Positions 1 to 64,000 of a DNA stretch of 64,000 nt are shown here, in pieces. Both the position numbers and the translations under genes were made by a program. The DNA lies in the NCBI GenBank assembly GCA_937139495.1, contig CAKZQC010000019.1, positions 1-64,000 on the forward strand. The letters run 5' to 3'. Position 1 is the stretch's first letter, and the number at the start of each line of letters is the position of its first letter. The notes beneath the pieces are model-generated. The model did not search any database. It had not been told where the DNA came from and saw only the letters and a program-made list of their open reading frames with translations. This DNA comes from an uncultured Saprospiraceae bacterium. Lineage in GTDB: Bacteria > Bacteroidota > Bacteroidia > Chitinophagales > Saprospiraceae.

Positions 1-368
<368 letters not shown>

Positions 369-558
369 TTTATTTTAAAAAATTAAAATAGTGTGTTGCA
401 TTGATGTGATACACGGTCTTTACCGAAAGGCTACTTCTTGTTTATGTATGTTCAAAAAAGAAAGAATAGAAGTTAGATAACTAAATGCGAAGCATTGAAA
501 AGTCAAACGATCTAAAAGAAAAAAGTGGAGACTACGAAAGTAGTGGAAGCAAAGAATA
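369..558 (+). other. 23S-5S spacer
   Basis: About 190 bases of A-rich transcribed spacer between 23S and 5S. No tRNA cloverleaf or other gene was recognised in it. The purine-rich stretch probably carries the processing stems for the two rRNAs, but this is inference. Confidence 0.6.
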
Positions 559-668
559 GTAGGTGGCGTTAGCGAAGGGGATACACCTTTATCCATTCCG
601 AACAGAGAAGTTAAGCCCTTTAGCGCCGATGGTACTGCCTTTAGGTGGGAGAGTAGGTCACCGCCTTC
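559..668 (+). rRNA. 5S ribosomal RNA
   Basis: A ~110-base 5S gene of Bacteroidota type. The diagnostic segment CCATTCCGAACAGAGAAG (593-610) and the downstream TAAGCCC and GGTACTGC blocks are present. The ends AGGTGG (561-566) and CCGCCT (661-666) pair to form the terminal helix. Ends are accurate to a few bases. Confidence 0.9.
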
Positions 669-746
669 TTTTTTATATTTTTTTTTAGAAACGGGAGAGG
701 AACAAAGCGAAGCAAATAGTAAAGGAACAACTATTTAAGATATATA

Positions 747-790
747 AGAGGGGAACGAATCAACACGATTTGTTCCCCTCTTTTTTTTGT
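747..790 (+). terminator. rRNA operon terminator
   Basis: A 14-base stem (GAGGGGAACGAATC with its partner GATTTGTTCCCCTC, one G-T wobble) followed directly by a run of T. It lies about 80 bases after 5S and closes the rRNA transcript before the first protein gene. Confidence 0.85.
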
Positions 791-836
791 TTTTTTTGAA
801 ACTTATTACCATTTATACTTAATGAAAAATTGCAAC

Positions 837-1637
837 ATGAAAAAAATAGCTTTTTTACTCGTACTTATTTCACTCTCATGGACTGCGTGTACACCAGAAT
901 CATTGGATACAGAAGCACCTGTTATTCTTGAAGGCAATATAGTACCACTTCCTACTACAGGTACCATTTGTGGTTCAGTTGAAAATAATGTTATTTACGC
1001 AAAAAGTGGTGATAGTATTCGCTTTGGATTGACTGTAAGAGACAATGACTTTCTTTCGCAATATAAATTAGACCTTCACGATGATTTTGATTGTCATGGA
1101 CATGCTAGAGCAAATACTGCAAAATGGTCAGTGCGTAAAATTGTAGATATTGAATCTAGTGAATACCAAGTGCAAGAAGTATTAGGAGTACCATTAGATG
1201 TGACAGCAGGAAATTATCACTGCTCTTTTTCTGCCATTGATGCAGCAGGAAACTCTTCAGGTGAATCTATTATTTATACCTTGTCGATTCTTAACGCACA
1301 AGATACTATTGCTCCTTCAGTACAGATGACACAACCTACCAATAGTACAACGGCTATTAACAAAGGAGATACCTTGATGATACAGGGGAATCTAGTAGAT
1401 AATGCTCGCTTGAGCAATGGACGCTTGGAACTACTGTACCATAGTAGTACTGGAACCGAAAATTCTATCGAGATTATGAATATTGATACAGCAGTGACTA
1501 CTACCAACTATCCTTTCGAGTTCAAGTACGAAATCCCAAGTACTTGGACTAGTGGAATATATGATTTTGAAATAAAAGCATTTGACGGAGTTGGTAATGC
1601 TGCTCCTGTTGCTGAAGTAGAAGTAACGGTTAATTAA
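837..1637 (+). CDS. DUF4625-like lipoprotein
   Basis: Secreted lipoprotein of about 266 residues. The start at 837 gives a compact signal peptide (MKKIAFLLVLISL) and the lipobox SWTAC; an in-frame ATG at 822 would add only five polar residues. After the Cys comes a domain with the GDSIRFGLTVRDND segment and an FDCHGHA motif like the HxH loop seen in DUF4625 proteins. A second Ig-like beta domain follows from the DTIAPSVQMTQP segment to the C-terminus. Each half looks like a beta-sandwich beginning DxxAPxV. The protein is probably anchored in the outer membrane. Family assignment is by motif memory, and the ligand is unknown. The convergent neighbour ends only 4 bases away. Confidence 0.75.
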   Translation: MKKIAFLLVLISLSWTACTPESLDTEAPVILEGNIVPLPTTGTICGSVENNVIYAKSGDSIRFGLTVRDNDFLSQYKLDLHDDFDCHGHARANTAKWSVRKIVDIESSEYQVQEVLGVPLDVTAGNYHCSFSAIDAAGNSSGESIIYTLSILNAQDTIAPSVQMTQPTNSTTAINKGDTLMIQGNLVDNARLSNGRLELLYHSSTGTENSIEIMNIDTAVTTTNYPFEFKYEIPSTWTSGIYDFEIKAFDGVGNAAPVAEVEVTVN

Positions 1638-1640
1638 AAA

Positions 1641-3038
1641 TTAACGAGATAAATTAGTCAAAAGGTATAATATCCACTGACGCTCTGGTAGCTGCTGTTC
1701 TTGCTGAACAGCAGCTATTAGTTTTTTGGTCGCTTGCTGATCATAAAAATTGAGATGAATAACTTTTTGTAAGTACTTAATCAAATTGAGGTAACTCTTT
1801 CTTAAGTAACTACTCAGTTCTTTATTTCTACGAATATACACTTTGAAACTATCCAAAAGTGCTTCAAGTGCATCGTAGTTACCTAACTCATAATATATTT
1901 TTAGTAGCGTAACCTTTGCATCCATAGTGACAATTCTATCCGTATTGTCTAGCTTATCCAATATAGGCATAGCTCGCTCATACTGCTGTTGGCAGTAATA
2001 CCATTTAGCTAGATTATAATCGACATAAGTTTGCCGATAGGTTGCAGGTAAGTAGCTGGCGTAATCGTCAATAAATGTTCTGACCCAATCATAATCAGCG
2101 GATTTGAGTCCTGTTGCTACTATATTCTTGTATGTAAACCTAGAAATTGCTCCATTTTCTATAAAAATATCTTTATCCAAACCTGATTGAAAGAGTTGGT
2201 AAAGTCGTTTCGTGAAATCTTCATTGCCCATGTTCATTTGTTTGATACAAAAATTAATAGCCAATAAGTAGAGCTGCTTTAGTTCTTCTTTTTTGAATAT
2301 AGACAACTCTGTCACCAACAGCGTTTGCAACTCAAAGAAGGAAACTGTGTCATCATTGCACAAGGCTTTATAACTATAGTAATAGGCAGCGATAACAGGA
2401 TAGGTGAATAGTTTGTGCTGCTCTACATGTTCTAACAGAACTTCCACTAAATGCAATTGATAGGTATCGCTAAATATATTTTGGTGCGTAAGTGCCGTCA
2501 CGCAGTACTTCAATTTATTAGCAATATAAAACACATCAAAGCTATCGAGCACTTCTTGCACGTTTTTGCTTTCTAGTCTATTTTTTTCATTGGCAAACAA
2601 AAACTGCTCTTGTTGCAGCTCGTATTGCAAGTAGTAAAAGTGGGTGTCTCGATAGGATTTTTTTTCGCGCTGCTTTTTGGTTTGTCGCAGTGTAGATTCA
2701 AAGCATTTGTCTAGCTTGCGTTGGCGATATACTTTCAACAATGTTTGTTGTGCGAGTTCCTTTTCTTTTTCCAGCTGTTCGTATATCAAAAAATTGTCAA
2801 TTATTTTTTGCAAATAGGACATCGTATTCCGTAGCTTTTGTACTCGATATACTTGATTCGGAAAAACTGTCTTAAAAGCCTCTTCTAAGCGATATTGAGT
2901 ATTGCTGCACAAATAGTCAAACAAGTCCTTAACTTCTTGATGTTGGTTATGGTAGGGAGAATCCACCATCTTTTGTAGTCGATTGCGCTCTACAGCTGAT
3001 AAAGAACAGAAAATTTCTATTATTTTTGATTTATACAT
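1641..3038 (-). CDS. Hypothetical alpha-helical (TPR-like) protein
   Basis: A 465-residue protein with no signal peptide and no membrane segment, so probably cytoplasmic. It is almost entirely predicted helix, rich in Leu, Tyr, Gln and Lys. The C-terminal half has helix pairs such as AKWYYCQQQYERAMPILDKL that look like TPR or solenoid repeats. A charged coiled-coil-like region (EKEKELAQQTLLKVYRQRKL) lies near residue 110. No catalytic motif was recognised. It stands alone: convergent with the upstream lipoprotein and divergent from the next gene, with a 160-base shared promoter region. Scaffold or regulator are both possible; the function is unknown. Confidence 0.7.
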   Translation of the reverse strand: MYKSKIIEIFCSLSAVERNRLQKMVDSPYHNQHQEVKDLFDYLCSNTQYRLEEAFKTVFPNQVYRVQKLRNTMSYLQKIIDNFLIYEQLEKEKELAQQTLLKVYRQRKLDKCFESTLRQTKKQREKKSYRDTHFYYLQYELQQEQFLFANEKNRLESKNVQEVLDSFDVFYIANKLKYCVTALTHQNIFSDTYQLHLVEVLLEHVEQHKLFTYPVIAAYYYSYKALCNDDTVSFFELQTLLVTELSIFKKEELKQLYLLAINFCIKQMNMGNEDFTKRLYQLFQSGLDKDIFIENGAISRFTYKNIVATGLKSADYDWVRTFIDDYASYLPATYRQTYVDYNLAKWYYCQQQYERAMPILDKLDNTDRIVTMDAKVTLLKIYYELGNYDALEALLDSFKVYIRRNKELSSYLRKSYLNLIKYLQKVIHLNFYDQQATKKLIAAVQQEQQLPERQWILYLLTNLSR

Positions 3039-3198
3039 TCTCTATGTTTTTTTGGTATAGACCTTAATTATACTAATAAATTTTAATAAAAGTGGTCTAT
3101 GAAATGAATATTTGGTACTTGTTTATTCCTAGAGGAAATACAATATTTGTATCGTTAAAGAATTAGAATAGAAATCGAACCTAAAATATAATTGAATT

Positions 3199-6126
3199 AT
3201 GAAAAAGACATACCTAATATGGATAATATGGTGTAGCTTATTATTATCAAGCTGGCACGCAAAAGCTTCTCACTTGGCTGGAGCCGAAATCGAATATACT
3301 TGTTTGGGACTAGGGTCTTATGAGGTGACATTGGTGTTGTATGCCGACTGTGGTGGCATAGCACAACCATCAACGGCTAGTATTACAGCAACCGAAAATG
3401 GCTGCTCCAATAGTAACTTTAATGCTACATTGAGTTTGGTATCCAATACTGAAGTACCGCTCTATTGCGATGCTTCTCTAAGTAGTTGTAATGGAGGTAG
3501 CTTATTTGGTGTACGTAAATTGATTTATAAATCAACAATTAATTTTCCACTGTCTAGTACTTGTAGCTGGCGCTTGAGCTATACGAACTGTTGCAGAAAC
3601 GGTAATACGGCTAATATACAAAACCCTGCGAGTAGCAGTATGTACACCGAATCGTTTATCACGAATGTGAACGATTGCAATTCCTCTCCTACATTTACTA
3701 ATAATCCAATATTCTTGGGTTGTGTGAATCAACAATATACAGCGAGTCATTCTATTATCGAATCCAATGGAGATTCTATCGTATATGAATTGGCTCAACC
3801 GCTAAGTGCGACTGCTACACCAATTTCTTATAATGCTGGATACAGTGTCAGTAATCCCATATTGAGTGGAGGTGGCGTTAATTTTTCTGCCACTACAGGG
3901 GAACTCGAGTGTTATCCAAGTAATTCAGAGGGGGCAGCCTTTGATATTGTTGTCAAAGAATACCGCAACGGTAATCTAGTAGGCTCTATTCGCAGAGCGA
4001 CTCAAATGACGACTACTTTTTGTAGTAGTAATTTTTCTTTTGAGCTGCAAGATGTATCTAGGCTAACAGGAGGTATAGCTACTTCTCAAGGCACTTCTAC
4101 TGTATTTGATGTTTGCCCTGGAGATTCGCTTACCTTTGAAGCTACTTTTACGGATCCCAATGCAACAGATAGCCTTACCTATGAGTTGGCTATTTCTAGT
4201 TTGGAACAATTGTACCCCAGTGCTTTAGTAGTAGTCAACTATCCTAATGCACCTGCGAGCTATGATACTGTTGTACTGTTGGTTTCTATCCCAGCAACTC
4301 TTAACGCTAATTTTTCTATTGGCTTGACTGATAATGCTTGTCCTACCCAGAGCCAACAAAGTTTTGGTTTTTATACTCGTCCTGATAGCACTTGCGTGCA
4401 AATAGCAGGACGTATAGCAGTAGATGGCAACGCCAACTGTTTGGTAGAGGCAATCGAAACACCTTATCAACAAGCGTTGGTGCGTATCGAAAAACCTGGA
4501 TTTGTAGCGTATGCTAGTCCTGATGCCAATGGATATTATCAGATGGTAGTCGATTCTGGAATTTATACCGTATCTGTTAGTTCATTCCACCCTTATTGGG
4601 CGGCTTGTACTCCATCAGCGACTACTAGCGGAGCTAATACTACAATTGATTTCTCAATAGAATCTTTGGGTACTTGCCCATTGATGTATGTCAATATTGG
4701 AGCCCCACGATTGATTAGCTGTCTTTCCAATTATTATGCAGTTGATTACTGCAATCACGGAACCGATACCGCTTATGGAAGTTATATAGAGGTGACATTA
4801 GATTCTTTGTTCCTTGTAGATTCTACTACAATTCCTATTGCTAGTCAATCAGGTTTTACCTATACGTTCAATTTAGGAACCGTTGGCATTGGAGATTGTG
4901 GCAACTTCAGAATATACGGTACATTAGATACTTTATGTGATACCACCAATCTGGGTGCTAGCTATTGTGCTATGGCTAGAGTTTATCCAGACTCTGCTTG
5001 TTTTGCAAACGCTCTTTGGAGTGGCGCAAATCTAGAAGTAGAAGCGACCTGCGATGCCGATTCTGTTGCTTTTCGTATCAATAATACAGGGCTTAGTGCC
5101 ATGCCAAATACACAGACACTTTGGGTGATTGAAGATAATGTGATTTTCCACTCAGAGCCTTTCAACTTGAATGGTGGAGGAAATACTCCTTGGTACAAGT
5201 ATTACGCCAACGGTTCTACTTATCGTGTACAAGCAGACCAAGTAGAACACCACCCTTGGCAAAATAAAGTGGCGGCAGTAGTAGAAGGTTGTTTGGCTAG
5301 TTCTAGTGCCAACGCAACTGTTACGACAGGTTTAGTCAATACATTACCACTCCATGACGATGCTCCTTGGGTATCTATTGATTGTCAAGTAGCGCTTAAT
5401 TCTTGGGATCCTAACGAAAAAGTAGCGTTTCCTGAAGGTTATGGAGCGAATCACTTTATAGAAGAGAATACCAATTTGGAATACCGCATTCGCTTTCAGA
5501 ATACAGGAACAGCTCCAGCTCTTGATGTTGTTATCTTGGATACCCTTTCGGAATACTTGGATCCAGCATCAATACAATTTGGAGCTTACAGCCACGCTTA
5601 TACTTGGAGAGTGTTGGACAATGCAGTACTAGAGTTTACGTTTGCCAATATCAATTTGATAGATAGCAATGCCAACGAACCAATGTCACATGGTTTTGTA
5701 GATTACAAAATAAGCCAACAGCCAAATATACCTTTGGGTACTGTTATCAATAACACAGCTGCTATTTATTTTGATTTGAATCCTGCGGTTATTACCAATA
5801 CAACATTCCATACCATTGGCGAAAACTTTGTACAAGTACAGGTGACCACCAATAGAAATGAATTGAATCAGAATGAGGCACCACGTGTCAAAGTATATCC
5901 GAATCCATTTAGTAGCACGGCTACTTTCGAAATATTGGGTGACCAAGAATACCAACAAATAGACTTGACGGTCTATGATTTGACAGGCAAAGAAGTACAA
6001 CAAATTAGAGTCAAGAATCAACAACAATTACAATTGCCAAAAGGCAACTTGACACAGGGAGTTTACTTCTTTAAGCTGCAAGGCGATGGAGCTGTTATTG
6101 AATCTGGTAAGTTGATCGTCAAATAG
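3199..6126 (+). CDS. Large T9SS-exported surface protein
   Basis: A 975-residue secreted protein. A signal peptide (residues 1-24) is followed by SHLAGAEIEYTCLG...YEVTLVLYADC, the N-terminal module common to large gliding-associated Bacteroidota proteins. The middle is made of Cys-containing beta domains and includes a carboxypeptidase-regulatory-like segment around residues 400-490. From about residue 735 comes the NSWDPNEKVAFPEG...YFDLNPAVITN block, which matches the DUF7619/DUF11-like repeat often found just before T9SS tails. The C-terminus (VYPNPFSSTATFEI ... GVYFFKLQ ... KLIVK) is a type A sorting domain, so the protein should pass the outer membrane by T9SS and be anchored or released. 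The binding target is unknown. Confidence 0.85.
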   Translation: MKKTYLIWIIWCSLLLSSWHAKASHLAGAEIEYTCLGLGSYEVTLVLYADCGGIAQPSTASITATENGCSNSNFNATLSLVSNTEVPLYCDASLSSCNGGSLFGVRKLIYKSTINFPLSSTCSWRLSYTNCCRNGNTANIQNPASSSMYTESFITNVNDCNSSPTFTNNPIFLGCVNQQYTASHSIIESNGDSIVYELAQPLSATATPISYNAGYSVSNPILSGGGVNFSATTGELECYPSNSEGAAFDIVVKEYRNGNLVGSIRRATQMTTTFCSSNFSFELQDVSRLTGGIATSQGTSTVFDVCPGDSLTFEATFTDPNATDSLTYELAISSLEQLYPSALVVVNYPNAPASYDTVVLLVSIPATLNANFSIGLTDNACPTQSQQSFGFYTRPDSTCVQIAGRIAVDGNANCLVEAIETPYQQALVRIEKPGFVAYASPDANGYYQMVVDSGIYTVSVSSFHPYWAACTPSATTSGANTTIDFSIESLGTCPLMYVNIGAPRLISCLSNYYAVDYCNHGTDTAYGSYIEVTLDSLFLVDSTTIPIASQSGFTYTFNLGTVGIGDCGNFRIYGTLDTLCDTTNLGASYCAMARVYPDSACFANALWSGANLEVEATCDADSVAFRINNTGLSAMPNTQTLWVIEDNVIFHSEPFNLNGGGNTPWYKYYANGSTYRVQADQVEHHPWQNKVAAVVEGCLASSSANATVTTGLVNTLPLHDDAPWVSIDCQVALNSWDPNEKVAFPEGYGANHFIEENTNLEYRIRFQNTGTAPALDVVILDTLSEYLDPASIQFGAYSHAYTWRVLDNAVLEFTFANINLIDSNANEPMSHGFVDYKISQQPNIPLGTVINNTAAIYFDLNPAVITNTTFHTIGENFVQVQVTTNRNELNQNEAPRVKVYPNPFSSTATFEILGDQEYQQIDLTVYDLTGKEVQQIRVKNQQQLQLPKGNLTQGVYFFKLQGDGAVIESGKLIVK

Positions 6127-6163
6127 TCCTAAATTCCTAGTAGAAAAATCCAAACTATTTTCA

Positions 6164-6198
6164 AGAGCATTGCCCAGAAGGGTGATGCTCTTTTTTTG
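6164..6198 (+). terminator. Terminator after T9SS protein gene
   Basis: Imperfect stem AGAGCATTGCCC / GGGTGATGCTCT followed by seven T residues, 38 bases after the stop codon. Confidence 0.75.
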
Positions 6199-6247
6199 TA
6201 TGGAACGGTAGATGCACAAGGTGGTATCATTTTTAGATAATGTCCAA

Positions 6248-6276
6248 TTTCCATTCAATGATATGAACTATATTTG
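6248..6276 (+). promoter_or_regulatory. Probable polA promoter
   Basis: TATATTTG at 6269-6276 fits the Bacteroidota -7 consensus TAnnTTTG exactly. A weak TTTC (-33 like) lies 17 bases upstream. The polA ATG starts 43 bases downstream. Assignment is by consensus only. Confidence 0.45.
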
Positions 6277-6318
6277 ATACCTTTGGAGGTATAGAAAACA
6301 AGACGACCAAAACAACTT

Positions 6319-9108
6319 ATGAAAAAATTATTCTTACTTGATGCTTTTGCATTAATATATCGTGCTCACTTTGCTTTTATTAAGCGTCCGCTTATCAACT
6401 CTAAAGGACTGAATGTGTCGGCAATTACAGGTTTTGCCAATTCACTATTGGAGGTACTCCAAAAGGAACACCCAACGCATATTGCTGTTGCTTTTGATTT
6501 GCCTACGGCAACTTTTCGACACGGAATGTTTCCTGAATATAAAGCCAATCGTGATGCCCAACCCGAAGATATTAGCATCGCTATTCCGTACATCAAAAAG
6601 CTGATCGAAGCTTTTAATATTCCGATAGTCTCTAGTCCGGGGTATGAAGCAGATGATGTCATTGGTACACTAGCCAAGCAAGCCGAAAAAGAAGGTTTTG
6701 AAGTATATATGATGACTCCTGATAAGGATTATGCACAGCTGGTGTCCGACAAAGTATTCTTGTACAAGCCTGCCCGTATGGGCAATGGTGTAGCTGTATT
6801 GGGTGAAGCCGAAGTACTCGAAAAGTGGCAAATCAAACGTGTCGATCAAGTCATAGATGTACTTGGGCTACAAGGAGATGCGGTCGATAATATTCCAGGG
6901 GTACGAGGTATCGGACCCAAAACAGCCGTTAAGTTATTAGCACAATATGATTCTATAGAAGGAATATTGGAACACACACACGAGCTGAAAGGGAAACAAA
7001 AAGAACGACTAGAAGAAGGACGAGAAAATGCGTTGATGTCCAAAAAATTGGCAACGATTGATATTCATGTTCCTGTTACGTTTGATGCAGCTACCTACGA
7101 AGTAGAGCCTGTGGACAAAGAAAAAGTAACCGAACTTTTTACGGAATTAGAATTTCGTACCTTGCTCAAACGAGTATTGGGCAATAGCCAGCCAAAACAG
7201 ACCGATTTGTTTGGCAATGCCGTAGCACAGCCTTCTAGTGTGTCGAACACCAAGAGTGGAAAATTCAAAGAAAAAGCACCGAGTATTGTTGATAAAAATA
7301 TAGAAAATACAGAACATACTTATACGCTGGTGGATACGCCAGCAGGACGTGCGGAATTAGTAGAGCTATTGCGCCAGCAAAAAGTAATTTGTTTCGATAC
7401 CGAAACGACAGGAATCGACCCAAATGAAGCGGAGTTGGTCGGAATTGCCTTTAGTTGCGAAACGGGCAAAGCGTACTATGTACCAGTGCCCAAAAATCAA
7501 GAAGAAGCCAAGGCGATTGTAGCCGAATTTGCAGTTGTAATGCAAAATCCTGCTATCGAAAAAATTGGACAAAATATCAAATACGATATACTGATGTTGC
7601 GTTGGTATGGTGTGCAAGTACAAGGCAAACTGTGGGATACCATGATTATGCACTACTTGCTGGAGCCTGACAACAGACACAATCTGACGTACCTTTCAGA
7701 AACCTATTTGGGCTATTCGCCCGTAGCGATAGAGTCGTTGATTGGCAAAAAAGGCAAAAATCAGCTAACTATGCGTGATATAGACTTGGATAGAGTCAAA
7801 GAATATGCAGGGGAAGATGCCGATTTGACATGGCAACTAAAAGAGATGTTGCAAAAAGAATTTACACCAGAATTGCAACAGCTTTATGACGAAATCGAAG
7901 AGCCATTGATTGCAGTGTTGGTCGAAATAGAGTACAATGGATTCAATTTAGATGTACCTTTCTTGGAGGCTTACGCCAAAGAAATGGCTGCCGATATACA
8001 AGTGGCGAAAAAGAAAGTATATGAAGCGGCAGGCTTGGATACTTTCAATATTGATTCGCCCAAGCAAATAGGAGAGGTGTTGTTCAATAAATTGGAATTG
8101 CCTTATCGCTGGAGAAAAACTAAATCTGGACAGTATTCTACCAACGAAGAAAAACTATCTGAACTAGCAGAAAAACACCAAATCGCACGAGATATATTAG
8201 ATTATCGCTCGTTGGCAAAATTGCAATCTACCTATGTAGAGGCATTGCCTAGATTGGTCAATCCTAGAACAGGGCGCATACACAGTTCGTTCAATCAAGC
8301 TCTGGCGGCTACGGGACGTTTGAGTTCCAATAATCCGAACTTGCAGAATATTCCGATTCGCTCCGAAAAAGGAAAGGCGATACGAAAAGCGTTTATTCCA
8401 AAAGATGAAAAGCACATCTTGATAGCAGCGGATTATTCGCAGATAGAATTGCGTTTGGTCGCAGAAATCAGCAAAGATGAAGCAATGTTACAGGCATTCA
8501 AGGAGGGGCAAGATATTCACGCTGCTACAGCTGCCAAAATCTATCAAGTGCCGATTGAGGAAGTAGAGAAAAATCAACGTTACAATGCCAAGACGGTCAA
8601 CTTTAGTATTATTTATGGTGCTGGGGCAACTAATTTATCCAAGAACTTGGGTATCAAAAGAGCCGAAGCACAACAGTTGATTGATCAGTATTTTAATGAA
8701 TTTAGCGGACTCAAAAACTACATGGATACGGTAGTGGCAGAAGCTAGAGAAAATGGATATGTAACGACACTCAAAGGCAGAAGAAGATATTTGCGAGATA
8801 TTGATTCTCGCAATGGCATGATTCGCTCGCAAGCTGAACGTACGGCGATTAATACACCCATACAAGGTACGGCAGCCGATATGATTAAGCTCGCTATGAT
8901 CAAGATTCATTTGGCAATCCAAAAAGCAGGATTAAAAACGCTGATGATTTCGCAAGTACATGATGAGTTGATTTTTGATGTGCCAATCGAAGAGTTGGAG
9001 CAAGTCAAAGCAATCATTGACATCAATATGAAAGAAGCCTTGCCAGGGTTGGAAGTTCCGATTTTAGTAGGTATTGATACAGGTCAAAATTGGCTAGAAG
9101 CCCATTAA
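6319..9108 (+). CDS. polA: DNA polymerase I
   Basis: A 929-residue family A polymerase that fills gaps and removes RNA primers in replication and repair. All three domains are present. The 5'-nuclease (about 1-290) begins KLFLLDAFALIYRAHFAF and contains GYEADDVIGTLA. The 3'-5' exonuclease has FDTETTGIDP with Asp360 plus QNIKYDILML and GEDADLTWQL, so proofreading residues look intact. The polymerase domain has motif A DYSQIELR (Asp705), motif B KTVNFSIIYGAG and motif C VHDELIFDV (Asp882). Length is typical. It is a single-gene unit with its own promoter and a bidirectional terminator shared with convergent hemA. Confidence 0.98.
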   Translation: MKKLFLLDAFALIYRAHFAFIKRPLINSKGLNVSAITGFANSLLEVLQKEHPTHIAVAFDLPTATFRHGMFPEYKANRDAQPEDISIAIPYIKKLIEAFNIPIVSSPGYEADDVIGTLAKQAEKEGFEVYMMTPDKDYAQLVSDKVFLYKPARMGNGVAVLGEAEVLEKWQIKRVDQVIDVLGLQGDAVDNIPGVRGIGPKTAVKLLAQYDSIEGILEHTHELKGKQKERLEEGRENALMSKKLATIDIHVPVTFDAATYEVEPVDKEKVTELFTELEFRTLLKRVLGNSQPKQTDLFGNAVAQPSSVSNTKSGKFKEKAPSIVDKNIENTEHTYTLVDTPAGRAELVELLRQQKVICFDTETTGIDPNEAELVGIAFSCETGKAYYVPVPKNQEEAKAIVAEFAVVMQNPAIEKIGQNIKYDILMLRWYGVQVQGKLWDTMIMHYLLEPDNRHNLTYLSETYLGYSPVAIESLIGKKGKNQLTMRDIDLDRVKEYAGEDADLTWQLKEMLQKEFTPELQQLYDEIEEPLIAVLVEIEYNGFNLDVPFLEAYAKEMAADIQVAKKKVYEAAGLDTFNIDSPKQIGEVLFNKLELPYRWRKTKSGQYSTNEEKLSELAEKHQIARDILDYRSLAKLQSTYVEALPRLVNPRTGRIHSSFNQALAATGRLSSNNPNLQNIPIRSEKGKAIRKAFIPKDEKHILIAADYSQIELRLVAEISKDEAMLQAFKEGQDIHAATAAKIYQVPIEEVEKNQRYNAKTVNFSIIYGAGATNLSKNLGIKRAEAQQLIDQYFNEFSGLKNYMDTVVAEARENGYVTTLKGRRRYLRDIDSRNGMIRSQAERTAINTPIQGTAADMIKLAMIKIHLAIQKAGLKTLMISQVHDELIFDVPIEELEQVKAIIDINMKEALPGLEVPILVGIDTGQNWLEAH

Positions 9109-9130
9109 AAATAACCTTGCCTTTAGGCAT

Positions 9131-9172
9131 AAAAATAGCCTTACATCTTGATTGATGTAAGGCTATTTTTTA
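9131..9172. terminator. Bidirectional terminator between polA and hemA
   Basis: Near-perfect stem AAAATAGCCTTACATC / GATGTAAGGCTATTTT with a 6-base loop. It has A and T runs on the two sides, so it can stop transcription from both convergent genes. Confidence 0.85.
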
Positions 9173-9200
9173 TAGTTTAGAATACAAAGAAAAAGGTTGT

Positions 9201-10487
9201 TTAATCATTGTTGAGTACCACTTCAGATACTTTGCCCATTCTTATTTTTTTGACAGAACTAATGCCTGCTATATTCTCTTTAGCCACTTGAATTGGGATA
9301 GCGATACAGCGTTTTTCCATGTATGCCATCATGCGTTCGATGAGCTCTTGTGTATTGGCATCAAGCTCTGCCACTTCGCTTTTGAATACATTGCCAATAG
9401 CGTGATGCTTGATTGCTTTGATTTGTTGTGGCACATCTTTGAGAGCCAATTCTACTTGACGAGCCTTGTAGTGTGCCTTGAAGCTGCTCACTTGTTTGTG
9501 AATGATAGCATGTGCTTTAGTCACCTCTTTTTCTCTGAAAGCCAAGTTTTCGTTCACCAATTCTTTCAGACCATCTATTTCGATATAATCCGCATTGAAC
9601 TGCTGCTCAATAGAAGCTTCAATATTGTTAGGAATTGCCAAATCAATAAGAATTTTTTTGTCTTGATTCTGTATGATTCGATCATAAATAGTTGTCGTGA
9701 TGACTTCTTCGGTGGCTCCTGTACAAGCGATTAGAATATCAAAACCGCCTTGATAATTAGGCAATTCGTCTAAGGTAGAAGCCTTACAGTTGAGCATGGT
9801 TGCCAATTGTTGAGCATTGGAGAGAGTCCGATTAAAAACCGTGAAATTAGTAAATCCATACTTGAGTAGAAACTTGCCAACAAGCGTGTTGGTTTGTCCT
9901 GCACCCACAATCAAAAACCGAGCTTCTTTAGGTGGATTTTTGGCTATCAATTGGCGGATAGCCAACGAAACAACTGATACAGGCTTTTCGCCAATACGAG
10001 TATTAGAATATACTTTCTTGGCAGTTTCTATTGCCAAACGAATGGCAATACGAATAGAGTCGCCCGTAGTTTTGGCAGCCAAACAACGGTCGTAAGCATT
10101 GCGGATTTGACGCAATATTTCTCGTTCGCCAATAACCAGCGAATCGGTAGAGGCGGCTACTTCCAATAGGTGATTGATGGCGTGTTCGCCAATAAAACCT
10201 AAAGCAGAAGCGTCTAAATCCAGCTCCAAATTAGGATAAACAATAGTCTGAAATCTGTTGATAAACTGATGATCAAGCAATTGGTCGGTCACACAAAAAA
10301 ACACAATACGATTGCAGGTAGCCATATACATCAACTCCTCTAGTTGAAGTGCCTTTTTGAGGGCTTGTATTTTGGCAGCAAAAAGAGCAGGCGTATCCAA
10401 GTTTGGCAATACAAAGTTGCCAATATTTTTGAGCGGTGTACTCTTGTGAGTAATGGTTAGTATCTTATATCTGCTAAGTGTGTCCAT
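9201..10487 (-). CDS. hemA: Glutamyl-tRNA reductase
   Basis: A 428-residue enzyme that reduces glutamyl-tRNA with NADPH to glutamate-1-semialdehyde, the first step of C5 tetrapyrrole synthesis. The catalytic Cys58 lies in MATCNRIVFF. The substrate-binding GEREILRQIRNAY segment (about 120-132) and the NADPH-binding VGAGQT (194-199) are both present. The C-terminal helical dimerisation region follows. Length is normal for the family. No other heme gene is adjacent, so it is a lone gene here, convergent with polA. Confidence 0.96.
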   Translation of the reverse strand: MDTLSRYKILTITHKSTPLKNIGNFVLPNLDTPALFAAKIQALKKALQLEELMYMATCNRIVFFCVTDQLLDHQFINRFQTIVYPNLELDLDASALGFIGEHAINHLLEVAASTDSLVIGEREILRQIRNAYDRCLAAKTTGDSIRIAIRLAIETAKKVYSNTRIGEKPVSVVSLAIRQLIAKNPPKEARFLIVGAGQTNTLVGKFLLKYGFTNFTVFNRTLSNAQQLATMLNCKASTLDELPNYQGGFDILIACTGATEEVITTTIYDRIIQNQDKKILIDLAIPNNIEASIEQQFNADYIEIDGLKELVNENLAFREKEVTKAHAIIHKQVSSFKAHYKARQVELALKDVPQQIKAIKHHAIGNVFKSEVAELDANTQELIERMMAYMEKRCIAIPIQVAKENIAGISSVKKIRMGKVSEVVLNND

Positions 10488-10537
10488 TTAGTTTTTTTCG
10501 TCGTATTAATGGCTTGGGTTGCCCTTACTGGTTGCTA

Positions 10538-10545
10538 CAAAAATA
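10538..10545 (-). promoter_or_regulatory. Probable hemA -7 promoter box
   Basis: On the minus strand this reads TATTTTTG, an exact match to TAnnTTTG, 50 bases upstream of the hemA start. No clear -33 TTTG was found. Confidence 0.4.
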
Positions 10546-10626
10546 CGAAGAAAAGACCTGTTTACCTGTCATTTTTATGTCAGTTCACTTCTTGTTCTAG
10601 CTTATTTATATTTATTCTAATCAATA

Positions 10627-10850
10627 GAGGTTGTTACGAATAGATTCGTATGGCAAGAAAAATATCTTTTCCCGATTCCTTTCATAAATGCTCGACTTCA
10701 TAGCTAAGGCTATGTAATCCACGAGTGGCACTCTTCGCTAGGTGTTCTCTGAACATCTACCCTTTGGGTTCGCTCGTGCGTGTGCGTTTATTTCATGAAT
10801 CAAAAAAATCTATCTTCTTGACCTCATACAACTCCATTCGCAATAAGCTC
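10627..10850 (-). repeat. MITE-like element, copy A, with four-hairpin core
   Basis: A 224-base non-coding element filling most of the hemA upstream gap. Its ends are imperfect inverted repeats of about 40 bases (outer text GAGGTTGTTACGAATAGA on the left; GAGCTTATTGCGAATGGA read inward from the right on the other strand). TA borders both ends. The core carries hairpins at 10699-10714, 10719-10728, 10740-10758 and 10759-10769. Read on the minus strand, these are in the same order, and nearly the same spacing, as those of the element at 35276-35519. No open reading frame is evident. Confidence 0.7.
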
Positions 10851-10867
10851 TAACTGCTTTGTTTTTG

Positions 10868-12187
10868 TTAGAAACCCCAGGCATTATCTTTCAGCAACTT
10901 GTGTTTGCTACCAATAATATCATAGATACGATATTTTGCCTTGACGGCTGTATTCTTTTTCATACGCCCACCAAAAGAGGGTAGATGAGCGACAGAGGTA
11001 GAAAAAAGCAAGCCTTTTTCACCGCCAAATTTTTCTATATCGACATTATCCAAGTCCTCCGGGAACGGCTTATTTTTGCGATTGTAATACAAATCTCCTT
11101 CATAGAGATACCATTGTTCTTCTCCTACCAAAAAGCCTTCTCGAAAGACGATGTTAACAGGGATTTGCGTTTGGCTTTTTCCTTGTAATCTTCGTAGTGT
11201 TTTTGCCCAGTCTTTGGCATTAACTTCTCTCGCTTTGGGATTTTGGAGAAGTATCTTTTCGGCTCGATACCAGCCATGGTAGAGATTGACCAATTCTTGC
11301 TTGTGATACTGCCGATACATACCATTGATTTCTGTTTGGTCAATTTCCTCAAAATCGTACGTAAAGTAGCCCGTGATTCCAATACTTTCTCTACCGCTAG
11401 GTAGTTTGTACTGCATCAAAAATAATTGAGCAGCTTGGTTATTCATTGTCACGCGTCCAGTATAGTAGATTTTGACTTCGGTCGGCACTTCGTGATATAT
11501 GCTCTCTAGGTAGCTGGTAAAATGCGGAATAGCTTCTTTTTTGCTAATCGGTTTTGCTGCCTCTTCGCCTTCTGGCAATTCTATTTTGAGTAGTTTGGAT
11601 AGGTGTTGATGAATATAGCGGATAAGCGATCCATACAAGATACTTTTGTTTTTTTGATCATAAAAAAACGTCTCAAATGCCTCGTGACTGGGAATATGCT
11701 CTTGCCCGTCTTTGAAAAGTTTCCAGCGTTTGGCATCTTCGCCGTCCTTTAGGCTATAAATCTGCTCCATCAATTCTTGATAGACACCAGTGCTACTCAT
11801 AGCAGCAAAATCGTTAAGTGGTTTTTCGTATTCTCTTCGATAACGGCTAAAAGAATCCAACTCATGGAACGCCTCGGCTACCGCAATAGCGTAATCTGGA
11901 CGATTGAAGAAAAACTGCCAAACGCCTCCATTATTGGTTTGCCCAATAAAAATATTCATCACCAATACGATTTTTTGTACTCGGGTGAGCTTCTTCCAAA
12001 TCGCTTGTTCTGTTTTATTGTCAGGATACTGAATGCCTTCAAATGCCAATTGTTGATATTTCCAAAAAGCATCTTCTGTTGTTATTTTTTCATCATTCAG
12101 ATCTTGCTGTATATTGTCTATTAGTGCTGTATCTACCGTATTGTAATAAGATAATTTGCGAGGGTTTCCGTCTTTGAGATCGTACAT
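10868..12187 (-). CDS. DMP19 (DUF4375)-like protein
   Basis: A 439-residue soluble protein with no signal peptide. Residues about 75-110 (VMNIFIGQTNNGGVWQFFFN) match the NGG-x-x-QFF-N signature of the DMP19/DUF4375 family, an acidic-surface fold best known from Neisseria DMP19, which binds a nucleoid protein. The C-terminal half is a separate, mostly beta and basic region (about 230-439) of unknown type. It is transcribed alone, upstream of a MITE-like element. The DNA-mimic role known for DMP19 cannot be transferred safely to this longer protein. Confidence 0.65.
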   Translation of the reverse strand: MYDLKDGNPRKLSYYNTVDTALIDNIQQDLNDEKITTEDAFWKYQQLAFEGIQYPDNKTEQAIWKKLTRVQKIVLVMNIFIGQTNNGGVWQFFFNRPDYAIAVAEAFHELDSFSRYRREYEKPLNDFAAMSSTGVYQELMEQIYSLKDGEDAKRWKLFKDGQEHIPSHEAFETFFYDQKNKSILYGSLIRYIHQHLSKLLKIELPEGEEAAKPISKKEAIPHFTSYLESIYHEVPTEVKIYYTGRVTMNNQAAQLFLMQYKLPSGRESIGITGYFTYDFEEIDQTEINGMYRQYHKQELVNLYHGWYRAEKILLQNPKAREVNAKDWAKTLRRLQGKSQTQIPVNIVFREGFLVGEEQWYLYEGDLYYNRKNKPFPEDLDNVDIEKFGGEKGLLFSTSVAHLPSFGGRMKKNTAVKAKYRIYDIIGSKHKLLKDNAWGF

Positions 12188-12292
12188 GAACAGGTTTTAT
12201 TTAAAATAAATTGAACAATTGTTTAATAATGGCATTATTATGGCTTTATTTATTGAACAGTCATTTAGTTTATAATAAAAACAAAACCAATC

Positions 12293-12685
12293 ATGAAAAA
12301 CATAATGTTCAACAACTTCCCTAAAGCTTCCTTTTTGGCAATACTTTTTTTGCTTTGTTTTCAGCCGTATTCTATGCAGGCAGCTATCATTTATACACCT
12401 ATTCCGAAGCAAATTAAGCATATTAAAAGTAATAATAAATTGACGCAAAGGCTACAAAAAAACTCAAAAAAGCAGCTCAGGAAAAAGATAAAGCAACAAA
12501 AAGCAGTTTTTGGAGGAGGTTCCATCATATTTTTGTCTCTACTACTGCTTGTTGCTGGTTTAGTACTAGGAGCAATTTTTGGTTTGCCAGGATTATGGAT
12601 TACTTGTTTGTGTATTTTGAGTCTCGCTGCTTTGTTGTGTATTGCAATTTATATCTTGATAAGTACTTCTGGCGATTGGTGCTAA
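12293..12685 (+). CDS. Small membrane protein with basic linker
   Basis: A 130-residue protein. A cleavable signal or first membrane segment lies at about 11-30 (SFLAILFLLCFQPYSMQA). A Lys/Gln-rich basic stretch follows (KLTQRLQKNSKKQLRKKIKQ), then two hydrophobic segments at about 77-98 and 102-124. Similar small proteins are common in Bacteroidota envelopes and have no known function. A hairpin overlapping its stop codon (12677-12695) could partly end transcription before anmK. Confidence 0.6.
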   Translation: MKNIMFNNFPKASFLAILFLLCFQPYSMQAAIIYTPIPKQIKHIKSNNKLTQRLQKNSKKQLRKKIKQQKAVFGGGSIIFLSLLLLVAGLVLGAIFGLPGLWITCLCILSLAALLCIAIYILISTSGDWC

Positions 12686-12716
12686 GAGCATCACCAAAAT
12701 AAAGTCAACTATCGTA

Positions 12717-12724
12717 TAAATTTG
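12717..12724 (+). promoter_or_regulatory. Possible anmK -7 promoter box
   Basis: TAAATTTG matches TAnnTTTG exactly and lies 32 bases upstream of the anmK ATG. No -33 element was recognised. Confidence 0.4.
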
Positions 12725-12756
12725 CTTAAATTGGAGCTTCAAAAATAGAAGGAGTT

Positions 12757-13866
12757 ATGAAAACATACTATGCTTTGGGGCTAATGTCGGGTAGTTCGCT
12801 AGATGGATTAGATATTGCTTATTGTCGAATTAACTGGCAAAATAATGCGGTTGTCGATTGGGAAATAATAGAAGCGGCAACGCTACCATTTACCGAACAA
12901 TGGCAACGTCGATTGAGCCATTTGCCAACACAAAATGCCTTGGTTTTTGCCAAAACACATACGTATTTTGGGCACTATATTGCCACCCTCGTACAAGAAT
13001 TTGTAGCAGAATATAAGCCCACAAAGATTGATTTTATTGCCTCGCATGGGCATACTATTTTTCATGAGCCCGATAAGCGACTATCTGTGCAGATAGGCGA
13101 TGGAGCGGCTATTGCTGCCCAAACAGGCTACCAAACGATTACCGACTTTCGGACACAAGATGTCGCACTCAATGGCGAAGGAGCTCCATTGGCTCCACTA
13201 GCCGATAAATATCTTTTTGAAGGTTTTGATTTTTATCTCAACATTGGTGGTATCGCCAACCTATCGGCACACCTCAACGGGCATTGGCTGGCACTCGATA
13301 CAAGTCCTGCCAATCAAATACTTAATACATTGGCAGAGCAAAAAGGGGCGGCTTATGATGACCGAGGTCAATGGGCGAGCCAAGGCAAGGTTTTGCCTGC
13401 ATTATTGCAACAAGCGGCACAACTCGATTATTATCCCAAACCAGCACCAAAGTCCATCGGAAACGGTTGGGTACAACAGGAAGTGTTGCCTATCTATTTG
13501 GCTGCCGAAGGCAGTACAGAAGACAAATTAGCAACCGCTTGTGAGCATACCGCCATCGAAATAGCGAAAAGCATTGCGGCATTGCTACAGCAATATCCAA
13601 CACCAAAAAAACAATACAAAATGCTATTGTCTGGTGGTGGCGTATTCAACGATTATTTGATAGAAACGATTGATGAGTATTGCAACGAAGTTGCAGACAT
13701 AAATTTGCAAATACCAAGCCCTCAAATTATTGGATTTAAGGAAGCGGCACTGATGGCTCTTTTGGGCGTGCTACGACTAGAAGAGCAGCCAAATAGTTGG
13801 CGTTCGACCACTGGTGCAGACCGTGATACTGTGAATGGAGCGGTCTATGCTGGATATAAATCCTAA
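12757..13866 (+). CDS. anmK: Anhydro-N-acetylmuramic acid kinase
   Basis: A 369-residue sugar kinase that opens and phosphorylates 1,6-anhydro-MurNAc from recycled peptidoglycan, giving MurNAc-6-phosphate. The N-terminal phosphate-binding motif GLMSGSSLDGLDI (8-20), the GDGAAIAAQTGYQTITDFR segment and LNIGGIANLS are characteristic of the family. A C-terminal LLSGGGVFNDYL segment matches the adenosine-binding region. Length is as expected. No murQ or other recycling gene is adjacent. It fits with the cell-wall-active GH25 and RlpA proteins elsewhere in the window. Confidence 0.96.
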   Translation: MKTYYALGLMSGSSLDGLDIAYCRINWQNNAVVDWEIIEAATLPFTEQWQRRLSHLPTQNALVFAKTHTYFGHYIATLVQEFVAEYKPTKIDFIASHGHTIFHEPDKRLSVQIGDGAAIAAQTGYQTITDFRTQDVALNGEGAPLAPLADKYLFEGFDFYLNIGGIANLSAHLNGHWLALDTSPANQILNTLAEQKGAAYDDRGQWASQGKVLPALLQQAAQLDYYPKPAPKSIGNGWVQQEVLPIYLAAEGSTEDKLATACEHTAIEIAKSIAALLQQYPTPKKQYKMLLSGGGVFNDYLIETIDEYCNEVADINLQIPSPQIIGFKEAALMALLGVLRLEEQPNSWRSTTGADRDTVNGAVYAGYKS

Positions 13867-13879
13867 CTTACCATTAGGC

Positions 13880-13914
13880 AAAAAAAATAGTGGCTTCCAT
13901 ATCGGAAACCACTA
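13880..13914 (-). terminator. Terminator of the TonB gene
   Basis: Stem AGTGGCTTCC / GGAAACCACT with one mismatch. On the minus strand it is followed by a run of eight T, 27 bases past the TonB-gene stop codon. It lies between two convergent genes. Confidence 0.7.
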
Positions 13915-13940
13915 CTAACTTTCAAAAACAATCTTATTTT

Positions 13941-14906
13941 TTAACCAGCTAACGTAAAACGAATTGGCATACGCAAGCGAATCGGAACGTTTCTTTTTCC
14001 TTGGCGACCAGGTGTCCAGTTTCCTTTATTTTGAGCCATTTCTTTGACTACACGCAAGGCTTCTTTTCCCATACCAGCACCTGGATCACGTAGTATTTTG
14101 AAATCCTTCAATTCGCCCGAAACACCTACCACAAATTCAATAACAGCAATACCTTCCATGCCTGTTTCTCGTGCCATTTGAGGGTATTTGACACGCCCCA
14201 TGATGTAGCCAAGCATTGCTTTGTCTGCACACATTTTCTTATCGTTGTAGTTATCGTTGCTCATCTCCTGACAGCTCGGAAACATCGGCATTATTTCCGC
14301 ATAATCAGCAGGAGCTAATATTTCTGGTTTTTCGTCCACAGGTGGGGCGATTACTTTTGGGGCAGGTGGCAACAAGCTGCTAGTACTATTGGGGTCGGTC
14401 GCTCCAGTGTAGCCCGTGGGCGTAACATTGACGGCAGGATCTACAATCGGCTCCGTAGGAGTAGGTTCTGGAATCGGTTCTATTGTGATTTCGATTTCCA
14501 ATCCTTTGACAGGTGGTGGAGGCAGCACAGGCGACGATTTGGGCGGACTAGTCGTAATCGGTACTTCCATATCGATTGGCTCTATAATTTCATTGCTAGC
14601 AAATAGCTTCTGCTCTGAAGTGAATTGTGTCCAGCCAAAAATAATCAAAACAATAGCTAAAGCGCTGATGCCGCTAATCAATTTGATATGGCTATTGTGA
14701 CGATAAAAATCTACTTCTTCATATTTGCGTAGGGTTGGAGTGTTCGAATCGGTGGTGTGTGTGCCTTGTATCGCCACGGTTTTTGATTTCAAGTAGGTTT
14801 TGGACAAAGCAATAATCGCTGCTAATGTTGCTGCGACTAATAATAATCCTCCCAAAACTTGACCACCCGAAAGGATAAGCGTTGTATTCATTAATAGCGT
14901 GTTCAT
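13941..14906 (-). CDS. TonB-family energy transducer
   Basis: A 321-residue inner-membrane protein that would couple proton-motive force to outer-membrane receptors. Two membrane segments lie at about 10-34 and 75-93. A Pro-rich periplasmic linker follows (PPKSSPVLPPPPVKG, EPIPEPTPTEPIVDP). The C-terminal TonB domain is clear: YIMGRVKYPQMARETGMEGIAVIEFVV, then LRDPGAGMGKEALRVVKEM. It has one membrane segment more than classical TonB, as in several Bacteroidota homologues. No exbB/exbD gene is next to it. An alternative start five codons downstream (14891) is possible. Confidence 0.85.
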   Translation of the reverse strand: MNTLLMNTTLILSGGQVLGGLLLVAATLAAIIALSKTYLKSKTVAIQGTHTTDSNTPTLRKYEEVDFYRHNSHIKLISGISALAIVLIIFGWTQFTSEQKLFASNEIIEPIDMEVPITTSPPKSSPVLPPPPVKGLEIEITIEPIPEPTPTEPIVDPAVNVTPTGYTGATDPNSTSSLLPPAPKVIAPPVDEKPEILAPADYAEIMPMFPSCQEMSNDNYNDKKMCADKAMLGYIMGRVKYPQMARETGMEGIAVIEFVVGVSGELKDFKILRDPGAGMGKEALRVVKEMAQNKGNWTPGRQGKRNVPIRLRMPIRFTLAG

Positions 14907-15203
14907 AATATTCTTGTTTGTAGTAATAAAAAAGGTTGCTTCCCGTAGGGCAATAAAAAGCCCTTAGCCAAAATTGGCTTTCTTCAAAAAAAAATGATAA
15001 AAGTGTGGTGGAAAACAAGTGGCTTAGATGTGTTCTTAATGTATTGGTACTAAGCCGTTGTTATTAAAGAAGATGTATCGAATGGTTTTTTTGGTGTGCA
15101 GCAGCGTATTTTTTTTGATAAAATTAGAAATCCCCTCCAAAAATAACTTACTTGCTTCACTATTGTTACTAATGACAATAACTCAATACAAGCAGCAACT
15201 ACC
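14907..15203. other. Divergent intergenic region
   Basis: About 300 bases between the divergent TonB and McrB-like genes. It contains short hairpins (for example AGCC / GGCT near 14957 and ATTGTTA / TGACAAT near 15164) and A/T runs, but no gene, repeat copy or clear promoter was recognised. Confidence 0.5.
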
Positions 15204-17399
15204 GTGAATCAAAGAACCATACTCGTCCACCACTTTAAGCAATTTCCGAATAGTCAACTTTTGCCCTTGTTATTGGATTGGGTCAGCGAGCTGACCAACC
15301 GAATCGAGTCAATAGATAGCTTGGAGGCGACGGTGGTCGAATCGACCAATAGCTTGTCGCTTTATGTCGGGAATGTAGCGGTATTGATACACCAATCAAC
15401 GGCACGCCAACATGCTCTTCAATTATTGTTGCCAACATCGGTTGCGGCTACGCTCACTTACGTGCAATCGACACAAGTATTGCCGAAGCAAAAAGATAGC
15501 TGCCTAGCAGAATTTTATCTTTCCAAAGGCTTGCTAGCCAACGAAAAACTACAAGCGGAATGGTTGGCTACTTGTCAAGTATTGCAGACAGGCAAAGCCA
15601 CCAAAACAATACTCAAAAATAAAAATAGTTGGCTGTTGTCAGCGGCAACGGACGGCAGTATTCGCCAACAGCTGTTGGCGGAAGTGGGCAAGCTACCCAA
15701 ATACGAGCAACTGTTGCCTAAGGCACTGCCTTATTTTTTGGAACAGCCAACGATACAAAAAATACAGCAAGCGACGGAATTTTGGTTTACTGCGGCTCAA
15801 GAGCTTTTGCAACAATGGCAAACGATAGCAATCGAAGCGGCAGATTATGAGCGATTGCAGGCAGCTTACCAACAATCGGAAGAGCGGTTTGATACCTTTG
15901 TTGCTCAACAAAAAGAACAATCCTATTATGATGCCTTGCTGCTAGTCGCCAAATTGATTGCTCACATCGAAGAGAAAGCAACTGCCAAAAAGCAATGGAA
16001 TACCGTGCCTGACAACCGCACAATTGCACATACAGGCATTCGTCAAAATTTGTGGGTGCAACAGTTACTAATCTATAAAAGAGCAGGCAACAATTTGGCA
16101 GCTATTACCACACCAACTATAAAAAACGCCTTGCTTTACTTGCTACACCCAGCCGAGCAAACACCGATTTTTTCGCCAACTCATCAGCAGTTATTAGCCC
16201 ACCATTTGCTGGATACGCATTACCAGCCAAATACTTTTACGTTACAATTGCGGAGCTTTTTTGATCAGTTTCATATATCGGTTGTTCATGCCGATAATTA
16301 TACCTATTTATTGCAGCAGTTTTTGTATCACAAGGATAATTTACCGCTCTGGAAATACGATGATGAAGACACCTATCAGGCGGAAGTGATGCACTTGACG
16401 GCTGCTGCTGCCGAGCCATTAGCGACCTATGAGCCTATCTCTACTACGGTATTGCCGACGGCAATCAATCAGATATTGTACGGTCCTCCTGGTACAGGAA
16501 AGACCATAGAAAGTATGCGTAGAGCAGTGGCTTTGGCAAGTCCTCAAAACAAAGGACAGTACAACGACTTAGCCACAATCCAAACCACTTTTGAAGCCTT
16601 GACGGTTACTGGGCAAATTGTGTTTACGACCTTTCATCAGTCGATGTCTTACGAAGATTTTGTAGAGGGCATCAAGCCGATATTGGTCAATGACCAAGTA
16701 CAATATGAGGTGCAAGATGGCATTGTAAAGCAGTTGGCTGCTCAAGCAATTCAACACCCGAATTTATCGTATGTATTGATTATTGATGAAATCAATAGAG
16801 GAAATACTGCTAGTATTTTGGGCGAATTGATTACGCTACTCGAAGCAGATAAGCGATTGGGTATGCCGCATGCTATTACCGTGCAGTTGCCTTATTCTAA
16901 GGCGGTCTGGGGGCTTCCGCCCAATATTCATATTGTAGCGACGATGAATACGGCTGACCAAAATATAGAACAACTCGATTTGGCATTGCGCCGACGATTT
17001 AGTTTTGTAGAAATTGCTCCTAATACTGCGGTATTGTCACAAGATATAGAAGGTCTCAATATCGCATTGCTACTAGAAACCATCAATACTAGAATAACGA
17101 TATTGCTTGACCGAAATCATTGTATTGGGCATACTTATTTGTTGCCTGTGCGTACATTGGTTCAATTGCAAGCGGTATTTGAGCATCAACTAATACCTTT
17201 GTTGATACAGTATTTTCATGGAGATAAAAGCAAAATAGGATTGGTGTTGGGGCGTGCCTTTGTGCAGCTACAAGACAATGCAAGAGCTATGCTAGCAGAT
17301 TTTCCGACAACGACTCTAGGGCATTTTGATACCACTGCTGTGTATCATATCGCTCGTTTTCCTGTACCCAAAGAGGCTTATCAAAGCATTTATGAATAG
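15204..17399 (+). CDS. McrB-like AAA+ ATPase (no McrC partner)
   Basis: A 731-residue protein starting with GTG. Residues 1-420 are an uncharacterised, Gln/Leu-rich region. The C-terminal AAA+ module has Walker A GPPGTGKT (427-434), HQSMSYEDFVEGIKP, Walker B VLIIDEINRGN and sensor ATMNTADQNIEQLDLALRRRF. These are signatures of the McrB branch, motors of modification-dependent restriction. In McrBC systems the nuclease McrC follows directly; here the next gene is a Fur-family regulator and no McrC is seen in the window. It may have a housekeeping or accessory role, or act with a distant partner. The GTG start is inferred from frame; no ribosome site is visible. Confidence 0.8.
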   Translation: MNQRTILVHHFKQFPNSQLLPLLLDWVSELTNRIESIDSLEATVVESTNSLSLYVGNVAVLIHQSTARQHALQLLLPTSVAATLTYVQSTQVLPKQKDSCLAEFYLSKGLLANEKLQAEWLATCQVLQTGKATKTILKNKNSWLLSAATDGSIRQQLLAEVGKLPKYEQLLPKALPYFLEQPTIQKIQQATEFWFTAAQELLQQWQTIAIEAADYERLQAAYQQSEERFDTFVAQQKEQSYYDALLLVAKLIAHIEEKATAKKQWNTVPDNRTIAHTGIRQNLWVQQLLIYKRAGNNLAAITTPTIKNALLYLLHPAEQTPIFSPTHQQLLAHHLLDTHYQPNTFTLQLRSFFDQFHISVVHADNYTYLLQQFLYHKDNLPLWKYDDEDTYQAEVMHLTAAAAEPLATYEPISTTVLPTAINQILYGPPGTGKTIESMRRAVALASPQNKGQYNDLATIQTTFEALTVTGQIVFTTFHQSMSYEDFVEGIKPILVNDQVQYEVQDGIVKQLAAQAIQHPNLSYVLIIDEINRGNTASILGELITLLEADKRLGMPHAITVQLPYSKAVWGLPPNIHIVATMNTADQNIEQLDLALRRRFSFVEIAPNTAVLSQDIEGLNIALLLETINTRITILLDRNHCIGHTYLLPVRTLVQLQAVFEHQLIPLLIQYFHGDKSKIGLVLGRAFVQLQDNARAMLADFPTTTLGHFDTTAVYHIARFPVPKEAYQSIYE

Positions 17400-17452
17400 T
17401 TAATACTAGCGGTTAATGATTACGAAAGCTTGCGGAAGCATTATAAATGTTG

Positions 17453-17479
17453 TATTATTGCAACAAAGTCGCAATAATA
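17453..17479 (+). promoter_or_regulatory. Palindromic operator at the Fur-family gene start
   Basis: TATTATTGC (17453-17461) and GCAATAATA (17471-17479) form a perfect 9-base inverted repeat with a 9-base spacer. The right arm ends on the A of the preferred ATG. This size and symmetry suits a Fur/Zur dimer site, so autoregulation is likely. Inferred from symmetry and position only. Confidence 0.55.
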
Positions 17480-17868
17480 TGAAAAAAAGAAGAAATACGA
17501 GCTCACAGACCGCTATTTTGGAGCTATTGGAGCAATCTAAAACCGCCCTCAGTCATGAGCAACTACAAGAACAATTGGCACAAAAAGTAGATAGAGCTAC
17601 GATCTATCGTGTCCTGAATCGCTTCTGCACCGATGGATTGGTACACAAAATACAAGGCGATGATGGCAAACAATATTTTGCGTTGTGTGAAGGTTGTCAA
17701 CATGACATAAAGCATCAGCACAATCATTTTCATTTTCGCTGCTTGGACTGTGGCACAGTAGAGTGCTTACAAAACGAAGTCCAGCCAATATTGCCGAAAG
17801 GCTATATTTCTCAATCTTTCAATGGTTTGATTTCTGGTCATTGCCAATCGTGCACAACTACAGTCTAA
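17479..17868 (+). CDS. Fur-family metalloregulator, probably Zur-like
   Basis: A 129-residue repressor. A winged helix (about 10-60) contains LSHEQLQEQLAQKVDRATIYRVLNRF, the family recognition helix region. The dimerisation domain carries the His-rich metal site HDIKHQHNHFHFRC and two CxxC pairs (CLDC and CQSC) that usually hold a structural zinc. The His cluster and short length suggest zinc rather than iron sensing. The reading frame can extend to an ATG at 17416, but that would put the palindromic operator inside the coding region, so the 17479 start is preferred. The McrB-like gene ends 79 bases upstream. Confidence 0.85.
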   Translation: MKKRRNTSSQTAILELLEQSKTALSHEQLQEQLAQKVDRATIYRVLNRFCTDGLVHKIQGDDGKQYFALCEGCQHDIKHQHNHFHFRCLDCGTVECLQNEVQPILPKGYISQSFNGLISGHCQSCTTTV

Positions 17869-17877
17869 GCTCCTTTT

Positions 17878-18133
17878 ATGTATTTCAGAATAATAAGTAT
17901 AGTACTGCTTTTGGTGGTTCCTATAGCGGCTCTGTATTCCCAAAACACAACTGCCAAAGGAGTGGTAACCGATGAATATGGCTCAGATGAACTTGGTGGA
18001 GCTATCAATAGACATTATTACGAATTGGATTGAGAAATAGATTTTTTGGAGAGGAATAAATATTGCATTGAGTTTGAAAGTACCTTTGGTAATTGGGGAC
18101 AAATTTTATGTTTTTGAAAAATTTTGTAAGTAA
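17878..18133 (+). pseudogene. Remnant of an outer-membrane receptor-type gene
   Basis: An ATG at 17878 opens a 51-codon frame ending at 18033. It has a signal peptide (MYFRIISIVLLLVVPIAALYSQ) followed by NTTAKGVVTDEYG, the typical beginning of a carboxypeptidase-regulatory domain in TonB-dependent receptors. Soon after, in another frame, comes a tail reading IFWRGINIALSLKVPLVIGD that ends at a TAA at 18133 and resembles outer-membrane beta strands. The two ends without a middle suggest a large internal deletion plus frame damage. The short frame could still yield a small secreted peptide. Confidence 0.5.
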
Positions 18134-18203
18134 AAAAAAGATGTAGCACGAAAAATGTTCTGTATGTTTTGGATGCTTATTTTTTAATCAAAAAACTAAA
18201 TAA

Positions 18204-19244
18204 ATGAAATTGACAAAAATTACTATTGGTCTTTTATTGGTACTAACAACAGCTTTTGCTGCTTGTCTGAAAGAAGAGCCTACAAAAATAACAGGGCTGG
18301 ATTTTTCTATGCTGATTGATGAAAATCCGCCACAAGGAATTAGTTTAGGTCGTCTTGTTGCGACAAGCAATAAAGGAAATTTGACGTACACACTTACGTC
18401 TCAATCGCCAGCAGGAGCGTTATTAATTAGCCCCTCTACGGGCGAATTGTCAGTATTGGACAATAGCTATTTTGATTATGAAAAACGTCAAATTATAACT
18501 GCTACCGCCGCCGTGATGACCAATGGAGAAGTACTATTGTTGAATATAGTGGTCGCACTCAATGATGTATTTGAACCAGGAGGTGGTACAGGTAGTTCCA
18601 CGATTACGACTAGCGATTTTTCGTTGAGAATGCCAGAAAATCCCGCACTCGGACAGGCATTAGGTAATGTAAGAGCGACCACGACACAAGGGCAATTGAG
18701 CTACAGTTTAGTCAACGCTTCGACCAATGCAGGAGCGTTGAGTATTAATTCTACAACAGGAGCATTAACTGTTGCAGACAACAATGCTTTTGATTTTGAA
18801 GAACGAACGTCTGTGATTGCAACAGTGACAGTTGATGATGGAACCAACGCCAAAACACTCAATGTAGTGGTTATTCTTACCGACGTAAAAGCTAATAGTA
18901 CTAATTTAGGCTATTTGACGAAGGCGTGGAAAACGCAAAGTTTGAATTATGGAGGTGTCAATATCTCTAGTATGGTGCACAGTTGTCGTACTGATGATAG
19001 CATGGTCTTTAATACAAATGGCACTTACTTGTATGATGGCGGTGCCCAACTTTGTGGCGGAGCAGATAGCCAAACACAAAAAAGTGGTACTTGGGATTTG
19101 GACGAAAATGTACGCTTTATTATTTTCGATAAAGGAACTGCCAATGAACTACGAGTAGATGTAAATTTGTTGACAAGCGGACAGTTTAATTTGTCAGGAT
19201 ATGATGGAGCTATTTCGTTTTCGGGAGAGGCTGTACCACGATAG
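18204..19244 (+). CDS. Cadherin-repeat lipoprotein
   Basis: A 346-residue lipoprotein with signal MKLTKITIGLLLVLTT and lipobox AFAAC. Two cadherin-like repeats (about 30-125 and 137-232) each have a FSLRMPENPALGQALG-type start, a DYE/DFE step and end LNVVV.LND/LTDV, the calcium-binding cadherin pattern. The last ~110 residues (KAWKTQSLNYGGVNISSMVHSC ... SGTWDLDENVRFIIFD) look like a lipocalin-type small domain with two Cys. Probably an exposed adhesive or binding lipoprotein. It stands alone, with a strong terminator after it. Confidence 0.75.
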   Translation: MKLTKITIGLLLVLTTAFAACLKEEPTKITGLDFSMLIDENPPQGISLGRLVATSNKGNLTYTLTSQSPAGALLISPSTGELSVLDNSYFDYEKRQIITATAAVMTNGEVLLLNIVVALNDVFEPGGGTGSSTITTSDFSLRMPENPALGQALGNVRATTTQGQLSYSLVNASTNAGALSINSTTGALTVADNNAFDFEERTSVIATVTVDDGTNAKTLNVVVILTDVKANSTNLGYLTKAWKTQSLNYGGVNISSMVHSCRTDDSMVFNTNGTYLYDGGAQLCGGADSQTQKSGTWDLDENVRFIIFDKGTANELRVDVNLLTSGQFNLSGYDGAISFSGEAVPR

Positions 19245-19264
19245 AAACAGCACTATAAAACATA

Positions 19265-19305
19265 AGAAAGGGAATTTGCACAATGCAAATTCCCTTTCTT
19301 TATTC
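19265..19305. terminator. Terminator between lipoprotein and acyl-CoA synthetase genes
   Basis: Perfect 16-base stem (AGAAAGGGAATTTGCA with its complement) and a 3-base loop, followed by T-rich sequence. It lies between convergent genes. Confidence 0.85.
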
Positions 19306-19320
19306 CGTATGGTTTATATT

Positions 19321-21141
19321 TTAAACATCATACATACCTTCAATCTCTTTTTTGTATTGCTCTAGCACAACACGTCTTTTGAGTTTCATGGTTGGCGTTA
19401 GTTCGCCAGTTTCTACGCTCCAAGGACCTTCGACGAGTACAAATTTTTTGATTTTTTCGATTTTGCTAAACTCTAGATTAACTTTATCCAAAAGGTGTTG
19501 GTATTTTTCAATCACTTTTGGGTGTTGCAATATAGCTGTATTGGAATCGCTTGAAATTCCTTTGTTCTGACACCATTCGAGGAGTACATCCATAGCAGGG
19601 AGGATAAGAGCCGAAACAAATTTTTTGCCTTCACCAACGACCATAAATTGCTCTATCAAAAACTCCTCTCTAAACTTGCCTTCAATAGGAGCAGGAGCGA
19701 CATATTTGCCACCAGAAGTTTTGAGCAATTCTTTTTTGCGGTCGGTTATTTTCAAAAATTCGACCTTATTTTTCTTAATCAGCTTTCCCACATCACCAGT
19801 TTTGAACCAACCATCTTCCGTAAATTCTTCGGCTGTTTTTTCGGGCATATTGTAGTAACCCATCATTACGTTAGGACCTTTGACCAATATTTCACCAGCA
19901 TTAGAACCATAAGCCTCTTCATCGACATCAATTTTGACTGTTGTCCCCTTGACAACAGGACCAACGGTACCCAGAAGAGCCAAATTTTTAGCGTACCCAC
20001 TCACAGCAATAGCGGGCGATGTTTCGGTCATGCCATAACCTTCGCGAACAGGCACACCAATAGCCGAAAAGAATTGAGCCATCTTGAGTGGACAAGCTGC
20101 TGCGGCAGTCAAAATGCCTTTGACACGACCGCCAAGTTTTTCTCTTACCTTGCTAAATACAATCTTGTCTGCTATTTTCCACTTAATAGCATTGAGCCCC
20201 TTGGGTTCAAAATCAAATTCGTATTGATTGGTCAAGCCTTCTGCCCAGAAGAAAATGCTAGCTTTGAGACCACCTTGGCTATTTGCTCCTGTTACAATTT
20301 TTTCATAGATTTTTTCGAGTAATCGAGGTACTGTCGTAAAGAAGTGTGGTTTTATTTCCGTTAGGCTTTCGCCTAATGTATCAACGCCTTGAGGGTAATT
20401 GACAACGACGCCTCTTGTCATGTAAGCATACACAACAATCCGTTCAAAAATATGGCAAAGAGGCAAAAAACTCAATGCTTCGTCATGAACAGCCATTGGA
20501 ATCAGTGGTGCTACTGCATTTAGATTGCTCAATATATTGGCATGCGAAAGCATGACACCTTTTGGATTTCCTGTAGTTCCTGAAGTGTAAATGAGGGTCG
20601 CTAAATCATCTGTTTTTATGGTAGCTTTGATGGCCTCAATAGGAGCCGTATCGCCTGTACGGAAAAGTGTTTCCCAATGATAAATAAGATTACCATTAGC
20701 ATCTTTTTGCCCAGCGTCTTCTTTATCAAAAGTATAAATTGCTTGGAGGTTATTTACTTGTGGTTGAGCGGTTACAACTTTTTCTACCAAATCGCCATGT
20801 CCTACGAAACAATATTTGACATCGGCATCATTGAAGATGTAGATATAATCCTTAGGGGAAATCGTAGGGTAAACAGGGACATTTATTGCTCCTATTTGGA
20901 GGCTAGCAATATCTAGAATATTCCATTCAGGGCGATTATTATGCGAAATGATAGCAATTTTATCACCTGGTTTGACTCCCAATTCGAGAAGTCCTAAACT
21001 CATTTTGTTGGCAGCATCTACTATTTCTTGTGTACTATAACTATAAGTATGTCCCTTTACATGCTTTGCCGAAATACATTTGGGCAAAGGGTTTTTTTTG
21101 AGTTGGGATTGGATAATGTCAAATAGTCTTGTGGTTTTCAT
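19321..21141 (-). CDS. Long-chain acyl-CoA synthetase, copy 1
   Basis: A 606-residue AMP-forming ligase that activates fatty acids with ATP and CoA. The P-loop TLIYTSGTTGNPKGVMLSH, the motif GYGMTETSPAIAVSG, the hinge GWFKTGDVG and the C-terminal KELLKTSGGKYVAP lysine region are all present. It belongs to the FadD15-like long-chain branch, with the IFERIVVYAY and TTVPRLLEK segments. It is the second of two tandem paralogues. Its last 536 bases before the final codons are identical to the other copy, while the rest differs. Own upstream region, no shared operon evident. Confidence 0.93.
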   Translation of the reverse strand: MKTTRLFDIIQSQLKKNPLPKCISAKHVKGHTYSYSTQEIVDAANKMSLGLLELGVKPGDKIAIISHNNRPEWNILDIASLQIGAINVPVYPTISPKDYIYIFNDADVKYCFVGHGDLVEKVVTAQPQVNNLQAIYTFDKEDAGQKDANGNLIYHWETLFRTGDTAPIEAIKATIKTDDLATLIYTSGTTGNPKGVMLSHANILSNLNAVAPLIPMAVHDEALSFLPLCHIFERIVVYAYMTRGVVVNYPQGVDTLGESLTEIKPHFFTTVPRLLEKIYEKIVTGANSQGGLKASIFFWAEGLTNQYEFDFEPKGLNAIKWKIADKIVFSKVREKLGGRVKGILTAAAACPLKMAQFFSAIGVPVREGYGMTETSPAIAVSGYAKNLALLGTVGPVVKGTTVKIDVDEEAYGSNAGEILVKGPNVMMGYYNMPEKTAEEFTEDGWFKTGDVGKLIKKNKVEFLKITDRKKELLKTSGGKYVAPAPIEGKFREEFLIEQFMVVGEGKKFVSALILPAMDVLLEWCQNKGISSDSNTAILQHPKVIEKYQHLLDKVNLEFSKIEKIKKFVLVEGPWSVETGELTPTMKLKRRVVLEQYKKEIEGMYDV

Positions 21142-21205
21142 AGTCTTATGTGTGCTCTGAAATGAAATAGGTTAAAAATCCTTTTTAGTAGAGAATACTC
21201 ACTGT

Positions 21206-21230
21206 TTTTGAATATATACAAAAACTATTA
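21206..21230 (-). promoter_or_regulatory. Conserved motif upstream of acyl-CoA synthetase copy 1
   Basis: TTGAATATATACAAAAACTA (plus strand) lies about 70-90 bases before the start codon. It recurs with one change before the paralogue, although the surrounding DNA has diverged. It is probably a retained promoter or regulator site. Confidence 0.4.
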
Positions 21231-21425
21231 GATGGCTAGTTTTTTGACCATGAAGTTTTTTGAAAAGTAGATCAATGGTGCTAGTTTGGTTGTAGCCATA
21301 AAAAATGTTAGTGTATGACTACTTAAACAACTTCAAATTACTGGGATTGTTTAAAAGCATGCTTTTAGAGTATGTCTAAATAGAGAAAGAAGGGTACCTA
21401 GTGGATTAAATTTTTGTGTAGGGAC

Positions 21426-21463
21426 AAAAAAAATGATAAATCTGCCTTTAGCAAATTTATCAT
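21426..21463 (-). terminator. Terminator of acyl-CoA synthetase copy 2
   Basis: 13-base stem ATGATAAATCTGC / GCAAATTTATCAT (one mismatch). On the minus strand it is followed by a run of T, about 55 bases after the stop codon of copy 2. The rest of the 375-base gap (21142-21516) has no gene. Confidence 0.75.
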
Positions 21464-21516
21464 CCTTCATTACTTAGATACGCTCCAAGATTACATAACT
21501 ATGTTAGATATGATTT

Positions 21517-23337
21517 TTAGACATTATACATACCTTCAATCTCTTTTTTGTATTGCTCTAGCACAACACGTCTTTTGAGTTTCATGGTTGGCGTTAGTTC
21601 GCCAGTTTCTACGCTCCAAGGACCTTCGACGAGTACAAATTTTTTGATTTTTTCGATTTTGCTAAACTCTAGATTAACTTTATCCAAAAGGTGTTGGTAT
21701 TTTTCAATCACTTTTGGGTGTTGCAATATAGCTGTATTGGAATCGCTTGAAATTCCTTTGTTCTGACACCATTCGAGGAGTACATCCATAGCAGGGAGGA
21801 TAAGAGCCGAAACAAATTTTTTGCCTTCACCAACGACCATAAATTGCTCTATCAAAAACTCCTCTCTAAACTTGCCTTCAATAGGAGCAGGAGCGACATA
21901 TTTGCCACCAGAAGTTTTGAGCAATTCTTTTTTGCGGTCGGTTATTTTCAAAAATTCGACCTTATTTTTCTTAATCAGCTTTCCCACATCACCAGTTTTG
22001 AACCAACCATCTTCCGTAAATTCTTCGGCTGTTTTTTCGGGCATATTGTAGTAACCCATCATCACGTTAGGACCTTTTACCAATATTTCTCCAGCATTGG
22101 GACCATACGCCTCTTCATTGACATCAATTTTGACAGTTGTGTTATCTATCACAGGACCTACCGTGCCAAGCAATGCCAAGTTTTTGGAGTAGCCGCTCAC
22201 GGCAATAGCAGGCGAGGTTTCGGTCATACCATAACCTTCACGAACAGGCACGCCAATAGCCGAGAAGAATTGAGCCATCTTGCGAGGACAAGCAGCAGCA
22301 CCTGTCAAAATACCTTTGACACGACCGCCTAATTTTTCTCTTACTTTGCTAAATACGATTTTGTCTGCCAATCCCCATTTGATAGAATTGAAACCTTTAG
22401 GCTCAAAATCAAACTCATATTGATTGGTCAAATCTTCCGCCCAGAAGAAAATACTAGCTTTGAGACCGCCTTGAGTTTTTGCTCCCGTTACAATTTTTTC
22501 ATATACTTTTTCGAGTAGTCGAGGTACTGTCGTGAAGAAGTGTGGTTTTACTTCTGTCAGGCTTTCGCCCAATGTATCGACGCTTTGTGCATAATTGACG
22601 CTTACACCCATTTTGATGTAAGCATAAATAACGGTACGCTCAAAAATGTGGCAAAGTGGCAAAAAGCTCAATGCTTCATCACCAACAACCATCGGAATAA
22701 GAGGTACTACGGCATCTAGATTGCTCAATATATTGGAATGCGAAAGCATCACCCCTTTAGGATTTCCAGTAGTACCAGAAGTATAAATGAGGGTAGCCAA
22801 ATCACCTGTTTTGATGGTCGCTTTGAGTGCCTCGATTGGAGCCGTATCACCATTGACAAACAAGGTTTCCCAATGATTAATATCGTTACCATTAGCATCT
22901 GTTTGCCCAGCATCTTCTTTATCGAACGTATAGATTGCTTTTAGACTATTCACTTGTGGTTGTGCCTTGACTACTTTTTCGACCAAATCACCATGCCCTA
23001 CAAAACAATATTTGATGTCTGCATCATTGAAGATGTAGATATAATCTTTAGGTGCAATCGTAGGATAAACAGGAACGTTAATCGCGCCTATTTGCAGAAT
23101 AGCAATATCCATGATATTCCATTCAGGGCGGTTGTTGTGCGAAATAAGAGCCACTTTATCACCAGGTTTTACACCCAATTTGAGTAGCCCCAAACTCATT
23201 TTGTTGGCAGCATCTACTATCTCTTGTGTGCTGTAACTGTAGGTGTGTCCCTTGATATGTTTTGCCGAAATACACTTCTGCAAAGGGTTTTTTTCGAGTT
23301 GGTATTGGATAACGTCAAATAGTCTGGTAGTCTTCAT
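21517..23337 (-). CDS. Long-chain acyl-CoA synthetase, copy 2
   Basis: A 606-residue paralogue of the next gene with the same motifs (YTSGTTGNPKGVMLSHSN, GYGMTETSPAIAVSG, GWFKTGDVG). The N-terminal two thirds differ by scattered substitutions, for example LTGAAACPRKM here against LTAAAACPLKM in copy 1. The last third is the same protein except for the final residues. Same length and orientation show a tandem duplication. A different chain-length preference, if any, would come from the diverged substrate-binding part. Confidence 0.93.
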   Translation of the reverse strand: MKTTRLFDVIQYQLEKNPLQKCISAKHIKGHTYSYSTQEIVDAANKMSLGLLKLGVKPGDKVALISHNNRPEWNIMDIAILQIGAINVPVYPTIAPKDYIYIFNDADIKYCFVGHGDLVEKVVKAQPQVNSLKAIYTFDKEDAGQTDANGNDINHWETLFVNGDTAPIEALKATIKTGDLATLIYTSGTTGNPKGVMLSHSNILSNLDAVVPLIPMVVGDEALSFLPLCHIFERTVIYAYIKMGVSVNYAQSVDTLGESLTEVKPHFFTTVPRLLEKVYEKIVTGAKTQGGLKASIFFWAEDLTNQYEFDFEPKGFNSIKWGLADKIVFSKVREKLGGRVKGILTGAAACPRKMAQFFSAIGVPVREGYGMTETSPAIAVSGYSKNLALLGTVGPVIDNTTVKIDVNEEAYGPNAGEILVKGPNVMMGYYNMPEKTAEEFTEDGWFKTGDVGKLIKKNKVEFLKITDRKKELLKTSGGKYVAPAPIEGKFREEFLIEQFMVVGEGKKFVSALILPAMDVLLEWCQNKGISSDSNTAILQHPKVIEKYQHLLDKVNLEFSKIEKIKKFVLVEGPWSVETGELTPTMKLKRRVVLEQYKKEIEGMYNV

Positions 23338-23430
23338 AGTTGTATGTATAGTCTTATAAGTTTGTAAAATGGAAGGTTAGTGTATTTGTATCCACCAAAG
23401 AACGAGTCGTGTTGGTGCTATAACTAACCC

Positions 23431-23453
23431 TTGAATATATGCAAAAACTATTG
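23431..23453 (-). promoter_or_regulatory. Conserved motif upstream of acyl-CoA synthetase copy 2
   Basis: TTGAATATATGCAAAAACTA (plus strand), the partner of the motif at 21206-21230, about 95-115 bases before the start codon of this copy. Confidence 0.4.
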
Positions 23454-23589
23454 TAGCACAACTTTTTTGTAAACAAAAAGCGACGAAACGCTGTATCTTT
23501 TTAGTAAAATTGTATTTTGATAAGGAAATAAAGTACTATCCAAGTACTGTTTGAGCTACTCAGCTCCGCCAAACTAACAAATAATCATC

Positions 23590-24471
23590 ATGCTTGCAGC
23601 ACTTATCTCTATCCCTTGCATTGTTCTTGGGGTAGCTCTTTTGGCAATATCATACTTAGGTTACATTGATAATAATCTCAAATGGATAAGTGTTATTCCA
23701 TTGACTATTGGTCTTGCCGTGTTTATTGTCCGTCATGGACTCAATGAATGGTGGTATACCAAACACCCTCCCAAATTGAGCGACAAGGAACGCAATATTT
23801 TAGCACGCTTCTTTCCTTATTATTTAGCACTCAACGTGCAGCTCAAAAAGGAATTTGAAGACCGACTGAGTATTTTTCGATTGCAGAAAAATTTCCAGAT
23901 GCGTTTGCTCGAAAAAATACCGGGTGACCTACAATTGCTAATTTGTGCCACGGGGATACAGATTACGATGGGTATGCCTCGCCGCAAGGAGTTTCTAAAA
24001 AACTTGGGCATGATTGTGCTATTCCCTAAAGAGTTCATTACGCCTGATATCAATACGCAATTGCACCACGTAGAAGTCAACAAAGATGTGTTTGACTGCT
24101 TGCTGCTGTCTATCAATTTTTTTACGAAAGGATTGGGAGACCCTGAGCATTATTATCACAGTGGGCTGCATGGTATGGCGAAGGCATTCAAGATGGAACA
24201 AGGGCTTAGAGATAGCGATGTACCTTATGATGGAGAAGGTGGACAAAAAGAATTATTAATCAAATTGCATTTCTTGCGCGAATTTAAGATTGGCTACCAA
24301 TTTCAATATACTGGATTGCCTACCATGGAAATTTTTGAAATGGCATCCGAGCACTTTTTTGTTTATCCAGACCGCCTCAAAAAAACACTTCCAGAGGTAT
24401 ATGATTACCTCATGGACGTCTATCATCAAGACCCACTCAACGCCTCCAATCCTGTTGTGCAGGTAGAGTAG
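23590..24471 (+). CDS. MtfA-like (M90) protein with altered active site
   Basis: A 293-residue protein with two N-terminal membrane segments (about 3-22 and 33-48) and a cytoplasmic domain resembling the MtfA zinc peptidase. The C-terminal signature SEHFFVYPDRLKKTLPEVYDYLMDVYHQDPL (253-283) is typical for the family. Where MtfA has HExxH, this protein appears to have HSGLH (190-194): both His are kept and the catalytic Glu is Ser. Glu254, the likely third metal ligand, is present. It may bind zinc without proteolysis, for example in regulation; in E. coli MtfA interacts with the Mlc repressor. The assignment is by motif, not alignment. Confidence 0.7.
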   Translation: MLAALISIPCIVLGVALLAISYLGYIDNNLKWISVIPLTIGLAVFIVRHGLNEWWYTKHPPKLSDKERNILARFFPYYLALNVQLKKEFEDRLSIFRLQKNFQMRLLEKIPGDLQLLICATGIQITMGMPRRKEFLKNLGMIVLFPKEFITPDINTQLHHVEVNKDVFDCLLLSINFFTKGLGDPEHYYHSGLHGMAKAFKMEQGLRDSDVPYDGEGGQKELLIKLHFLREFKIGYQFQYTGLPTMEIFEMASEHFFVYPDRLKKTLPEVYDYLMDVYHQDPLNASNPVVQVE

Positions 24472-24517
24472 ATTGTATTATTTTTGTATTGCAATACAGA
24501 AAAAAGCAGCTAAAAAG

Positions 24518-24558
24518 GAAAAGGATTTTAAGCCCACAATGAGCTTAAAATCCTTTTC
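24518..24558. terminator. Bidirectional terminator
   Basis: Perfect 16-base stem GAAAAGGATTTTAAGC / GCTTAAAATCCTTTTC with a 9-base loop, between convergent genes. Confidence 0.8.
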
Positions 24559-24586
24559 TATTTCTGAATGAGTCTAGTGGAGCTTA

Positions 24587-25447
24587 TTACTTCAATAATT
24601 TGAATAAATACTGACCGTAGCCGCTCTTTTTGAATCGTTCAGCCTGTACGGCTAGTTCATCGGCAGTAATAAATCCTTGGCGATAAGCCACCTCTTCAAT
24701 ACATCCAATTTTGAGTCCTTGACGCTCCTCAATCACCTGTATGAATTGTCCAGCCTGCATCAACGAAGTATGCGTACCAGTATCCAACCAAGCTACACCA
24801 CGTCCGAGCGGCATTACTTTTAGGCTCTTTTGCTCCAAATAGTGCTTATTGACATCGGTAATTTCATATTCACCTCTAGCACTTGGTTTGAGTCCCTTAG
24901 CGATTTCGATAACCGAATTGTCATAAAAATACAAACCTGGAATAGCATAGTTTGACTTTGGCTCTTTTGGTTTCTCTTCAATCGAGTACGCCATATTGTC
25001 CTTGTCAAATGCCACAACGCCATAGCGTTCGGGATCAGCTACTTGATAAGCGAATACAATTCCGCCTTCAGGGTTGCTACTTTCTTTGAGCAATTTTTCG
25101 AGATTGCTACCATAGAATATATTATCGCCCAAGATAAGCGATACGCTATCGTTGCCGATAAACGACTCGCCCAATACGAAGGCTTGCGCCAATCCATTGG
25201 GTTTTTTTTGTTCTTTGTATTGAATATTGCACCCAATCTGAGAACCATCTCCGAGCAACTTGCGGAAATTGGGCAAATCATAAGGCGTAGAAATAATCAA
25301 TATATCTTTGATACCCGCTGCCATAAGCGTAGAAAGTGGGTAGTAAATCATTGGTTTGTCATAAACGGGCATGAGCTGTTTGCTTACCGCCAATGTCAGT
25401 GGATATAAACGGGTACCTAAGCCCCCAGCTAGAATTATTCCTTTCAT
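24587..25447 (-). CDS. rfbA: Glucose-1-phosphate thymidylyltransferase
   Basis: A 286-residue RmlA-type enzyme making dTDP-glucose from dTTP and glucose-1-phosphate, the first step to dTDP-L-rhamnose and related surface sugars. Signature [18 protein letters not shown], then [18 protein letters not shown], then [10 protein letters not shown] and GAWLDTGTH-like [16 protein letters not shown] are present. Length is standard. The usual rfbB/C/D genes are not adjacent, so it is separated from its pathway partners here. Confidence 0.96.
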
Positions 25448-25632
25448 TATTATTTTTTTCTTAAAAGTAAAAATTTGATTCGCTATGGTATGAGATATGA
25501 AGTAACCACACCGCTACCGCCAACAAAAGCATAAGTCAATGTGACTTTTGTCCTAAATAATAGTATTAACTATAAACAAAGTAGTTGAATAAATAACTTT
25601 GGTCTAGTAATGTTCTAACAAAAATAGAAAAA

Positions 25633-25856
25633 TTAAGTAAGGCGTTCAAACGCAATAAAACTTATTAATTTTTTTTCTGCTGTGGCAATATCTGTTCCTT
25701 CAAATGGTTTAATTAACAACTTCAGTTTATTAAAGTCCATTTTCAAAGGCTCTTTTTTAATCAACTTTGATAGAATAACTGTATTTTTGTAGGAGTAGTT
25801 GTTCTCTTGGCTGTTTTTAAGACAAATATTTTTATTTGTAACGAATACAGTATTAA
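25633..25856 (-). pseudogene. Possible 3' remnant of an unknown gene
   Basis: A minus-strand frame ends with TTA..., reading SKLIKKEPLKMDFNKLKLLI and then EGTDIATAEKKLISFI, which looks like real protein. It has no convincing start: reading upstream it runs directly into a 53-base MITE-like element at 25857, and the first ATG-type start lies inside that element. A shorter product from the internal ATG at 25740 would be 35 residues. Probably the tail of a gene broken by the insertion or deletion; no family recognised. Confidence 0.3.
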
Positions 25857-25909
25857 GAGCGTGTCTGAACTTGTACAAATTATCAAAAACTATAATTTTA
25901 GAGATGCTC
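25857..25909. repeat. 53-bp MITE derivative, copy D
   Basis: Ends GAGCGTGTCTGAAC and, on the other strand, GAGCATCTCTAAAATTATAG form imperfect terminal inverted repeats. TAA lies directly outside both ends (25854-25856 and 25910-25912), a 3-base target duplication. The stretch AAATTATCAAAAACTATAAT is shared with the copies at 35276 and 50399. It is an internally deleted member of that family. Confidence 0.65.
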
Positions 25910-25972
25910 TAACAGAAGTACAATTACCGATTAAATTTTCACGGTTATTTTTATTACAATAATTTTCTACCA

Positions 25973-28246
25973 ATGACTTATAGATTATCTACCTTATTTC
26001 TTTTTTGTATGCTTGCTTTTGTGGGGACGGAAGCTGTGGCTCAAAAAACATTACCTTGGAAAAAACGCCTCAAAATGGCAGAAGACTTCAAAAAAAATGG
26101 CGATTACTACCAAGCGGCTGTTTTTTATGAAGGCATATACAAAGAAAAACCTGACAAGGATCTATATGTATATGAGGCTGGCAATTGTTACTACTTATTG
26201 AGAGATTATGCCAATGCCGTCAAGTGTCTGAACGATGTAAAAGACAAAAATGCAACCTACGAAAAACCAGGCTACAAGTATGCATTAGCACTCAAGCAAA
26301 CAGGAGATTATACGGCTGCAAAAAAAGCGTTTACTAGCTTTTTGTCTAGTTATATCGATACCGATAAGCCTGCTGTCAAGCAAGCGGTAGAAACAGAAAT
26401 ACAAGGGTGTGATTTTGCACTCAATGCCAAATCGTTTACCAATGATGATGTTAGTATCAGTCATTTAGATGCCAAAATTAACACCAACAAAACAGAATTT
26501 GCACCTATTCCATTCAACGACGATGTACTTTACTTTTCGTCCACGATAAGTGGAGTCGCCAAAATATACCGCTCGCAAAAGAGTGGTGACAACTGGAGCA
26601 GACCACAAACCCCCAATATATTTGTAGGGAAAATGGAGCGTCCACATTTTGGCAATGGAACATTTACGGAAGATGGCAAACGTTTTTATTTCACACAATG
26701 CGACTTGGAAGATGGCAAAGCAAACTGTGCGATTTATGTCATGACAGAATCTGCAGCAGGGTGGTCAGAACCGACTGTTTTGCCTGATTATATCAATGCC
26801 GCAGGATTCAATACGACCCACCCACACGTAGTTGTGCAAGGGGATAAAGAAATATTGTACTTTACTTCTGATAGAGAAGGCGGTAGAGGAGGTCTGGATA
26901 TTTGGTTCTGTACGAAGAATGCCGATGCTAGTTCCAACAATTACACCTTGCCCAAAAACTTGGGTAGAAATATCAATACGATGGGCGATGATATTACGCC
27001 TTTTTATGACAAAGCTGAAGGCGTGTTATACTTTAGTTCTAATGGTCGTGTGAGTGCAGGTGGATTAGATGTATTCAAATCTAAAGGCGAAAAACTACAG
27101 TGGGAAGTTGCTCAGAATATGGGTTTTCCAATCAACTCAGCAGCCGATGATTTGTATTATACGGTTAGTGCTTCGCATGGTGGCGGTTATTTTGTATCCA
27201 ATAGAATATTGACACCTCAGAAAGTAGCGACTACAGATGACGATGTATTTTATTATGGCGAACAGAAAATACGAGTAACTATTGGTGGCTTGATTACGGA
27301 TGCCAACAAACCTGCTGCTGGAGCGCTAGAAGATGTAAACGTTAAACTGTTCTTGGACGACGAATTGGTGCAAGAAAGAATGCTCTCCGATGGTAAGTAC
27401 AAGTTTACACTTAAACCCAAAAAACAATATACAATAGAGTTTAGCAAGGAGGATTATTTGGTAGCTAGTTTTGATATTGACACTGAAGAGTTTACGGAAA
27501 ATGAAGACGTGCTAAAAGACGTAGGCTTGGAACAAGAAAAAACTGTGGCAGTAGTAACCGAACCAGAAGAAGAGGACTTGCAGTACATGATTGTGCCAGC
27601 AGAATACAACAGCAAAAATAACCCTTTCTTGATGCCCGAATCGCCTATCAATGATATGACAGGCGAAGAGTATGTAGGCGAGTTGCTAGATATGTACAAT
27701 GATATTATGGAAAATGTAGCAAATCTTTCGCCCACCAAAATGGTCTATTATGATGGAGCAGGTGGGGATTTGATTCCTTATTTTCAAGAAGAAATTGTGG
27801 ATAATGGAGGGACAGAAGAACCTGTAGATGTAGTAGAGCCAGAAAATGTGGTGGCTGTAGTGCCTAGAGAGTTCAGTACAGAAGAAGCTCCCAAAGGTAC
27901 TGTATATCGCATACAAGTAGCAGCCGTAAGACGCTACAAAGCCTACAAATATGAGCAGCTAAACGAAGCAGGACAAGAATTTCATGAGAACATAGATGGC
28001 GGTATTAAGCGTATCATGGTCGTACCAGTAGAGGTTGCCGAAGACGAAGTTGAAGGTTTCAAATCTAAAGGTGCTGCACTCAACCAATTGGCTTATATTC
28101 TCAACAATACTCGTTTTGATAGAGCATTTGTAATCAAATATGTCGATGGCGAACGTGTTGGCGAAGGGTTCAGAGGATTGGACGAAAACGAAGGATTAGA
28201 CAGCAACGATGGTTCTTCGCTGAAGGAAGAATATAATGGCTATTAG
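25973..28246 (+). CDS. TPR-PD40-SPOR-like envelope protein 1
   Basis: A 757-residue secreted protein with signal peptide 1-24. A TPR-type region follows (about 30-150; KKNGDYYQAAVFYEGIYKEKPD, LRDYANAVKCLNDV). A PD40/WD40-like propeller runs about 165-430 (FAPIPFNDDVLYFSS, DGKRFYFTQCD, EILYFTSDREGGRGGLDIWF, GVLYFSSNGRVSAGGLDVF). Next is a beta domain like a carboxypeptidase-regulatory fold (about 435-510), then an acidic linker. The C-terminal domain (about 640-735) is SPOR-like: VYRIQVAAVRRYK ... RAFVIKYVDGERVGEGF. The order matches the T9SS protein PorE except that PorE ends in an OmpA-type peptidoglycan-binding domain. The role is inferred as periplasmic, linking peptidoglycan and envelope machinery. 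Confidence 0.75.
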   Translation: MTYRLSTLFLFCMLAFVGTEAVAQKTLPWKKRLKMAEDFKKNGDYYQAAVFYEGIYKEKPDKDLYVYEAGNCYYLLRDYANAVKCLNDVKDKNATYEKPGYKYALALKQTGDYTAAKKAFTSFLSSYIDTDKPAVKQAVETEIQGCDFALNAKSFTNDDVSISHLDAKINTNKTEFAPIPFNDDVLYFSSTISGVAKIYRSQKSGDNWSRPQTPNIFVGKMERPHFGNGTFTEDGKRFYFTQCDLEDGKANCAIYVMTESAAGWSEPTVLPDYINAAGFNTTHPHVVVQGDKEILYFTSDREGGRGGLDIWFCTKNADASSNNYTLPKNLGRNINTMGDDITPFYDKAEGVLYFSSNGRVSAGGLDVFKSKGEKLQWEVAQNMGFPINSAADDLYYTVSASHGGGYFVSNRILTPQKVATTDDDVFYYGEQKIRVTIGGLITDANKPAAGALEDVNVKLFLDDELVQERMLSDGKYKFTLKPKKQYTIEFSKEDYLVASFDIDTEEFTENEDVLKDVGLEQEKTVAVVTEPEEEDLQYMIVPAEYNSKNNPFLMPESPINDMTGEEYVGELLDMYNDIMENVANLSPTKMVYYDGAGGDLIPYFQEEIVDNGGTEEPVDVVEPENVVAVVPREFSTEEAPKGTVYRIQVAAVRRYKAYKYEQLNEAGQEFHENIDGGIKRIMVVPVEVAEDEVEGFKSKGAALNQLAYILNNTRFDRAFVIKYVDGERVGEGFRGLDENEGLDSNDGSSLKEEYNGY

Positions 28247-28276
28247 AAAGAATCTCTAATAGAATAAAATTGACAC

Positions 28277-28319
28277 AAAAAAACCTGTTTTCCTACCCGA
28301 TAGGTAAACAGGTTTTTTT
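28277..28319. terminator. Terminator between the paired TPR-PD40 genes
   Basis: Stem AAAACCTGTTTTCCTA / TAGGTAAACAGGTTTT, one mismatch, followed by TTTTTTT. It separates the two genes into different transcripts or attenuates the second. Confidence 0.75.
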
Positions 28320-28337
28320 ACAAACTTGTAGGATAGC

Positions 28338-30650
28338 ATGAAAAACAAGCGGTTTGTTTTTGGAGTGATTTTGATAGGATTTTTTTTGGTGGAAACGACT
28401 ACTTTTGCACAAAAAAGTAAGCCATTGCCATGGAAAAAGCGGGCTAAAATGGCACTAGAGTATTACCAAAGTGGTGATTATGCCAACGCTGCACGCACCT
28501 ACCGAACTGTTTATCAAGATAAGCCCGACAAGCTAGAATACACTTATGAAGCAGGTATGGCTTACCTTGCTTTTCGAGATTATGCCAATGCCGTCAAATC
28601 GCTGGCTCCTGTCAAGGATCAGAGCAACCTATATGACAAAGCAGGTTATTATTATGCACTAGCACTCAAACAAAAAGGAAATACAGCTGCCGCCAAAGTA
28701 GCTTTTGAAGATTTTTTGGTAGCCTATCAAGGCAGCGACAAAGCACTCTACAAAGATTTGGTAGATAACGAAATAAGAGGCTGCAACTATAGCCTAAAGG
28801 CACAAGAATACACCGACCCAACCGTGACGATACAGCATTTGTCTAGTCCCATCAATACCAGCAGAACAGAATTTGCCCCTATTCCATTCAATAATAATGT
28901 CCTTTATTTTTCGACAACCAGCAAGGGTGTAGCCAAAATACATCGTTCTCAACGAGATGAAAAAGGCAATTGGTCAAGACCAGAAGTCCCTCAAATATTT
29001 GTAGGAAAAATGGAAAAGCCACACTTCGGAAATGGCTCTTTTTCAGACGATGGCAAGCGATTTTATTTTACAGAATGTCAAGTAGATCCAGATCCCTCTT
29101 GTGCTATTTATATGATGGAAGAAGCAGATGGCGAATGGGGTAAACCTAAGCCGCTGCCAGACTATATCAATGCTGCTGGAACCAATACCACACACCCTTA
29201 TTTGGTGACCACCACGAAAGAAGAAATACTGTATTTTTCTTCTACTCGCCCTGGCGGTAGAGGCGGTTTAGACCTTTGGTACACGACTCGATCGCTAGCA
29301 GGCGGTAGCTTTACATTGCCCAAAAACCTAGGTAGAAACATCAACACCAAAGGCGACGAAATTAGTCCTTTTTATGATGTACACGAAGGTGTATTGTACT
29401 TTAGTTCCAATGGTCGTGTGAGTGCAGGCGGGTTAGATGTATTCCAATCTAAAGGAGCCAAATTAGAATGGGAAATTGCACAAAATATGGGCTTTCCGAT
29501 CAACTCATTTGCCGACGATTTGTATTATACGATTTCGCCCTCGCATGGAGGAGGTTATTTGGTTTCCAATCGAGCATTTTTGCCCAAACGAACGGCTACA
29601 ACCGATGATGATATTTTCTACTTTGCACAACAAAAAATAGTAATAGAATGGAATGGAAAAGTAATCGCCAATAGCGAATCCATCGTACCAGCAGTATTGC
29701 AAGATGTTAATATCAAACTCTTTGAAATAAACGGTCAAGATGACCAGCAAGTAGCAGAACAGATGTTGGCAGAAGGTATTTTTTCGCTGGAGCTAAATCC
29801 CGAAAAATCGTACTTGTTGGTCTGCCATAAAGAAGGCTATCAAGAGGCAACGGTGAGCGTGAAAACGAGTGGGAACTCAGAAGAAATTACAAAAGATTTG
29901 ATACTCTATCCGATAGAAGTAGTAGTGGTAGAACCCGACTGGGACGCTATAAAATATAGTATCGTTCCTGAGGAATACAATGCCAATGAAGCGGCTTTTG
30001 AGTTGCCTAAATCGCCTATTGATGCCGAAGGCAACCCATATCAAGACAATGAATTAATTGTGTACAAAGAACTCAAAGAAATAGCCGAATTGGGGGACGA
30101 ACACAAGTTGTATTTTGATGCCGAAGGCAATCCACAGCCTTATCGAAAGCCTATAGAAATAGCCATAGTAGCAACAACAGATAGCTCAGGGCAGAACGAA
30201 AACCCTACTTTTGGTATTGCAACAGATACACCACCTGCACCTATTGCGTCCACGCTGTATGAGCAGATATATAATGAACAAAAAGTAGCAGAACATGGCG
30301 TAGTATATAAAATACAAGTGGCTGCTGTTCGCAAATTTAGAGCGAGTAACTACGAGCCGCTCAAAGAGGTGGGGAATCTGTCGATGGAGAATATCAGTGG
30401 CAATATCCGTCGGGTAATGGTGGTCGATGGCTCCTCGAATGGTGAAGAAGGAGAAGGATTCAAATCAAAAGGAAAGGCACTCAATGTCTTGGGATATATT
30501 CTTAATAATACGGTTTTTGAGTACGCTTTCGTGATTAAGTATGTAGATGGTAAACGAGTAGGCGAGGGGTTTAGAGGCTGGAATGAAGAGGAAGGACTAG
30601 AAACAACACCAGCCACTAAGGATAGCAAGAAAAAATATGGTGGATTTTAG
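28338..30650 (+). CDS. TPR-PD40-SPOR-like envelope protein 2
   Basis: A 770-residue tandem paralogue of the preceding gene with the same architecture: signal peptide, LPWKKRAKMALEYYQSGDYA TPR region, PD40 propeller (FAPIPFNNNVLYFSTTSKG, GVLYFSSNGRVSAGGLDVF), regulatory-type beta domain, acidic linker, and a SPOR-like end from VYKIQVAAVRKFRASNYE (about residue 655). The propeller is highly conserved between the pair, while the linker before the SPOR-like domain differs. The ATG starts only 19 bases after the inter-gene hairpin. The pair arose by duplication and may form a heteromer or act in different states. Confidence 0.75.
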   Translation: MKNKRFVFGVILIGFFLVETTTFAQKSKPLPWKKRAKMALEYYQSGDYANAARTYRTVYQDKPDKLEYTYEAGMAYLAFRDYANAVKSLAPVKDQSNLYDKAGYYYALALKQKGNTAAAKVAFEDFLVAYQGSDKALYKDLVDNEIRGCNYSLKAQEYTDPTVTIQHLSSPINTSRTEFAPIPFNNNVLYFSTTSKGVAKIHRSQRDEKGNWSRPEVPQIFVGKMEKPHFGNGSFSDDGKRFYFTECQVDPDPSCAIYMMEEADGEWGKPKPLPDYINAAGTNTTHPYLVTTTKEEILYFSSTRPGGRGGLDLWYTTRSLAGGSFTLPKNLGRNINTKGDEISPFYDVHEGVLYFSSNGRVSAGGLDVFQSKGAKLEWEIAQNMGFPINSFADDLYYTISPSHGGGYLVSNRAFLPKRTATTDDDIFYFAQQKIVIEWNGKVIANSESIVPAVLQDVNIKLFEINGQDDQQVAEQMLAEGIFSLELNPEKSYLLVCHKEGYQEATVSVKTSGNSEEITKDLILYPIEVVVVEPDWDAIKYSIVPEEYNANEAAFELPKSPIDAEGNPYQDNELIVYKELKEIAELGDEHKLYFDAEGNPQPYRKPIEIAIVATTDSSGQNENPTFGIATDTPPAPIASTLYEQIYNEQKVAEHGVVYKIQVAAVRKFRASNYEPLKEVGNLSMENISGNIRRVMVVDGSSNGEEGEGFKSKGKALNVLGYILNNTVFEYAFVIKYVDGKRVGEGFRGWNEEEGLETTPATKDSKKKYGGF

Positions 30651-30735
30651 AGGGGACTAATTACAAATAGGCTTTGGAATAGAAGTTGACTTAAATACGC
30701 TCTAATCTCTAATACAACTCAAAAAACAAAAAACT

Positions 30736-30999
30736 ATGAAATACATATTCTATATACTAAAAATAACGCTGCTTTGTGCTTTGATTGGTGCGAGTGTGCC
30801 GATGATGGCACAATCCAATAAGCAGAAGACCAAGAAGACCCGAAAATCTAAGAAAGGCACTCGCAAAAAAGACTATGCTACGCCCACAGAGGGCAATTTG
30901 GCAAACCCCAAGGATTATCAATTCAAGAAAGTAAATGCTCAAAGAGCTAGAGATCGACGCAAGAGAGAGCGCCAGCGTAATCGTCGTCGCAGACGTTAG
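30736..30999 (+). CDS. Small, highly basic secreted protein
   Basis: An 87-residue product with a signal peptide (ILKITLLCALIGASVPMMAQ) followed by a mature part dominated by Lys and Arg: QKTKKTRKSKKGTRKKDY at the front and a tail of DRRKRERQRNRRRRR. It has no Cys. It lies 85 bases after the second TPR-PD40 gene on the same strand and before a strong terminator, so it may be cotranscribed. The very high positive charge suggests binding to an acidic partner such as LPS, nucleic acid or the acidic linkers of its neighbours; this is inference. Confidence 0.65.
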   Translation: MKYIFYILKITLLCALIGASVPMMAQSNKQKTKKTRKSKKGTRKKDYATPTEGNLANPKDYQFKKVNAQRARDRRKRERQRNRRRRR

Positions 31000-31017
31000 T
31001 CATCTTATCTAAAATAA

Positions 31018-31058
31018 CAAGCCGCTACTGTGTGTTTATTGACATAGTAGCGGCTTGT
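31018..31058. terminator. Terminator after the basic-protein gene
   Basis: Perfect 13-base stem ACAAGCCGCTACT / AGTAGCGGCTTGT with a loop of about 15 bases, followed by TTT. It also faces the end of mlaF on the other strand. Confidence 0.7.
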
Positions 31059-31072
31059 TTATGATAATGCAA

Positions 31073-31093
31073 TTATATATATATATATATATA
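31073..31093. repeat. (TA)n microsatellite
   Basis: About ten uninterrupted TA units just past the stop codon of mlaF on the minus strand. Confidence 0.9.
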
Positions 31094-31095
31094 AT

Positions 31096-31878
31096 TTATG
31101 CTTTTGACTTCCTTGTTGCATTGAGATTAGCGGCATCACGCAAACGCTGCAAAAAGGGCGAAGCAAAGATGAAATCTTGTAGCAAATCATTATCGCTATT
31201 CATGACTTCCTTCCGAGTTCCTACCCAAGCCAACTCACCAAAGTGAAGCAAGTTAATCTTGTCGCCGATTTCCATTACCGAGTTCATATCATGTGTATTG
31301 ATGACTGTAGTAATATTATTTTCTATTGTAATTTTATGGATCAAAGCATCAATTTTCATGGAAGTTGTCGGATCAAGTCCAGAGTTTGGCTCATCACAAA
31401 ACAGGTACTTAGGATTGAGAATAATAGCACGTGCAATACCGACCCGTTTTTGCATACCACCCGATACTTCCGAAGGATATTTATTGTTGCTACCAGTCAA
31501 TTCTACACGTTCTAGTGTTTCGTTAACCTTTTTGAGTTTTTCTTTTTGAGTCAATTTCGTGAACATATCTAGTGGAAACTTGACGTTTTCTTCTACGCTC
31601 ATTGAGTCAAAGAGAGCAGAACCCTGAAAAAGCATACCCATTTGGCTACGGATTTCCTTCATTTGGCGAGGATTGAGTGCCGTAAAGTTAATATCACCAT
31701 ACCAAACTGCCCCACTAGTTGGCTTGATTAAGCCGACCAAAAGTTTGAGCATGACCGTCTTTCCTGCACCTGATTTGCCAATTATTAAGTTGGTTTTTCC
31801 TTCCTCAAACACGGTAGAAATACCTTTGAGAACTTCTTGATCACCAAACTGTTTTTTTACATTTTCTATTTTAATCAT
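31096..31878 (-). CDS. mlaF: Mla-type ABC transporter ATP-binding protein
   Basis: A 260-residue ATPase that powers phospholipid movement between the outer and inner membranes. Walker A GKSGAGKT (about 34-41), signature VSGGMQKRVGIARA, Walker B YLFCDEPNSGLDP and the His-switch NTHDMNSV are intact. The MQKR version of the signature is typical of MlaF/Ttg2A. It starts 3 bases after the permease gene ends, so the two form an operon. A substrate-binding MCE protein (MlaD) is not found next to them. Confidence 0.9.
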   Translation of the reverse strand: MIKIENVKKQFGDQEVLKGISTVFEEGKTNLIIGKSGAGKTVMLKLLVGLIKPTSGAVWYGDINFTALNPRQMKEIRSQMGMLFQGSALFDSMSVEENVKFPLDMFTKLTQKEKLKKVNETLERVELTGSNNKYPSEVSGGMQKRVGIARAIILNPKYLFCDEPNSGLDPTTSMKIDALIHKITIENNITTVINTHDMNSVMEIGDKINLLHFGELAWVGTRKEVMNSDNDLLQDFIFASPFLQRLRDAANLNATRKSKA

Positions 31879-31881
31879 GGT

Positions 31882-32619
31882 CTATGTCATTACTAAGGCA
31901 ATAATATAATCTGCCAAAAGTACTAGAATATTGGCAATTACAACAGCATTGGTACTCGCTTTTCCGAGTTCAATACTACCCCCTGTTACAAAAAATCCTT
32001 GATAGCAAGCTACCGAAGTCAATAAGAATGCGAACACAACCGACTTGACTAACATCATCAAGATATTGTGTGTCTCAAAGAACGCTCTTAGTCCCTGCAT
32101 GAATTCTGCATCCGATACCAGGTTGCCTGCTACACAGGCAATATAGCCACCTGCCATACCAAAGAAGGCAGACAAAATAACTAACATTGGGATTACAAAT
32201 ACCGCCGCAAATATTTTGGGCGCGACCAAATAAGAGACCGTATCCACTCCCATTACTTGTAGGGCGTCAATCTGTTCTTTTTGTCGCATACCACCAAGTT
32301 CTGCGGCAATATTGGAGCCTACCTTGCCCGCTAGAGCCAAACAGGTAAACGTGGGCGCTAACTCAATAATCATAATATCTCGAACAATATACCCGATATA
32401 ATACCGAGGTATAGTCGAAGAACCAAGTTGGTAAGCAAACTGCACGGCAGTTACCGCACCAATAAATATAGAAACTAAGCCGACAATAACTAGGGAGCCA
32501 ACTCCAATGTCATTCATCTGTCGCATGGTTTCTTTCCAATACATCGAAATTTTTTCGGGACGTCTAAACATGTTCTTAATGAACAACATGTAGCGCCCGA
32601 AGTGGAAGAGTACGTTCAA
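31882..32619 (-). CDS. mlaE: Mla-type ABC transporter permease
   Basis: A 245-residue inner-membrane permease of the MlaE family with about five membrane segments. Signature parts are GSLVIVGLVSIFIGAVTAVQ, LAGKVGSNIAAELGGMRQKEQIDALQVMGV and TSVACYQGFFVTGG. The N-terminus HFGRYMLFIKNMFRRPEK matches the family start, but the only usable initiation codon near it is TTG at 32619. That codon overlaps the stop of an upstream minus-strand frame and sits just after a run of ten A. It partners the following ATPase in one operon. Confidence 0.88.
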   Translation of the reverse strand: MNVLFHFGRYMLFIKNMFRRPEKISMYWKETMRQMNDIGVGSLVIVGLVSIFIGAVTAVQFAYQLGSSTIPRYYIGYIVRDIMIIELAPTFTCLALAGKVGSNIAAELGGMRQKEQIDALQVMGVDTVSYLVAPKIFAAVFVIPMLVILSAFFGMAGGYIACVAGNLVSDAEFMQGLRAFFETHNILMMLVKSVVFAFLLTSVACYQGFFVTGGSIELGKASTNAVVIANILVLLADYIIALVMT

Positions 32620-33017
32620 GGTCTTATTTTTTTTTTGTGAATAGCACGACTAGCTGAAAAGCGATTAGTTGCTTCTCGAATGCGCACCAATTGCCGATTG
32701 TAGGCAACTTCTATATCAATACAATTTTTGACAAACTATGTTCTGTTATTTCTACCTTATGGCTCTTTCGAGCAATAAAAAAGTAACTTTGAGACAGTCC
32801 GTGACTGCAAATTGCAACAAAAAGTACATTTTTTATAAAAAACAACCTTTTTTGTACGAATAGATTATACATTATTACTTGCACAAAATTGTAACAAAGG
32901 CAGTAAAGCAGGCTTTTCTGTTTGGTTACTCTTCTCGAACTACTTATATTGTGCTAATAAGCTCTAATGCAGCACCTAAACTATTTGCTCCCACAACCAC
33001 CCACTACCTAATATATT
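32620..33017. other. Intergenic region with a short frame leading into mlaE
   Basis: About 400 bases between the divergent mlaE and the membrane-protein gene. On the minus strand, 32743-32616 has a stop-free, protein-like reading (AYNRQLVRIREATNRFSASR) that ends TGA overlapping the mlaE TTG; no ATG precedes it. The rest is A/T-rich with no recognised gene or terminator. Confidence 0.4.
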
Positions 33018-33782
33018 ATGGCAAAGAAAAGATTGATAGAACTAACGGTGCAAAATGCAGCACAAGCCTATCTCAAACAGTATTACAAAATAAAAAAAAA
33101 TCAGAGTACTATATTTAGCAATATAGAAGAGCGTACCAAACAAGAGTATGGTATGAAACGAGCAGATGGACTGTTGGCGTATAAACTGAGCAAAAAAAAG
33201 GCGTATGTGATTTCTATGGAAGCCAAATCGCACAAGACATTGCCAGCACTCCGCCCTTATCGAGTCAATAAGTTGTGGGTCAAAGATGCCATCTGGAAAG
33301 GCTTTTTGTTGACAGTGGGCAGTGGTTTGATATTTTTTGTGTGGCGTGGCTCTGGCGGATTAGAGCGTTTTCTGTTGCCCTTGGGGGCATGGCTAGGTAT
33401 TGCGTTGACACATTTAGCACTCTTCCAAAAAAGTGCGAAATATCAAGAAATGGAAGTAATCCATCAAGTATTTCAGTATCCAGCCAACGAACAATGGCTA
33501 TCACTTTCCGAAGATTCGTTTGAGATGATCGCTCCTAGCTTACGTATGAACCTGTTCAAGATTTGCAAAGCTAGAGATATAGGCGTGCTGATGGTTGATG
33601 CCAAAAAAAACGTGCAGCTCATTCACGCTGCCAAGCCACACCGCAAGTGGGGCAAGGATTATTTGCAGTTTTACCTCAATGAGTACAGTATTCGACAGTT
33701 TTTGGGATTGCAATTCAAAATTCCACCTGCTTCTGCAAAAAAGAAAAAGAAGAAAAAAGTTCTCCAGTCTCGTTGGAAATAG
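33018..33782 (+). CDS. Membrane protein with PD-(D/E)XK-like nuclease motif
   Basis: A 254-residue protein. The N-terminal part has RADGLLAY (Asp50) followed by YVISMEAKSH (Glu68, Lys70), which is the D...ExK spacing of PD-(D/E)XK nucleases. Two hydrophobic segments follow (about 93-109 and 117-136). After them comes LFKICKARDIGVLMVDA (179-195), which resembles the helix and strand that close the same fold in restriction-like enzymes. The tail is Lys-rich (KKKKKKK). This would be a nuclease domain interrupted by a membrane hairpin, unusual for the fold. No methyltransferase or defence neighbour is present. The function is unproven; it could be an inactive membrane protein. Confidence 0.5.
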   Translation: MAKKRLIELTVQNAAQAYLKQYYKIKKNQSTIFSNIEERTKQEYGMKRADGLLAYKLSKKKAYVISMEAKSHKTLPALRPYRVNKLWVKDAIWKGFLLTVGSGLIFFVWRGSGGLERFLLPLGAWLGIALTHLALFQKSAKYQEMEVIHQVFQYPANEQWLSLSEDSFEMIAPSLRMNLFKICKARDIGVLMVDAKKNVQLIHAAKPHRKWGKDYLQFYLNEYSIRQFLGLQFKIPPASAKKKKKKKVLQSRWK

Positions 33783-34292
33783 CTTCTTGCCCTTTGGGCA
33801 ATTCTTTGAAAAACTGTTGATTTTTATTTGTGACAATCGTTGATTTTGGAGAGCTTATTTTCAAACAATCAAAGAAAGACGTATTGTTTTGTTGAACCTT
33901 TGTTTTTTCTTGTTTCAATTGTAGGTCGCTTAAGTGCATTTTTGTTGAGGTTATGTTGTTGTTATCTTACACAAAGAGGTCTTTTGAGTGCATTTTGATA
34001 TTTTTGTTGAACAAAAAAATATTTTTTTGAAATTTTGTTTAACGTGCAATTCTTTGTTTATCAGGGTTTTATGTAAAACTGTTCTTTTTTTATTTATTTT
34101 GTTTAATAAAAATTTAATTTCGGTTAAACAAAACTTCGATTTGAGTCGTTATAGTAGTGTAATTCAAACAAAACGGATAGGTTGGAGATGCGAAGATTGG
34201 CTTTTGGGAAGGTCATAGATCACAACAGAAACTATCATAAAATAAATCAAAGAGTTACTTTAATAATAAAATTATTATTTAATTTTTTGCAA
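33783..34292. other. Gene-free region with repeated TTTTGTTKAAC-like motif
   Basis: About 510 bases of strongly A/T-rich DNA with no convincing gene. The motif TTTTGTTKAAC or a one-base variant occurs at 33887, 34002, 34033 and 34097 on the plus strand and at 34123-34133 and 34163-34173 on the minus strand. The copies at 34097 and 34123 form an 11-base inverted repeat. It may be a binding-site cluster or belong to a non-coding transcript that ends at the terminator beginning at 34293. Confidence 0.45.
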
Positions 34293-34333
34293 GGCATTGT
34301 AGTAGAAGTTATTCTACTACAATGCCTTTTTTT
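34293..34333 (+). terminator. Strong terminator without an adjacent upstream gene
   Basis: Perfect 13-base stem GGCATTGTAGTAG / CTACTACAATGCC with an 8-base loop followed by TTTTTTT. The nearest upstream plus-strand gene ended about 510 bases earlier. Confidence 0.85.
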
Positions 34334-34390
34334 ATATTGCCACGTTACTAGATAAGAGTATTATTTTCAGAATCAAACATAATAAGATAC

Positions 34391-35275
34391 GTGGCTTCTT
34401 CAATAGATAAACCAACTGTTTATACGCACAAAAAAGCACTTATTGAACTGCACTTAGCAGCGATATTATTTGGAGGTGCAGGCTTGTTTGCCGAATTTAT
34501 TACGATTAGTGCAGGCGGAATCGTGCTGGGGCGGGCTTTGATAGCAGCGGTGTTTATAGCTGTCGTACATTTTCTTGTGCGACCTATTTTGGTATTGCCC
34601 AAAAGCAAAAAAGACCGTATTCAATTTGTAGTACTTGGATTTATTTTAGCCTTGCATTGGGTTAGTTTTTTTGTTTGCATACAAATGACGACCGTGGCGA
34701 TTGGCGTGTTGACTTTTTCGAGTTTTCCAATATTTACGATACTGTTGGTCGCTCTGATGAACAAACGATTGCCTAGCAATACCAATATATTGCTGTCCTT
34801 GGTTGCGTTGTTTGGGATTGGGCTGCTGCTCAATCCTACAGAACTACAAACGTCTAATGTAGTCGGTGTTTTGGTCGGTATTTTTTCGGGTTTTACCTGT
34901 GCGATACTGACGATTTATAGTCAACGCCTACTAGAAAATTATAGTGGTGTACAAGTCGCTTTTTACCAAAATGGCATTGCTGCCTTATTCCTTGTTCCTT
35001 TTTATAGCTACGATATTATTGCGAATACGACTGGGGTCGAATACCTTTATTTCTTATTTTTAGGAATTGCCCTGACGGCTATAGCACATACATTGTTTAT
35101 CAATAGTATGGAGCGAGTTAGTCCTCAAACGGCTAGTTTAGTAGCGAGTTTGGAGCCTGTTTATGGCATTGTACTAGCGTGGTTGCTACTGCATCAAGTG
35201 CCAACTTGGTCAGTCGTGATTGGTGGCGTATTAATATTAGGTGTTGCTTTTGTGGCATCTATGCCTAGAGAATAA
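34391..35275 (+). CDS. EamA/DMT-family transporter
   Basis: A 294-residue inner-membrane protein with about ten membrane segments in two EamA halves (about 15-145 and 158-290). The typical ends ALHWVSFFVCIQMTTVAIGVLTFSSFPIFT and LFINSMERVSPQTASLVASLEPVYGIVLAWLLLHQ are present. It probably exports or exchanges a small metabolite; the substrate cannot be told. It starts with GTG at 34391. Its TAA stop codon coincides with the target site of the MITE-like element that follows directly. Confidence 0.85.
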   Translation: MASSIDKPTVYTHKKALIELHLAAILFGGAGLFAEFITISAGGIVLGRALIAAVFIAVVHFLVRPILVLPKSKKDRIQFVVLGFILALHWVSFFVCIQMTTVAIGVLTFSSFPIFTILLVALMNKRLPSNTNILLSLVALFGIGLLLNPTELQTSNVVGVLVGIFSGFTCAILTIYSQRLLENYSGVQVAFYQNGIAALFLVPFYSYDIIANTTGVEYLYFLFLGIALTAIAHTLFINSMERVSPQTASLVASLEPVYGIVLAWLLLHQVPTWSVVIGGVLILGVAFVASMPRE

Positions 35276-35519
35276 GAGCATGTTTGAAATTATAGTTTTT
35301 GATGATTTGTGTCCCGACGTTCGTTGGGATCCGTGATAGGATTTTTCTGTTAGATGAATACAACTAACCCTTTAGGGTAAGTATCCTGTGGATACTTAGT
35401 GGAATGGACCACTAGTGGGCTTTTTTTACTTCATAGCCTTAGCTATGGAGTAAAAAAAGGTGAAATATAAGAGGAAAAGACATTTCAAATTGCAAATTAG
35501 TATAATTTTAAACATGCTC
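35276..35519 (+). repeat. MITE-like element, copy B, with hairpin array
   Basis: A 244-base element with 19-base terminal inverted repeats (GAGCATGTTTGAAATTATA, one mismatch between ends) and a TAA direct repeat outside each end (35273-35275, 35520-35522). Inside lie hairpins at 35312-35329, 35367-35378, 35379-35397, 35409-35418 and 35432-35447; the last extends into a stem of about 16 bases (35422-35457) with T and A tracts. TNA duplications and GAGC ends suggest mobilisation by an IS5/IS1031-type transposase. No coding frame is present. Confidence 0.8.
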
Positions 35520-35577
35520 TAAATACATTTTCGTATTTTGAGCCTATTCGTCCAATCGTCGAAAACAACATTAAGCT

Positions 35578-37716
35578 ATGAAAAGACCAAATTTCTCTAA
35601 AATAAATATCAGTCAACCTTCTGATTACCTTACTTATCAGGTAGAAAAACAAAAAACTTGGGAAACCTCGGAGCAGATTCCTGTACAAGAAATCTATACG
35701 CCAAAGGATACCAAAGATATTCCGCATTATCAATATACTTCAGGGTTGCCACCTTATATTGGTGGACCTTATGGCGGTATGTACGCCATCCGCCCATGGA
35801 CAATCCGTCAGTATGCTGGATTTTCGACGGCAGAAGAAAGCAATGCTTTTTATAGACGAAATCTAGCGGCAGGACAAAAAGGCTTGTCGGTAGCCTTTGA
35901 TTTGGCAACGCACCGAGGATATGATTCAGACCATGAGCGAGTAGAAGGCGACGTTGGCAAAGCAGGCGTAGCGATTGATAGTGTCGAAGATATGAAAATA
36001 TTGTTCGATAGTATTCCGCTTGACAAAATGTCGGTTTCGATGACGATGAACGGAGCAGTAATTCCGATTATGGCATTTTATATTGTCGCAGCAGAAGAAC
36101 AAGGAGTGGACAAAGCACTGTTGGCAGGAACGATTCAGAACGATATTCTGAAAGAGTTCATGGTACGAAATACCTATATTTATCCGCCTGCACCTTCCAT
36201 GAAAATTATTGCGGATATATTTGAATATACTTCGCAGAAAATGCCGAAATTTAATTCGATTTCTATCAGTGGTTATCACATGCACGAAGCAGGAGCTCCT
36301 GCCGATATAGAGCTGGCTTACACTTTAGCTGATGGATTGGAATACCTCAAAACAGGTATCGCAGCAGGCTTGAGTGTCGATGATTTTGCTCCACGATTGT
36401 CTTTCTTTTGGGGGATAGGAATGAATCACTTCATGGAAATAGCGAAGATGCGAGCAGGGCGAATGTTGTGGGCAAAATTGGTCAAGCAATTTAATCCTAA
36501 GAATCCTAAATCGCTCATGTTGCGCACGCACTCGCAGACTTCTGGTTGGAGCTTGACGGAGCAAGATCCGTTCAATAATGTAGCACGTACTTGTATAGAA
36601 GGTATGGCGGCTGTATTGGGTGGTACGCAATCGTTGCATACCAATTCGTTTGATGAAGCAATAGCTTTGCCGACTGATTTTTCGGCAGGAATTGCGAGAG
36701 ATACACAAAAATATTTGCAACAAAATACAGAAATAACGAAGGCGATTGATCCTTGGGCAGGTAGTCATTATGTAGAATACCTGACTGATGAACTTGTCCA
36801 TAAAGCATGGCAGCACATACAAGAAGTGCAGGAGCTAGGGGGTATGGCAAAAGCCATAGAAACAGGTGTCCCCAAAATGCGTATCGAAGAGGCTGCTGCT
36901 AGAAAACAGGCTCGAATTGATAGCGGAAAAGACAAAATAGTAGGCGTCAACCTGTTTAGATTGGAGCAAGAAGACCCGCTCGATATACTAGAAGTAGATA
37001 ACAAGGCAGTGCGAGAATCGCAAATCAAACGCCTCAAAGAAACGAAAGCGAACCGCAATACAGAAGCGGTTAATCAAGCATTGCAAAACATAAAAGAAGC
37101 GGCTGCATCTGGCGAAGGTAATCTATTGTCATTGGCGGTAGCTGCTGCTAGAGCAAGAGCGACTTTGGGGGAGATTTCCGACGCGATGGAAACGGCTTTT
37201 GGTCGTTACAAAGCTACTTCTCGTTCTATATCAGGTGTATATTCTAAAGAAATAGCCATGAATGATGATTTCAAAAAAGCACAAGCCTTAGCTGATAAAT
37301 TTGCCAAACTCGAAGGGCGACGCCCTCGTATTATGGTCGCTAAGTTGGGACAAGATGGACACGATCGTGGAGCAAAAGTAATTGCTACCAGTTTTGCCGA
37401 TTTGGGCTTTGATGTCGATATTGGACCACTGTTTCAGACACCCAAAGAAGCCGCTCGACAGGCTGCCGAAAATGATGTGCATATCTTGGGCGTATCTTCC
37501 TTGGCAGGTGGTCACAAGACCCTAGTACCCAGTATTATTGCCGCTCTAGCAGAATTGGGAAGAGAGGATATTATGGTGGTAGCTGGAGGCGTTATTCCTG
37601 CACAAGATTACGACTATTTGTATGAGGCAGGCGTAGCAGGTGTTTTTGGTCCTGGTACGGTTATCGCCAAGGCAGCGAGTTCTATTTTGGAGATATTGGT
37701 TAGCTCGGTGGAGTAG
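35578..37716 (+). CDS. Methylmalonyl-CoA mutase, large-chain type
   Basis: A 712-residue B12-dependent mutase interconverting methylmalonyl-CoA and succinyl-CoA. The N-terminal substrate barrel has [15 protein letters not shown]-like [42 protein letters not shown] and [16 protein letters not shown]. The C-terminal cobalamin domain has [13 protein letters not shown] (about 591-603, the DxHxxG base-off motif) and [12 protein letters not shown]. The length suits either a homodimer-type enzyme or the catalytic chain of a heterodimer. No mutA-like small chain and no MeaB chaperone lie beside it. It is a stand-alone gene that begins 55 bases after the MITE-like element. Confidence 0.95.
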
Positions 37717-37752
37717 GAATATGATTTTATTTGGTAATAATAATTAATATCA

Positions 37753-38424
37753 ATGAAATACTACCACCTTCTATTTCTATCCATTCTCTTCCTCCAATCT
37801 TGCTCCAGCGATGCCGACAACTACGCCATCAAGGGTATCGACGTATCGCACTATCAAGGCAGAATTGGTTGGCAAATGGTGGGCTTACAGAACTTGGATT
37901 TTGTGTGGATGAAAGCAACGGAAGGGCTGAACTATAAGGATAGTTTGTTTCTGCGAAATTGGGAGCAGTGCCATGATTTTACAGACTTGAAGTGTGGTGC
38001 ATATCATTTTTTTAGACCACGTGTGAGTGCCAAGTGGCAAGCCCAGAATTTTATCAATCAAGTAGAATTGCAGGCAGGCGATTTGCCACCTGTACTGGAT
38101 GTCGAAGATTTAGATGGGGTGAGTATGCCACAGTTGATTAACTACATGAGTGTTTGGTTACAGCTTATTGAGGAGCATTATCAGGTGCAACCTATTATTT
38201 ATACGTACTCTGATTTGTACAATCGGCACTTGCGTGTCGCCTTTCCTAACTATACCTTTTGGTTGGCTCGATACAATCGTCATGCTCCCAGACTCGATAG
38301 TCAAGCGGTGTTTTGGCAGTATTCGCAGACGGGCAGCACGATAGGTATTGTAGGCGATGTGGATCAAAATATATTTACGGGAAGTCGGGCAGATTTGGAA
38401 CGACTTTGTTTGCCCCACAACTAA
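37753..38424 (+). CDS. GH25 lysozyme-type lipoprotein
   Basis: A 223-residue lipoprotein (signal MKYYHLLFLSILF, lipobox LQSC) of glycoside hydrolase family 25, which cleaves the MurNAc-GlcNAc bond of peptidoglycan. Family motifs are present: GIDVSHYQGRIGW with the conserved Asp, WMKATEG, GAYHFFRP, and the acidic pair in PVLDVEDLDG that holds the catalytic Glu. FWQYSQTG marks the last strand. As a lipoprotein it probably acts from the outer membrane on the cell's own wall, or on prey or competitor walls if surface-exposed. Its stop codon lies within a long terminator stem. Confidence 0.92.
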   Translation: MKYYHLLFLSILFLQSCSSDADNYAIKGIDVSHYQGRIGWQMVGLQNLDFVWMKATEGLNYKDSLFLRNWEQCHDFTDLKCGAYHFFRPRVSAKWQAQNFINQVELQAGDLPPVLDVEDLDGVSMPQLINYMSVWLQLIEEHYQVQPIIYTYSDLYNRHLRVAFPNYTFWLARYNRHAPRLDSQAVFWQYSQTGSTIGIVGDVDQNIFTGSRADLERLCLPHN

Positions 38425-38469
38425 AAATAGCATACGCCACAAAGTGGCGTATGCTATTTTTAGTTGTGG
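38415..38469. terminator. Very long perfect hairpin, bidirectional terminator
   Basis: Perfect 26-base stem (38415-38440 with 38444-38469) and an AAA loop. The arms contain AAAAATAG / CTATTTTT tracts and the TAA stop of the GH25 gene. It separates two convergent genes. Confidence 0.85.
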
Positions 38470-38487
38470 TTAGCAGGCGTAGGATTA

Positions 38488-39300
38488 CTAAGAACCACTA
38501 GTTTCAAAAACAGCTAATGGCGTGCCATCTCCTTTGCTCAGTTTGAGTGTATTGCCTTTGATGGTATAGGTGTCGGCTTGTTTAAACACATCAAAATAAG
38601 AACGCTCGTTTACTTTTACGTCGATACAAGCTTTCAAAGTAGCTGCCATATTTTCTTTGAACGAAATGCGGTTTTCTCCTGTCAATTCATATTGAGCATT
38701 GAAGTTATTGCAACCCCCAAATCCTGAAAAACTACCATCGCTTCTCAGCATAAAATACTGTGCTTGCTTTTGATTGTCAACCATTTTGACGGCATTGCCA
38801 TTTAGTTCTTTGAGCGTCCATTGTTTGTTGACTACTGGATTGGTACTCATCTTGCGAAAAACAGCTAAGGGAGCTCTACGCCCCACATTCAGCATGAGTT
38901 TATCTTCGTTGATGGTGAAGTTATCGACAGTGTTCAATATTTCTAGTACTTGGGTCTCTAGGTTCATCTCTTGTTCAGGGCAAGCCATGCGAGTCGTTCC
39001 TACTTGGTCGAACTGAATTTGGCTACCATTCTCGATGTTATAGTTGCCCATTAGTCTATTGCAGCCTGCAAAACCACTTAGTTTGTTGTTGGTTGTCAAG
39101 TCTATATAAACAGGACGATTTGGCATGACGGCACGACCGTTGACCATAGTCAATTCCCACTTTTGAAAAACAGCTGCACTTACCAATGTAGGTGCTTTTT
39201 GCTCTTTGTTTACTTCTTCTGTTTCTTTGTTTACTTCTTTTTTGGTGCCACAGCTGAATAAAAATAAAAGTGCCGCAACAAATAAAATTGAATTTTTCAT
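38488..39300 (-). CDS. Tandem META-domain lipoprotein
   Basis: Lipoprotein of about 270 residues. The start at 39300 gives signal MKNSILFVAALLFLFSC with the lipobox FLFSC; an upstream in-frame start at 39351 would add 17 residues before it. Two META (HslJ-like) domains follow, each with the family pattern: KWELTMVNGRA ... SGFAGCNRLMGNYN ... TTRMACPE, and then QWTLKELNGNA ... SGFGGCNNFNAQYE ... ATLKACID. Such domains are envelope-stress-related; HslJ in E. coli is linked to novobiocin resistance. It is probably periplasmic-facing. Confidence 0.85.
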   Translation of the reverse strand: MKNSILFVAALLFLFSCGTKKEVNKETEEVNKEQKAPTLVSAAVFQKWELTMVNGRAVMPNRPVYIDLTTNNKLSGFAGCNRLMGNYNIENGSQIQFDQVGTTRMACPEQEMNLETQVLEILNTVDNFTINEDKLMLNVGRRAPLAVFRKMSTNPVVNKQWTLKELNGNAVKMVDNQKQAQYFMLRSDGSFSGFGGCNNFNAQYELTGENRISFKENMAATLKACIDVKVNERSYFDVFKQADTYTIKGNTLKLSKGDGTPLAVFETSGS

Positions 39301-39480
39301 GTTTTGTATTGGTGTTTTGATGTAATAGAAGGCGTTTAAGAATTGACCCAATTAACAAAAAAAATCCTACCCATTTTTCCACAAATTGAATTTTTAAACA
39401 ACTTCATAATGAAATCTAATAACTTAGGTAACCATTTACTTCTAATAATGTTTTGAGTAGAGGACGAACCTGTCCGAAAA

Positions 39481-40026
39481 CTAAGAATCGCTCAAAGGTG
39501 CCCATTTTCCTTTCGTAAAAAAAACATTGTGAAACTTAGGCGAGTTGAATACTAAATAAAAGCTCCAAGCACTGCGGTAAGTCGTGGGATTAGCACACAT
39601 GATATGATGCGTAGGTGTATCCATCTTGATAATAAGTCTAGCTGATGGATGACGCTCGGCGACAGTAGTCTCGATGGTACCTTTATAAGTATCTACTATT
39701 TTTTCTTGCTCCATGACATAAAAATAAATAGAGTCATTTTCTTTGATTTCGAACCAAAAATGATTGTATTGCCAGTCAGTTTGTTCTCCTTTGAAATAAG
39801 CTCTATTAATGACATATTCGCCAACATAATCGGCTTTGTCCAGCTTCTTTTTTGAAGTCAACCAATTGATACCGCTTATTAGCAAAATGAACCCTAACAG
39901 AGCCAGCCAAACAAAACCAATCGTTTTGCCTACAGCTGCTTCTTGATGGAATAGCCAATAAATCAATGCAGCTAGTGTACCTACTAGAACAATGGGAAGA
40001 ACAAATAAATTGAATCCAAAGCCCAT
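39481..40026 (-). CDS. Hypothetical protein with two membrane segments
   Basis: A 181-residue protein. Membrane segments lie at about 4-25 (NLFVLPIVLVGTLAALIYWL) and 35-54 (IGFVWLALLGFILLISGINW). A soluble, mostly beta C-terminal domain of about 115 residues follows (DYVGEYVINRAYFKGEQTDW ... KENDSIYFYVME). The C-domain pattern (strand-rich, aromatic) recalls lipocalin-like small domains, but no family was recognised. It begins 48 bases after the next upstream gene on the same strand, so the two may share a transcript. Confidence 0.6.
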   Translation of the reverse strand: MGFGFNLFVLPIVLVGTLAALIYWLFHQEAAVGKTIGFVWLALLGFILLISGINWLTSKKKLDKADYVGEYVINRAYFKGEQTDWQYNHFWFEIKENDSIYFYVMEQEKIVDTYKGTIETTVAERHPSARLIIKMDTPTHHIMCANPTTYRSAWSFYLVFNSPKFHNVFFTKGKWAPLSDS

Positions 40027-40074
40027 TTTTTGTGGTTTTTTGGTGGAATACTAGGCACTATAATTTGTGCTGTT

Positions 40075-40539
40075 TTAGTCTGACAAATTCGAGTCCTCCT
40101 CAGTAGAGCTGAGAGGTTTTAGGGGGGGCTCGAACGCATCACCAAACCAACCGCTACGACGGCTCAGAGTACCCTCTTTGACCATATACTTCGTAAAATC
40201 AGGATAGAAATGGCTTACTGAAAAACGGCGATAGACATCGTACAACTCTATAGTTTGCCCACCTTCAAAATAAAAGGAAAGATTGGAGATAGTGGCCCCT
40301 TCGTTTAGTTGTTGACTAGGAGTATTTTGGGCTACTCGATCCAAAATAGCTTTATCATTAGCTTGTCTAGCAGTTAGGTATTCGACTAACGAAACGGTAT
40401 TGTTTACCATCGACTCATTGATGAATTGTGCTGTTCGGGAGGTGGTCTCTGCTGTGACTTGTAGCGTAACAGTCGTGATTGTTTCGTGTGGTCCCATGGA
40501 GGGATTCGTGTGTTGTAAAGAGATGGATTTAATTTTCAT
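40075..40539 (-). CDS. Hypothetical protein
   Basis: A 154-residue soluble protein without signal peptide or membrane segment. It has a beta-rich start (KIKSISLQHTNPSMG, TTVTLQVTAETT), a helical middle and a Ser/Asp/Glu-rich acidic tail (LSSTEEDSNLSD). No family was recognised. It probably lies in an operon with the two-segment membrane protein that follows 48 bases later. A guanine run in its 3' part (seven G near 40121) is a possible slippage site, but the frame is intact. Confidence 0.55.
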   Translation of the reverse strand: MKIKSISLQHTNPSMGPHETITTVTLQVTAETTSRTAQFINESMVNNTVSLVEYLTARQANDKAILDRVAQNTPSQQLNEGATISNLSFYFEGGQTIELYDVYRRFSVSHFYPDFTKYMVKEGTLSRRSGWFGDAFEPPLKPLSSTEEDSNLSD

Positions 40540-40713
40540 ATAGTTGGGGCTTTTAGAAAAATTAGTAGAATAATAACCTCTATTTGTTAGACGGTTTCCG
40601 AAAGGTAAACTTATTCCTTATGTTTTTATAAATATATACCAAAAATATGATTGAAAGAGTGCAGACTTTTTCAAAAAAGAACTCGTAAAAGTCAATTGAC
40701 TTTGTTGTTTTAG

Positions 40714-41790
40714 TTACAATTCTTCTCTAGCACCTACTGCTATACAAAGCAGCTTATACAATTGTACCGTATCGGGCATGCCCATCTCGGCATCTAGACC
40801 ATCGTAATGGTCTTCGAGTTGATTATATTTAGCGTCCATTTCTTTTTCGATCAAGAATGGCTCCAAGGCACGCTCTATAATATCGCAGAGCTTATGAATA
40901 CTGAGCGACTGAAGCGACCCCATCAGACCAATTATTGTATAATAGACATCAGCACACATTGATATACTCAAATCAAAACAACTTTCCAACTCTTGTTTGA
41001 ATTGGTAGAGTTCGGTTACTTTTTGGGTCTCGTCATAAAGGTCAGGGAAGTGATCCGCTTGTGTCACTAGTTGCTGACAACGATAAACCACTGTTTGGAC
41101 AAATGGCTCAGGCTTGTATTCAAAGTTTTGAGGTAAAGGCGGTAACTCTTCTAGTTTGTGGCTATTGTTAGCCAAGTATTCGGCTGCTTTGCGATACAGC
41201 TCGGCATCTTCTGCCGAAATAGATTCTTGGAGTTTGTCGTCGGCAGACAAAAGAGACTGAATATTCATGACTTCTACTTGCATCAGCTGCAACTCTTCTC
41301 GACTCATATTGTCAAAATTGCCTAATTGCTTGATGTCCTCAATACTCTTTTTGAATGCTGCTTGACTGTCGTGCGAAGCTTGGGCATCGTTGATGTACGC
41401 CAACCAATCTTGGAGAACGTAAATTTTGTCATAATCGCCTACAAAACGAGAATAACTAAAATCCTTGAGTAGCTTGAAACAACGAATATAATAGTTCTGG
41501 AGATAATAATAGCTATTGGAACCACTTGCCAAAAATTCAGGCACCACCTTCTGCAATTCGTAATATTCTCTACGAGAATCTGGCAAATCTACATGATCGA
41601 CCATACACTTACCTACCGCAGCAGCTGACTCAATATCCGCTCGGTTGTTTTTCTCAAATTGTATCAACTTAGTGACGTTGAGGTATTGAGTTTGATAAGG
41701 CTCTTCCAGCCAAAGACCATTGTCGTCAACCATGCTTTGGTAGCGCAGACAATGTTGTAAAACGAGCTGAAATTGATTGTAAAAATCCAT
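40714..41790 (-). CDS. Hypothetical helical protein
   Basis: A 358-residue cytoplasmic-type protein, nearly all helix, rich in Leu, Tyr, Glu and Gln (for example YYLQNYYIRCFKLLKDFSYS and AELYRKAAEYLANNSHKLEEL). No signal peptide, membrane segment or catalytic motif was recognised. It lies alone between the RlpA gene upstream on the same strand and a 174-base gap downstream. Its function is unknown. Confidence 0.6.
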   Translation of the reverse strand: MDFYNQFQLVLQHCLRYQSMVDDNGLWLEEPYQTQYLNVTKLIQFEKNNRADIESAAAVGKCMVDHVDLPDSRREYYELQKVVPEFLASGSNSYYYLQNYYIRCFKLLKDFSYSRFVGDYDKIYVLQDWLAYINDAQASHDSQAAFKKSIEDIKQLGNFDNMSREELQLMQVEVMNIQSLLSADDKLQESISAEDAELYRKAAEYLANNSHKLEELPPLPQNFEYKPEPFVQTVVYRCQQLVTQADHFPDLYDETQKVTELYQFKQELESCFDLSISMCADVYYTIIGLMGSLQSLSIHKLCDIIERALEPFLIEKEMDAKYNQLEDHYDGLDAEMGMPDTVQLYKLLCIAVGAREEL

Positions 41791-41903
41791 GTGTATAGGA
41801 GTCTAGTGAGAAAGGTCTTGATTTAGGCAGAAAGATACAAATAAAATATCAATTTTTAAAGTCCTATTTGAAAATGCCTTTAATTAGCAATAGCAAACAC
41901 TAC

Positions 41904-41950
41904 AAAAAAAAGCAGCAAGCTTTCCTATCGAAATAGAAAAACTTGCTGCT
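41904..41950 (-). terminator. Terminator of the RlpA-SPOR gene
   Basis: Stem AGCAGCAAG / CTTGCTGCT with a loop of about 22 bases, followed on the minus strand by eight T. It lies 47 bases past the stop codon. Confidence 0.75.
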
Positions 41951-41997
41951 CGTCATTGGATCTATTAGTTTATTCTAAATAGATAATCCGTTGATAT

Positions 41998-43347
41998 TTA
42001 TTTATTTTTTTTCTTCATGTCGGAAGCCATCGTAGCAATATCCACTACAAAAGCACCATTCATGGACTTGTATTTTTTCTTCAAGCTAGCAGCATAACTT
42101 TCTGCTTGTGCTTTAGTTTTCATTGGTCCGAGTATGATTTTGTAGTACGGCTTGCCGTTTAGATCATCTACAAATACAGCTGCTCCATCAAACCAGTGTT
42201 CTTGCAATACTGCCAATTGGTTCAATACGGCTTGATAGTCCGTATAGCCCATAGTTTGTACGCCATAACCTGTTGTTTCCAATTGCAATACTTGCATTTT
42301 GTAGTATCCGCCAGCAGTCATGTTTTTGGCTTCCTCTAACATATCATCTGTTTTCTTAGCAGAAGTAGTCACATCAGACGATTTTGCATTTTTGCTAGAC
42401 AAAGCAGCAATATCCACTACAAACGCATTTTTGATATCGTAGTTCTTTTTGATACTAGCACTGTAGCTTTCTGCTTCTGCCTTGGTTGGCATTGGTCCTA
42501 ATATGATTTTATAATATGGTTTGCCGTTTAGTTCATCTACAAAAACAGTAGCGCCCTTGAACCAGCTTTTCTGAATCGCCAACAATTGTTGCGTAACAGA
42601 CTCATAGTCTGTGTAACCAGCAATCTGTACACCGAAGCCTTTAGGAGCCAATTTGAGTACTTGCATTTTGTAGAAACCACCTGTTTTGATGTCTCTCGCA
42701 TCTACTACTACATTGGTTTTCTTAGGAGCAGGTGTTGCTTTCTTGACAACAGGGTCTGCTTTCTTTGCAGTTGGTCGTTGTAGTGGTTTGGTGGCTACCT
42801 TTGGCTCTTCTTTTTTGGTAGGAGCAGGAGTAGTCTTAACAACAGCTTTTTCGATTGGTTGGGCTGCTTCTTTTACTTCTACTTTAGGAGTAGGCGTTAT
42901 TACTTTTACTGTTGGCTCATTGGTTACGATTTTTTCTACCACTTTAGGCGCAACTGCTGTTGGTTCTGAAGTAGCATTAGTAGCGTCTCTGTCTGCAATA
43001 GACAATACAACAGGAATACTTTGTTGCTTGCTAGCACCCAATAAGTCAGCTGCTTTGCGAGACAGTTCTATAATATCACCTGCCGTAAAAGGTCCTCTGT
43101 CGTTGACTTCTACAATTACATATTTGCCATTGGCTGGGTTGTCCACGCGTACCATTGTGCCAAACGGAAGACTCTTGTGCGCTGCCGTCAATTTATTTTT
43201 GTCATACAGTGCTCCACTTACGGTCTTACGACCGTGAAAATTATCTGCATAAAATTTTGCAGAACCTTTCTCCGTCGGTGGAGGGGTAGCCAACGCTAGT
43301 TGACTAGTCAATAATAATAAAGCAAAAAATTGAATTAATCCTTTCAT
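41998..43347 (-). CDS. rlpA: RlpA-like protein with two SPOR domains
   Basis: A 449-residue secreted protein with signal peptide 1-21. The double-psi beta-barrel (about 28-110) has GSAKFYADNFHGRKTVSGALYD, LPFGTMVRVDNPANGKYVIVEVNDRGPF and IELSRKAADLLG; the NDRGP Asp is the conserved catalytic residue of RlpA lytic transglycosylases, which cut glycan strands without peptides. A Pro/Lys/Thr linker follows, then two similar SPOR domains (about 225-310 and 345-445), each with YYKMQVL.L...G.Q..GYTDY and KPYYKIILGPM. SPOR domains bind denuded glycan at the septum. Most RlpA proteins have one SPOR, so the duplication may raise affinity. Confidence 0.92.
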   Translation of the reverse strand: MKGLIQFFALLLLTSQLALATPPPTEKGSAKFYADNFHGRKTVSGALYDKNKLTAAHKSLPFGTMVRVDNPANGKYVIVEVNDRGPFTAGDIIELSRKAADLLGASKQQSIPVVLSIADRDATNATSEPTAVAPKVVEKIVTNEPTVKVITPTPKVEVKEAAQPIEKAVVKTTPAPTKKEEPKVATKPLQRPTAKKADPVVKKATPAPKKTNVVVDARDIKTGGFYKMQVLKLAPKGFGVQIAGYTDYESVTQQLLAIQKSWFKGATVFVDELNGKPYYKIILGPMPTKAEAESYSASIKKNYDIKNAFVVDIAALSSKNAKSSDVTTSAKKTDDMLEEAKNMTAGGYYKMQVLQLETTGYGVQTMGYTDYQAVLNQLAVLQEHWFDGAAVFVDDLNGKPYYKIILGPMKTKAQAESYAASLKKKYKSMNGAFVVDIATMASDMKKKNK

Positions 43348-43552
43348 TTGTTTTTGTTTTTTTGATTGAAATGAATACGAGAAACGGTTCTAAATTAATT
43401 AAAAATGTGTCTAAATCTAGAATACGGCTTTCCCTTCAAGTTTAAAAATAGTATTTTTACCTAAATCTGCTTTAATAATAAGAATAGTAGTGCATAAATT
43501 GTTTTGAAAATCAACTTAATTCAATTTCTCTACAAAAAAAAATAATTCAACA

Positions 43553-44701
43553 ATGAAAAAAATAACACTACTTGCTAGTTTATTGCTACTACTCAACGGC
43601 TATTTGTCGGCTCAAAATACCCGACTGATTACTAATATTCCTGCGGACTTGAACGAAAATTCAGGTATGTGGATTGATAACAATCAACAAATTTGGCTGC
43701 ATAATGATGGCGGTGATTCGGCTAAGTTATATACCTTGGACACTTTCGGAACAATACAAAAGACAGTAATCGTAACGAATGCCGCCAACTTTGATTGGGA
43801 AGATATTACACACGATGCACAAGGCAACTTGTATATCGGTGATTTTGGCAACAATAATAACAACCGCCAGAACTTACGTATTTACAAAATATCTAATCCA
43901 AATACGATTGTGGGGAGAACCACTACCGCTACCGAAATTAAGTTTTTCTATCCTGAACAAACGGCTTTTCCTGCTCCTGACGCCGACAAAAATTACGATG
44001 CAGAGGCATTAATTTATCACAATGATTCCTTGTATATTTTCACGAAAGACCGCACTAGTCCACACGAAGGTTACACTAGATTGTATCAATTGCCAACAGA
44101 CACGGGAACGCACGCTGCCATTTTGTTAGATAGTTTCTTGACAGGTCAAAGCAATTTTGTGTTTGAGATAACAGGAGCGGCTAGTTCTCCCAACGGGCAG
44201 CAGATTGCCTTGATTAATGCCAATACCATTTGGGTTTTTTCCGATTTTGTAGGCAGTGATTTTTTTGGCGGTACGGCTCAAACCTATCCATTAGGCTCGA
44301 CTACTCAAAAAGAAGCCTTGGATTTCCTAGATGACAGTACCATTTATTTTAGCAATGAAAATAGCTTCTTGGGTACACCCAAACTCTTCGAACTAAAATT
44401 GCCCAATCCGACTATTACCAATCTAGTACAGACAAAAAATGTTGTACAAAAGATGCAGGTGTTTCCCAATCCAGCAAAAGCGAAAATCAACCTCCAATTA
44501 ACAGTTTCGCAAGCACAAAAACTAAAAATCAACCTCGTAGATGCCACAGGCAAAAAAGTACAAACGTTCACCAAAGAATGTTTCACAGCAGGAGAACACC
44601 AAATGGAATTAGACTTGAAAAGTATTCCAACAGGAGCGTATTATTTGCAGGTCGTGACAGGTAGGTACAAGACGGTGCAGCGTGTTGTTATTGTAGAGTA
44701 G
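43553..44701 (+). CDS. T9SS-exported propeller protein
   Basis: A 382-residue secreted protein: signal peptide 1-20, then a beta-propeller-like domain to about residue 290 (SGMWIDNNQQIWLHNDGGDS, FDWEDITHDAQGNLYIGDFG, YDAEALIYHNDSLYIFTKD). The repeated DxxGNLYIGDFGNN-type loops resemble NHL or SdiA-regulated-like propellers. A type A T9SS sorting domain of about 80 residues ends the protein (MQVFPNPAKAKINLQL ... GAYYLQVVTGRYKTVQRVVIVE). It is an extracellular or surface protein of unknown ligand, and a single-gene unit with a strong terminator. Confidence 0.82.
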   Translation: MKKITLLASLLLLLNGYLSAQNTRLITNIPADLNENSGMWIDNNQQIWLHNDGGDSAKLYTLDTFGTIQKTVIVTNAANFDWEDITHDAQGNLYIGDFGNNNNNRQNLRIYKISNPNTIVGRTTTATEIKFFYPEQTAFPAPDADKNYDAEALIYHNDSLYIFTKDRTSPHEGYTRLYQLPTDTGTHAAILLDSFLTGQSNFVFEITGAASSPNGQQIALINANTIWVFSDFVGSDFFGGTAQTYPLGSTTQKEALDFLDDSTIYFSNENSFLGTPKLFELKLPNPTITNLVQTKNVVQKMQVFPNPAKAKINLQLTVSQAQKLKINLVDATGKKVQTFTKECFTAGEHQMELDLKSIPTGAYYLQVVTGRYKTVQRVVIVE

Positions 44702-44712
44702 GGCAATAACAA

Positions 44713-44752
44713 AAAAATCCTTCCTTCTGCCATGGCAGAAGGAAGGATTTTT
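44713..44752. terminator. Bidirectional terminator
   Basis: Perfect 19-base stem with a 2-base loop (AAAAATCCTTCCTTCTGCC and its complement). It serves the convergent propeller and cupin genes. Confidence 0.88.
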
Positions 44753-44779
44753 AATTATTTCGTCCAAGATAATCTAGAT

Positions 44780-45271
44780 TTATTCGCCATATTCAGGAAT
44801 ACCATCATCTTCAGGAGCTGTTTCTTGCTTTTTGTCGTTCTTCTTTGGTTTTGTTTCCACAGGAGCTTCTACTTTTACAAATATTCTATCTTGACCTATA
44901 TATTCAGGAGATTGTACCGATAATATTTTGAGTGGCTTACCACTAGTCGTACGCATAGCGTGTGCCGTACCGGGAGGAATGACGATATGATCGCCAGCCT
45001 TGGCTTTGATCGTTTCACCAGCCAAATAAAATTCGCAAGTACCTTCTAGGACAGTTACTACTTCGGTGTGGTACTCGTGCAAGTGGTGGCGGACATTCTT
45101 TTTGACCAATATGATAAAAGAGCTGCTATTTTCGTCGGTATAAACAGGAATTACCTTGACGTTTTCGTAAGGTTCTTTGGCGTCGATTGTCTTAGCTTCT
45201 TTGATATTGATTTGGGCTGTTAGGCTATTGGCAGTAGCCAATAGTAGCAAAATAGCGAATAGATGTTTCAT
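44780..45271 (-). CDS. Secreted cupin-domain protein
   Basis: A 163-residue exported protein with signal peptide 1-19 (MKHLFAILLLLATANSLTAQ) and a single cupin_2 barrel (about 40-125). The first cupin motif HHLHEYHTEVVTVLEGTCEFYL and the second PPGTAHAMR supply His ligands for a metal. A charged tail (KPKKNDKKQETAPEDDG) ends it. It may be a periplasmic metal-dependent or sugar-binding cupin; the substrate is unknown. It is divergent from the sodium/solute symporter gene, with about 110 bases between them. Confidence 0.75.
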   Translation of the reverse strand: MKHLFAILLLLATANSLTAQINIKEAKTIDAKEPYENVKVIPVYTDENSSSFIILVKKNVRHHLHEYHTEVVTVLEGTCEFYLAGETIKAKAGDHIVIPPGTAHAMRTTSGKPLKILSVQSPEYIGQDRIFVKVEAPVETKPKKNDKKQETAPEDDGIPEYGE

Positions 45272-45382
45272 AGGTACGTTTATTTTAGTAATTTCGATTC
45301 AAATAAAAGAAACCCCAGTTTGGGGGGTGGAATCACAAAATTAATAAAATAAAACAACACGATTGTTTTTTAACGACAGCAA

Positions 45383-47131
45383 ATGCAACTAACTACACTA
45401 GATTGGATAATTATTATTGGCTTTTTGGTCATTATAGTAGGAGTGGGCATCTCCTATACTCGAAGTGCTTCCAAGAATTTGGAGAGCTTTTTTTTGGGGG
45501 GGCGGAATATGCCTTGGCTCTTGGCTGGCGTTTCGATGGTGGCTACGACTTTTGCTGCGGACACGCCATTGGCTGTAGCCGAAATTGTGAGTAAAAATGG
45601 TATAGCAGGCAACTGGCTCTGGTGGAATTTTTTGGCAGGTGGTATGCTCACGACTTTCTTTTTTGCTCGCTTGTGGCAACGCTCAGGCGTATTGACGGAA
45701 GTCGAATTTATAGAAGTACGTTATGCAGGCAAACCTGCTCAGTTTTTACGGGGTTTCAAGGCGGTTTATTTAGGTCTGTTGATGAATGCCGTCGTGATTG
45801 CGTGGGTCAATGTGGCATTGCAATCTTTGTTGGTCGTATTCTTTGGGTTATCTGCTTCCGAAGCACTATTTTATACAGGCTGCACGATGGTTTTGGCAGC
45901 CGTGTATTCTTCTTTTTCTGGACTAATAGGCGTAGCCGTAACCGATGCCATACAGTTTTGTGTGGCAATGATTGGTTGTATTGCCTTGGCGTATTTTGTG
46001 ACGCAGTCGGCAGAGGTGGGCGGTATCGCCAATATGAAAGAAACTATCTTAGCACAAGACAAAGATTTGCTCAATTTTTTGCCTTCTTTCGATACCTCTA
46101 GCAATGTTGGGACGACATTAGGGTTGGGAATGGTCGGCTTTTTGGCACATGCAGGCTTTATCTGGTGGTCTTGCTGGTATCCAGGGGCAGAACCAGGAGG
46201 AGGAGGTTATATTGCTCAGCGCATGATGAGTACTCGCTCCGACAAAGATGCTGTTTATGCGACCTTATTTTTCCAAATAGCCCACTATTGTATCCGCCCT
46301 TGGGCGTGGATAATTGTAGGTTTGGCAGCAGTGGTACTTTATCCAGATATAGTAGCAGGCGACGAAAAATTGGGCTATGTATATGCCATGCGCGATTATT
46401 TGCCCGCAGGCTGGCGAGGATTGTTACTAGTCGCCTTTTTGGCGGCTTATATGAGTACTATTTCTACACAACTCAACTGGGGGGCAGGTTATTTGGTCAA
46501 CGATGTTTACAAACGTTTTATCGCTCGCAATGAGTCGGACAAGCACTATGTGTGGGCTTCCAAAATAAGCACTATTTTGCTCATGATTGTCGGACTTTGG
46601 GTCACGACATTTTTGGATTCTATTTCGGATGCGTGGAAATTTGTGATGCAAGCAGGGGCAGGTCTTGGACTTGTACTCATCTTGCGTTGGTATTGGTGGC
46701 GTATCAATGCGTGGAGCGAAATTGCAGCTACGGCTACGCCTTTTGTCGTAACGCCATTTATGTATTGGTATCAAGTAGATGATGCTGTAGCATTGATTGG
46801 TACTACTTTGATTACTACTGTTGTTTGGTTGGTGGTCACTTTTTTGACCAAACCTACGCCCTTTAGTACATTGGCTCCCTTCTGGAAAAAAGTGCACCAA
46901 TTTGAGTTAGATGTCAATCAACCGAACCAGATTTTTAATCGACAGTTTGGTTATTTGGGTGCTTGTTGGGGCTTTGGATTATTGATGACGTATAGCATTT
47001 TGTTTTTTACAGGCAAATTGATTTTGCAAGAATATGCTACCGCAGGTATATTGGGTGCTACGGCTCTTGTTGGCTTTTTGGGCTTGCAGTATTTTATGAA
47101 TAAAGCTGGGCTAATAAAAGACGAAAAATAG
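45383..47131 (+). CDS. Sodium/solute symporter (SSS) family protein
   Basis: A 582-residue inner-membrane carrier with about 13-14 membrane segments. The start TLDWIIIIGFLVIIVGVGISYTRSASKNLESFFLGGRNMPW is typical of SSS proteins, with the FFLGGR and AATTFAADTPLAVAEIVSKNG regions near the sodium site. AAYMSTISTQLNWGAGYLVNDVY matches the conserved TM8-9 segment. It would import an organic solute with sodium; the substrate cannot be told. A T8-G7 run near 45488 is decoded without frame loss. Next to the cupin, but divergent. Confidence 0.9.
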   Translation: MQLTTLDWIIIIGFLVIIVGVGISYTRSASKNLESFFLGGRNMPWLLAGVSMVATTFAADTPLAVAEIVSKNGIAGNWLWWNFLAGGMLTTFFFARLWQRSGVLTEVEFIEVRYAGKPAQFLRGFKAVYLGLLMNAVVIAWVNVALQSLLVVFFGLSASEALFYTGCTMVLAAVYSSFSGLIGVAVTDAIQFCVAMIGCIALAYFVTQSAEVGGIANMKETILAQDKDLLNFLPSFDTSSNVGTTLGLGMVGFLAHAGFIWWSCWYPGAEPGGGGYIAQRMMSTRSDKDAVYATLFFQIAHYCIRPWAWIIVGLAAVVLYPDIVAGDEKLGYVYAMRDYLPAGWRGLLLVAFLAAYMSTISTQLNWGAGYLVNDVYKRFIARNESDKHYVWASKISTILLMIVGLWVTTFLDSISDAWKFVMQAGAGLGLVLILRWYWWRINAWSEIAATATPFVVTPFMYWYQVDDAVALIGTTLITTVVWLVVTFLTKPTPFSTLAPFWKKVHQFELDVNQPNQIFNRQFGYLGACWGFGLLMTYSILFFTGKLILQEYATAGILGATALVGFLGLQYFMNKAGLIKDEK

Positions 47132-47200
47132 GAAACAGAATGGACGATATTTTAGATGACAAAGATAGTACGGACTAAATTTAGGACGACACAAAAAGAC

Positions 47201-47245
47201 AAAAAAAATCGGCAGCGAAAATTAATTCGTTGCCGATTTTTTGAT
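47201..47245. terminator. Terminator after the symporter gene
   Basis: Stem AAAATCGGCAGCGA / TCGTTGCCGATTTT (one wobble) with an 8-base loop and A and T tracts on both sides, between convergent genes. Its left arm and loop recur at 50359-50398. Confidence 0.8.
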
Positions 47246-47275
47246 TGAAAATCAACTTGAGAATTAAGCATAAGC

Positions 47276-50122
47276 TTAATCCGCTTGCTTCATGATTTTT
47301 TCGGTTGCCATAATTTTGCCATCAAGCTGAAGTACTTGTACGACATAAGCACCTGCAGGATAGCTTGCCAAATCTAGTGCAATACTATTGATACCTTTAG
47401 TCGTTGCATAAACATTCGTTTGTAATACTTGACCCAAAGCATTGGTTACTTGGATAGTAATATCTTGTGTAGCAATACTATTGAATTGGTAGGTTACTTT
47501 GTCGGTAGTCGGATTCGGATAGAAGACATAATCTCCACCCTTGGCAGCTACTTCGATCGCAATCGTGCTAGAATATTCGATACTACCATCAAAATCAACC
47601 TGTACCAAACGGTAATAATTGACACCCAATAATGGTGCAGCATCTACGTAGTCATAATATTGACTGTTAGTTGTAGTTCCAGCACCTTGTATAGTCGCAA
47701 TCGTTTCAAATGCAGTACTCGCATTGCTCGTGCGTTGTAGCAAGAAGTGCGAATTATTGGTTTCGGAAGAAGTCGCCCAATGCAAGAAGTTTTTATTTTT
47801 TTGATGTTCGCCATCAAAATTAACTAACTCAACAGGCAAGCTGCTACGAGGTACAACGGTTACTTCACCTGTACCGCCAGAGAAGCTAGTAACGCCAGAC
47901 ATCGTAGCGTAATTAATACTACCTACATTGCCACTCGTGGCAGTCAACTCTACACCACCTACACCATAGCTAGGAGCAGTATAAGCCGTTCCTACATTTT
48001 TGAACCAAACAAAACCATTTGGATTCGGACTTTTGTAAGTATAACCACAAGCAGGATAAGCTGCAATATGAGCTGCGGCAGCAGCTTCAATGGCTATTTT
48101 TTCAGCAATCGGGAAGTAGTAACGTACCTCATACGGAGGGTTGAGCGTTCCTACAAAGTCCAGATTCCAACTACGTGGCATCTCAAAACGCTGTTCCCCT
48201 GGGGTCAAGTTGCTAAATGCACATGAAGTCGGGAGGAAAGGACCTTGATTTTGTTGATAAGAAGTACCATTGTTGCTAATGGTCGCAGTTGGAGTGCCTA
48301 CGGCACCACTCATATCTCCTCTCACCGAAAGAACAATATCATCATTGGCATCAAAGAAATGATTCCAACCCGCATTGTCCGTACAGAAGCCAACAGAAGC
48401 GGTATTGCCAATAGGAGCATAAATATAATCTTTGATAGTAATAGTGGTAGTTCTGTCACCAGTAGTATTGCAAGTACCTTCTCTACGAGCATAATAAGTC
48501 GTGGTCGTACTTGGAGAAACAGCAATACTATTGCCTGTACCAACTAAGGTACCGGTACCATTGGCACCTGTGTACCATCTAGTGATGGCTCCTGTACCTG
48601 CGGTACCACCAGAAGCGGTTAGTGTATGGGTGATGTTCGGACATTGTTTACCACTAATACCTACAATATTAGGTGTAGTAGAAAGTGTATTAACATTGAC
48701 CGTAGCGGTAGTGCCTAAGCCAGTGGTACGAACACAGCCTTTGTTATCCTCTATACGACTCAATGTGTAGGTAGTATTGATAATAGGGCTGACGGATAAA
48801 TTGGTATTAGTCGGAATATTGTTTCTAACAGTGCCATTGTAAGTAATATCCCAAGGGCTACTTCCTGCCGTTCCATTGAATACAATATTGGTACTAGAGC
48901 CAGCACAAACACTAGGAGTACCCACCAAGTTGCCATTTGGTAATGGATTGACCAAGTAGGTAGCACTTTGCGTGTATTTAATAAATCCACAACCATCTAT
49001 AACGCGTCTACGGTAATGTCTAGTTTGTGTTAAGTTGGCAGGCGGATCGTAGCTTATGCCAGTAGCACCACTGATATTAGACCAAGTGCTCAAATTAGGG
49101 CTTTGTTGCCATTGATAGGTAAGTGTAGCAGAATAAGCAGAAGCTGCTGCGGTGCTAGCAATATTGGCAGGATTACCACCCGTACAAATTTCACGTGTCG
49201 TATTGTTGATACTACCTGGAATAAGGTCTGTTGAAGTAGCACTAGCAAAAGAAATTTGATCAACAAAACCTCTATCTTCACCACTACTCCCGGAACCGTC
49301 TTTGACATAACGCCACTCTACTATATTACTACGGTTGCGGTCTAAGGTGATGGTCTTAGTTGCCCAGTTTCTTATTCCTGAAATTCTATCTTTGCGTACG
49401 CCATTGACATATACTTCCAGCCAATCAGAATTGGTTTGAGAGGACGTTTTCCATAGAAAAGTAACACTCCTTTTGCAATCAACTGTTGTACGAAACGAAG
49501 AGGTTTGATTATTAGTAATCGTTCCAGACGTAGCACAGTCGGCGCCTACGTTCGCCCAGCTTCCTCTAGAACCCCAAAAACCTCGATTACCACCTGTACT
49601 CAAGGTACTTGCAGTGTATTCGGTTGCAGCAGAAAGTGTAGTAGTGCTGTAACGATACTGATAAAAGGTACGCATATTGCCTTCTCCACTGCCACAGGTT
49701 GGACTTGTAATACTTGTGTATTGATATTCGAGTGGATTCGTGAAGTTGTAATAACAAGTACGTTGCGTACGGCAATCATCATTGTTTAAGAAGGTACCTG
49801 TACGATAATCGCACCGACCACCATTGTCGTCTTCCCAACTATCTATCCTCGCGCGTAGTTGAGTGGCTGTACTATTGGTTCTGTTTCGTGTAGCATAACT
49901 GCCATATTGTGTGACGGCACCATTGTTATTTCTTTGGATGCATCCAGAAGATGTTTCTGCTGTCACGATATTATCTGACAGATAGCCGTACCAAGTATAT
50001 TCTTCTGTTCCGCTCTCGTTACAATTCCCATAGAATTGTGTTATTCGGGAATTGTAATCCACGTTTTGAGTGAAAGCTGTGATACTCCAGCTCATTAATA
50101 ATAGTGTAAATAATAGTCTCAT
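47276..50122 (-). CDS. Large T9SS-exported surface protein with Ig-like repeats
   Basis: A 948-residue secreted protein with signal peptide 1-19. The first ~280 residues form a Ser/Thr/Tyr/Cys-rich domain (CNESGTEEYTWYGYLSDN ... DWLEVYVNGVRKDRISGI). Ig-like or PKD-type repeats follow (YQWQQSPNLSTWSNISGATG; ITRWYTGANGTGTLVGTGN). After about residue 770 come PVELVNFDGEHQKNKNFLHW and then NNSHFLLQRT, the module that often precedes T9SS tails. The end VFYPNPTTDKVTYQF ... YVVQVLQLDGKIMATEKI is a type A sorting domain. It is probably an adhesin or matrix protein; the target is unknown. Confidence 0.82.
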   Translation of the reverse strand: MRLLFTLLLMSWSITAFTQNVDYNSRITQFYGNCNESGTEEYTWYGYLSDNIVTAETSSGCIQRNNNGAVTQYGSYATRNRTNSTATQLRARIDSWEDDNGGRCDYRTGTFLNNDDCRTQRTCYYNFTNPLEYQYTSITSPTCGSGEGNMRTFYQYRYSTTTLSAATEYTASTLSTGGNRGFWGSRGSWANVGADCATSGTITNNQTSSFRTTVDCKRSVTFLWKTSSQTNSDWLEVYVNGVRKDRISGIRNWATKTITLDRNRSNIVEWRYVKDGSGSSGEDRGFVDQISFASATSTDLIPGSINNTTREICTGGNPANIASTAAASAYSATLTYQWQQSPNLSTWSNISGATGISYDPPANLTQTRHYRRRVIDGCGFIKYTQSATYLVNPLPNGNLVGTPSVCAGSSTNIVFNGTAGSSPWDITYNGTVRNNIPTNTNLSVSPIINTTYTLSRIEDNKGCVRTTGLGTTATVNVNTLSTTPNIVGISGKQCPNITHTLTASGGTAGTGAITRWYTGANGTGTLVGTGNSIAVSPSTTTTYYARREGTCNTTGDRTTTITIKDYIYAPIGNTASVGFCTDNAGWNHFFDANDDIVLSVRGDMSGAVGTPTATISNNGTSYQQNQGPFLPTSCAFSNLTPGEQRFEMPRSWNLDFVGTLNPPYEVRYYFPIAEKIAIEAAAAAHIAAYPACGYTYKSPNPNGFVWFKNVGTAYTAPSYGVGGVELTATSGNVGSINYATMSGVTSFSGGTGEVTVVPRSSLPVELVNFDGEHQKNKNFLHWATSSETNNSHFLLQRTSNASTAFETIATIQGAGTTTNSQYYDYVDAAPLLGVNYYRLVQVDFDGSIEYSSTIAIEVAAKGGDYVFYPNPTTDKVTYQFNSIATQDITIQVTNALGQVLQTNVYATTKGINSIALDLASYPAGAYVVQVLQLDGKIMATEKIMKQAD

Positions 50123-50191
50123 ATTGTATAATAGTTTTAATTAAATTAGATGTAAATAATACGAAGTAGATGAAAACGTATTTGTTACATT

Positions 50192-50224
50192 TGTAAATAT
50201 ACTAAATTATATCAGATAGTTTAG
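50192..50224. repeat. Direct repeat, copy 1
   Basis: Sequence around AAATATACTAAATTATATCA and the following ATAGTTTA, about 70 bases upstream of the minus-strand T9SS gene. It recurs 329 bases away. Confidence 0.6.
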
Positions 50225-50249
50225 TGTGATTTTATACGATAATAATAAA

Positions 50250-50277
50250 GACTATTTCATTGATAAATGAAATAGTC
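50250..50277. terminator. Intergenic hairpin
   Basis: Perfect 12-base stem GACTATTTCATT / AATGAAATAGTC with a 4-base loop. It lies between the EgtD-like gene and the T9SS gene and may terminate the former; the T tract is weak on both sides. Confidence 0.45.
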
Positions 50278-50358
50278 AGGTTTTAAACTAGTGTAAATTA
50301 AGTGATTAAAGCACTTTTTTTAAAAAAAAATCTGTTACCAGCTAGGTTTTTAGTTAGA

Positions 50359-50398
50359 AAAAAGACAAAAAAATCGGCAGCAAAAATTAATTCGTTGC
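50359..50398. repeat. Partial copy of the 47201 terminator
   Basis: This stretch repeats the left arm, loop and start of the right arm of the symporter terminator (ATCGGCAGC, AATTAATTCGTTGC) but lacks the closing CGATTTTT arm. The copy stops where the MITE-like fragment begins. Confidence 0.6.
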
Positions 50399-50482
50399 AT
50401 TCATCTAACAGAAAAATCCTATCAGGAATCCCAACAAACGTCGGGACATAAATTATCAAAAACTATAATTTCAGATATGCTC
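50399..50482 (-). repeat. MITE-like element, truncated copy C
   Basis: On the minus strand it starts GAGCATATCTGAAATTATAG and follows the left part of the element at 35276 for about 84 bases, including the TCCCGAC / GTTGGGA hairpin, then stops after GTTAGATGAAT. TTA borders the outer end. The hairpin array and the second end are missing. Confidence 0.7.
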
Positions 50483-50520
50483 TTAGTGAATATAGTACGA
50501 AAAAACATATTTTTCGCCTA

Positions 50521-50553
50521 TACAAATATACTAAATGCTATCAAATAGTTTAC
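50521..50553. repeat. Direct repeat, copy 2
   Basis: AAATATACTAAATGCTATCA and the following ATAGTTTA, the partner of 50192-50224. On the minus strand it contains TATATTTG, a good -7 box, so the duplicated unit may be a promoter fragment. Confidence 0.6.
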
Positions 50554-50571
50554 TATTAATGCACACCAAAG

Positions 50572-51519
50572 TTACACTTCTAGCAAAGTATTAACGAAAT
50601 AATTTTTCTCATCTACAAAGTGTTGTTTGAGTGCAAAACCTGTATCCTGAGCGAGTTGCTCAATTTGGGATAGCGTATATTTTTTGGCAACTTCGGTATG
50701 AATAGATTCCCACTGCTCAAATTGTACTTCCATATCCAGCTGCTCAATACGTACGGTCTGTTGTTTTTGACTGACCAAATGACTCATTACTTCCCCTGTT
50801 TGCGGATTGTAATAAGGATAATAGCGAAAATAATTAGGCTTGAAATTGCCACCCAACTCTTGATTGATGCGGTGCAATAAATTGAGATTGAAAGCGGCAG
50901 TGGTTCCTTTGGTATCCAGATAAGCCTGATAAATAATTTCTGGACGCTTTTTGAGGTCAAAACCGACCAGTATCAAATCGCCCTTGTGGAGCGAAGCTCG
51001 CAATTGCTGTAAGAAAGGCTGTATCTGTTCTGCTGGCAGATTGCCAATATTAGAACCCAAAAACAACACTACTTTTCTATCTTTGGATCCATTGGTTTGG
51101 AGTTGTTCTAGTGCGTCCCAATAATCCATATTGAGTGCCTGATAACGCAAGGTAGGAAACGCTGCATCTAGACTCTCTGACAAGGCAGAAAGGGTAGAAG
51201 GGGCAATATCAATAGGCGTGTACTCAAAGGCAGCTCCTTTCTTTAGGAAATGATCTAATAGAATTTTGGTTTTGGAGCCATCACCTGCCCCTAAATCAAT
51301 CAGATTGAACGGCTGTTGTGCCGCTCCAAAGTATTGCAACAATACTTCTTTTTGTTTGGTGAGCGTGTCTATTTCGCAATCATTGAGGTAATATTCAGGC
51401 AATTGCATGATTTGGTGATAGAGCCAATTGCCTCTTTCGTTGTAGAAATAGGTAGATGGAAGTGATTTTTTGGCTTGTTGCAATCCTGTTTTGACCGCTT
51501 CTGCGAAGGTAGTTGACAT
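50572..51519 (-). CDS. egtD: EgtD-like SAM-dependent methyltransferase
   Basis: A 315-residue enzyme of the EgtD family, which in ergothioneine-type pathways adds three methyl groups to histidine. The start TYFYNERGNWLYHQIMQLPEYYLNDCE, the SAM loop LIDLGAGDGSKTK (73-85), LFLGSNIGNL (152-161) and the C-terminal SIHTEVAKKY (272-281) fit the family. In mycobacterial EgtD the last motif is TEIS, where the Glu and Ser touch the imidazole; here Glu276 is kept and the Ser position is Ala278. No EgtB-like gene is in the window. The substrate is therefore probable rather than certain. Confidence 0.85.
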   Translation of the reverse strand: MSTTFAEAVKTGLQQAKKSLPSTYFYNERGNWLYHQIMQLPEYYLNDCEIDTLTKQKEVLLQYFGAAQQPFNLIDLGAGDGSKTKILLDHFLKKGAAFEYTPIDIAPSTLSALSESLDAAFPTLRYQALNMDYWDALEQLQTNGSKDRKVVLFLGSNIGNLPAEQIQPFLQQLRASLHKGDLILVGFDLKKRPEIIYQAYLDTKGTTAAFNLNLLHRINQELGGNFKPNYFRYYPYYNPQTGEVMSHLVSQKQQTVRIEQLDMEVQFEQWESIHTEVAKKYTLSQIEQLAQDTGFALKQHFVDEKNYFVNTLLEV

Positions 51520-51567
51520 ACTTTTTATATTTCGGTTGGTATAATCTCAATCGTTTGTTCTGAAGTG

Positions 51568-51575
51568 CAAAAGTA
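51568..51575 (-). promoter_or_regulatory. Probable -7 box of the EgtD-like gene
   Basis: On the minus strand it reads TACTTTTG, an exact TAnnTTTG match, 48 bases upstream of the start codon. The position of any -33 TTTG is unclear. Confidence 0.4.
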
Positions 51576-51816
51576 GAATAAAACCTATCAAATGGCGAAC
51601 AAAAGCAGGATAAAAATGAAGCATAAATAAAGGCTAGTTTTTTGACCTTCAATTAGTAGAATTTGGTGAAAATTAGTTTGGTTTGCTATTTTTTAGTAAA
51701 TTTGGAAGTATAACTAGTCTCATTTTCTTCAAAACTTTTCTTTGGTTGCAATCCACTGCAAGAAAATTGGTAGGCACGAAAATAATTCAATCCTAATACC
51801 GCAACGCTCTTTACTT

Positions 51817-53091
51817 ATGACACATTATTTTGTTGCCTTACTCGTTTTGCTGACTTTGTCAGGCTGCCGACTTTCGTCGAAATACCTGTTGAGCAATCAA
51901 GAATTGAGTCAAACAGTAGTCTATACCAACTTGGCACAAGCAGTAGAAGAAGCGGATTTTTGCTATATTCTGGACTTGCGTTCGCAGCGACTCACAGCAC
52001 TACCCGACTTGCACAAACTAACTAAGCTACAACGTTTGTATCTGGACGGCAACGAGCTAACGAATCTGCCCGACAACATTCATCATTGCCAATATTTGCA
52101 AGAAATTGTAGTCAACAAAAACCAGCTCACCAGCTTACCTTCTAATTTGACGAAGCTCCATAACCTCAAAGTGTTGGAGTGCCGCTACAATAATCTGGAA
52201 GCCTTGCCCAAGGGGATCAGCAACTGCACGCAACTACAACGAATCGACCTTAGAGACAATAAATTGCAGCAATTGCAAAAAGAAGTAACCACGCTCAAGC
52301 AATTGCAACAGCTTTGGGTGGCATACAATGACATCAAAAAACTACCTACTCGACTAGAGGGCTGGCTATCGCTCCAACAATTGGACATTAGTGGCAACCC
52401 AATTCAGCAACTCCCTGCTAGTATCAGTAGATTGCGACAGCTAGAGGTGCTTCATTTGGGCTATACGGCACTGAATCTCAACCAGGGTTTGCCTTATTTG
52501 GAAACCTTGCCACGTTTGCGCAAATTGGATTTGAGTGGCATGACACTAGATGGACTTACATACGAACTGGTCAACCTAAAAGCACTCCAACAGCTGGATT
52601 TGACCGCTACAACGATGCAGGCTCTGCCCAAGGTAGTGACCAATCACGATCGCTTGGAAGAATTAATATTGAACGAAACGACTCTGTTGGAGCTACCAGC
52701 AACTATTGTCAGCCTGCAAGGACTCAAACGCTTGTATTGCAATAAAGGGCAATTGATAAGCTTGCCGCTAGAAATTGGACAGTTGAAGGCACTCGAAATA
52801 CTCAAAATAGAACAAAATACATTGACTGAATTGCCTGAATCTATTGGCGAACTGACACACCTGAGAGGGTTGCACTTGCAAAACAATCAATTGACCAGCT
52901 TGCCCAATTCGATTGGGCTATTGCAAAATATGGTGGTGCTAGAATTGCCTAGTAATCAATTGACGCACTTGCCCAACTCTATTGCTAAACTCCAAAAACT
53001 CAACGGCTTGTATCTGTTCGATAACCCCATAGAGGCTGCTCAGTTGGAAGAAATAAAGGCATGGTTGCCGCTGACTGACGTTCAGTTTTGA
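51817..53091 (+). CDS. Leucine-rich-repeat lipoprotein
   Basis: A ~424-residue lipoprotein. The ATG at 51817 gives signal MTHYFVALLVLLTL and lipobox SGC; an upstream in-frame ATG at 51742 would place 25 polar residues before it. From about residue 50 onward it is a solenoid of 22-24-residue leucine-rich repeats of the LPxxIxxLxxLxxLxLxxN type (for example LTELPESIGELTHLRGLHLQ). About 15 repeats are visible, and the central ones are less regular. It is probably a surface- or periplasm-exposed protein-binding scaffold. It has no T9SS tail. Confidence 0.88.
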   Translation: MTHYFVALLVLLTLSGCRLSSKYLLSNQELSQTVVYTNLAQAVEEADFCYILDLRSQRLTALPDLHKLTKLQRLYLDGNELTNLPDNIHHCQYLQEIVVNKNQLTSLPSNLTKLHNLKVLECRYNNLEALPKGISNCTQLQRIDLRDNKLQQLQKEVTTLKQLQQLWVAYNDIKKLPTRLEGWLSLQQLDISGNPIQQLPASISRLRQLEVLHLGYTALNLNQGLPYLETLPRLRKLDLSGMTLDGLTYELVNLKALQQLDLTATTMQALPKVVTNHDRLEELILNETTLLELPATIVSLQGLKRLYCNKGQLISLPLEIGQLKALEILKIEQNTLTELPESIGELTHLRGLHLQNNQLTSLPNSIGLLQNMVVLELPSNQLTHLPNSIAKLQKLNGLYLFDNPIEAAQLEEIKAWLPLTDVQF

Positions 53092-53146
53092 CGATAGTCA
53101 AACTATAAGAGCAAGTCATTTTTTTATAAAAAAACATCTACTAGTA

Positions 53147-54514
53147 ATGGTTAAAAAGGCACATCTTTTATGGCTCGTCGTATTGACAGCAGCACTCTCT
53201 TTTTACTTGATATACGATTGGGGAACAGCTGCGGAACTATCGGAAGAGACCAAAAATATTTATACTTATTTGACACCCATTACGATTGGATTGTTGATAT
53301 TGGAGTTGATTTATTGTGCCATAGCACGCAAGACTTTTTTTACTTTTCAGGAATCTGTCGCTAATTTTGGGACAGCATTGGGCAACCAAACGACGAATTT
53401 GTTTGTAGCCGTAGGCGTTTATTTTACGTACGGCTATTTGTGGGAAAACTTCCATTGGTTGGAGTTGCCGCTGGATTGGGAGCATTGGTACAATTTCTTT
53501 TTTCTGCTAATCGGTATAGATTTTATCTTCTACTGGGTACATCGCTGGGGGCACGAAGTCAATATATTGTGGGCGGCACATTCGCCCCATCATTCTGCCG
53601 AAGAAATGAATTTGCTAGTAGGTTTACGTGCGAGTGTCACGCAGCGTTTAGCTTCCTTTTTGTTCTTTTGGCCCTTGACACTTTTGGGTTTCAATCCTAT
53701 TGACATTTATTTGATGACAGGCGTTCATTTGTTCTTGGGCTATTGGCACCATACGGAAGCGATACCTAAGTTTTGGCGATGGGTCGAATATATATTCAAT
53801 ACGCCTTCGCATCATCGAGTCCATCACGGAGTCAATTTGCAATATTTGGACAAAAACTATGCAGAACTATTGATTCTTTGGGATCGACTATTTGGTACCT
53901 TTGAGGAGGAAGATGCAAAAGTAGTTTATGGTATGTACGGTGGACCTCAATCGTGGAATCCCATCAAAATTAACTTTCATTATTATATACAATTGTGGAA
54001 AAAAGCGACGGCTGCACCTTACTGGACAGATAAAATAAAAATTTGGTTCATGCCCTTGATTTGGCAACCCAGAGGACTGCCCGAATATACACCCAACCCA
54101 GAAATTACGCTCGAAAATCAAGTGCGTTTTCAGACCGTTATGTTCCCCAAAGCGAAGGTTTATATTACGCTGCACATGATATTTTGTTTGGCACTAATGC
54201 TCTTTGTGATAACGCCTAGCTTAGGCTGGACAACAACAGAACGCTGGATGGGGGCGGTTATGATTTGGCATACGATTATTAATTTGAGCGGTATTTTGGA
54301 GTCCAAAGATTGGCTTTATGTTTCGGAAGTGATGCGACTTGTCTTTTTGGCGACTATCATTTTATTATTCAATGATTGGCATCTCAGTCCTACTTATTAT
54401 GCCATTATTGGTAGCATTGCAATGGTTTCTATTTATTGGGCAACCAAGTACTTTAGAGTTTCTACCAAAATTGAAACAGCACAAAACTATCTACAAGCAG
54501 AAGCGTTAAGTTAA
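53147..54514 (+). CDS. Fatty acid hydroxylase superfamily protein, AGMO-like
   Basis: A 455-residue membrane di-iron enzyme with about nine membrane segments. The eight-His signature is complete: HRWGH (HxxxH), HSPHHSAEEMN (HxxHH) and HHRVHHG (HHxxHH). The HEVNILWAAHSPHHS context and the length resemble alkylglycerol monooxygenase (TMEM195) and its bacterial relatives more than short sterol desaturases. It would hydroxylate an ether lipid, fatty acid or sphingolipid chain. Its gene lies 56 bases upstream of uvrC on the same strand, but no functional link is evident. Confidence 0.85.
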   Translation: MVKKAHLLWLVVLTAALSFYLIYDWGTAAELSEETKNIYTYLTPITIGLLILELIYCAIARKTFFTFQESVANFGTALGNQTTNLFVAVGVYFTYGYLWENFHWLELPLDWEHWYNFFFLLIGIDFIFYWVHRWGHEVNILWAAHSPHHSAEEMNLLVGLRASVTQRLASFLFFWPLTLLGFNPIDIYLMTGVHLFLGYWHHTEAIPKFWRWVEYIFNTPSHHRVHHGVNLQYLDKNYAELLILWDRLFGTFEEEDAKVVYGMYGGPQSWNPIKINFHYYIQLWKKATAAPYWTDKIKIWFMPLIWQPRGLPEYTPNPEITLENQVRFQTVMFPKAKVYITLHMIFCLALMLFVITPSLGWTTTERWMGAVMIWHTIINLSGILESKDWLYVSEVMRLVFLATIILLFNDWHLSPTYYAIIGSIAMVSIYWATKYFRVSTKIETAQNYLQAEALS

Positions 54515-54570
54515 GAGTCCAACACTACTGAATATTCTATTTATAACAACTTCATAACCACACTAACTAC

Positions 54571-56469
54571 ATGAACAAACAGGATTACGATGCACTCGCC
54601 CATACTTTGCCCTTACAACCGGGGGTGTATCGTTTCATCAATCCTGAAGACGAAATACTATATATTGGCAAAGCCAAGCACCTCAAAAAAAGGATAGCTT
54701 CTTACTTTGGCAATCGCAAGGATATGCGCCGCAAAACCAAGATAATGGTCAAGGCTGCTATTCGTATAGAATATACGATTGTAGATACCGAACAAGATGC
54801 GTTGTTACTGGAAGCTACTTTGATTCAGAAGCATCAGCCGAGGTACAACGTGATGCTCAAATCAGGGAAGCCTTACCCGTATATTTGTATCAAAAAAGAA
54901 CGCTTTCCGAGGGTCTTTATTACTAGAAATATTGTACGCGATGGCTCGCAATACTTTGGTCCTTATGTGTCTAGGCATCGTATCAATAATATATTGGAAC
55001 TCATCAAAAATTTGTTTCAGTTGCGTACTTGTAATCTGAATTTGAGCGAAGATAATATTCTAGCAGGTAAGTTTAAGCCCTGCTTAGAGTTCCATATCAA
55101 AAACTGCAAAGCACCCTGTATTGACCTCGAAACAGAAGCCGCATACGACCACAAAGTAGGTCAGATTGCCAATCTGCTAAAGGGGCATTTTGGAGCCGTC
55201 AAGACGTATCTCAAAGAGCAAATGCTGGAATATGCAGAGAATATGCAGTTTGAGCGAGCGGCAGAAATCAAGCTACAATACAATGCCATTCAGAATTATC
55301 AAGGCAAATCAACGGTCGTCAATCCTAAGATTAGAGATGTTGATGTTTTTAGTTTGGAACAAGACGAAGATTTGTGTTATCTCAATTACTTGAAAGTCGT
55401 AGAAGGAGCGATTATTAATACATTTACACTCGAATTGGATCAGAATCTAGATGATTTGCCCGAAGATTTGTTGTTGTTTGGTATTCAGATCTTGCGAGAA
55501 AAATTTCAGAGTATTGCGCCAGAAGTAATTGTGCCATTCGATCTGCCGAGTGTATGGGAAGGTACGTTGATTACGGTGCCTAAAATAGGCGACAAAAAGA
55601 AACTGTTGGAGCTTTCGCAAAAGAATTTGAAGTATTACGTATTGCAAAAAAAGAAACAAGCCATCTCGCACGCCAACAAAAAAACAAGTACGGAGCGAGT
55701 GATGGAAATTATGAAAAAGGATTTGCAAATGAATGTATTGCCGTTGCACTTGGAATGTTTTGATAACTCCAATCTGCAAGGGACGAGCCCTGTTGCCTCT
55801 ATGGTTTGCTTCCGCAATGGCAAACCTTCTAAGCGAGATTATCGACATTTTCACATCAAAACCGTGGTAGGTCCCGATGATTTTGCTTCGATGGAAGAGA
55901 TTGTCTATCGACGTTACAAACGTGTATTGGCAAGCGGTAAGCCGCTGCCACAATTGATTGTGATAGATGGCGGCAAAGGGCAGCTGAGTGCAGCCGTCAA
56001 GAGCCTCAAGGCATTGGATATCTATGGTCGGGTCACGATTATTGGCATTGCCAAACGGCTAGAAGAAATCTTCTTCCCAGAAGATAATATTCCCTTGTTG
56101 TTGAGCAAAAAATCGCCTACGCTCAAAATAATACAGCAAGCAAGAAACGAAGCACACCGTTTTGCTATTGAGTTTCATCGCCTGATACGTTCCAAAAAAT
56201 TTATAACGAGTCAACTGACCAAAATTCCAGGAATCGGCAAAAAAACAGCCGATAAATTGCTGCAAGAATATGGCTCGGTCGAAAAAATAAAAAAAGTACC
56301 AGAAGAGGCGTTGCAAACATTAGTAGGCAAAGCAGCGACCCAAAAAATATTGGACTATTTCAATAGTTCAGAAGAGCAAGAAGAGGGCATATTTATAGAA
56401 ACAGCAGCAGGCGGAAACGAACTGCCTGCTGCTGAAGATAATACAACTCCTTCCGAAGAAGAGGAATAA
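54571..56469 (+). CDS. uvrC: UvrABC excision nuclease subunit C
   Basis: A 632-residue nucleotide-excision-repair nuclease making both incisions around a lesion marked by UvrAB. The GIY-YIG domain starts QPGVYRFINPEDEILYIGKAKHLKKR. The UVR (UvrB-binding) helix pair is LEYAENMQFERAAEIKLQYNAI. The RNase H-like nuclease has LECFDNSNLQGTSPVASMV and IVIDGGKGQLSAA. A tandem HhH region (KIPGIGKKTADKLLQEYGS) follows. The tail is acidic (PSEEEE). Length and motif order are normal. Confidence 0.97.
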   Translation: MNKQDYDALAHTLPLQPGVYRFINPEDEILYIGKAKHLKKRIASYFGNRKDMRRKTKIMVKAAIRIEYTIVDTEQDALLLEATLIQKHQPRYNVMLKSGKPYPYICIKKERFPRVFITRNIVRDGSQYFGPYVSRHRINNILELIKNLFQLRTCNLNLSEDNILAGKFKPCLEFHIKNCKAPCIDLETEAAYDHKVGQIANLLKGHFGAVKTYLKEQMLEYAENMQFERAAEIKLQYNAIQNYQGKSTVVNPKIRDVDVFSLEQDEDLCYLNYLKVVEGAIINTFTLELDQNLDDLPEDLLLFGIQILREKFQSIAPEVIVPFDLPSVWEGTLITVPKIGDKKKLLELSQKNLKYYVLQKKKQAISHANKKTSTERVMEIMKKDLQMNVLPLHLECFDNSNLQGTSPVASMVCFRNGKPSKRDYRHFHIKTVVGPDDFASMEEIVYRRYKRVLASGKPLPQLIVIDGGKGQLSAAVKSLKALDIYGRVTIIGIAKRLEEIFFPEDNIPLLLSKKSPTLKIIQQARNEAHRFAIEFHRLIRSKKFITSQLTKIPGIGKKTADKLLQEYGSVEKIKKVPEEALQTLVGKAATQKILDYFNSSEEQEEGIFIETAAGGNELPAAEDNTTPSEEEE

Positions 56470-56508
56470 CAGAGGAAGATTATTTTGTACAGACTGGTCT
56501 GTTTATAT

Positions 56509-57537
56509 TTAGCTTGTTTTTAAGCGGGTTTTGTACAATTCTTCTAGTTCTTGATGGAAAACTACTCTTTTTAGATAGACAAGCTTGTTCATTTTTTCAA
56601 ACAAGAAATCATAGTCAATCAAGGTAGAAGATTCGATGTAGAGTTCTTCTAGGTTAGCAAATTTTTCTATCGGAAAATCTAATATCAATTCGCTGCCACT
56701 AATGAATAAACGTTTGAGATTGGGCAATGTGAAAAAATAAAAACCTACTGGGTGCATCAAATCATCAGGCAAACTAATGATGAGTGTCGTTAAGTTCGGA
56801 AGTGCTTTTATTTTGTTCCAACCTTGACGACTGACACTAGCCACCTGCTCTAATTTTAACGTATGGAGCTGGTGCAATGTTTCTGTTTTGTTGGGCAAAC
56901 TTACTTCATTACTAGCAGTCAATGTAAGTTGTTCGAGATCCTGAATTAGACGCAAGTCAAGTGCCAAAAAAGCATTGGCTGGCACAGCAATAATATGCAT
57001 TGGAGCTTTCCATGTCATCAAGTCTTCTAGCAATAAACCATCTGCCATTTTGATAATAACACTCGTGTAAGTACCATGCTCTTGTAGTCGAGGCTGCCAA
57101 TATTGTTGAGCGTAATCCGCTCGTTCTTGTGGAGGTAATGCGGCTATTTTTTGAGTGTATAGTTTTAGGTATAGTGGCTGTCCGTCCGATTGTTTGTACC
57201 AATATTCTAGCAAGGGAAGGCTTGGTAATAGCTTTTGCTCTTCGAGCGAATGAATGTATTCTACCCATTGGAAATCGGTGTATTTATGAATACTTTGGAG
57301 GGTATGCTGTCGCAAAAAAGTAGCTAGTTTTTTAGAGCCATTTGCCAATAGTATTTTTTTAGCTAGTTTGAGAACGGCTTCCTCTTTTTGGTAGGTATAG
57401 ACCGCTAGTACAAACGACAACAATTCGTCAGGAATCTCTTGTCTTGTCAATATATGCAGGGCTACTAGCCAATTCTGCCTATCGGCATCAAGTAGCAGTT
57501 GCTTTATATTTTCTATTTGGTGCGGATCAAGTGACAT
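56509..57537 (-). CDS. Leucine-rich, LRR-like cytoplasmic protein
   Basis: A 342-residue protein with no signal peptide. The first ~170 residues are helical (YTYQKEEAVLKLAKKILLAN). The C-terminal half has irregular leucine-rich repeats (LHQLHTLKLEQVASVS, LPNLTTLIISLPDDL, LPNLKRLFISGSELI, FANLEELYIESSTLI). Function is unknown. It starts 16 bases after the end of the ABC ATPase gene on the same strand, so the two are likely cotranscribed. Convergent with uvrC. Confidence 0.65.
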   Translation of the reverse strand: MSLDPHQIENIKQLLLDADRQNWLVALHILTRQEIPDELLSFVLAVYTYQKEEAVLKLAKKILLANGSKKLATFLRQHTLQSIHKYTDFQWVEYIHSLEEQKLLPSLPLLEYWYKQSDGQPLYLKLYTQKIAALPPQERADYAQQYWQPRLQEHGTYTSVIIKMADGLLLEDLMTWKAPMHIIAVPANAFLALDLRLIQDLEQLTLTASNEVSLPNKTETLHQLHTLKLEQVASVSRQGWNKIKALPNLTTLIISLPDDLMHPVGFYFFTLPNLKRLFISGSELILDFPIEKFANLEELYIESSTLIDYDFLFEKMNKLVYLKRVVFHQELEELYKTRLKTS

Positions 57538-57553
57538 GAGCTACTAAGTTTTT

Positions 57554-58219
57554 TTATTGGCTGATAATAAGCCCATCACGCAGACGAATCGTACGCTTGG
57601 TCTTGGCGGCAATATCTTCTTCGTGGGTGACCAAAAGAAGGGTTTTGCCTTCGTCGTTGAACGACTGAAATAAGTCCATGACATCGTAAGAAGTTTGGGT
57701 GTCCAACGCTCCTGTTGGTTCGTCGGCTAGTATGATTTTGGGTTCCGAAATCAATGCTCTAGCAATCGCTACCCGCTGTTTTTGACCGCCCGACATTTCG
57801 GAAGGGTGGTGGTTTGCCCAATCTTTGAGCCCTACTTTGTCCAAGTAATCAACCGCTCTAGCGTGGCGTTCTTTGCGGGGTACTTTTTGGTAATAAAGTG
57901 GCAAGGCTACATTTTCGGCAGCCGTTTTGAACGGCAATAAATTGAAGGATTGAAACACAAAACCAATAAACTGATTTCTATAAATAGCGGCTTGTTTTTG
58001 AGTCAAATTTTTGATGAGTACGCCATCAAGGTGATATTCTCCAATGGTATAATCGTCCAATATGCCCATGATATTGAGTAGGGTCGATTTGCCAGAGCCA
58101 GAAGAACCCATGATAGACACATAATCGCCTTCTTCGATTAGCAAATCAATTCCTTTGAGTACCTCAATACTATTTTTGCCAATAGTGTACGATTTGCGAA
58201 GATTAGAAAGCGATAACAT
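57554..58219 (-). CDS. ABC transporter ATP-binding protein, MacB/LolD type
   Basis: A 221-residue ATPase. Walker A MGSSGSGKST (about 38-47), Q-loop VFQSFNLLPF, signature MSGGQKQRVAIARAL, Walker B IILADEPTGALD and H-loop LLVTHE are intact. The FQSFNLLPFKTAAENVALPL text is typical of the MacB/LolD/FtsE group, which extracts lipoproteins or exports peptides with FtsX-like permeases. No permease gene is adjacent, so the membrane partner must lie elsewhere. Confidence 0.9.
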   Translation of the reverse strand: MLSLSNLRKSYTIGKNSIEVLKGIDLLIEEGDYVSIMGSSGSGKSTLLNIMGILDDYTIGEYHLDGVLIKNLTQKQAAIYRNQFIGFVFQSFNLLPFKTAAENVALPLYYQKVPRKERHARAVDYLDKVGLKDWANHHPSEMSGGQKQRVAIARALISEPKIILADEPTGALDTQTSYDVMDLFQSFNDEGKTLLLVTHEEDIAAKTKRTIRLRDGLIISQ

Positions 58220-58365
58220 AGAAAAATAGTAGTTGAAAAAAAAGGTAGAATATTGGCAAAGCCAAACAAAACAGCACTCAAAATAAGCAACTTTAGGAGC
58301 AATGCCTTGTTTTTGATGTACAGAAGCTATATTTTTTGTATTTTTAATAAAAAAAGCAACGCCGC

Positions 58366-59289
58366 ATGATAGACCCAGATCGAATAAAACAAATAGTAGT
58401 CGAACATTTGGAACAATCTGTTGCCAATCTGGACAAAGAAAGTATCAAGTTTGATTTCAAGTACGAATGGTACGATTTGACAATAGCCAAAGGTGTCAAC
58501 GAGTTTTTGAAAGATACGACCGCTATGGCAAACACGTACGGGCTAGATGGATTTATTGTGATGGGATTTGACGAACGTCGCAAACAATACAAAGAAGCAC
58601 GTTTTGAGGATTGTGGACTCAAAGACACCAACGAAATTAACAAGATTATTATCAAGCGAGCGAGCCACTTGTTTGAACTGAATACCTATGATATAATGGT
58701 CAATGGACACGCTTTGAGCGTTATTCATATTCCTACGGCATGGGAAAAGCCTTTTTTTATTCGCAATTATCAAACGTTCAATAAGTCGGGAAGTATCAAG
58801 AAAGAATACCACCAAAAAGTATTTGTACGCAAAAACACGGGAACGTTTTCCGCTACCAAATACGATATTGATTTGATGTACTACGACCGCAAAAATGTAG
58901 AGCCCGATTATCGTATTTTTGTAGATGTTTATAAGATGTCTATCTTGCCACTAGAGCAGTTGATTAGCCTCAAGTTTACGATAGAAAATGCAGGTAAACG
59001 ACCACTCGCTATTGTAGATTATAGCTTAATTATATCGTTGAGTCAGCATATAGATTGCGAATGCAAAGCGGTAACAATTGTAGGCGAACAAGGTACATAC
59101 ACACCTCAGCACTTGAGCGAAATAGTACAACCTGCCAACATAAAAAATATACGAGTGGATTTCAAAATTCCAGAAAATCAAACCGACAAACTACTGCAAT
59201 TACTACACAAAACAGGTAATAAACAAAAATTGCTACTAAAACTAAGTAACGAAAAAATTATCTTGCAGCCGTTTGTGCAGCCGAAGTAA
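58366..59289 (+). CDS. AlbA_2 (Schlafen-type) domain protein
   Basis: A 307-residue soluble protein. Residues about 15-165 match the AlbA_2 domain: the acidic/aromatic ESIKFDFKYEWYDLTIAKG, LKDTTAMANTYGLDGFIVMGFDE, the HALSVIHIPTAWEKPFFIRN strand and VFVRKNTGTFSATKYDI. The C-terminal ~140 residues form a beta-rich domain (LISLKFTIENAGKRPLAIVDYS) of unknown type. Full-length relatives often carry an ATPase domain or winged helix after AlbA_2; this one has neither. Nucleic-acid binding or a defence-linked role is possible but not shown. Confidence 0.7.
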   Translation: MIDPDRIKQIVVEHLEQSVANLDKESIKFDFKYEWYDLTIAKGVNEFLKDTTAMANTYGLDGFIVMGFDERRKQYKEARFEDCGLKDTNEINKIIIKRASHLFELNTYDIMVNGHALSVIHIPTAWEKPFFIRNYQTFNKSGSIKKEYHQKVFVRKNTGTFSATKYDIDLMYYDRKNVEPDYRIFVDVYKMSILPLEQLISLKFTIENAGKRPLAIVDYSLIISLSQHIDCECKAVTIVGEQGTYTPQHLSEIVQPANIKNIRVDFKIPENQTDKLLQLLHKTGNKQKLLLKLSNEKIILQPFVQPK

Positions 59290-59314
59290 TATTTGTCGTA
59301 GAAACTGCTATTTC

Positions 59315-59411
59315 TTAACTAGGGGCATTTTGCGAAAAGAATAAAAGTTAGCGTTGTTGTTAGATTAAGATCGCTTTGCTGTTAGATTCTAGAAGTTAGA
59401 CTTCTAATAAT
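59315..59411 (+). repeat. Inverted repeat, left copy
   Basis: About 95 bases from TTAACTAGGGGCATTTT to GAAGTTAGACTTCTAATAAT. The same sequence in inverse orientation, with scattered changes and a small gap, lies at 60706-60797. The two copies enclose the DUF3089 lipoprotein gene. Confidence 0.75.
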
Positions 59412-59504
59412 AGCTCTTTATTGCCTTGTTAATAATGAAGTGGATTCTTCAATCTATTAACGGCGTACTTCTACTATATTTGCAATATTTTTGTACTCAT
59501 TTAT

Positions 59505-59627
59505 CTGAGTACAGGACAAAAACTATTCTTAACGAGGTACTAAGCACTTTGAAAGTGCTTAGTACCTTATTTGAAGGCTAAACAATACCTTTGGAATAAG
59601 TATTTTTTAAGTTTTGTCCTGTACTAA
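59505..59627. repeat. Small MITE-like element E with nested hairpin
   Basis: Terminal inverted repeats AGTACAGGACAAAA at 59508-59521 and 59612-59625. Direct repeats ACTCATTTAT lie outside both ends (59495-59504 and 59628-59637), a probable 10-base target duplication. Inside is a perfect 15-base stem AGGTACTAAGCACTT with a 3-base loop (59535-59567). It is non-coding, and its right flank is 15-40 bases from the start of the next gene. Confidence 0.7.
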
Positions 59628-59651
59628 ACTCATTTATTATAAAATAAAGCC

Positions 59652-60671
59652 ATCAAAAATCTACTCTTATTTTTAGTGTTTTGTTCTCTTTGCTCCTGCA
59701 ATTATAGTACGCTACTATGGGTCATCAAGCCACCACGCAAGTTTAGCACGAAGCGAATACCCGCTGCACCCGATTATGCTTTGGCTAGCAGTTGGCATAT
59801 TGCCAACCCAACTGAATTGGACAAAGAAGCAGACGTTTTCTTTGTACACCCGACCACTTATATCAAAGGCAAATGGTGGAATCAAGCACTCGATAACGAG
59901 ACTATTAATCAGCGTACTCGTGTGTTGCCGTTGCGGTATCAAGCATCGCTTTTTTATGAGAATTTCCGAATGTTTGTACCCAAGTATAGGCAGGCTGCTT
60001 TTTATTCCTTTGTGGACAAAAAAGATAATGGAGAACAAGCTCTAGAAATTGCTTATCAAGATGTGAAAGCCGCTTTTGTACATTATCTCCAACGATACAA
60101 TCAAGGCAGACCCTTTATTATGGCTAGCCATAGCCAAGGCTCTTTTTTGACGCAACGATTATTGGCAGAAATGCAAATGGATACTGCTATACAGCAACAG
60201 TTGATAGCGGCTTACTTGATTGGCTGGCCCATCGAGCAGGCTTATTTTGATAGCACGACACTAGTGCCGTGTAGCGAAGCGACCCAGACGGGTTGTGTGG
60301 TTTCTTGGAATACAGAAGGCAAAAAAAACTGGATTAGTTTGCTCAATGTATTGGATTCTAAAGATAGTGTACTCGTAATCAATCCACTGACATGGAATCA
60401 AGATACAACTTATGCTGCCGCAATGCTCAATAAAGGAGCTTTGTTGCCTGACAAAAATTTGAAACCAGAAATTATACTCCACTATTGCGATGCACAAATC
60501 AAAGGAGGCGTATTGGAAGTCAAAACCTTACCAAGCCCTTTTTATTTGCAATTGCCAATGGGAAAAGGCAACTATCATTTGTATGATTATTCGTTTTTTT
60601 ATGAAAATATAAAGCAAAATGCCTTGGAGCGAACGGCACAGCATCGAGACCGACAAAAAATAGACAAGTAG
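59652..60671 (+). CDS. DUF3089 lipoprotein (alpha/beta-hydrolase-like)
   Basis: About 339 residues from the codon ATC at 59652, or 331 from GTG at 59676. Only the longer reading gives a proper lipoprotein signal (KNLLLFLVFCSLCSC), so a rare ATC start is preferred. DUF3089 features follow: ADVFFVHPTTYIKGKWWN, YRQAAFYSFVD, RPFIMASHSQGSFL (the SHSQG nucleophile elbow with Ser) and LIGWPI. Such proteins are lipase/esterase-like. The gene is flanked by ~90-base inverted repeats and preceded by a small MITE-like element, suggesting arrival or rearrangement by recombination. Confidence 0.75.
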   Translation: MKNLLLFLVFCSLCSCNYSTLLWVIKPPRKFSTKRIPAAPDYALASSWHIANPTELDKEADVFFVHPTTYIKGKWWNQALDNETINQRTRVLPLRYQASLFYENFRMFVPKYRQAAFYSFVDKKDNGEQALEIAYQDVKAAFVHYLQRYNQGRPFIMASHSQGSFLTQRLLAEMQMDTAIQQQLIAAYLIGWPIEQAYFDSTTLVPCSEATQTGCVVSWNTEGKKNWISLLNVLDSKDSVLVINPLTWNQDTTYAAAMLNKGALLPDKNLKPEIILHYCDAQIKGGVLEVKTLPSPFYLQLPMGKGNYHLYDYSFFYENIKQNALERTAQHRDRQKIDK

Positions 60672-60705
60672 TATGATTCTTGCTGTCATAAGGAAGCAGA
60701 CAGTT

Positions 60706-60797
60706 ATTGTTGGAAGTCTAACTTCTAGTAGCAAAGCGGTCTTAATCTAACAACAACACTAACTTTCATTCTTTACCCAAAAATGACGCTAGCTAAA
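60706..60797 (-). repeat. Inverted repeat, right copy
   Basis: Reverse-complement partner of 59315-59411, from ATTGTTGGAAGTCTAACTTC to GACGCTAGCTAA. It lies 34 bases past the DUF3089 stop codon and ends 36 bases before the PhoX-like gene. Confidence 0.75.
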
Positions 60798-60833
60798 AAG
60801 TGTAGATTTCTAAAAAATATTCAAATATAAAGT

Positions 60834-62210
60834 ATGCATAATAGAAGAAATTTTATCAAATCATTAGGAGCTGTTAGTTTAGGTTTTTCGGGATTGCAGG
60901 CTTTCGCCAATGTCTGTACTGATCATGTTCTGCTCGAAGGCTATGGCAAGCTCGAAGACAAAGGTATTTTAAAACTGCCCAAGGGTTTTGCGTATAAAGT
61001 GATTGCCGAAAAGGGGAGTATGATGGACGATGGGCTGTTGCTACCGGGTCGGGCAGACGGAATGGGAACATTTGCAGGAAAAGATGGCAAAGTTATTTTG
61101 GTACGCAATCACGAAAATTCGGCGACCGATTTGGTCGAATCTGCTTTTGGTAAGGACAATAAGTTGACGAAAGGAATCAATCCCCAAAGTATTTTTGATG
61201 GGGGATATGGTACTCGCCCACATTTGGGAGGAACGACTACGAGTATCTACAACGAAAAAACACAGGAAGTAGAAAAAGTATTTATGAGTTTGGCAGGCAC
61301 GGCACGCAACTGTGCTGGAGGGGTTACGCCTTGGGGGTCTTGGCTGACTTGTGAGGAATATGTTTGCAACAAAAATATAGAAAATGAAGAAAATCATGGG
61401 TATGTTTTTGAGGTGCCAGCCACCGAAACCATGCGACTCAAATACCCTGTGCCCATTCGGGCAATGGGACGCTTCAATCATGAAGCCGTAGCGGTAGATC
61501 CTCGCACAGGAATTGTTTACTTGACAGAAGATAGGGGCGACGGGTTGTTCTATCGCTATATTCCCAAAGTAAAAGGAGTCCTCCACAAAGGCGGAAAATT
61601 ACAAGCGTTGGCTTTTGTTTGGAAAGAAAATATGGATACTCGGAATTGGGGAACCCAAAAGGTGAAACCACAAACGAAATATGCCGCTGAGTGGATTGAT
61701 TTGGAAGATGTAGATGCCGATGGCGATACGTTGCGAATAAGAGGAGCGGCAGCAGGAGCAGCGATTTTTGCTAGAGGCGAAGGCATTTGGTTTGGCAAGG
61801 GCGAGCTCTATTTTGCATGTACCAGTGGCGGACGCATACACACGGGGCAAATTTTTCGTTATATACCTAGTGCCTACGAAGGCACTAGCAAAGAACAAGA
61901 AAAAAAGTATCGTCCTCAGTTAGAACTGTTTGCAGAACCGAACGATACCAAACTGCTCAAATATTGTGACAACTTGACGATTGCTCCTTGGGGCGATATT
62001 GTCTTTTGTGAAGACGGTATGGCAGGCACTCGTATTTTTGGGATTACGCCGACGGGCAATTTTTATCAAATAGCTGAAAATATCGGCTTTGAGAGCGAAT
62101 TTGCAGGCGTTTGTTTTTCGCCTTCAGGCAAAACACTCTTTGTCAATATCCAAAAACCAGGATTGACACTAGCGATTACAGGGGACTGGAAGGATATAGT
62201 AAAATATTAA
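60834..62210 (+). CDS. PhoX-like (DUF839) Tat-exported protein
   Basis: A 458-residue protein with a twin-arginine signal (RRNFIKSLGAVSLGFSG), so exported folded. The body matches the PhoX/DUF839 propeller fold: DGMGTFAGKDGKVILVRNHEN, the GTARNCAGGVTPWGSWLTCEEY core (containing the Cys/Glu metal-site region), MGRFNHEAVAVDPRTGIVYLTEDRGDGLFYRY and NLTIAPWGDIVFCEDG. PhoX enzymes are Ca/Fe-dependent alkaline phosphatases for phosphate acquisition. No Pho-box or pho gene is visible near it. Confidence 0.88.
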   Translation: MHNRRNFIKSLGAVSLGFSGLQAFANVCTDHVLLEGYGKLEDKGILKLPKGFAYKVIAEKGSMMDDGLLLPGRADGMGTFAGKDGKVILVRNHENSATDLVESAFGKDNKLTKGINPQSIFDGGYGTRPHLGGTTTSIYNEKTQEVEKVFMSLAGTARNCAGGVTPWGSWLTCEEYVCNKNIENEENHGYVFEVPATETMRLKYPVPIRAMGRFNHEAVAVDPRTGIVYLTEDRGDGLFYRYIPKVKGVLHKGGKLQALAFVWKENMDTRNWGTQKVKPQTKYAAEWIDLEDVDADGDTLRIRGAAAGAAIFARGEGIWFGKGELYFACTSGGRIHTGQIFRYIPSAYEGTSKEQEKKYRPQLELFAEPNDTKLLKYCDNLTIAPWGDIVFCEDGMAGTRIFGITPTGNFYQIAENIGFESEFAGVCFSPSGKTLFVNIQKPGLTLAITGDWKDIVKY

Positions 62211-62398
62211 CTTTCCAACATATGACGAAGTATTCCTAAAAAGTTAACAAAAAAGTAATCTAGTATAGATACTTCCAGCTTCATCTCAGACGTATCTTTG
62301 ATATAACGGTAGGTTTAAGGTTAGCCAAATTATCAAAAGGTATAATGTTGAACCATACTGTAGTAAGCCTTCTCTTAATTGATAAAAAAAACGTTATC

Positions 62399-64000
62399 AT
62401 GTCTACAAGACTACATCTTTTTCCTATTCTTTGGTGCTTATTATTTTCTACGATTGCCTTTGGGCAAACTACTATCGGATTGCAAGACTTCGAGGCTGCT
62501 CCTGCCGCCCCTGCTATGGGGTTTGTGGCATCTAACGGAAGTACAAGTACAGGTACGGGAGCTTTTCCTACTGACAATAAATTTGTTAGTGGCTCACAAG
62601 GCTACCAAGCTAATAACGAAACGGCTGTTTTGACATTTGATGCGGTTAACACGACTGCTTTTTCAGCAATTAGTCTGGAGCTTAGATTAGCTTCTTTTGC
62701 TGGTAGTAGTGGAAATGGCGCTGATGGTGCAGATGAAGTGGAAATAGAAATAAGTACAGACGGTGGAACAACTTGGTCTAGCGAATTTATCTTGAATGGT
62801 GACAATAATGCAAAATGGTCTTTCACCTCAGGCACTGCATCTGCGTCATTTGCCTATGATGGAGATAATACCCCTAGTAGTCTTGCTCCAGGAGGGGGAG
62901 GATATAGGACAGCTGATGGATATAGCACTGTTGTAATTTCAAATCTACCCTCTGTAGTAGGTTTACGTGCTAGAATAAGTATGAAAAACAATAGTTCAAA
63001 TGAATTTTGGGTTATAGATGATGTACTCATAGAAGGTACTCCTTCTGTTGTATGTACGCATACGGTTACTACTTTTACACCTACTTCAGGTACACCTGGA
63101 TCTGAAATACAGATTATGGGGACAGGCTTTACGGCAAGTACTATTGTCGATTTTGATGGTGTCCCAGCTAGTAGTGTTCGATTTGTCGATGCTACAACTA
63201 TTATAGCTACGGTACCGAATGGTGCAACAACAGGTCTTATTAATGTAACAGAAGCGAGTTGTTTGGAGAGTACAGCGGGAAACTTTACTAGACTAGAAGG
63301 AAGTGGTGCATGTATCAGTATAGGTACTATTTTTAGTGACTTAGTTATATCGGAAGTATATGACCAAACGTCAGGAAGTTTGGGATATATAGAAATATAT
63401 AATGGAACAGGAGCTGCTATCAATCTGGCAGATTATAGAATAGATCGTTATGGAGAGCTATATACAGTACCTATTTCATTTACTTATACCTTTCCTGCAA
63501 TGGGAGTAGGGAGTACGATCGCACCAGGTCAGGCATTGGTAGGCAGGGTGAGTACGACAGCTGGAGGAGCAGAAGATTTTGATTATATAGGAACTACTTC
63601 TGGATTTAATGATGATGATAGACTAGAGCTAGTAAAAATATCAACAGGAGTACTCATTGATGATTTTCATGATGCTACAGTTAGAGCTAGAGGATACATA
63701 TACCGTAGAAATACAAGTATAACGGGCCCCAATCCTACTTATACCGCTAGCGAATGGACAAATGCTACTGCAGGTGATGTATCAGATTTGGGTACTTTTA
63801 TCAATAGCACTCCTACTACACCGCCAACAATAGCTACACAACCGAGTGATGCCAATGGTTGTAATTTGGATTTCACGGTGAATGCTACGGCAGGTAATGG
63901 AGGAACATTGACATACCAATGGTTTTTTAATGAAAATGATGGATCAGCGACAGGCTGGACTGCTGTATCAGCAGCAGCATTTCCTGCTACTACTGTCGCT
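62399..64000 (+). CDS. Large secreted surface protein (TIG, lamin-tail, Ig-like), 3' truncated
   Basis: An open frame from the ATG at 62399 runs without a stop to the window edge (534 codons). A signal peptide (MSTRLHLFPILWCLLFSTIAFGQ) precedes a jelly-roll-like domain to about residue 215. An IPT/TIG domain follows (about 219-298; TFTPTSGTPGSEIQIMGTGF). Next is a lamin-tail-type domain (about 313-450; LVISEVYDQTSGSLGYIEIY). An Ig-like repeat starts near residue 475 (LTYQWFFNENDG). A T9SS sorting tail is expected beyond the window. Probably an adhesin or nuclease-type surface protein; only the beginning is seen. Confidence 0.85.
   Translation, partial: MSTRLHLFPILWCLLFSTIAFGQTTIGLQDFEAAPAAPAMGFVASNGSTSTGTGAFPTDNKFVSGSQGYQANNETAVLTFDAVNTTAFSAISLELRLASFAGSSGNGADGADEVEIEISTDGGTTWSSEFILNGDNNAKWSFTSGTASASFAYDGDNTPSSLAPGGGGYRTADGYSTVVISNLPSVVGLRARISMKNNSSNEFWVIDDVLIEGTPSVVCTHTVTTFTPTSGTPGSEIQIMGTGFTASTIVDFDGVPASSVRFVDATTIIATVPNGATTGLINVTEASCLESTAGNFTRLEGSGACISIGTIFSDLVISEVYDQTSGSLGYIEIYNGTGAAINLADYRIDRYGELYTVPISFTYTFPAMGVGSTIAPGQALVGRVSTTAGGAEDFDYIGTTSGFNDDDRLELVKISTGVLIDDFHDATVRARGYIYRRNTSITGPNPTYTASEWTNATAGDVSDLGTFINSTPTTPPTIATQPSDANGCNLDFTVNATAGNGGTLTYQWFFNENDGSATGWTAVSAAAFPATTVA

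What the first reader, a model, noticed from the sequence alone, without database searches (positions are those of the whole stretch)
10627..10850. Covarying four-hairpin array shared by two non-coding elements
The element at 10627-10850 (read on the minus strand) and the one at 35276-35519 both contain, in the same order, hairpins ACCC..GGGT, an 8-base stem with 3-base loop, CCACNNGTGG and CATAGC..GCTATG. The first two touch each other in both copies, and the gap between the second and third is exactly 11 bases in both. The second hairpin has a different sequence (AAGTATCC/GGATACTT against AGATGTTC/GAACACCT) but keeps its pairing, apart from one mismatch. Conserved shape with changed sequence implies selection on an RNA or single-stranded DNA structure, not just a relic.
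Basis: partly seen in the sequence, partly recalled or inferred. Interest (0 to 1): 0.62.

Follow-up and report, generated by a model that had tools for sequence, protein, structure and literature searches.

The report
Saprospiraceae three-hairpin passenger DNA repeat
The two structures are copies of a roughly 60-base, three-hairpin DNA repeat scattered through about half of sampled genomes of one bacterial family, riding inside unrelated small transposons; its shape is kept while its letters change, which suggests the shape is what lets it spread.

Summary
Both window elements are MITEs with unrelated ends: family A at 35276-35519 (TIR GAGCATG.., TSD TAA) and family B at 10626-10851, minus strand (TIR AGAGGTTRTTACG..). 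Each has a hairpin-4 tip. In long forms a module of three hairpins sits beside the tip; short forms lack it. A covariance model of hairpins 1-3 finds the module at least 20 times in this genome (at least four host elements) and in 54 of 120 sampled Saprospiraceae genomes; outside the family it is nearly absent. Across 122 distinct copies, 98% of pair cells are paired, 15 of 16 pairs show changes on both sides, and only 1.3% are G-T. So the structure is real and selected, or otherwise maintained, between lineages. But copies sharing a host element decay mostly one-sidedly (48 one-sided against 3 two-sided differences), and family-A stems change nearly as fast as the rest of the element. Best reading: a REP-like, non-autonomous passenger module recognised as a DNA structure. 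No helper enzyme was found. Hairpin 4 is a separate palindrome.

The parts
35276..35519 (+). MITE of family A, long form: TIR GAGCATGTTTGAAATTATA../..TATAATTTTAAACATGCTC; 3-bp TSD TAA at 35273-35275 and 35520-35522
   Evidence: about 60 full or partial matches in the genome; TWA duplications read in several copies
35361..35420 (+). three-hairpin module (A type): hp1 35367-35378, hp2 35379-35397, 11-base linker, hp3 35409-35418
   Evidence: R2 46.6 bits
35432..35447 (+). hairpin 4, CATAGC CTTA GCTATG, tip of the host palindrome; also present in module-less short forms; not part of the module
10626..10851 (-). MITE of family B, long form: TIR AGAGGTTRTTACGAAT../..ATTCGYAATAASCTCT; 3-bp TSD AWT in most copies, imperfect here (AAT/AAC)
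10717..10775 (-). three-hairpin module (B type): hp1 10769-10759, hp2 10758-10740 (one A-C mismatch), 11-base linker, hp3 10728-10719
   Evidence: R2 66.7 bits
10699..10714 (-). hairpin 4 of family B, identical 16-mer CATAGCCTTAGCTATG
50391..50485 (-). partial family-A element (left 95 bases, no module)
   Evidence: L012
25875..25910 (-). fragment of a family-A terminal repeat

Best explanation
The shared array is a non-autonomous, REP-like dispersed DNA module of Saprospiraceae, about 60-75 bp: GAGCGAACGA - hp1 (often TCCC-nnn-GGG) - hp2 (GAATGTCC-nnn-GGACATTC) - AAGTGAGTGAA - hp3 (CCGC-nnn-GCGG) - ATGGG. It carries the tag TGAGYGAAC twice, each copy followed by a short hairpin, with a perfect 8-9 bp hairpin between them. 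SHOWN: it is dispersed, it covaries, it sits inside unrelated host repeats (MITE families A, B, C and D here; other repeats, an IS3-like element and an IS66-like locus elsewhere), it forms tandem arrays, and individual copies decay after amplification. INFERRED: the hairpins act as DNA, probably while single-stranded, as the recognition structure of an unidentified mobilising enzyme, so only lineages with an intact fold spread. Host MITEs, moved by transposases acting on their own TIRs, carry the module along. Module-less short forms arise when the palindromic tip is re-templated and the module is skipped.
For: R2 model: 54 of 120 family genomes and 52 of 112 genera, up to 29 matches in a genome. 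122 distinct rows: 98.0% paired, 352 two-sided changes against 75 by shuffling, 44 further pair types, covariation 0.542 against at most 0.109 when slid. G-T only 25 of 1904 cells. In unbiased family-A copies T-G (10) and C-A/A-C (6) occur in similar numbers, so there is little sign of G-U tolerance. Host-sharing pairs: 48 one-sided against 3 two-sided. A stems 6.6% changed against 7.9% outside, 0 compensated. Four host elements in one genome. Tandem arrays with 67-308 bp period. Neighbouring genes are unrelated housekeeping genes. Short forms of A and B amplify without the module, so it is a passenger.
Against: No helper enzyme: Y1 transposase is absent from this genome and from seven of nine genus genomes. 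No clean empty/filled site pair was found outside the MITEs, so independent transposition of the module is not shown; spread could be wholly by host elements plus recombination. In B and in another genome (G134) stems are more conserved than flanks (2.7% against 7.2%; 1.2% against 5.2%), which hints at some constraint on resident copies, though G134 copies were picked by the model. The alignment was fitted to the structure.
Confidence: 0.55

Rival explanations
1. A structured RNA element (regulatory RNA, RNA stabiliser or small RNA) selected for its RNA fold, either for the cell or for the host transposons.
For: Strand-asymmetric conserved single-stranded linkers (GAACGA, AAGTGAGTGAACC) and strong covariation; stems more conserved than flanks in G134.
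Against: G-T only 1.3% of pairs; no Rfam match (no relevant match); positions next to unrelated genes; most copies that share a host decay one-sidedly; one of the three 'hairpins' here has a 2-base loop.
Confidence: 0.2
2. The covariation is mutational, not selective: arms of short palindromes are re-templated on each other during replication (quasi-palindrome correction), which makes two-sided changes in one step.
For: Nearly all changes between lineages are two-sided and Watson-Crick. In L147, two tandem repeats with closely similar flanks differ by compensated pair changes in hp1 and hp2 and by none one-sided. Short forms of A and B look re-templated at the tip.
Against: Closely related copies accumulate one-sided changes (48 against 3), so correction is slow. 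It does not explain why the linkers, order and spacing are kept over 52 genera.
Confidence: 0.15
3. Two MITE families that simply share a piece by recombination; ordinary MITE structure with no separate module.
For: Both are TIR-bounded MITEs with TSD and share the 16-mer hairpin 4.
Against: Hairpins 1-3 recur in host elements with unrelated ends, in arrays and at an IS3-like orfA/orfB junction in other genera, and the A and B modules differ in sequence but not in fold.
Confidence: 0.05

Closest known systems
Tagged REP elements (GTAG and CGTC families, Di Nocera et al. 2013, PMC3733652) and REP/RAYT pairs (Nunvar et al. 2010, PMC2817692)
   Same: short palindromic, mostly intergenic, dispersed and clustered; unpaired conserved tag beside a hairpin; thought to be non-autonomous mobile DNA
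   Different: tag is TGAGYGAAC, present twice, not GTAG or CGTC; three hairpins in about 60 bp instead of one in 20-40 bp; no Y1/RAYT gene in this genome
MITEs of the IS5 type (TNA target duplication; family assignment from own knowledge)
   Same: family A host element has TIR and TWA duplication, no coding capacity
   Different: the module has no TIR or TSD of its own and sits inside several MITE families; no matching transposase found
Mobile palindromic GC clusters and double-hairpin elements of mitochondrial DNA (Wu and Hao 2015, PMC4478555; details of double-hairpin elements from own knowledge)
   Same: short mobile palindromes that diversify quickly, merge and shuffle
   Different: bacterial, three hairpins in fixed order, carried in MITEs
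Rickettsia palindromic elements (mentioned in PMC3733652)
   Same: short dispersed palindromes, occasionally inside genes
   Different: here mostly intergenic; few in-gene cases; no sequence relation tested

Membership tests
MITE (host elements A and B) | terminal inverted repeats | tested here: met
MITE (host elements A and B) | target-site duplication | tested here: met
   A: TAA/TAA here and TWA in other copies; B: AWT in most copies, imperfect at the window copy
MITE (host elements A and B) | mobilising transposase with the same ends in the genome | tested here: inconclusive
   no TIR pair enclosing a transposase and no matching TIR beside the three DDE_Tnp_1 hits; draft genome in 50 contigs
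Tagged REP (GTAG/CGTC) | terminal unpaired GTAG or CGTC tag | tested here: not met
   conserved unpaired sequence is TGAGYGAAC / AAGTGAGTGAAC
Tagged REP (GTAG/CGTC) | RAYT / Y1 transposase associated | tested here: not met
   PF01797 in 2 of 9 genus genomes, none in this one
Tagged REP (GTAG/CGTC) | dispersed, largely intergenic, clustered copies | tested here: met
Known structured RNA family (Rfam 15) | match to a curated covariance model | tested here: not met
   one search gave only sub-threshold chance matches
Functional RNA in general | G-U pairs tolerated in covarying stems | tested here: not met
   25 of 1904 cells
Functional RNA in general | transcript | not testable with these tools
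   no RNA-seq available

The most novel reading that the evidence does not exclude
The module is an independently mobile bacterial element, spread as a folded single-stranded DNA by an undescribed enzyme. It parasitises many unrelated transposons and swaps hairpin sequences while keeping the fold, like a bacterial counterpart of the mobile palindromes of mitochondria.
Probability: 0.25. Interest if true: 0.78.

Novelty: new variant of a known kind. Interest (0 to 1): 0.5.

Why it matters
A family-wide, structure-defined repeat with compensatory change in three adjacent hairpins, hardly any G-T pairs, decay within amplified lines and no recognisable transposase is a clean natural test of whether DNA hairpins, rather than RNA, are what selection sees in bacterial palindromic repeats. 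It also suggests that transposons in one bacterial family share a common passenger. I found no description of it in the held literature, which covers open-licence papers only, and no Rfam family.

Tried and rejected
Rfam at gathering and permissive thresholds: nothing relevant. REP/RAYT: no Y1 transposase. Autonomous IS with matching ends: none at single TIR sites or beside the DDE_Tnp_1 hits. Integron attC arrays were considered because copies cluster; dropped because copies are mostly single, in MITEs, and the conserved boundaries do not look like attC (no integrase search was run). Interrupted or bypassed reading frames: few cases, 26 listings from 131 contexts with both flanks open for 50 codons, so not a general property. 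Helper gene by neighbourhood: 53 neighbouring proteins show no shared family that points to a helper. Plasmids, phages and viral contigs: no match. The three weak hits outside the family look doubtful by eye, except perhaps G476.

Full report
CHECK. A: ACCC-TTTA-GGGT / AAGTATCC-TGT-GGATACTT / 11 bases / CCAC-TA-GTGG / CATAGC-CTTA-GCTATG. B: ACCC-AAA-GGGT / AGATGTTC-AGA-GAACACCT / 11 bases / CCAC-TC-GTGG / the same fourth hairpin. The elements fold at z -9.1 and -7.0 against shuffles. Part of that comes from their long terminal inverted repeats.

HOSTS. The window lies in an Aureispira-like genome of Saprospiraceae: the same-genus genome G007 appears to be a record titled 'uncultured Aureispira', judged by a contig of the same number and length. 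Element A (35276-35519) is bounded by GAGCATG.. inverted repeats and a TAA duplication, and has about 60 full or partial matches in the genome. Element B (10626-10851) has unrelated ends AGAGGTTRTTACGAAT and AWT duplications in most copies. Both occur as short forms, in which hairpin 4 is the tip of an almost pure palindrome, and as long forms with hairpins 1-3 on the 5' side of hairpin 4. In short forms the bases that replace the module are the complement of the opposite arm (for B, GACT against AGTC), as expected if the tip was re-templated and the module skipped; this is inference. A third host type (L254, TIR AAAGGTTATGTAGGTAGA) and a fourth (L255, no hairpin 4) carry their own versions of the module in the same genome.

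FAMILY. A covariance model from A and B copies found the module in five other genus genomes and some family genomes. A second model from diverse copies found it in 54 of 120 family genomes, 52 of 112 genera, with up to 29 matches in a genome, but in only 7 of 395 genomes across the phylum: four family genomes including this one, and three weak hits outside. Two of those three look doubtful by eye, G476 less so. One exact variant gave 23 stretches in named genomes, all titled Saprospiraceae, Saprospirales, Aureispira or Bacteroidetes. It was not found in plasmid, phage or viral collections. The consensus is GAGCGAACGA-TCCCnnnGGG(T)-GAATGTCCnnnGGACATTC-AAGTGAGTGAA-CCGCnnnGCGG-ATGGG. The tag TGAGYGAAC appears twice, each time before a short hairpin (direct reading).

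COVARIATION. On 122 distinct rows, 98.0% of 1904 cells pair. Fifteen of 16 pairs have two-sided changes, 352 cells carry them (shuffled mean 75), and the score is 0.542 against at most 0.109 when the 3' partners are slid. That alignment was fitted to the model, so the earlier MAFFT alignment of 12 sequences is a useful second view: 97.4% paired, 28 two-sided cells, no one-sided ones, 0.445 against at most 0.089 slid. G-T makes up only 25 of 1904 cells, whereas RNA families usually carry clearly more G-U (own knowledge).

DECAY. Family-A long copies were gathered by flank similarity, so they are not biased towards intact stems. Their stems change at 6.6%, linkers 4.9%, the rest of the element 7.9%, with no compensated pair. 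T-G and C-A/A-C mismatches are 10 and 6. In B and in G134 stems change less than flanks (2.7% against 7.2%; 1.2% against 5.2%), so some constraint or ascertainment bias remains. Over 59 pairs of copies sharing flanks, 48 pair changes are one-sided and 3 two-sided. Structure is thus kept between lineages, less so within an amplified line. That is what a recognition structure for spreading would give.

AN ODD CASE. In L147 two tandem 308-bp repeats (flanks 7.1% different, fewer differences near the module) differ by paired substitutions in hp1 (ATTGGGC/GCCCAAT against GTTTAGC/GCTAAAC) and one in hp2, and by no one-sided stem change. This suggests that stems can be exchanged or re-templated in one step, and is the main support for the mutational rival.

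CONTEXT. Most copies are intergenic beside unrelated housekeeping genes. Notable exceptions are an IS3-like element in G121 (assignment by reading the protein, own knowledge) with the module between orfA and orfB just after an A-AAA-AAG slippery string, in two copies, and a copy upstream of IS66-like genes in G092. Tandem arrays occur with periods of 67 to 308 bp.

MECHANISM. Best supported: a passenger module carried by MITEs and other repeats, with its fold recognised as DNA by an unknown enzyme. Shown: dispersal, covariation, host diversity, decay. Inferred: DNA rather than RNA, enzyme recognition, and own mobility. No helper was found: no Y1 transposase here, no TIR-matched transposase, no shared neighbour family that points to one.

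HAIRPIN 4. The TAGCC..GCTA palindrome lies within 80 bases 3' of 18 of 137 module contexts, about 1 expected from mononucleotide shuffles, but half of these are the A and B families and some contexts are listed twice under different loci. It is a separate recurrent palindrome, not a module part.

COMPARISON. It works like a tagged REP or a mobile mitochondrial palindrome, but it fails two of the REP membership features tested here (tag and Y1/RAYT; PMC3733652, PMC2817692). The hosts are ordinary MITEs. I rate it a new variant of a known kind.

Noticed in passing
L147 (family genome locus), 1501-1570 and 1809-1878: Two tandem 308-bp repeats with nearly identical flanks near the module differ by compensated pair changes in hairpin 1 and hairpin 2 and by no one-sided stem change; stems seem to be exchanged or re-templated in one step.
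   Followed up: partly
L176 and L183 (G121), about 501-560: The module sits between orfA and orfB of an IS3-like element, directly after an A-AAA-AAG string, in two copies; one of 16 stem pairs and no unpaired position of the module differ while flanks differ by 12%.
   Followed up: partly
window 35312-35340, and L006, L007, L012, L022, L025, L027, L029, L030, L043: A second small palindrome (CCCGACGTTCGTTGGGA and variants) is nested in the left arm or in the hairpin-4 loop of several family-A copies.
   Followed up: no
window 10699-10714 and 35432-35447: Hairpin 4 (TAGCC..GCTA type) is identical in two MITE families with unrelated ends and recurs near modules in other genera; it varies with compensation in older family-B copies (CGTAGC/GCTACG in L053, L054, L057).
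   Followed up: partly
L272 (G110:C61), 1-800: Array of four 168-bp repeats each with a module; the next repeat unit lacks it and continues with the reverse complement of the right flank, as after a template switch at the palindrome.
   Followed up: no
L118 (G007:C198), 2218-2278: A module lies within a stretch where both flanks are open reading frames (85 and 212 codons) and reads through as ...DERPIPKGECLGDIQVSEPRQR....
   Followed up: partly
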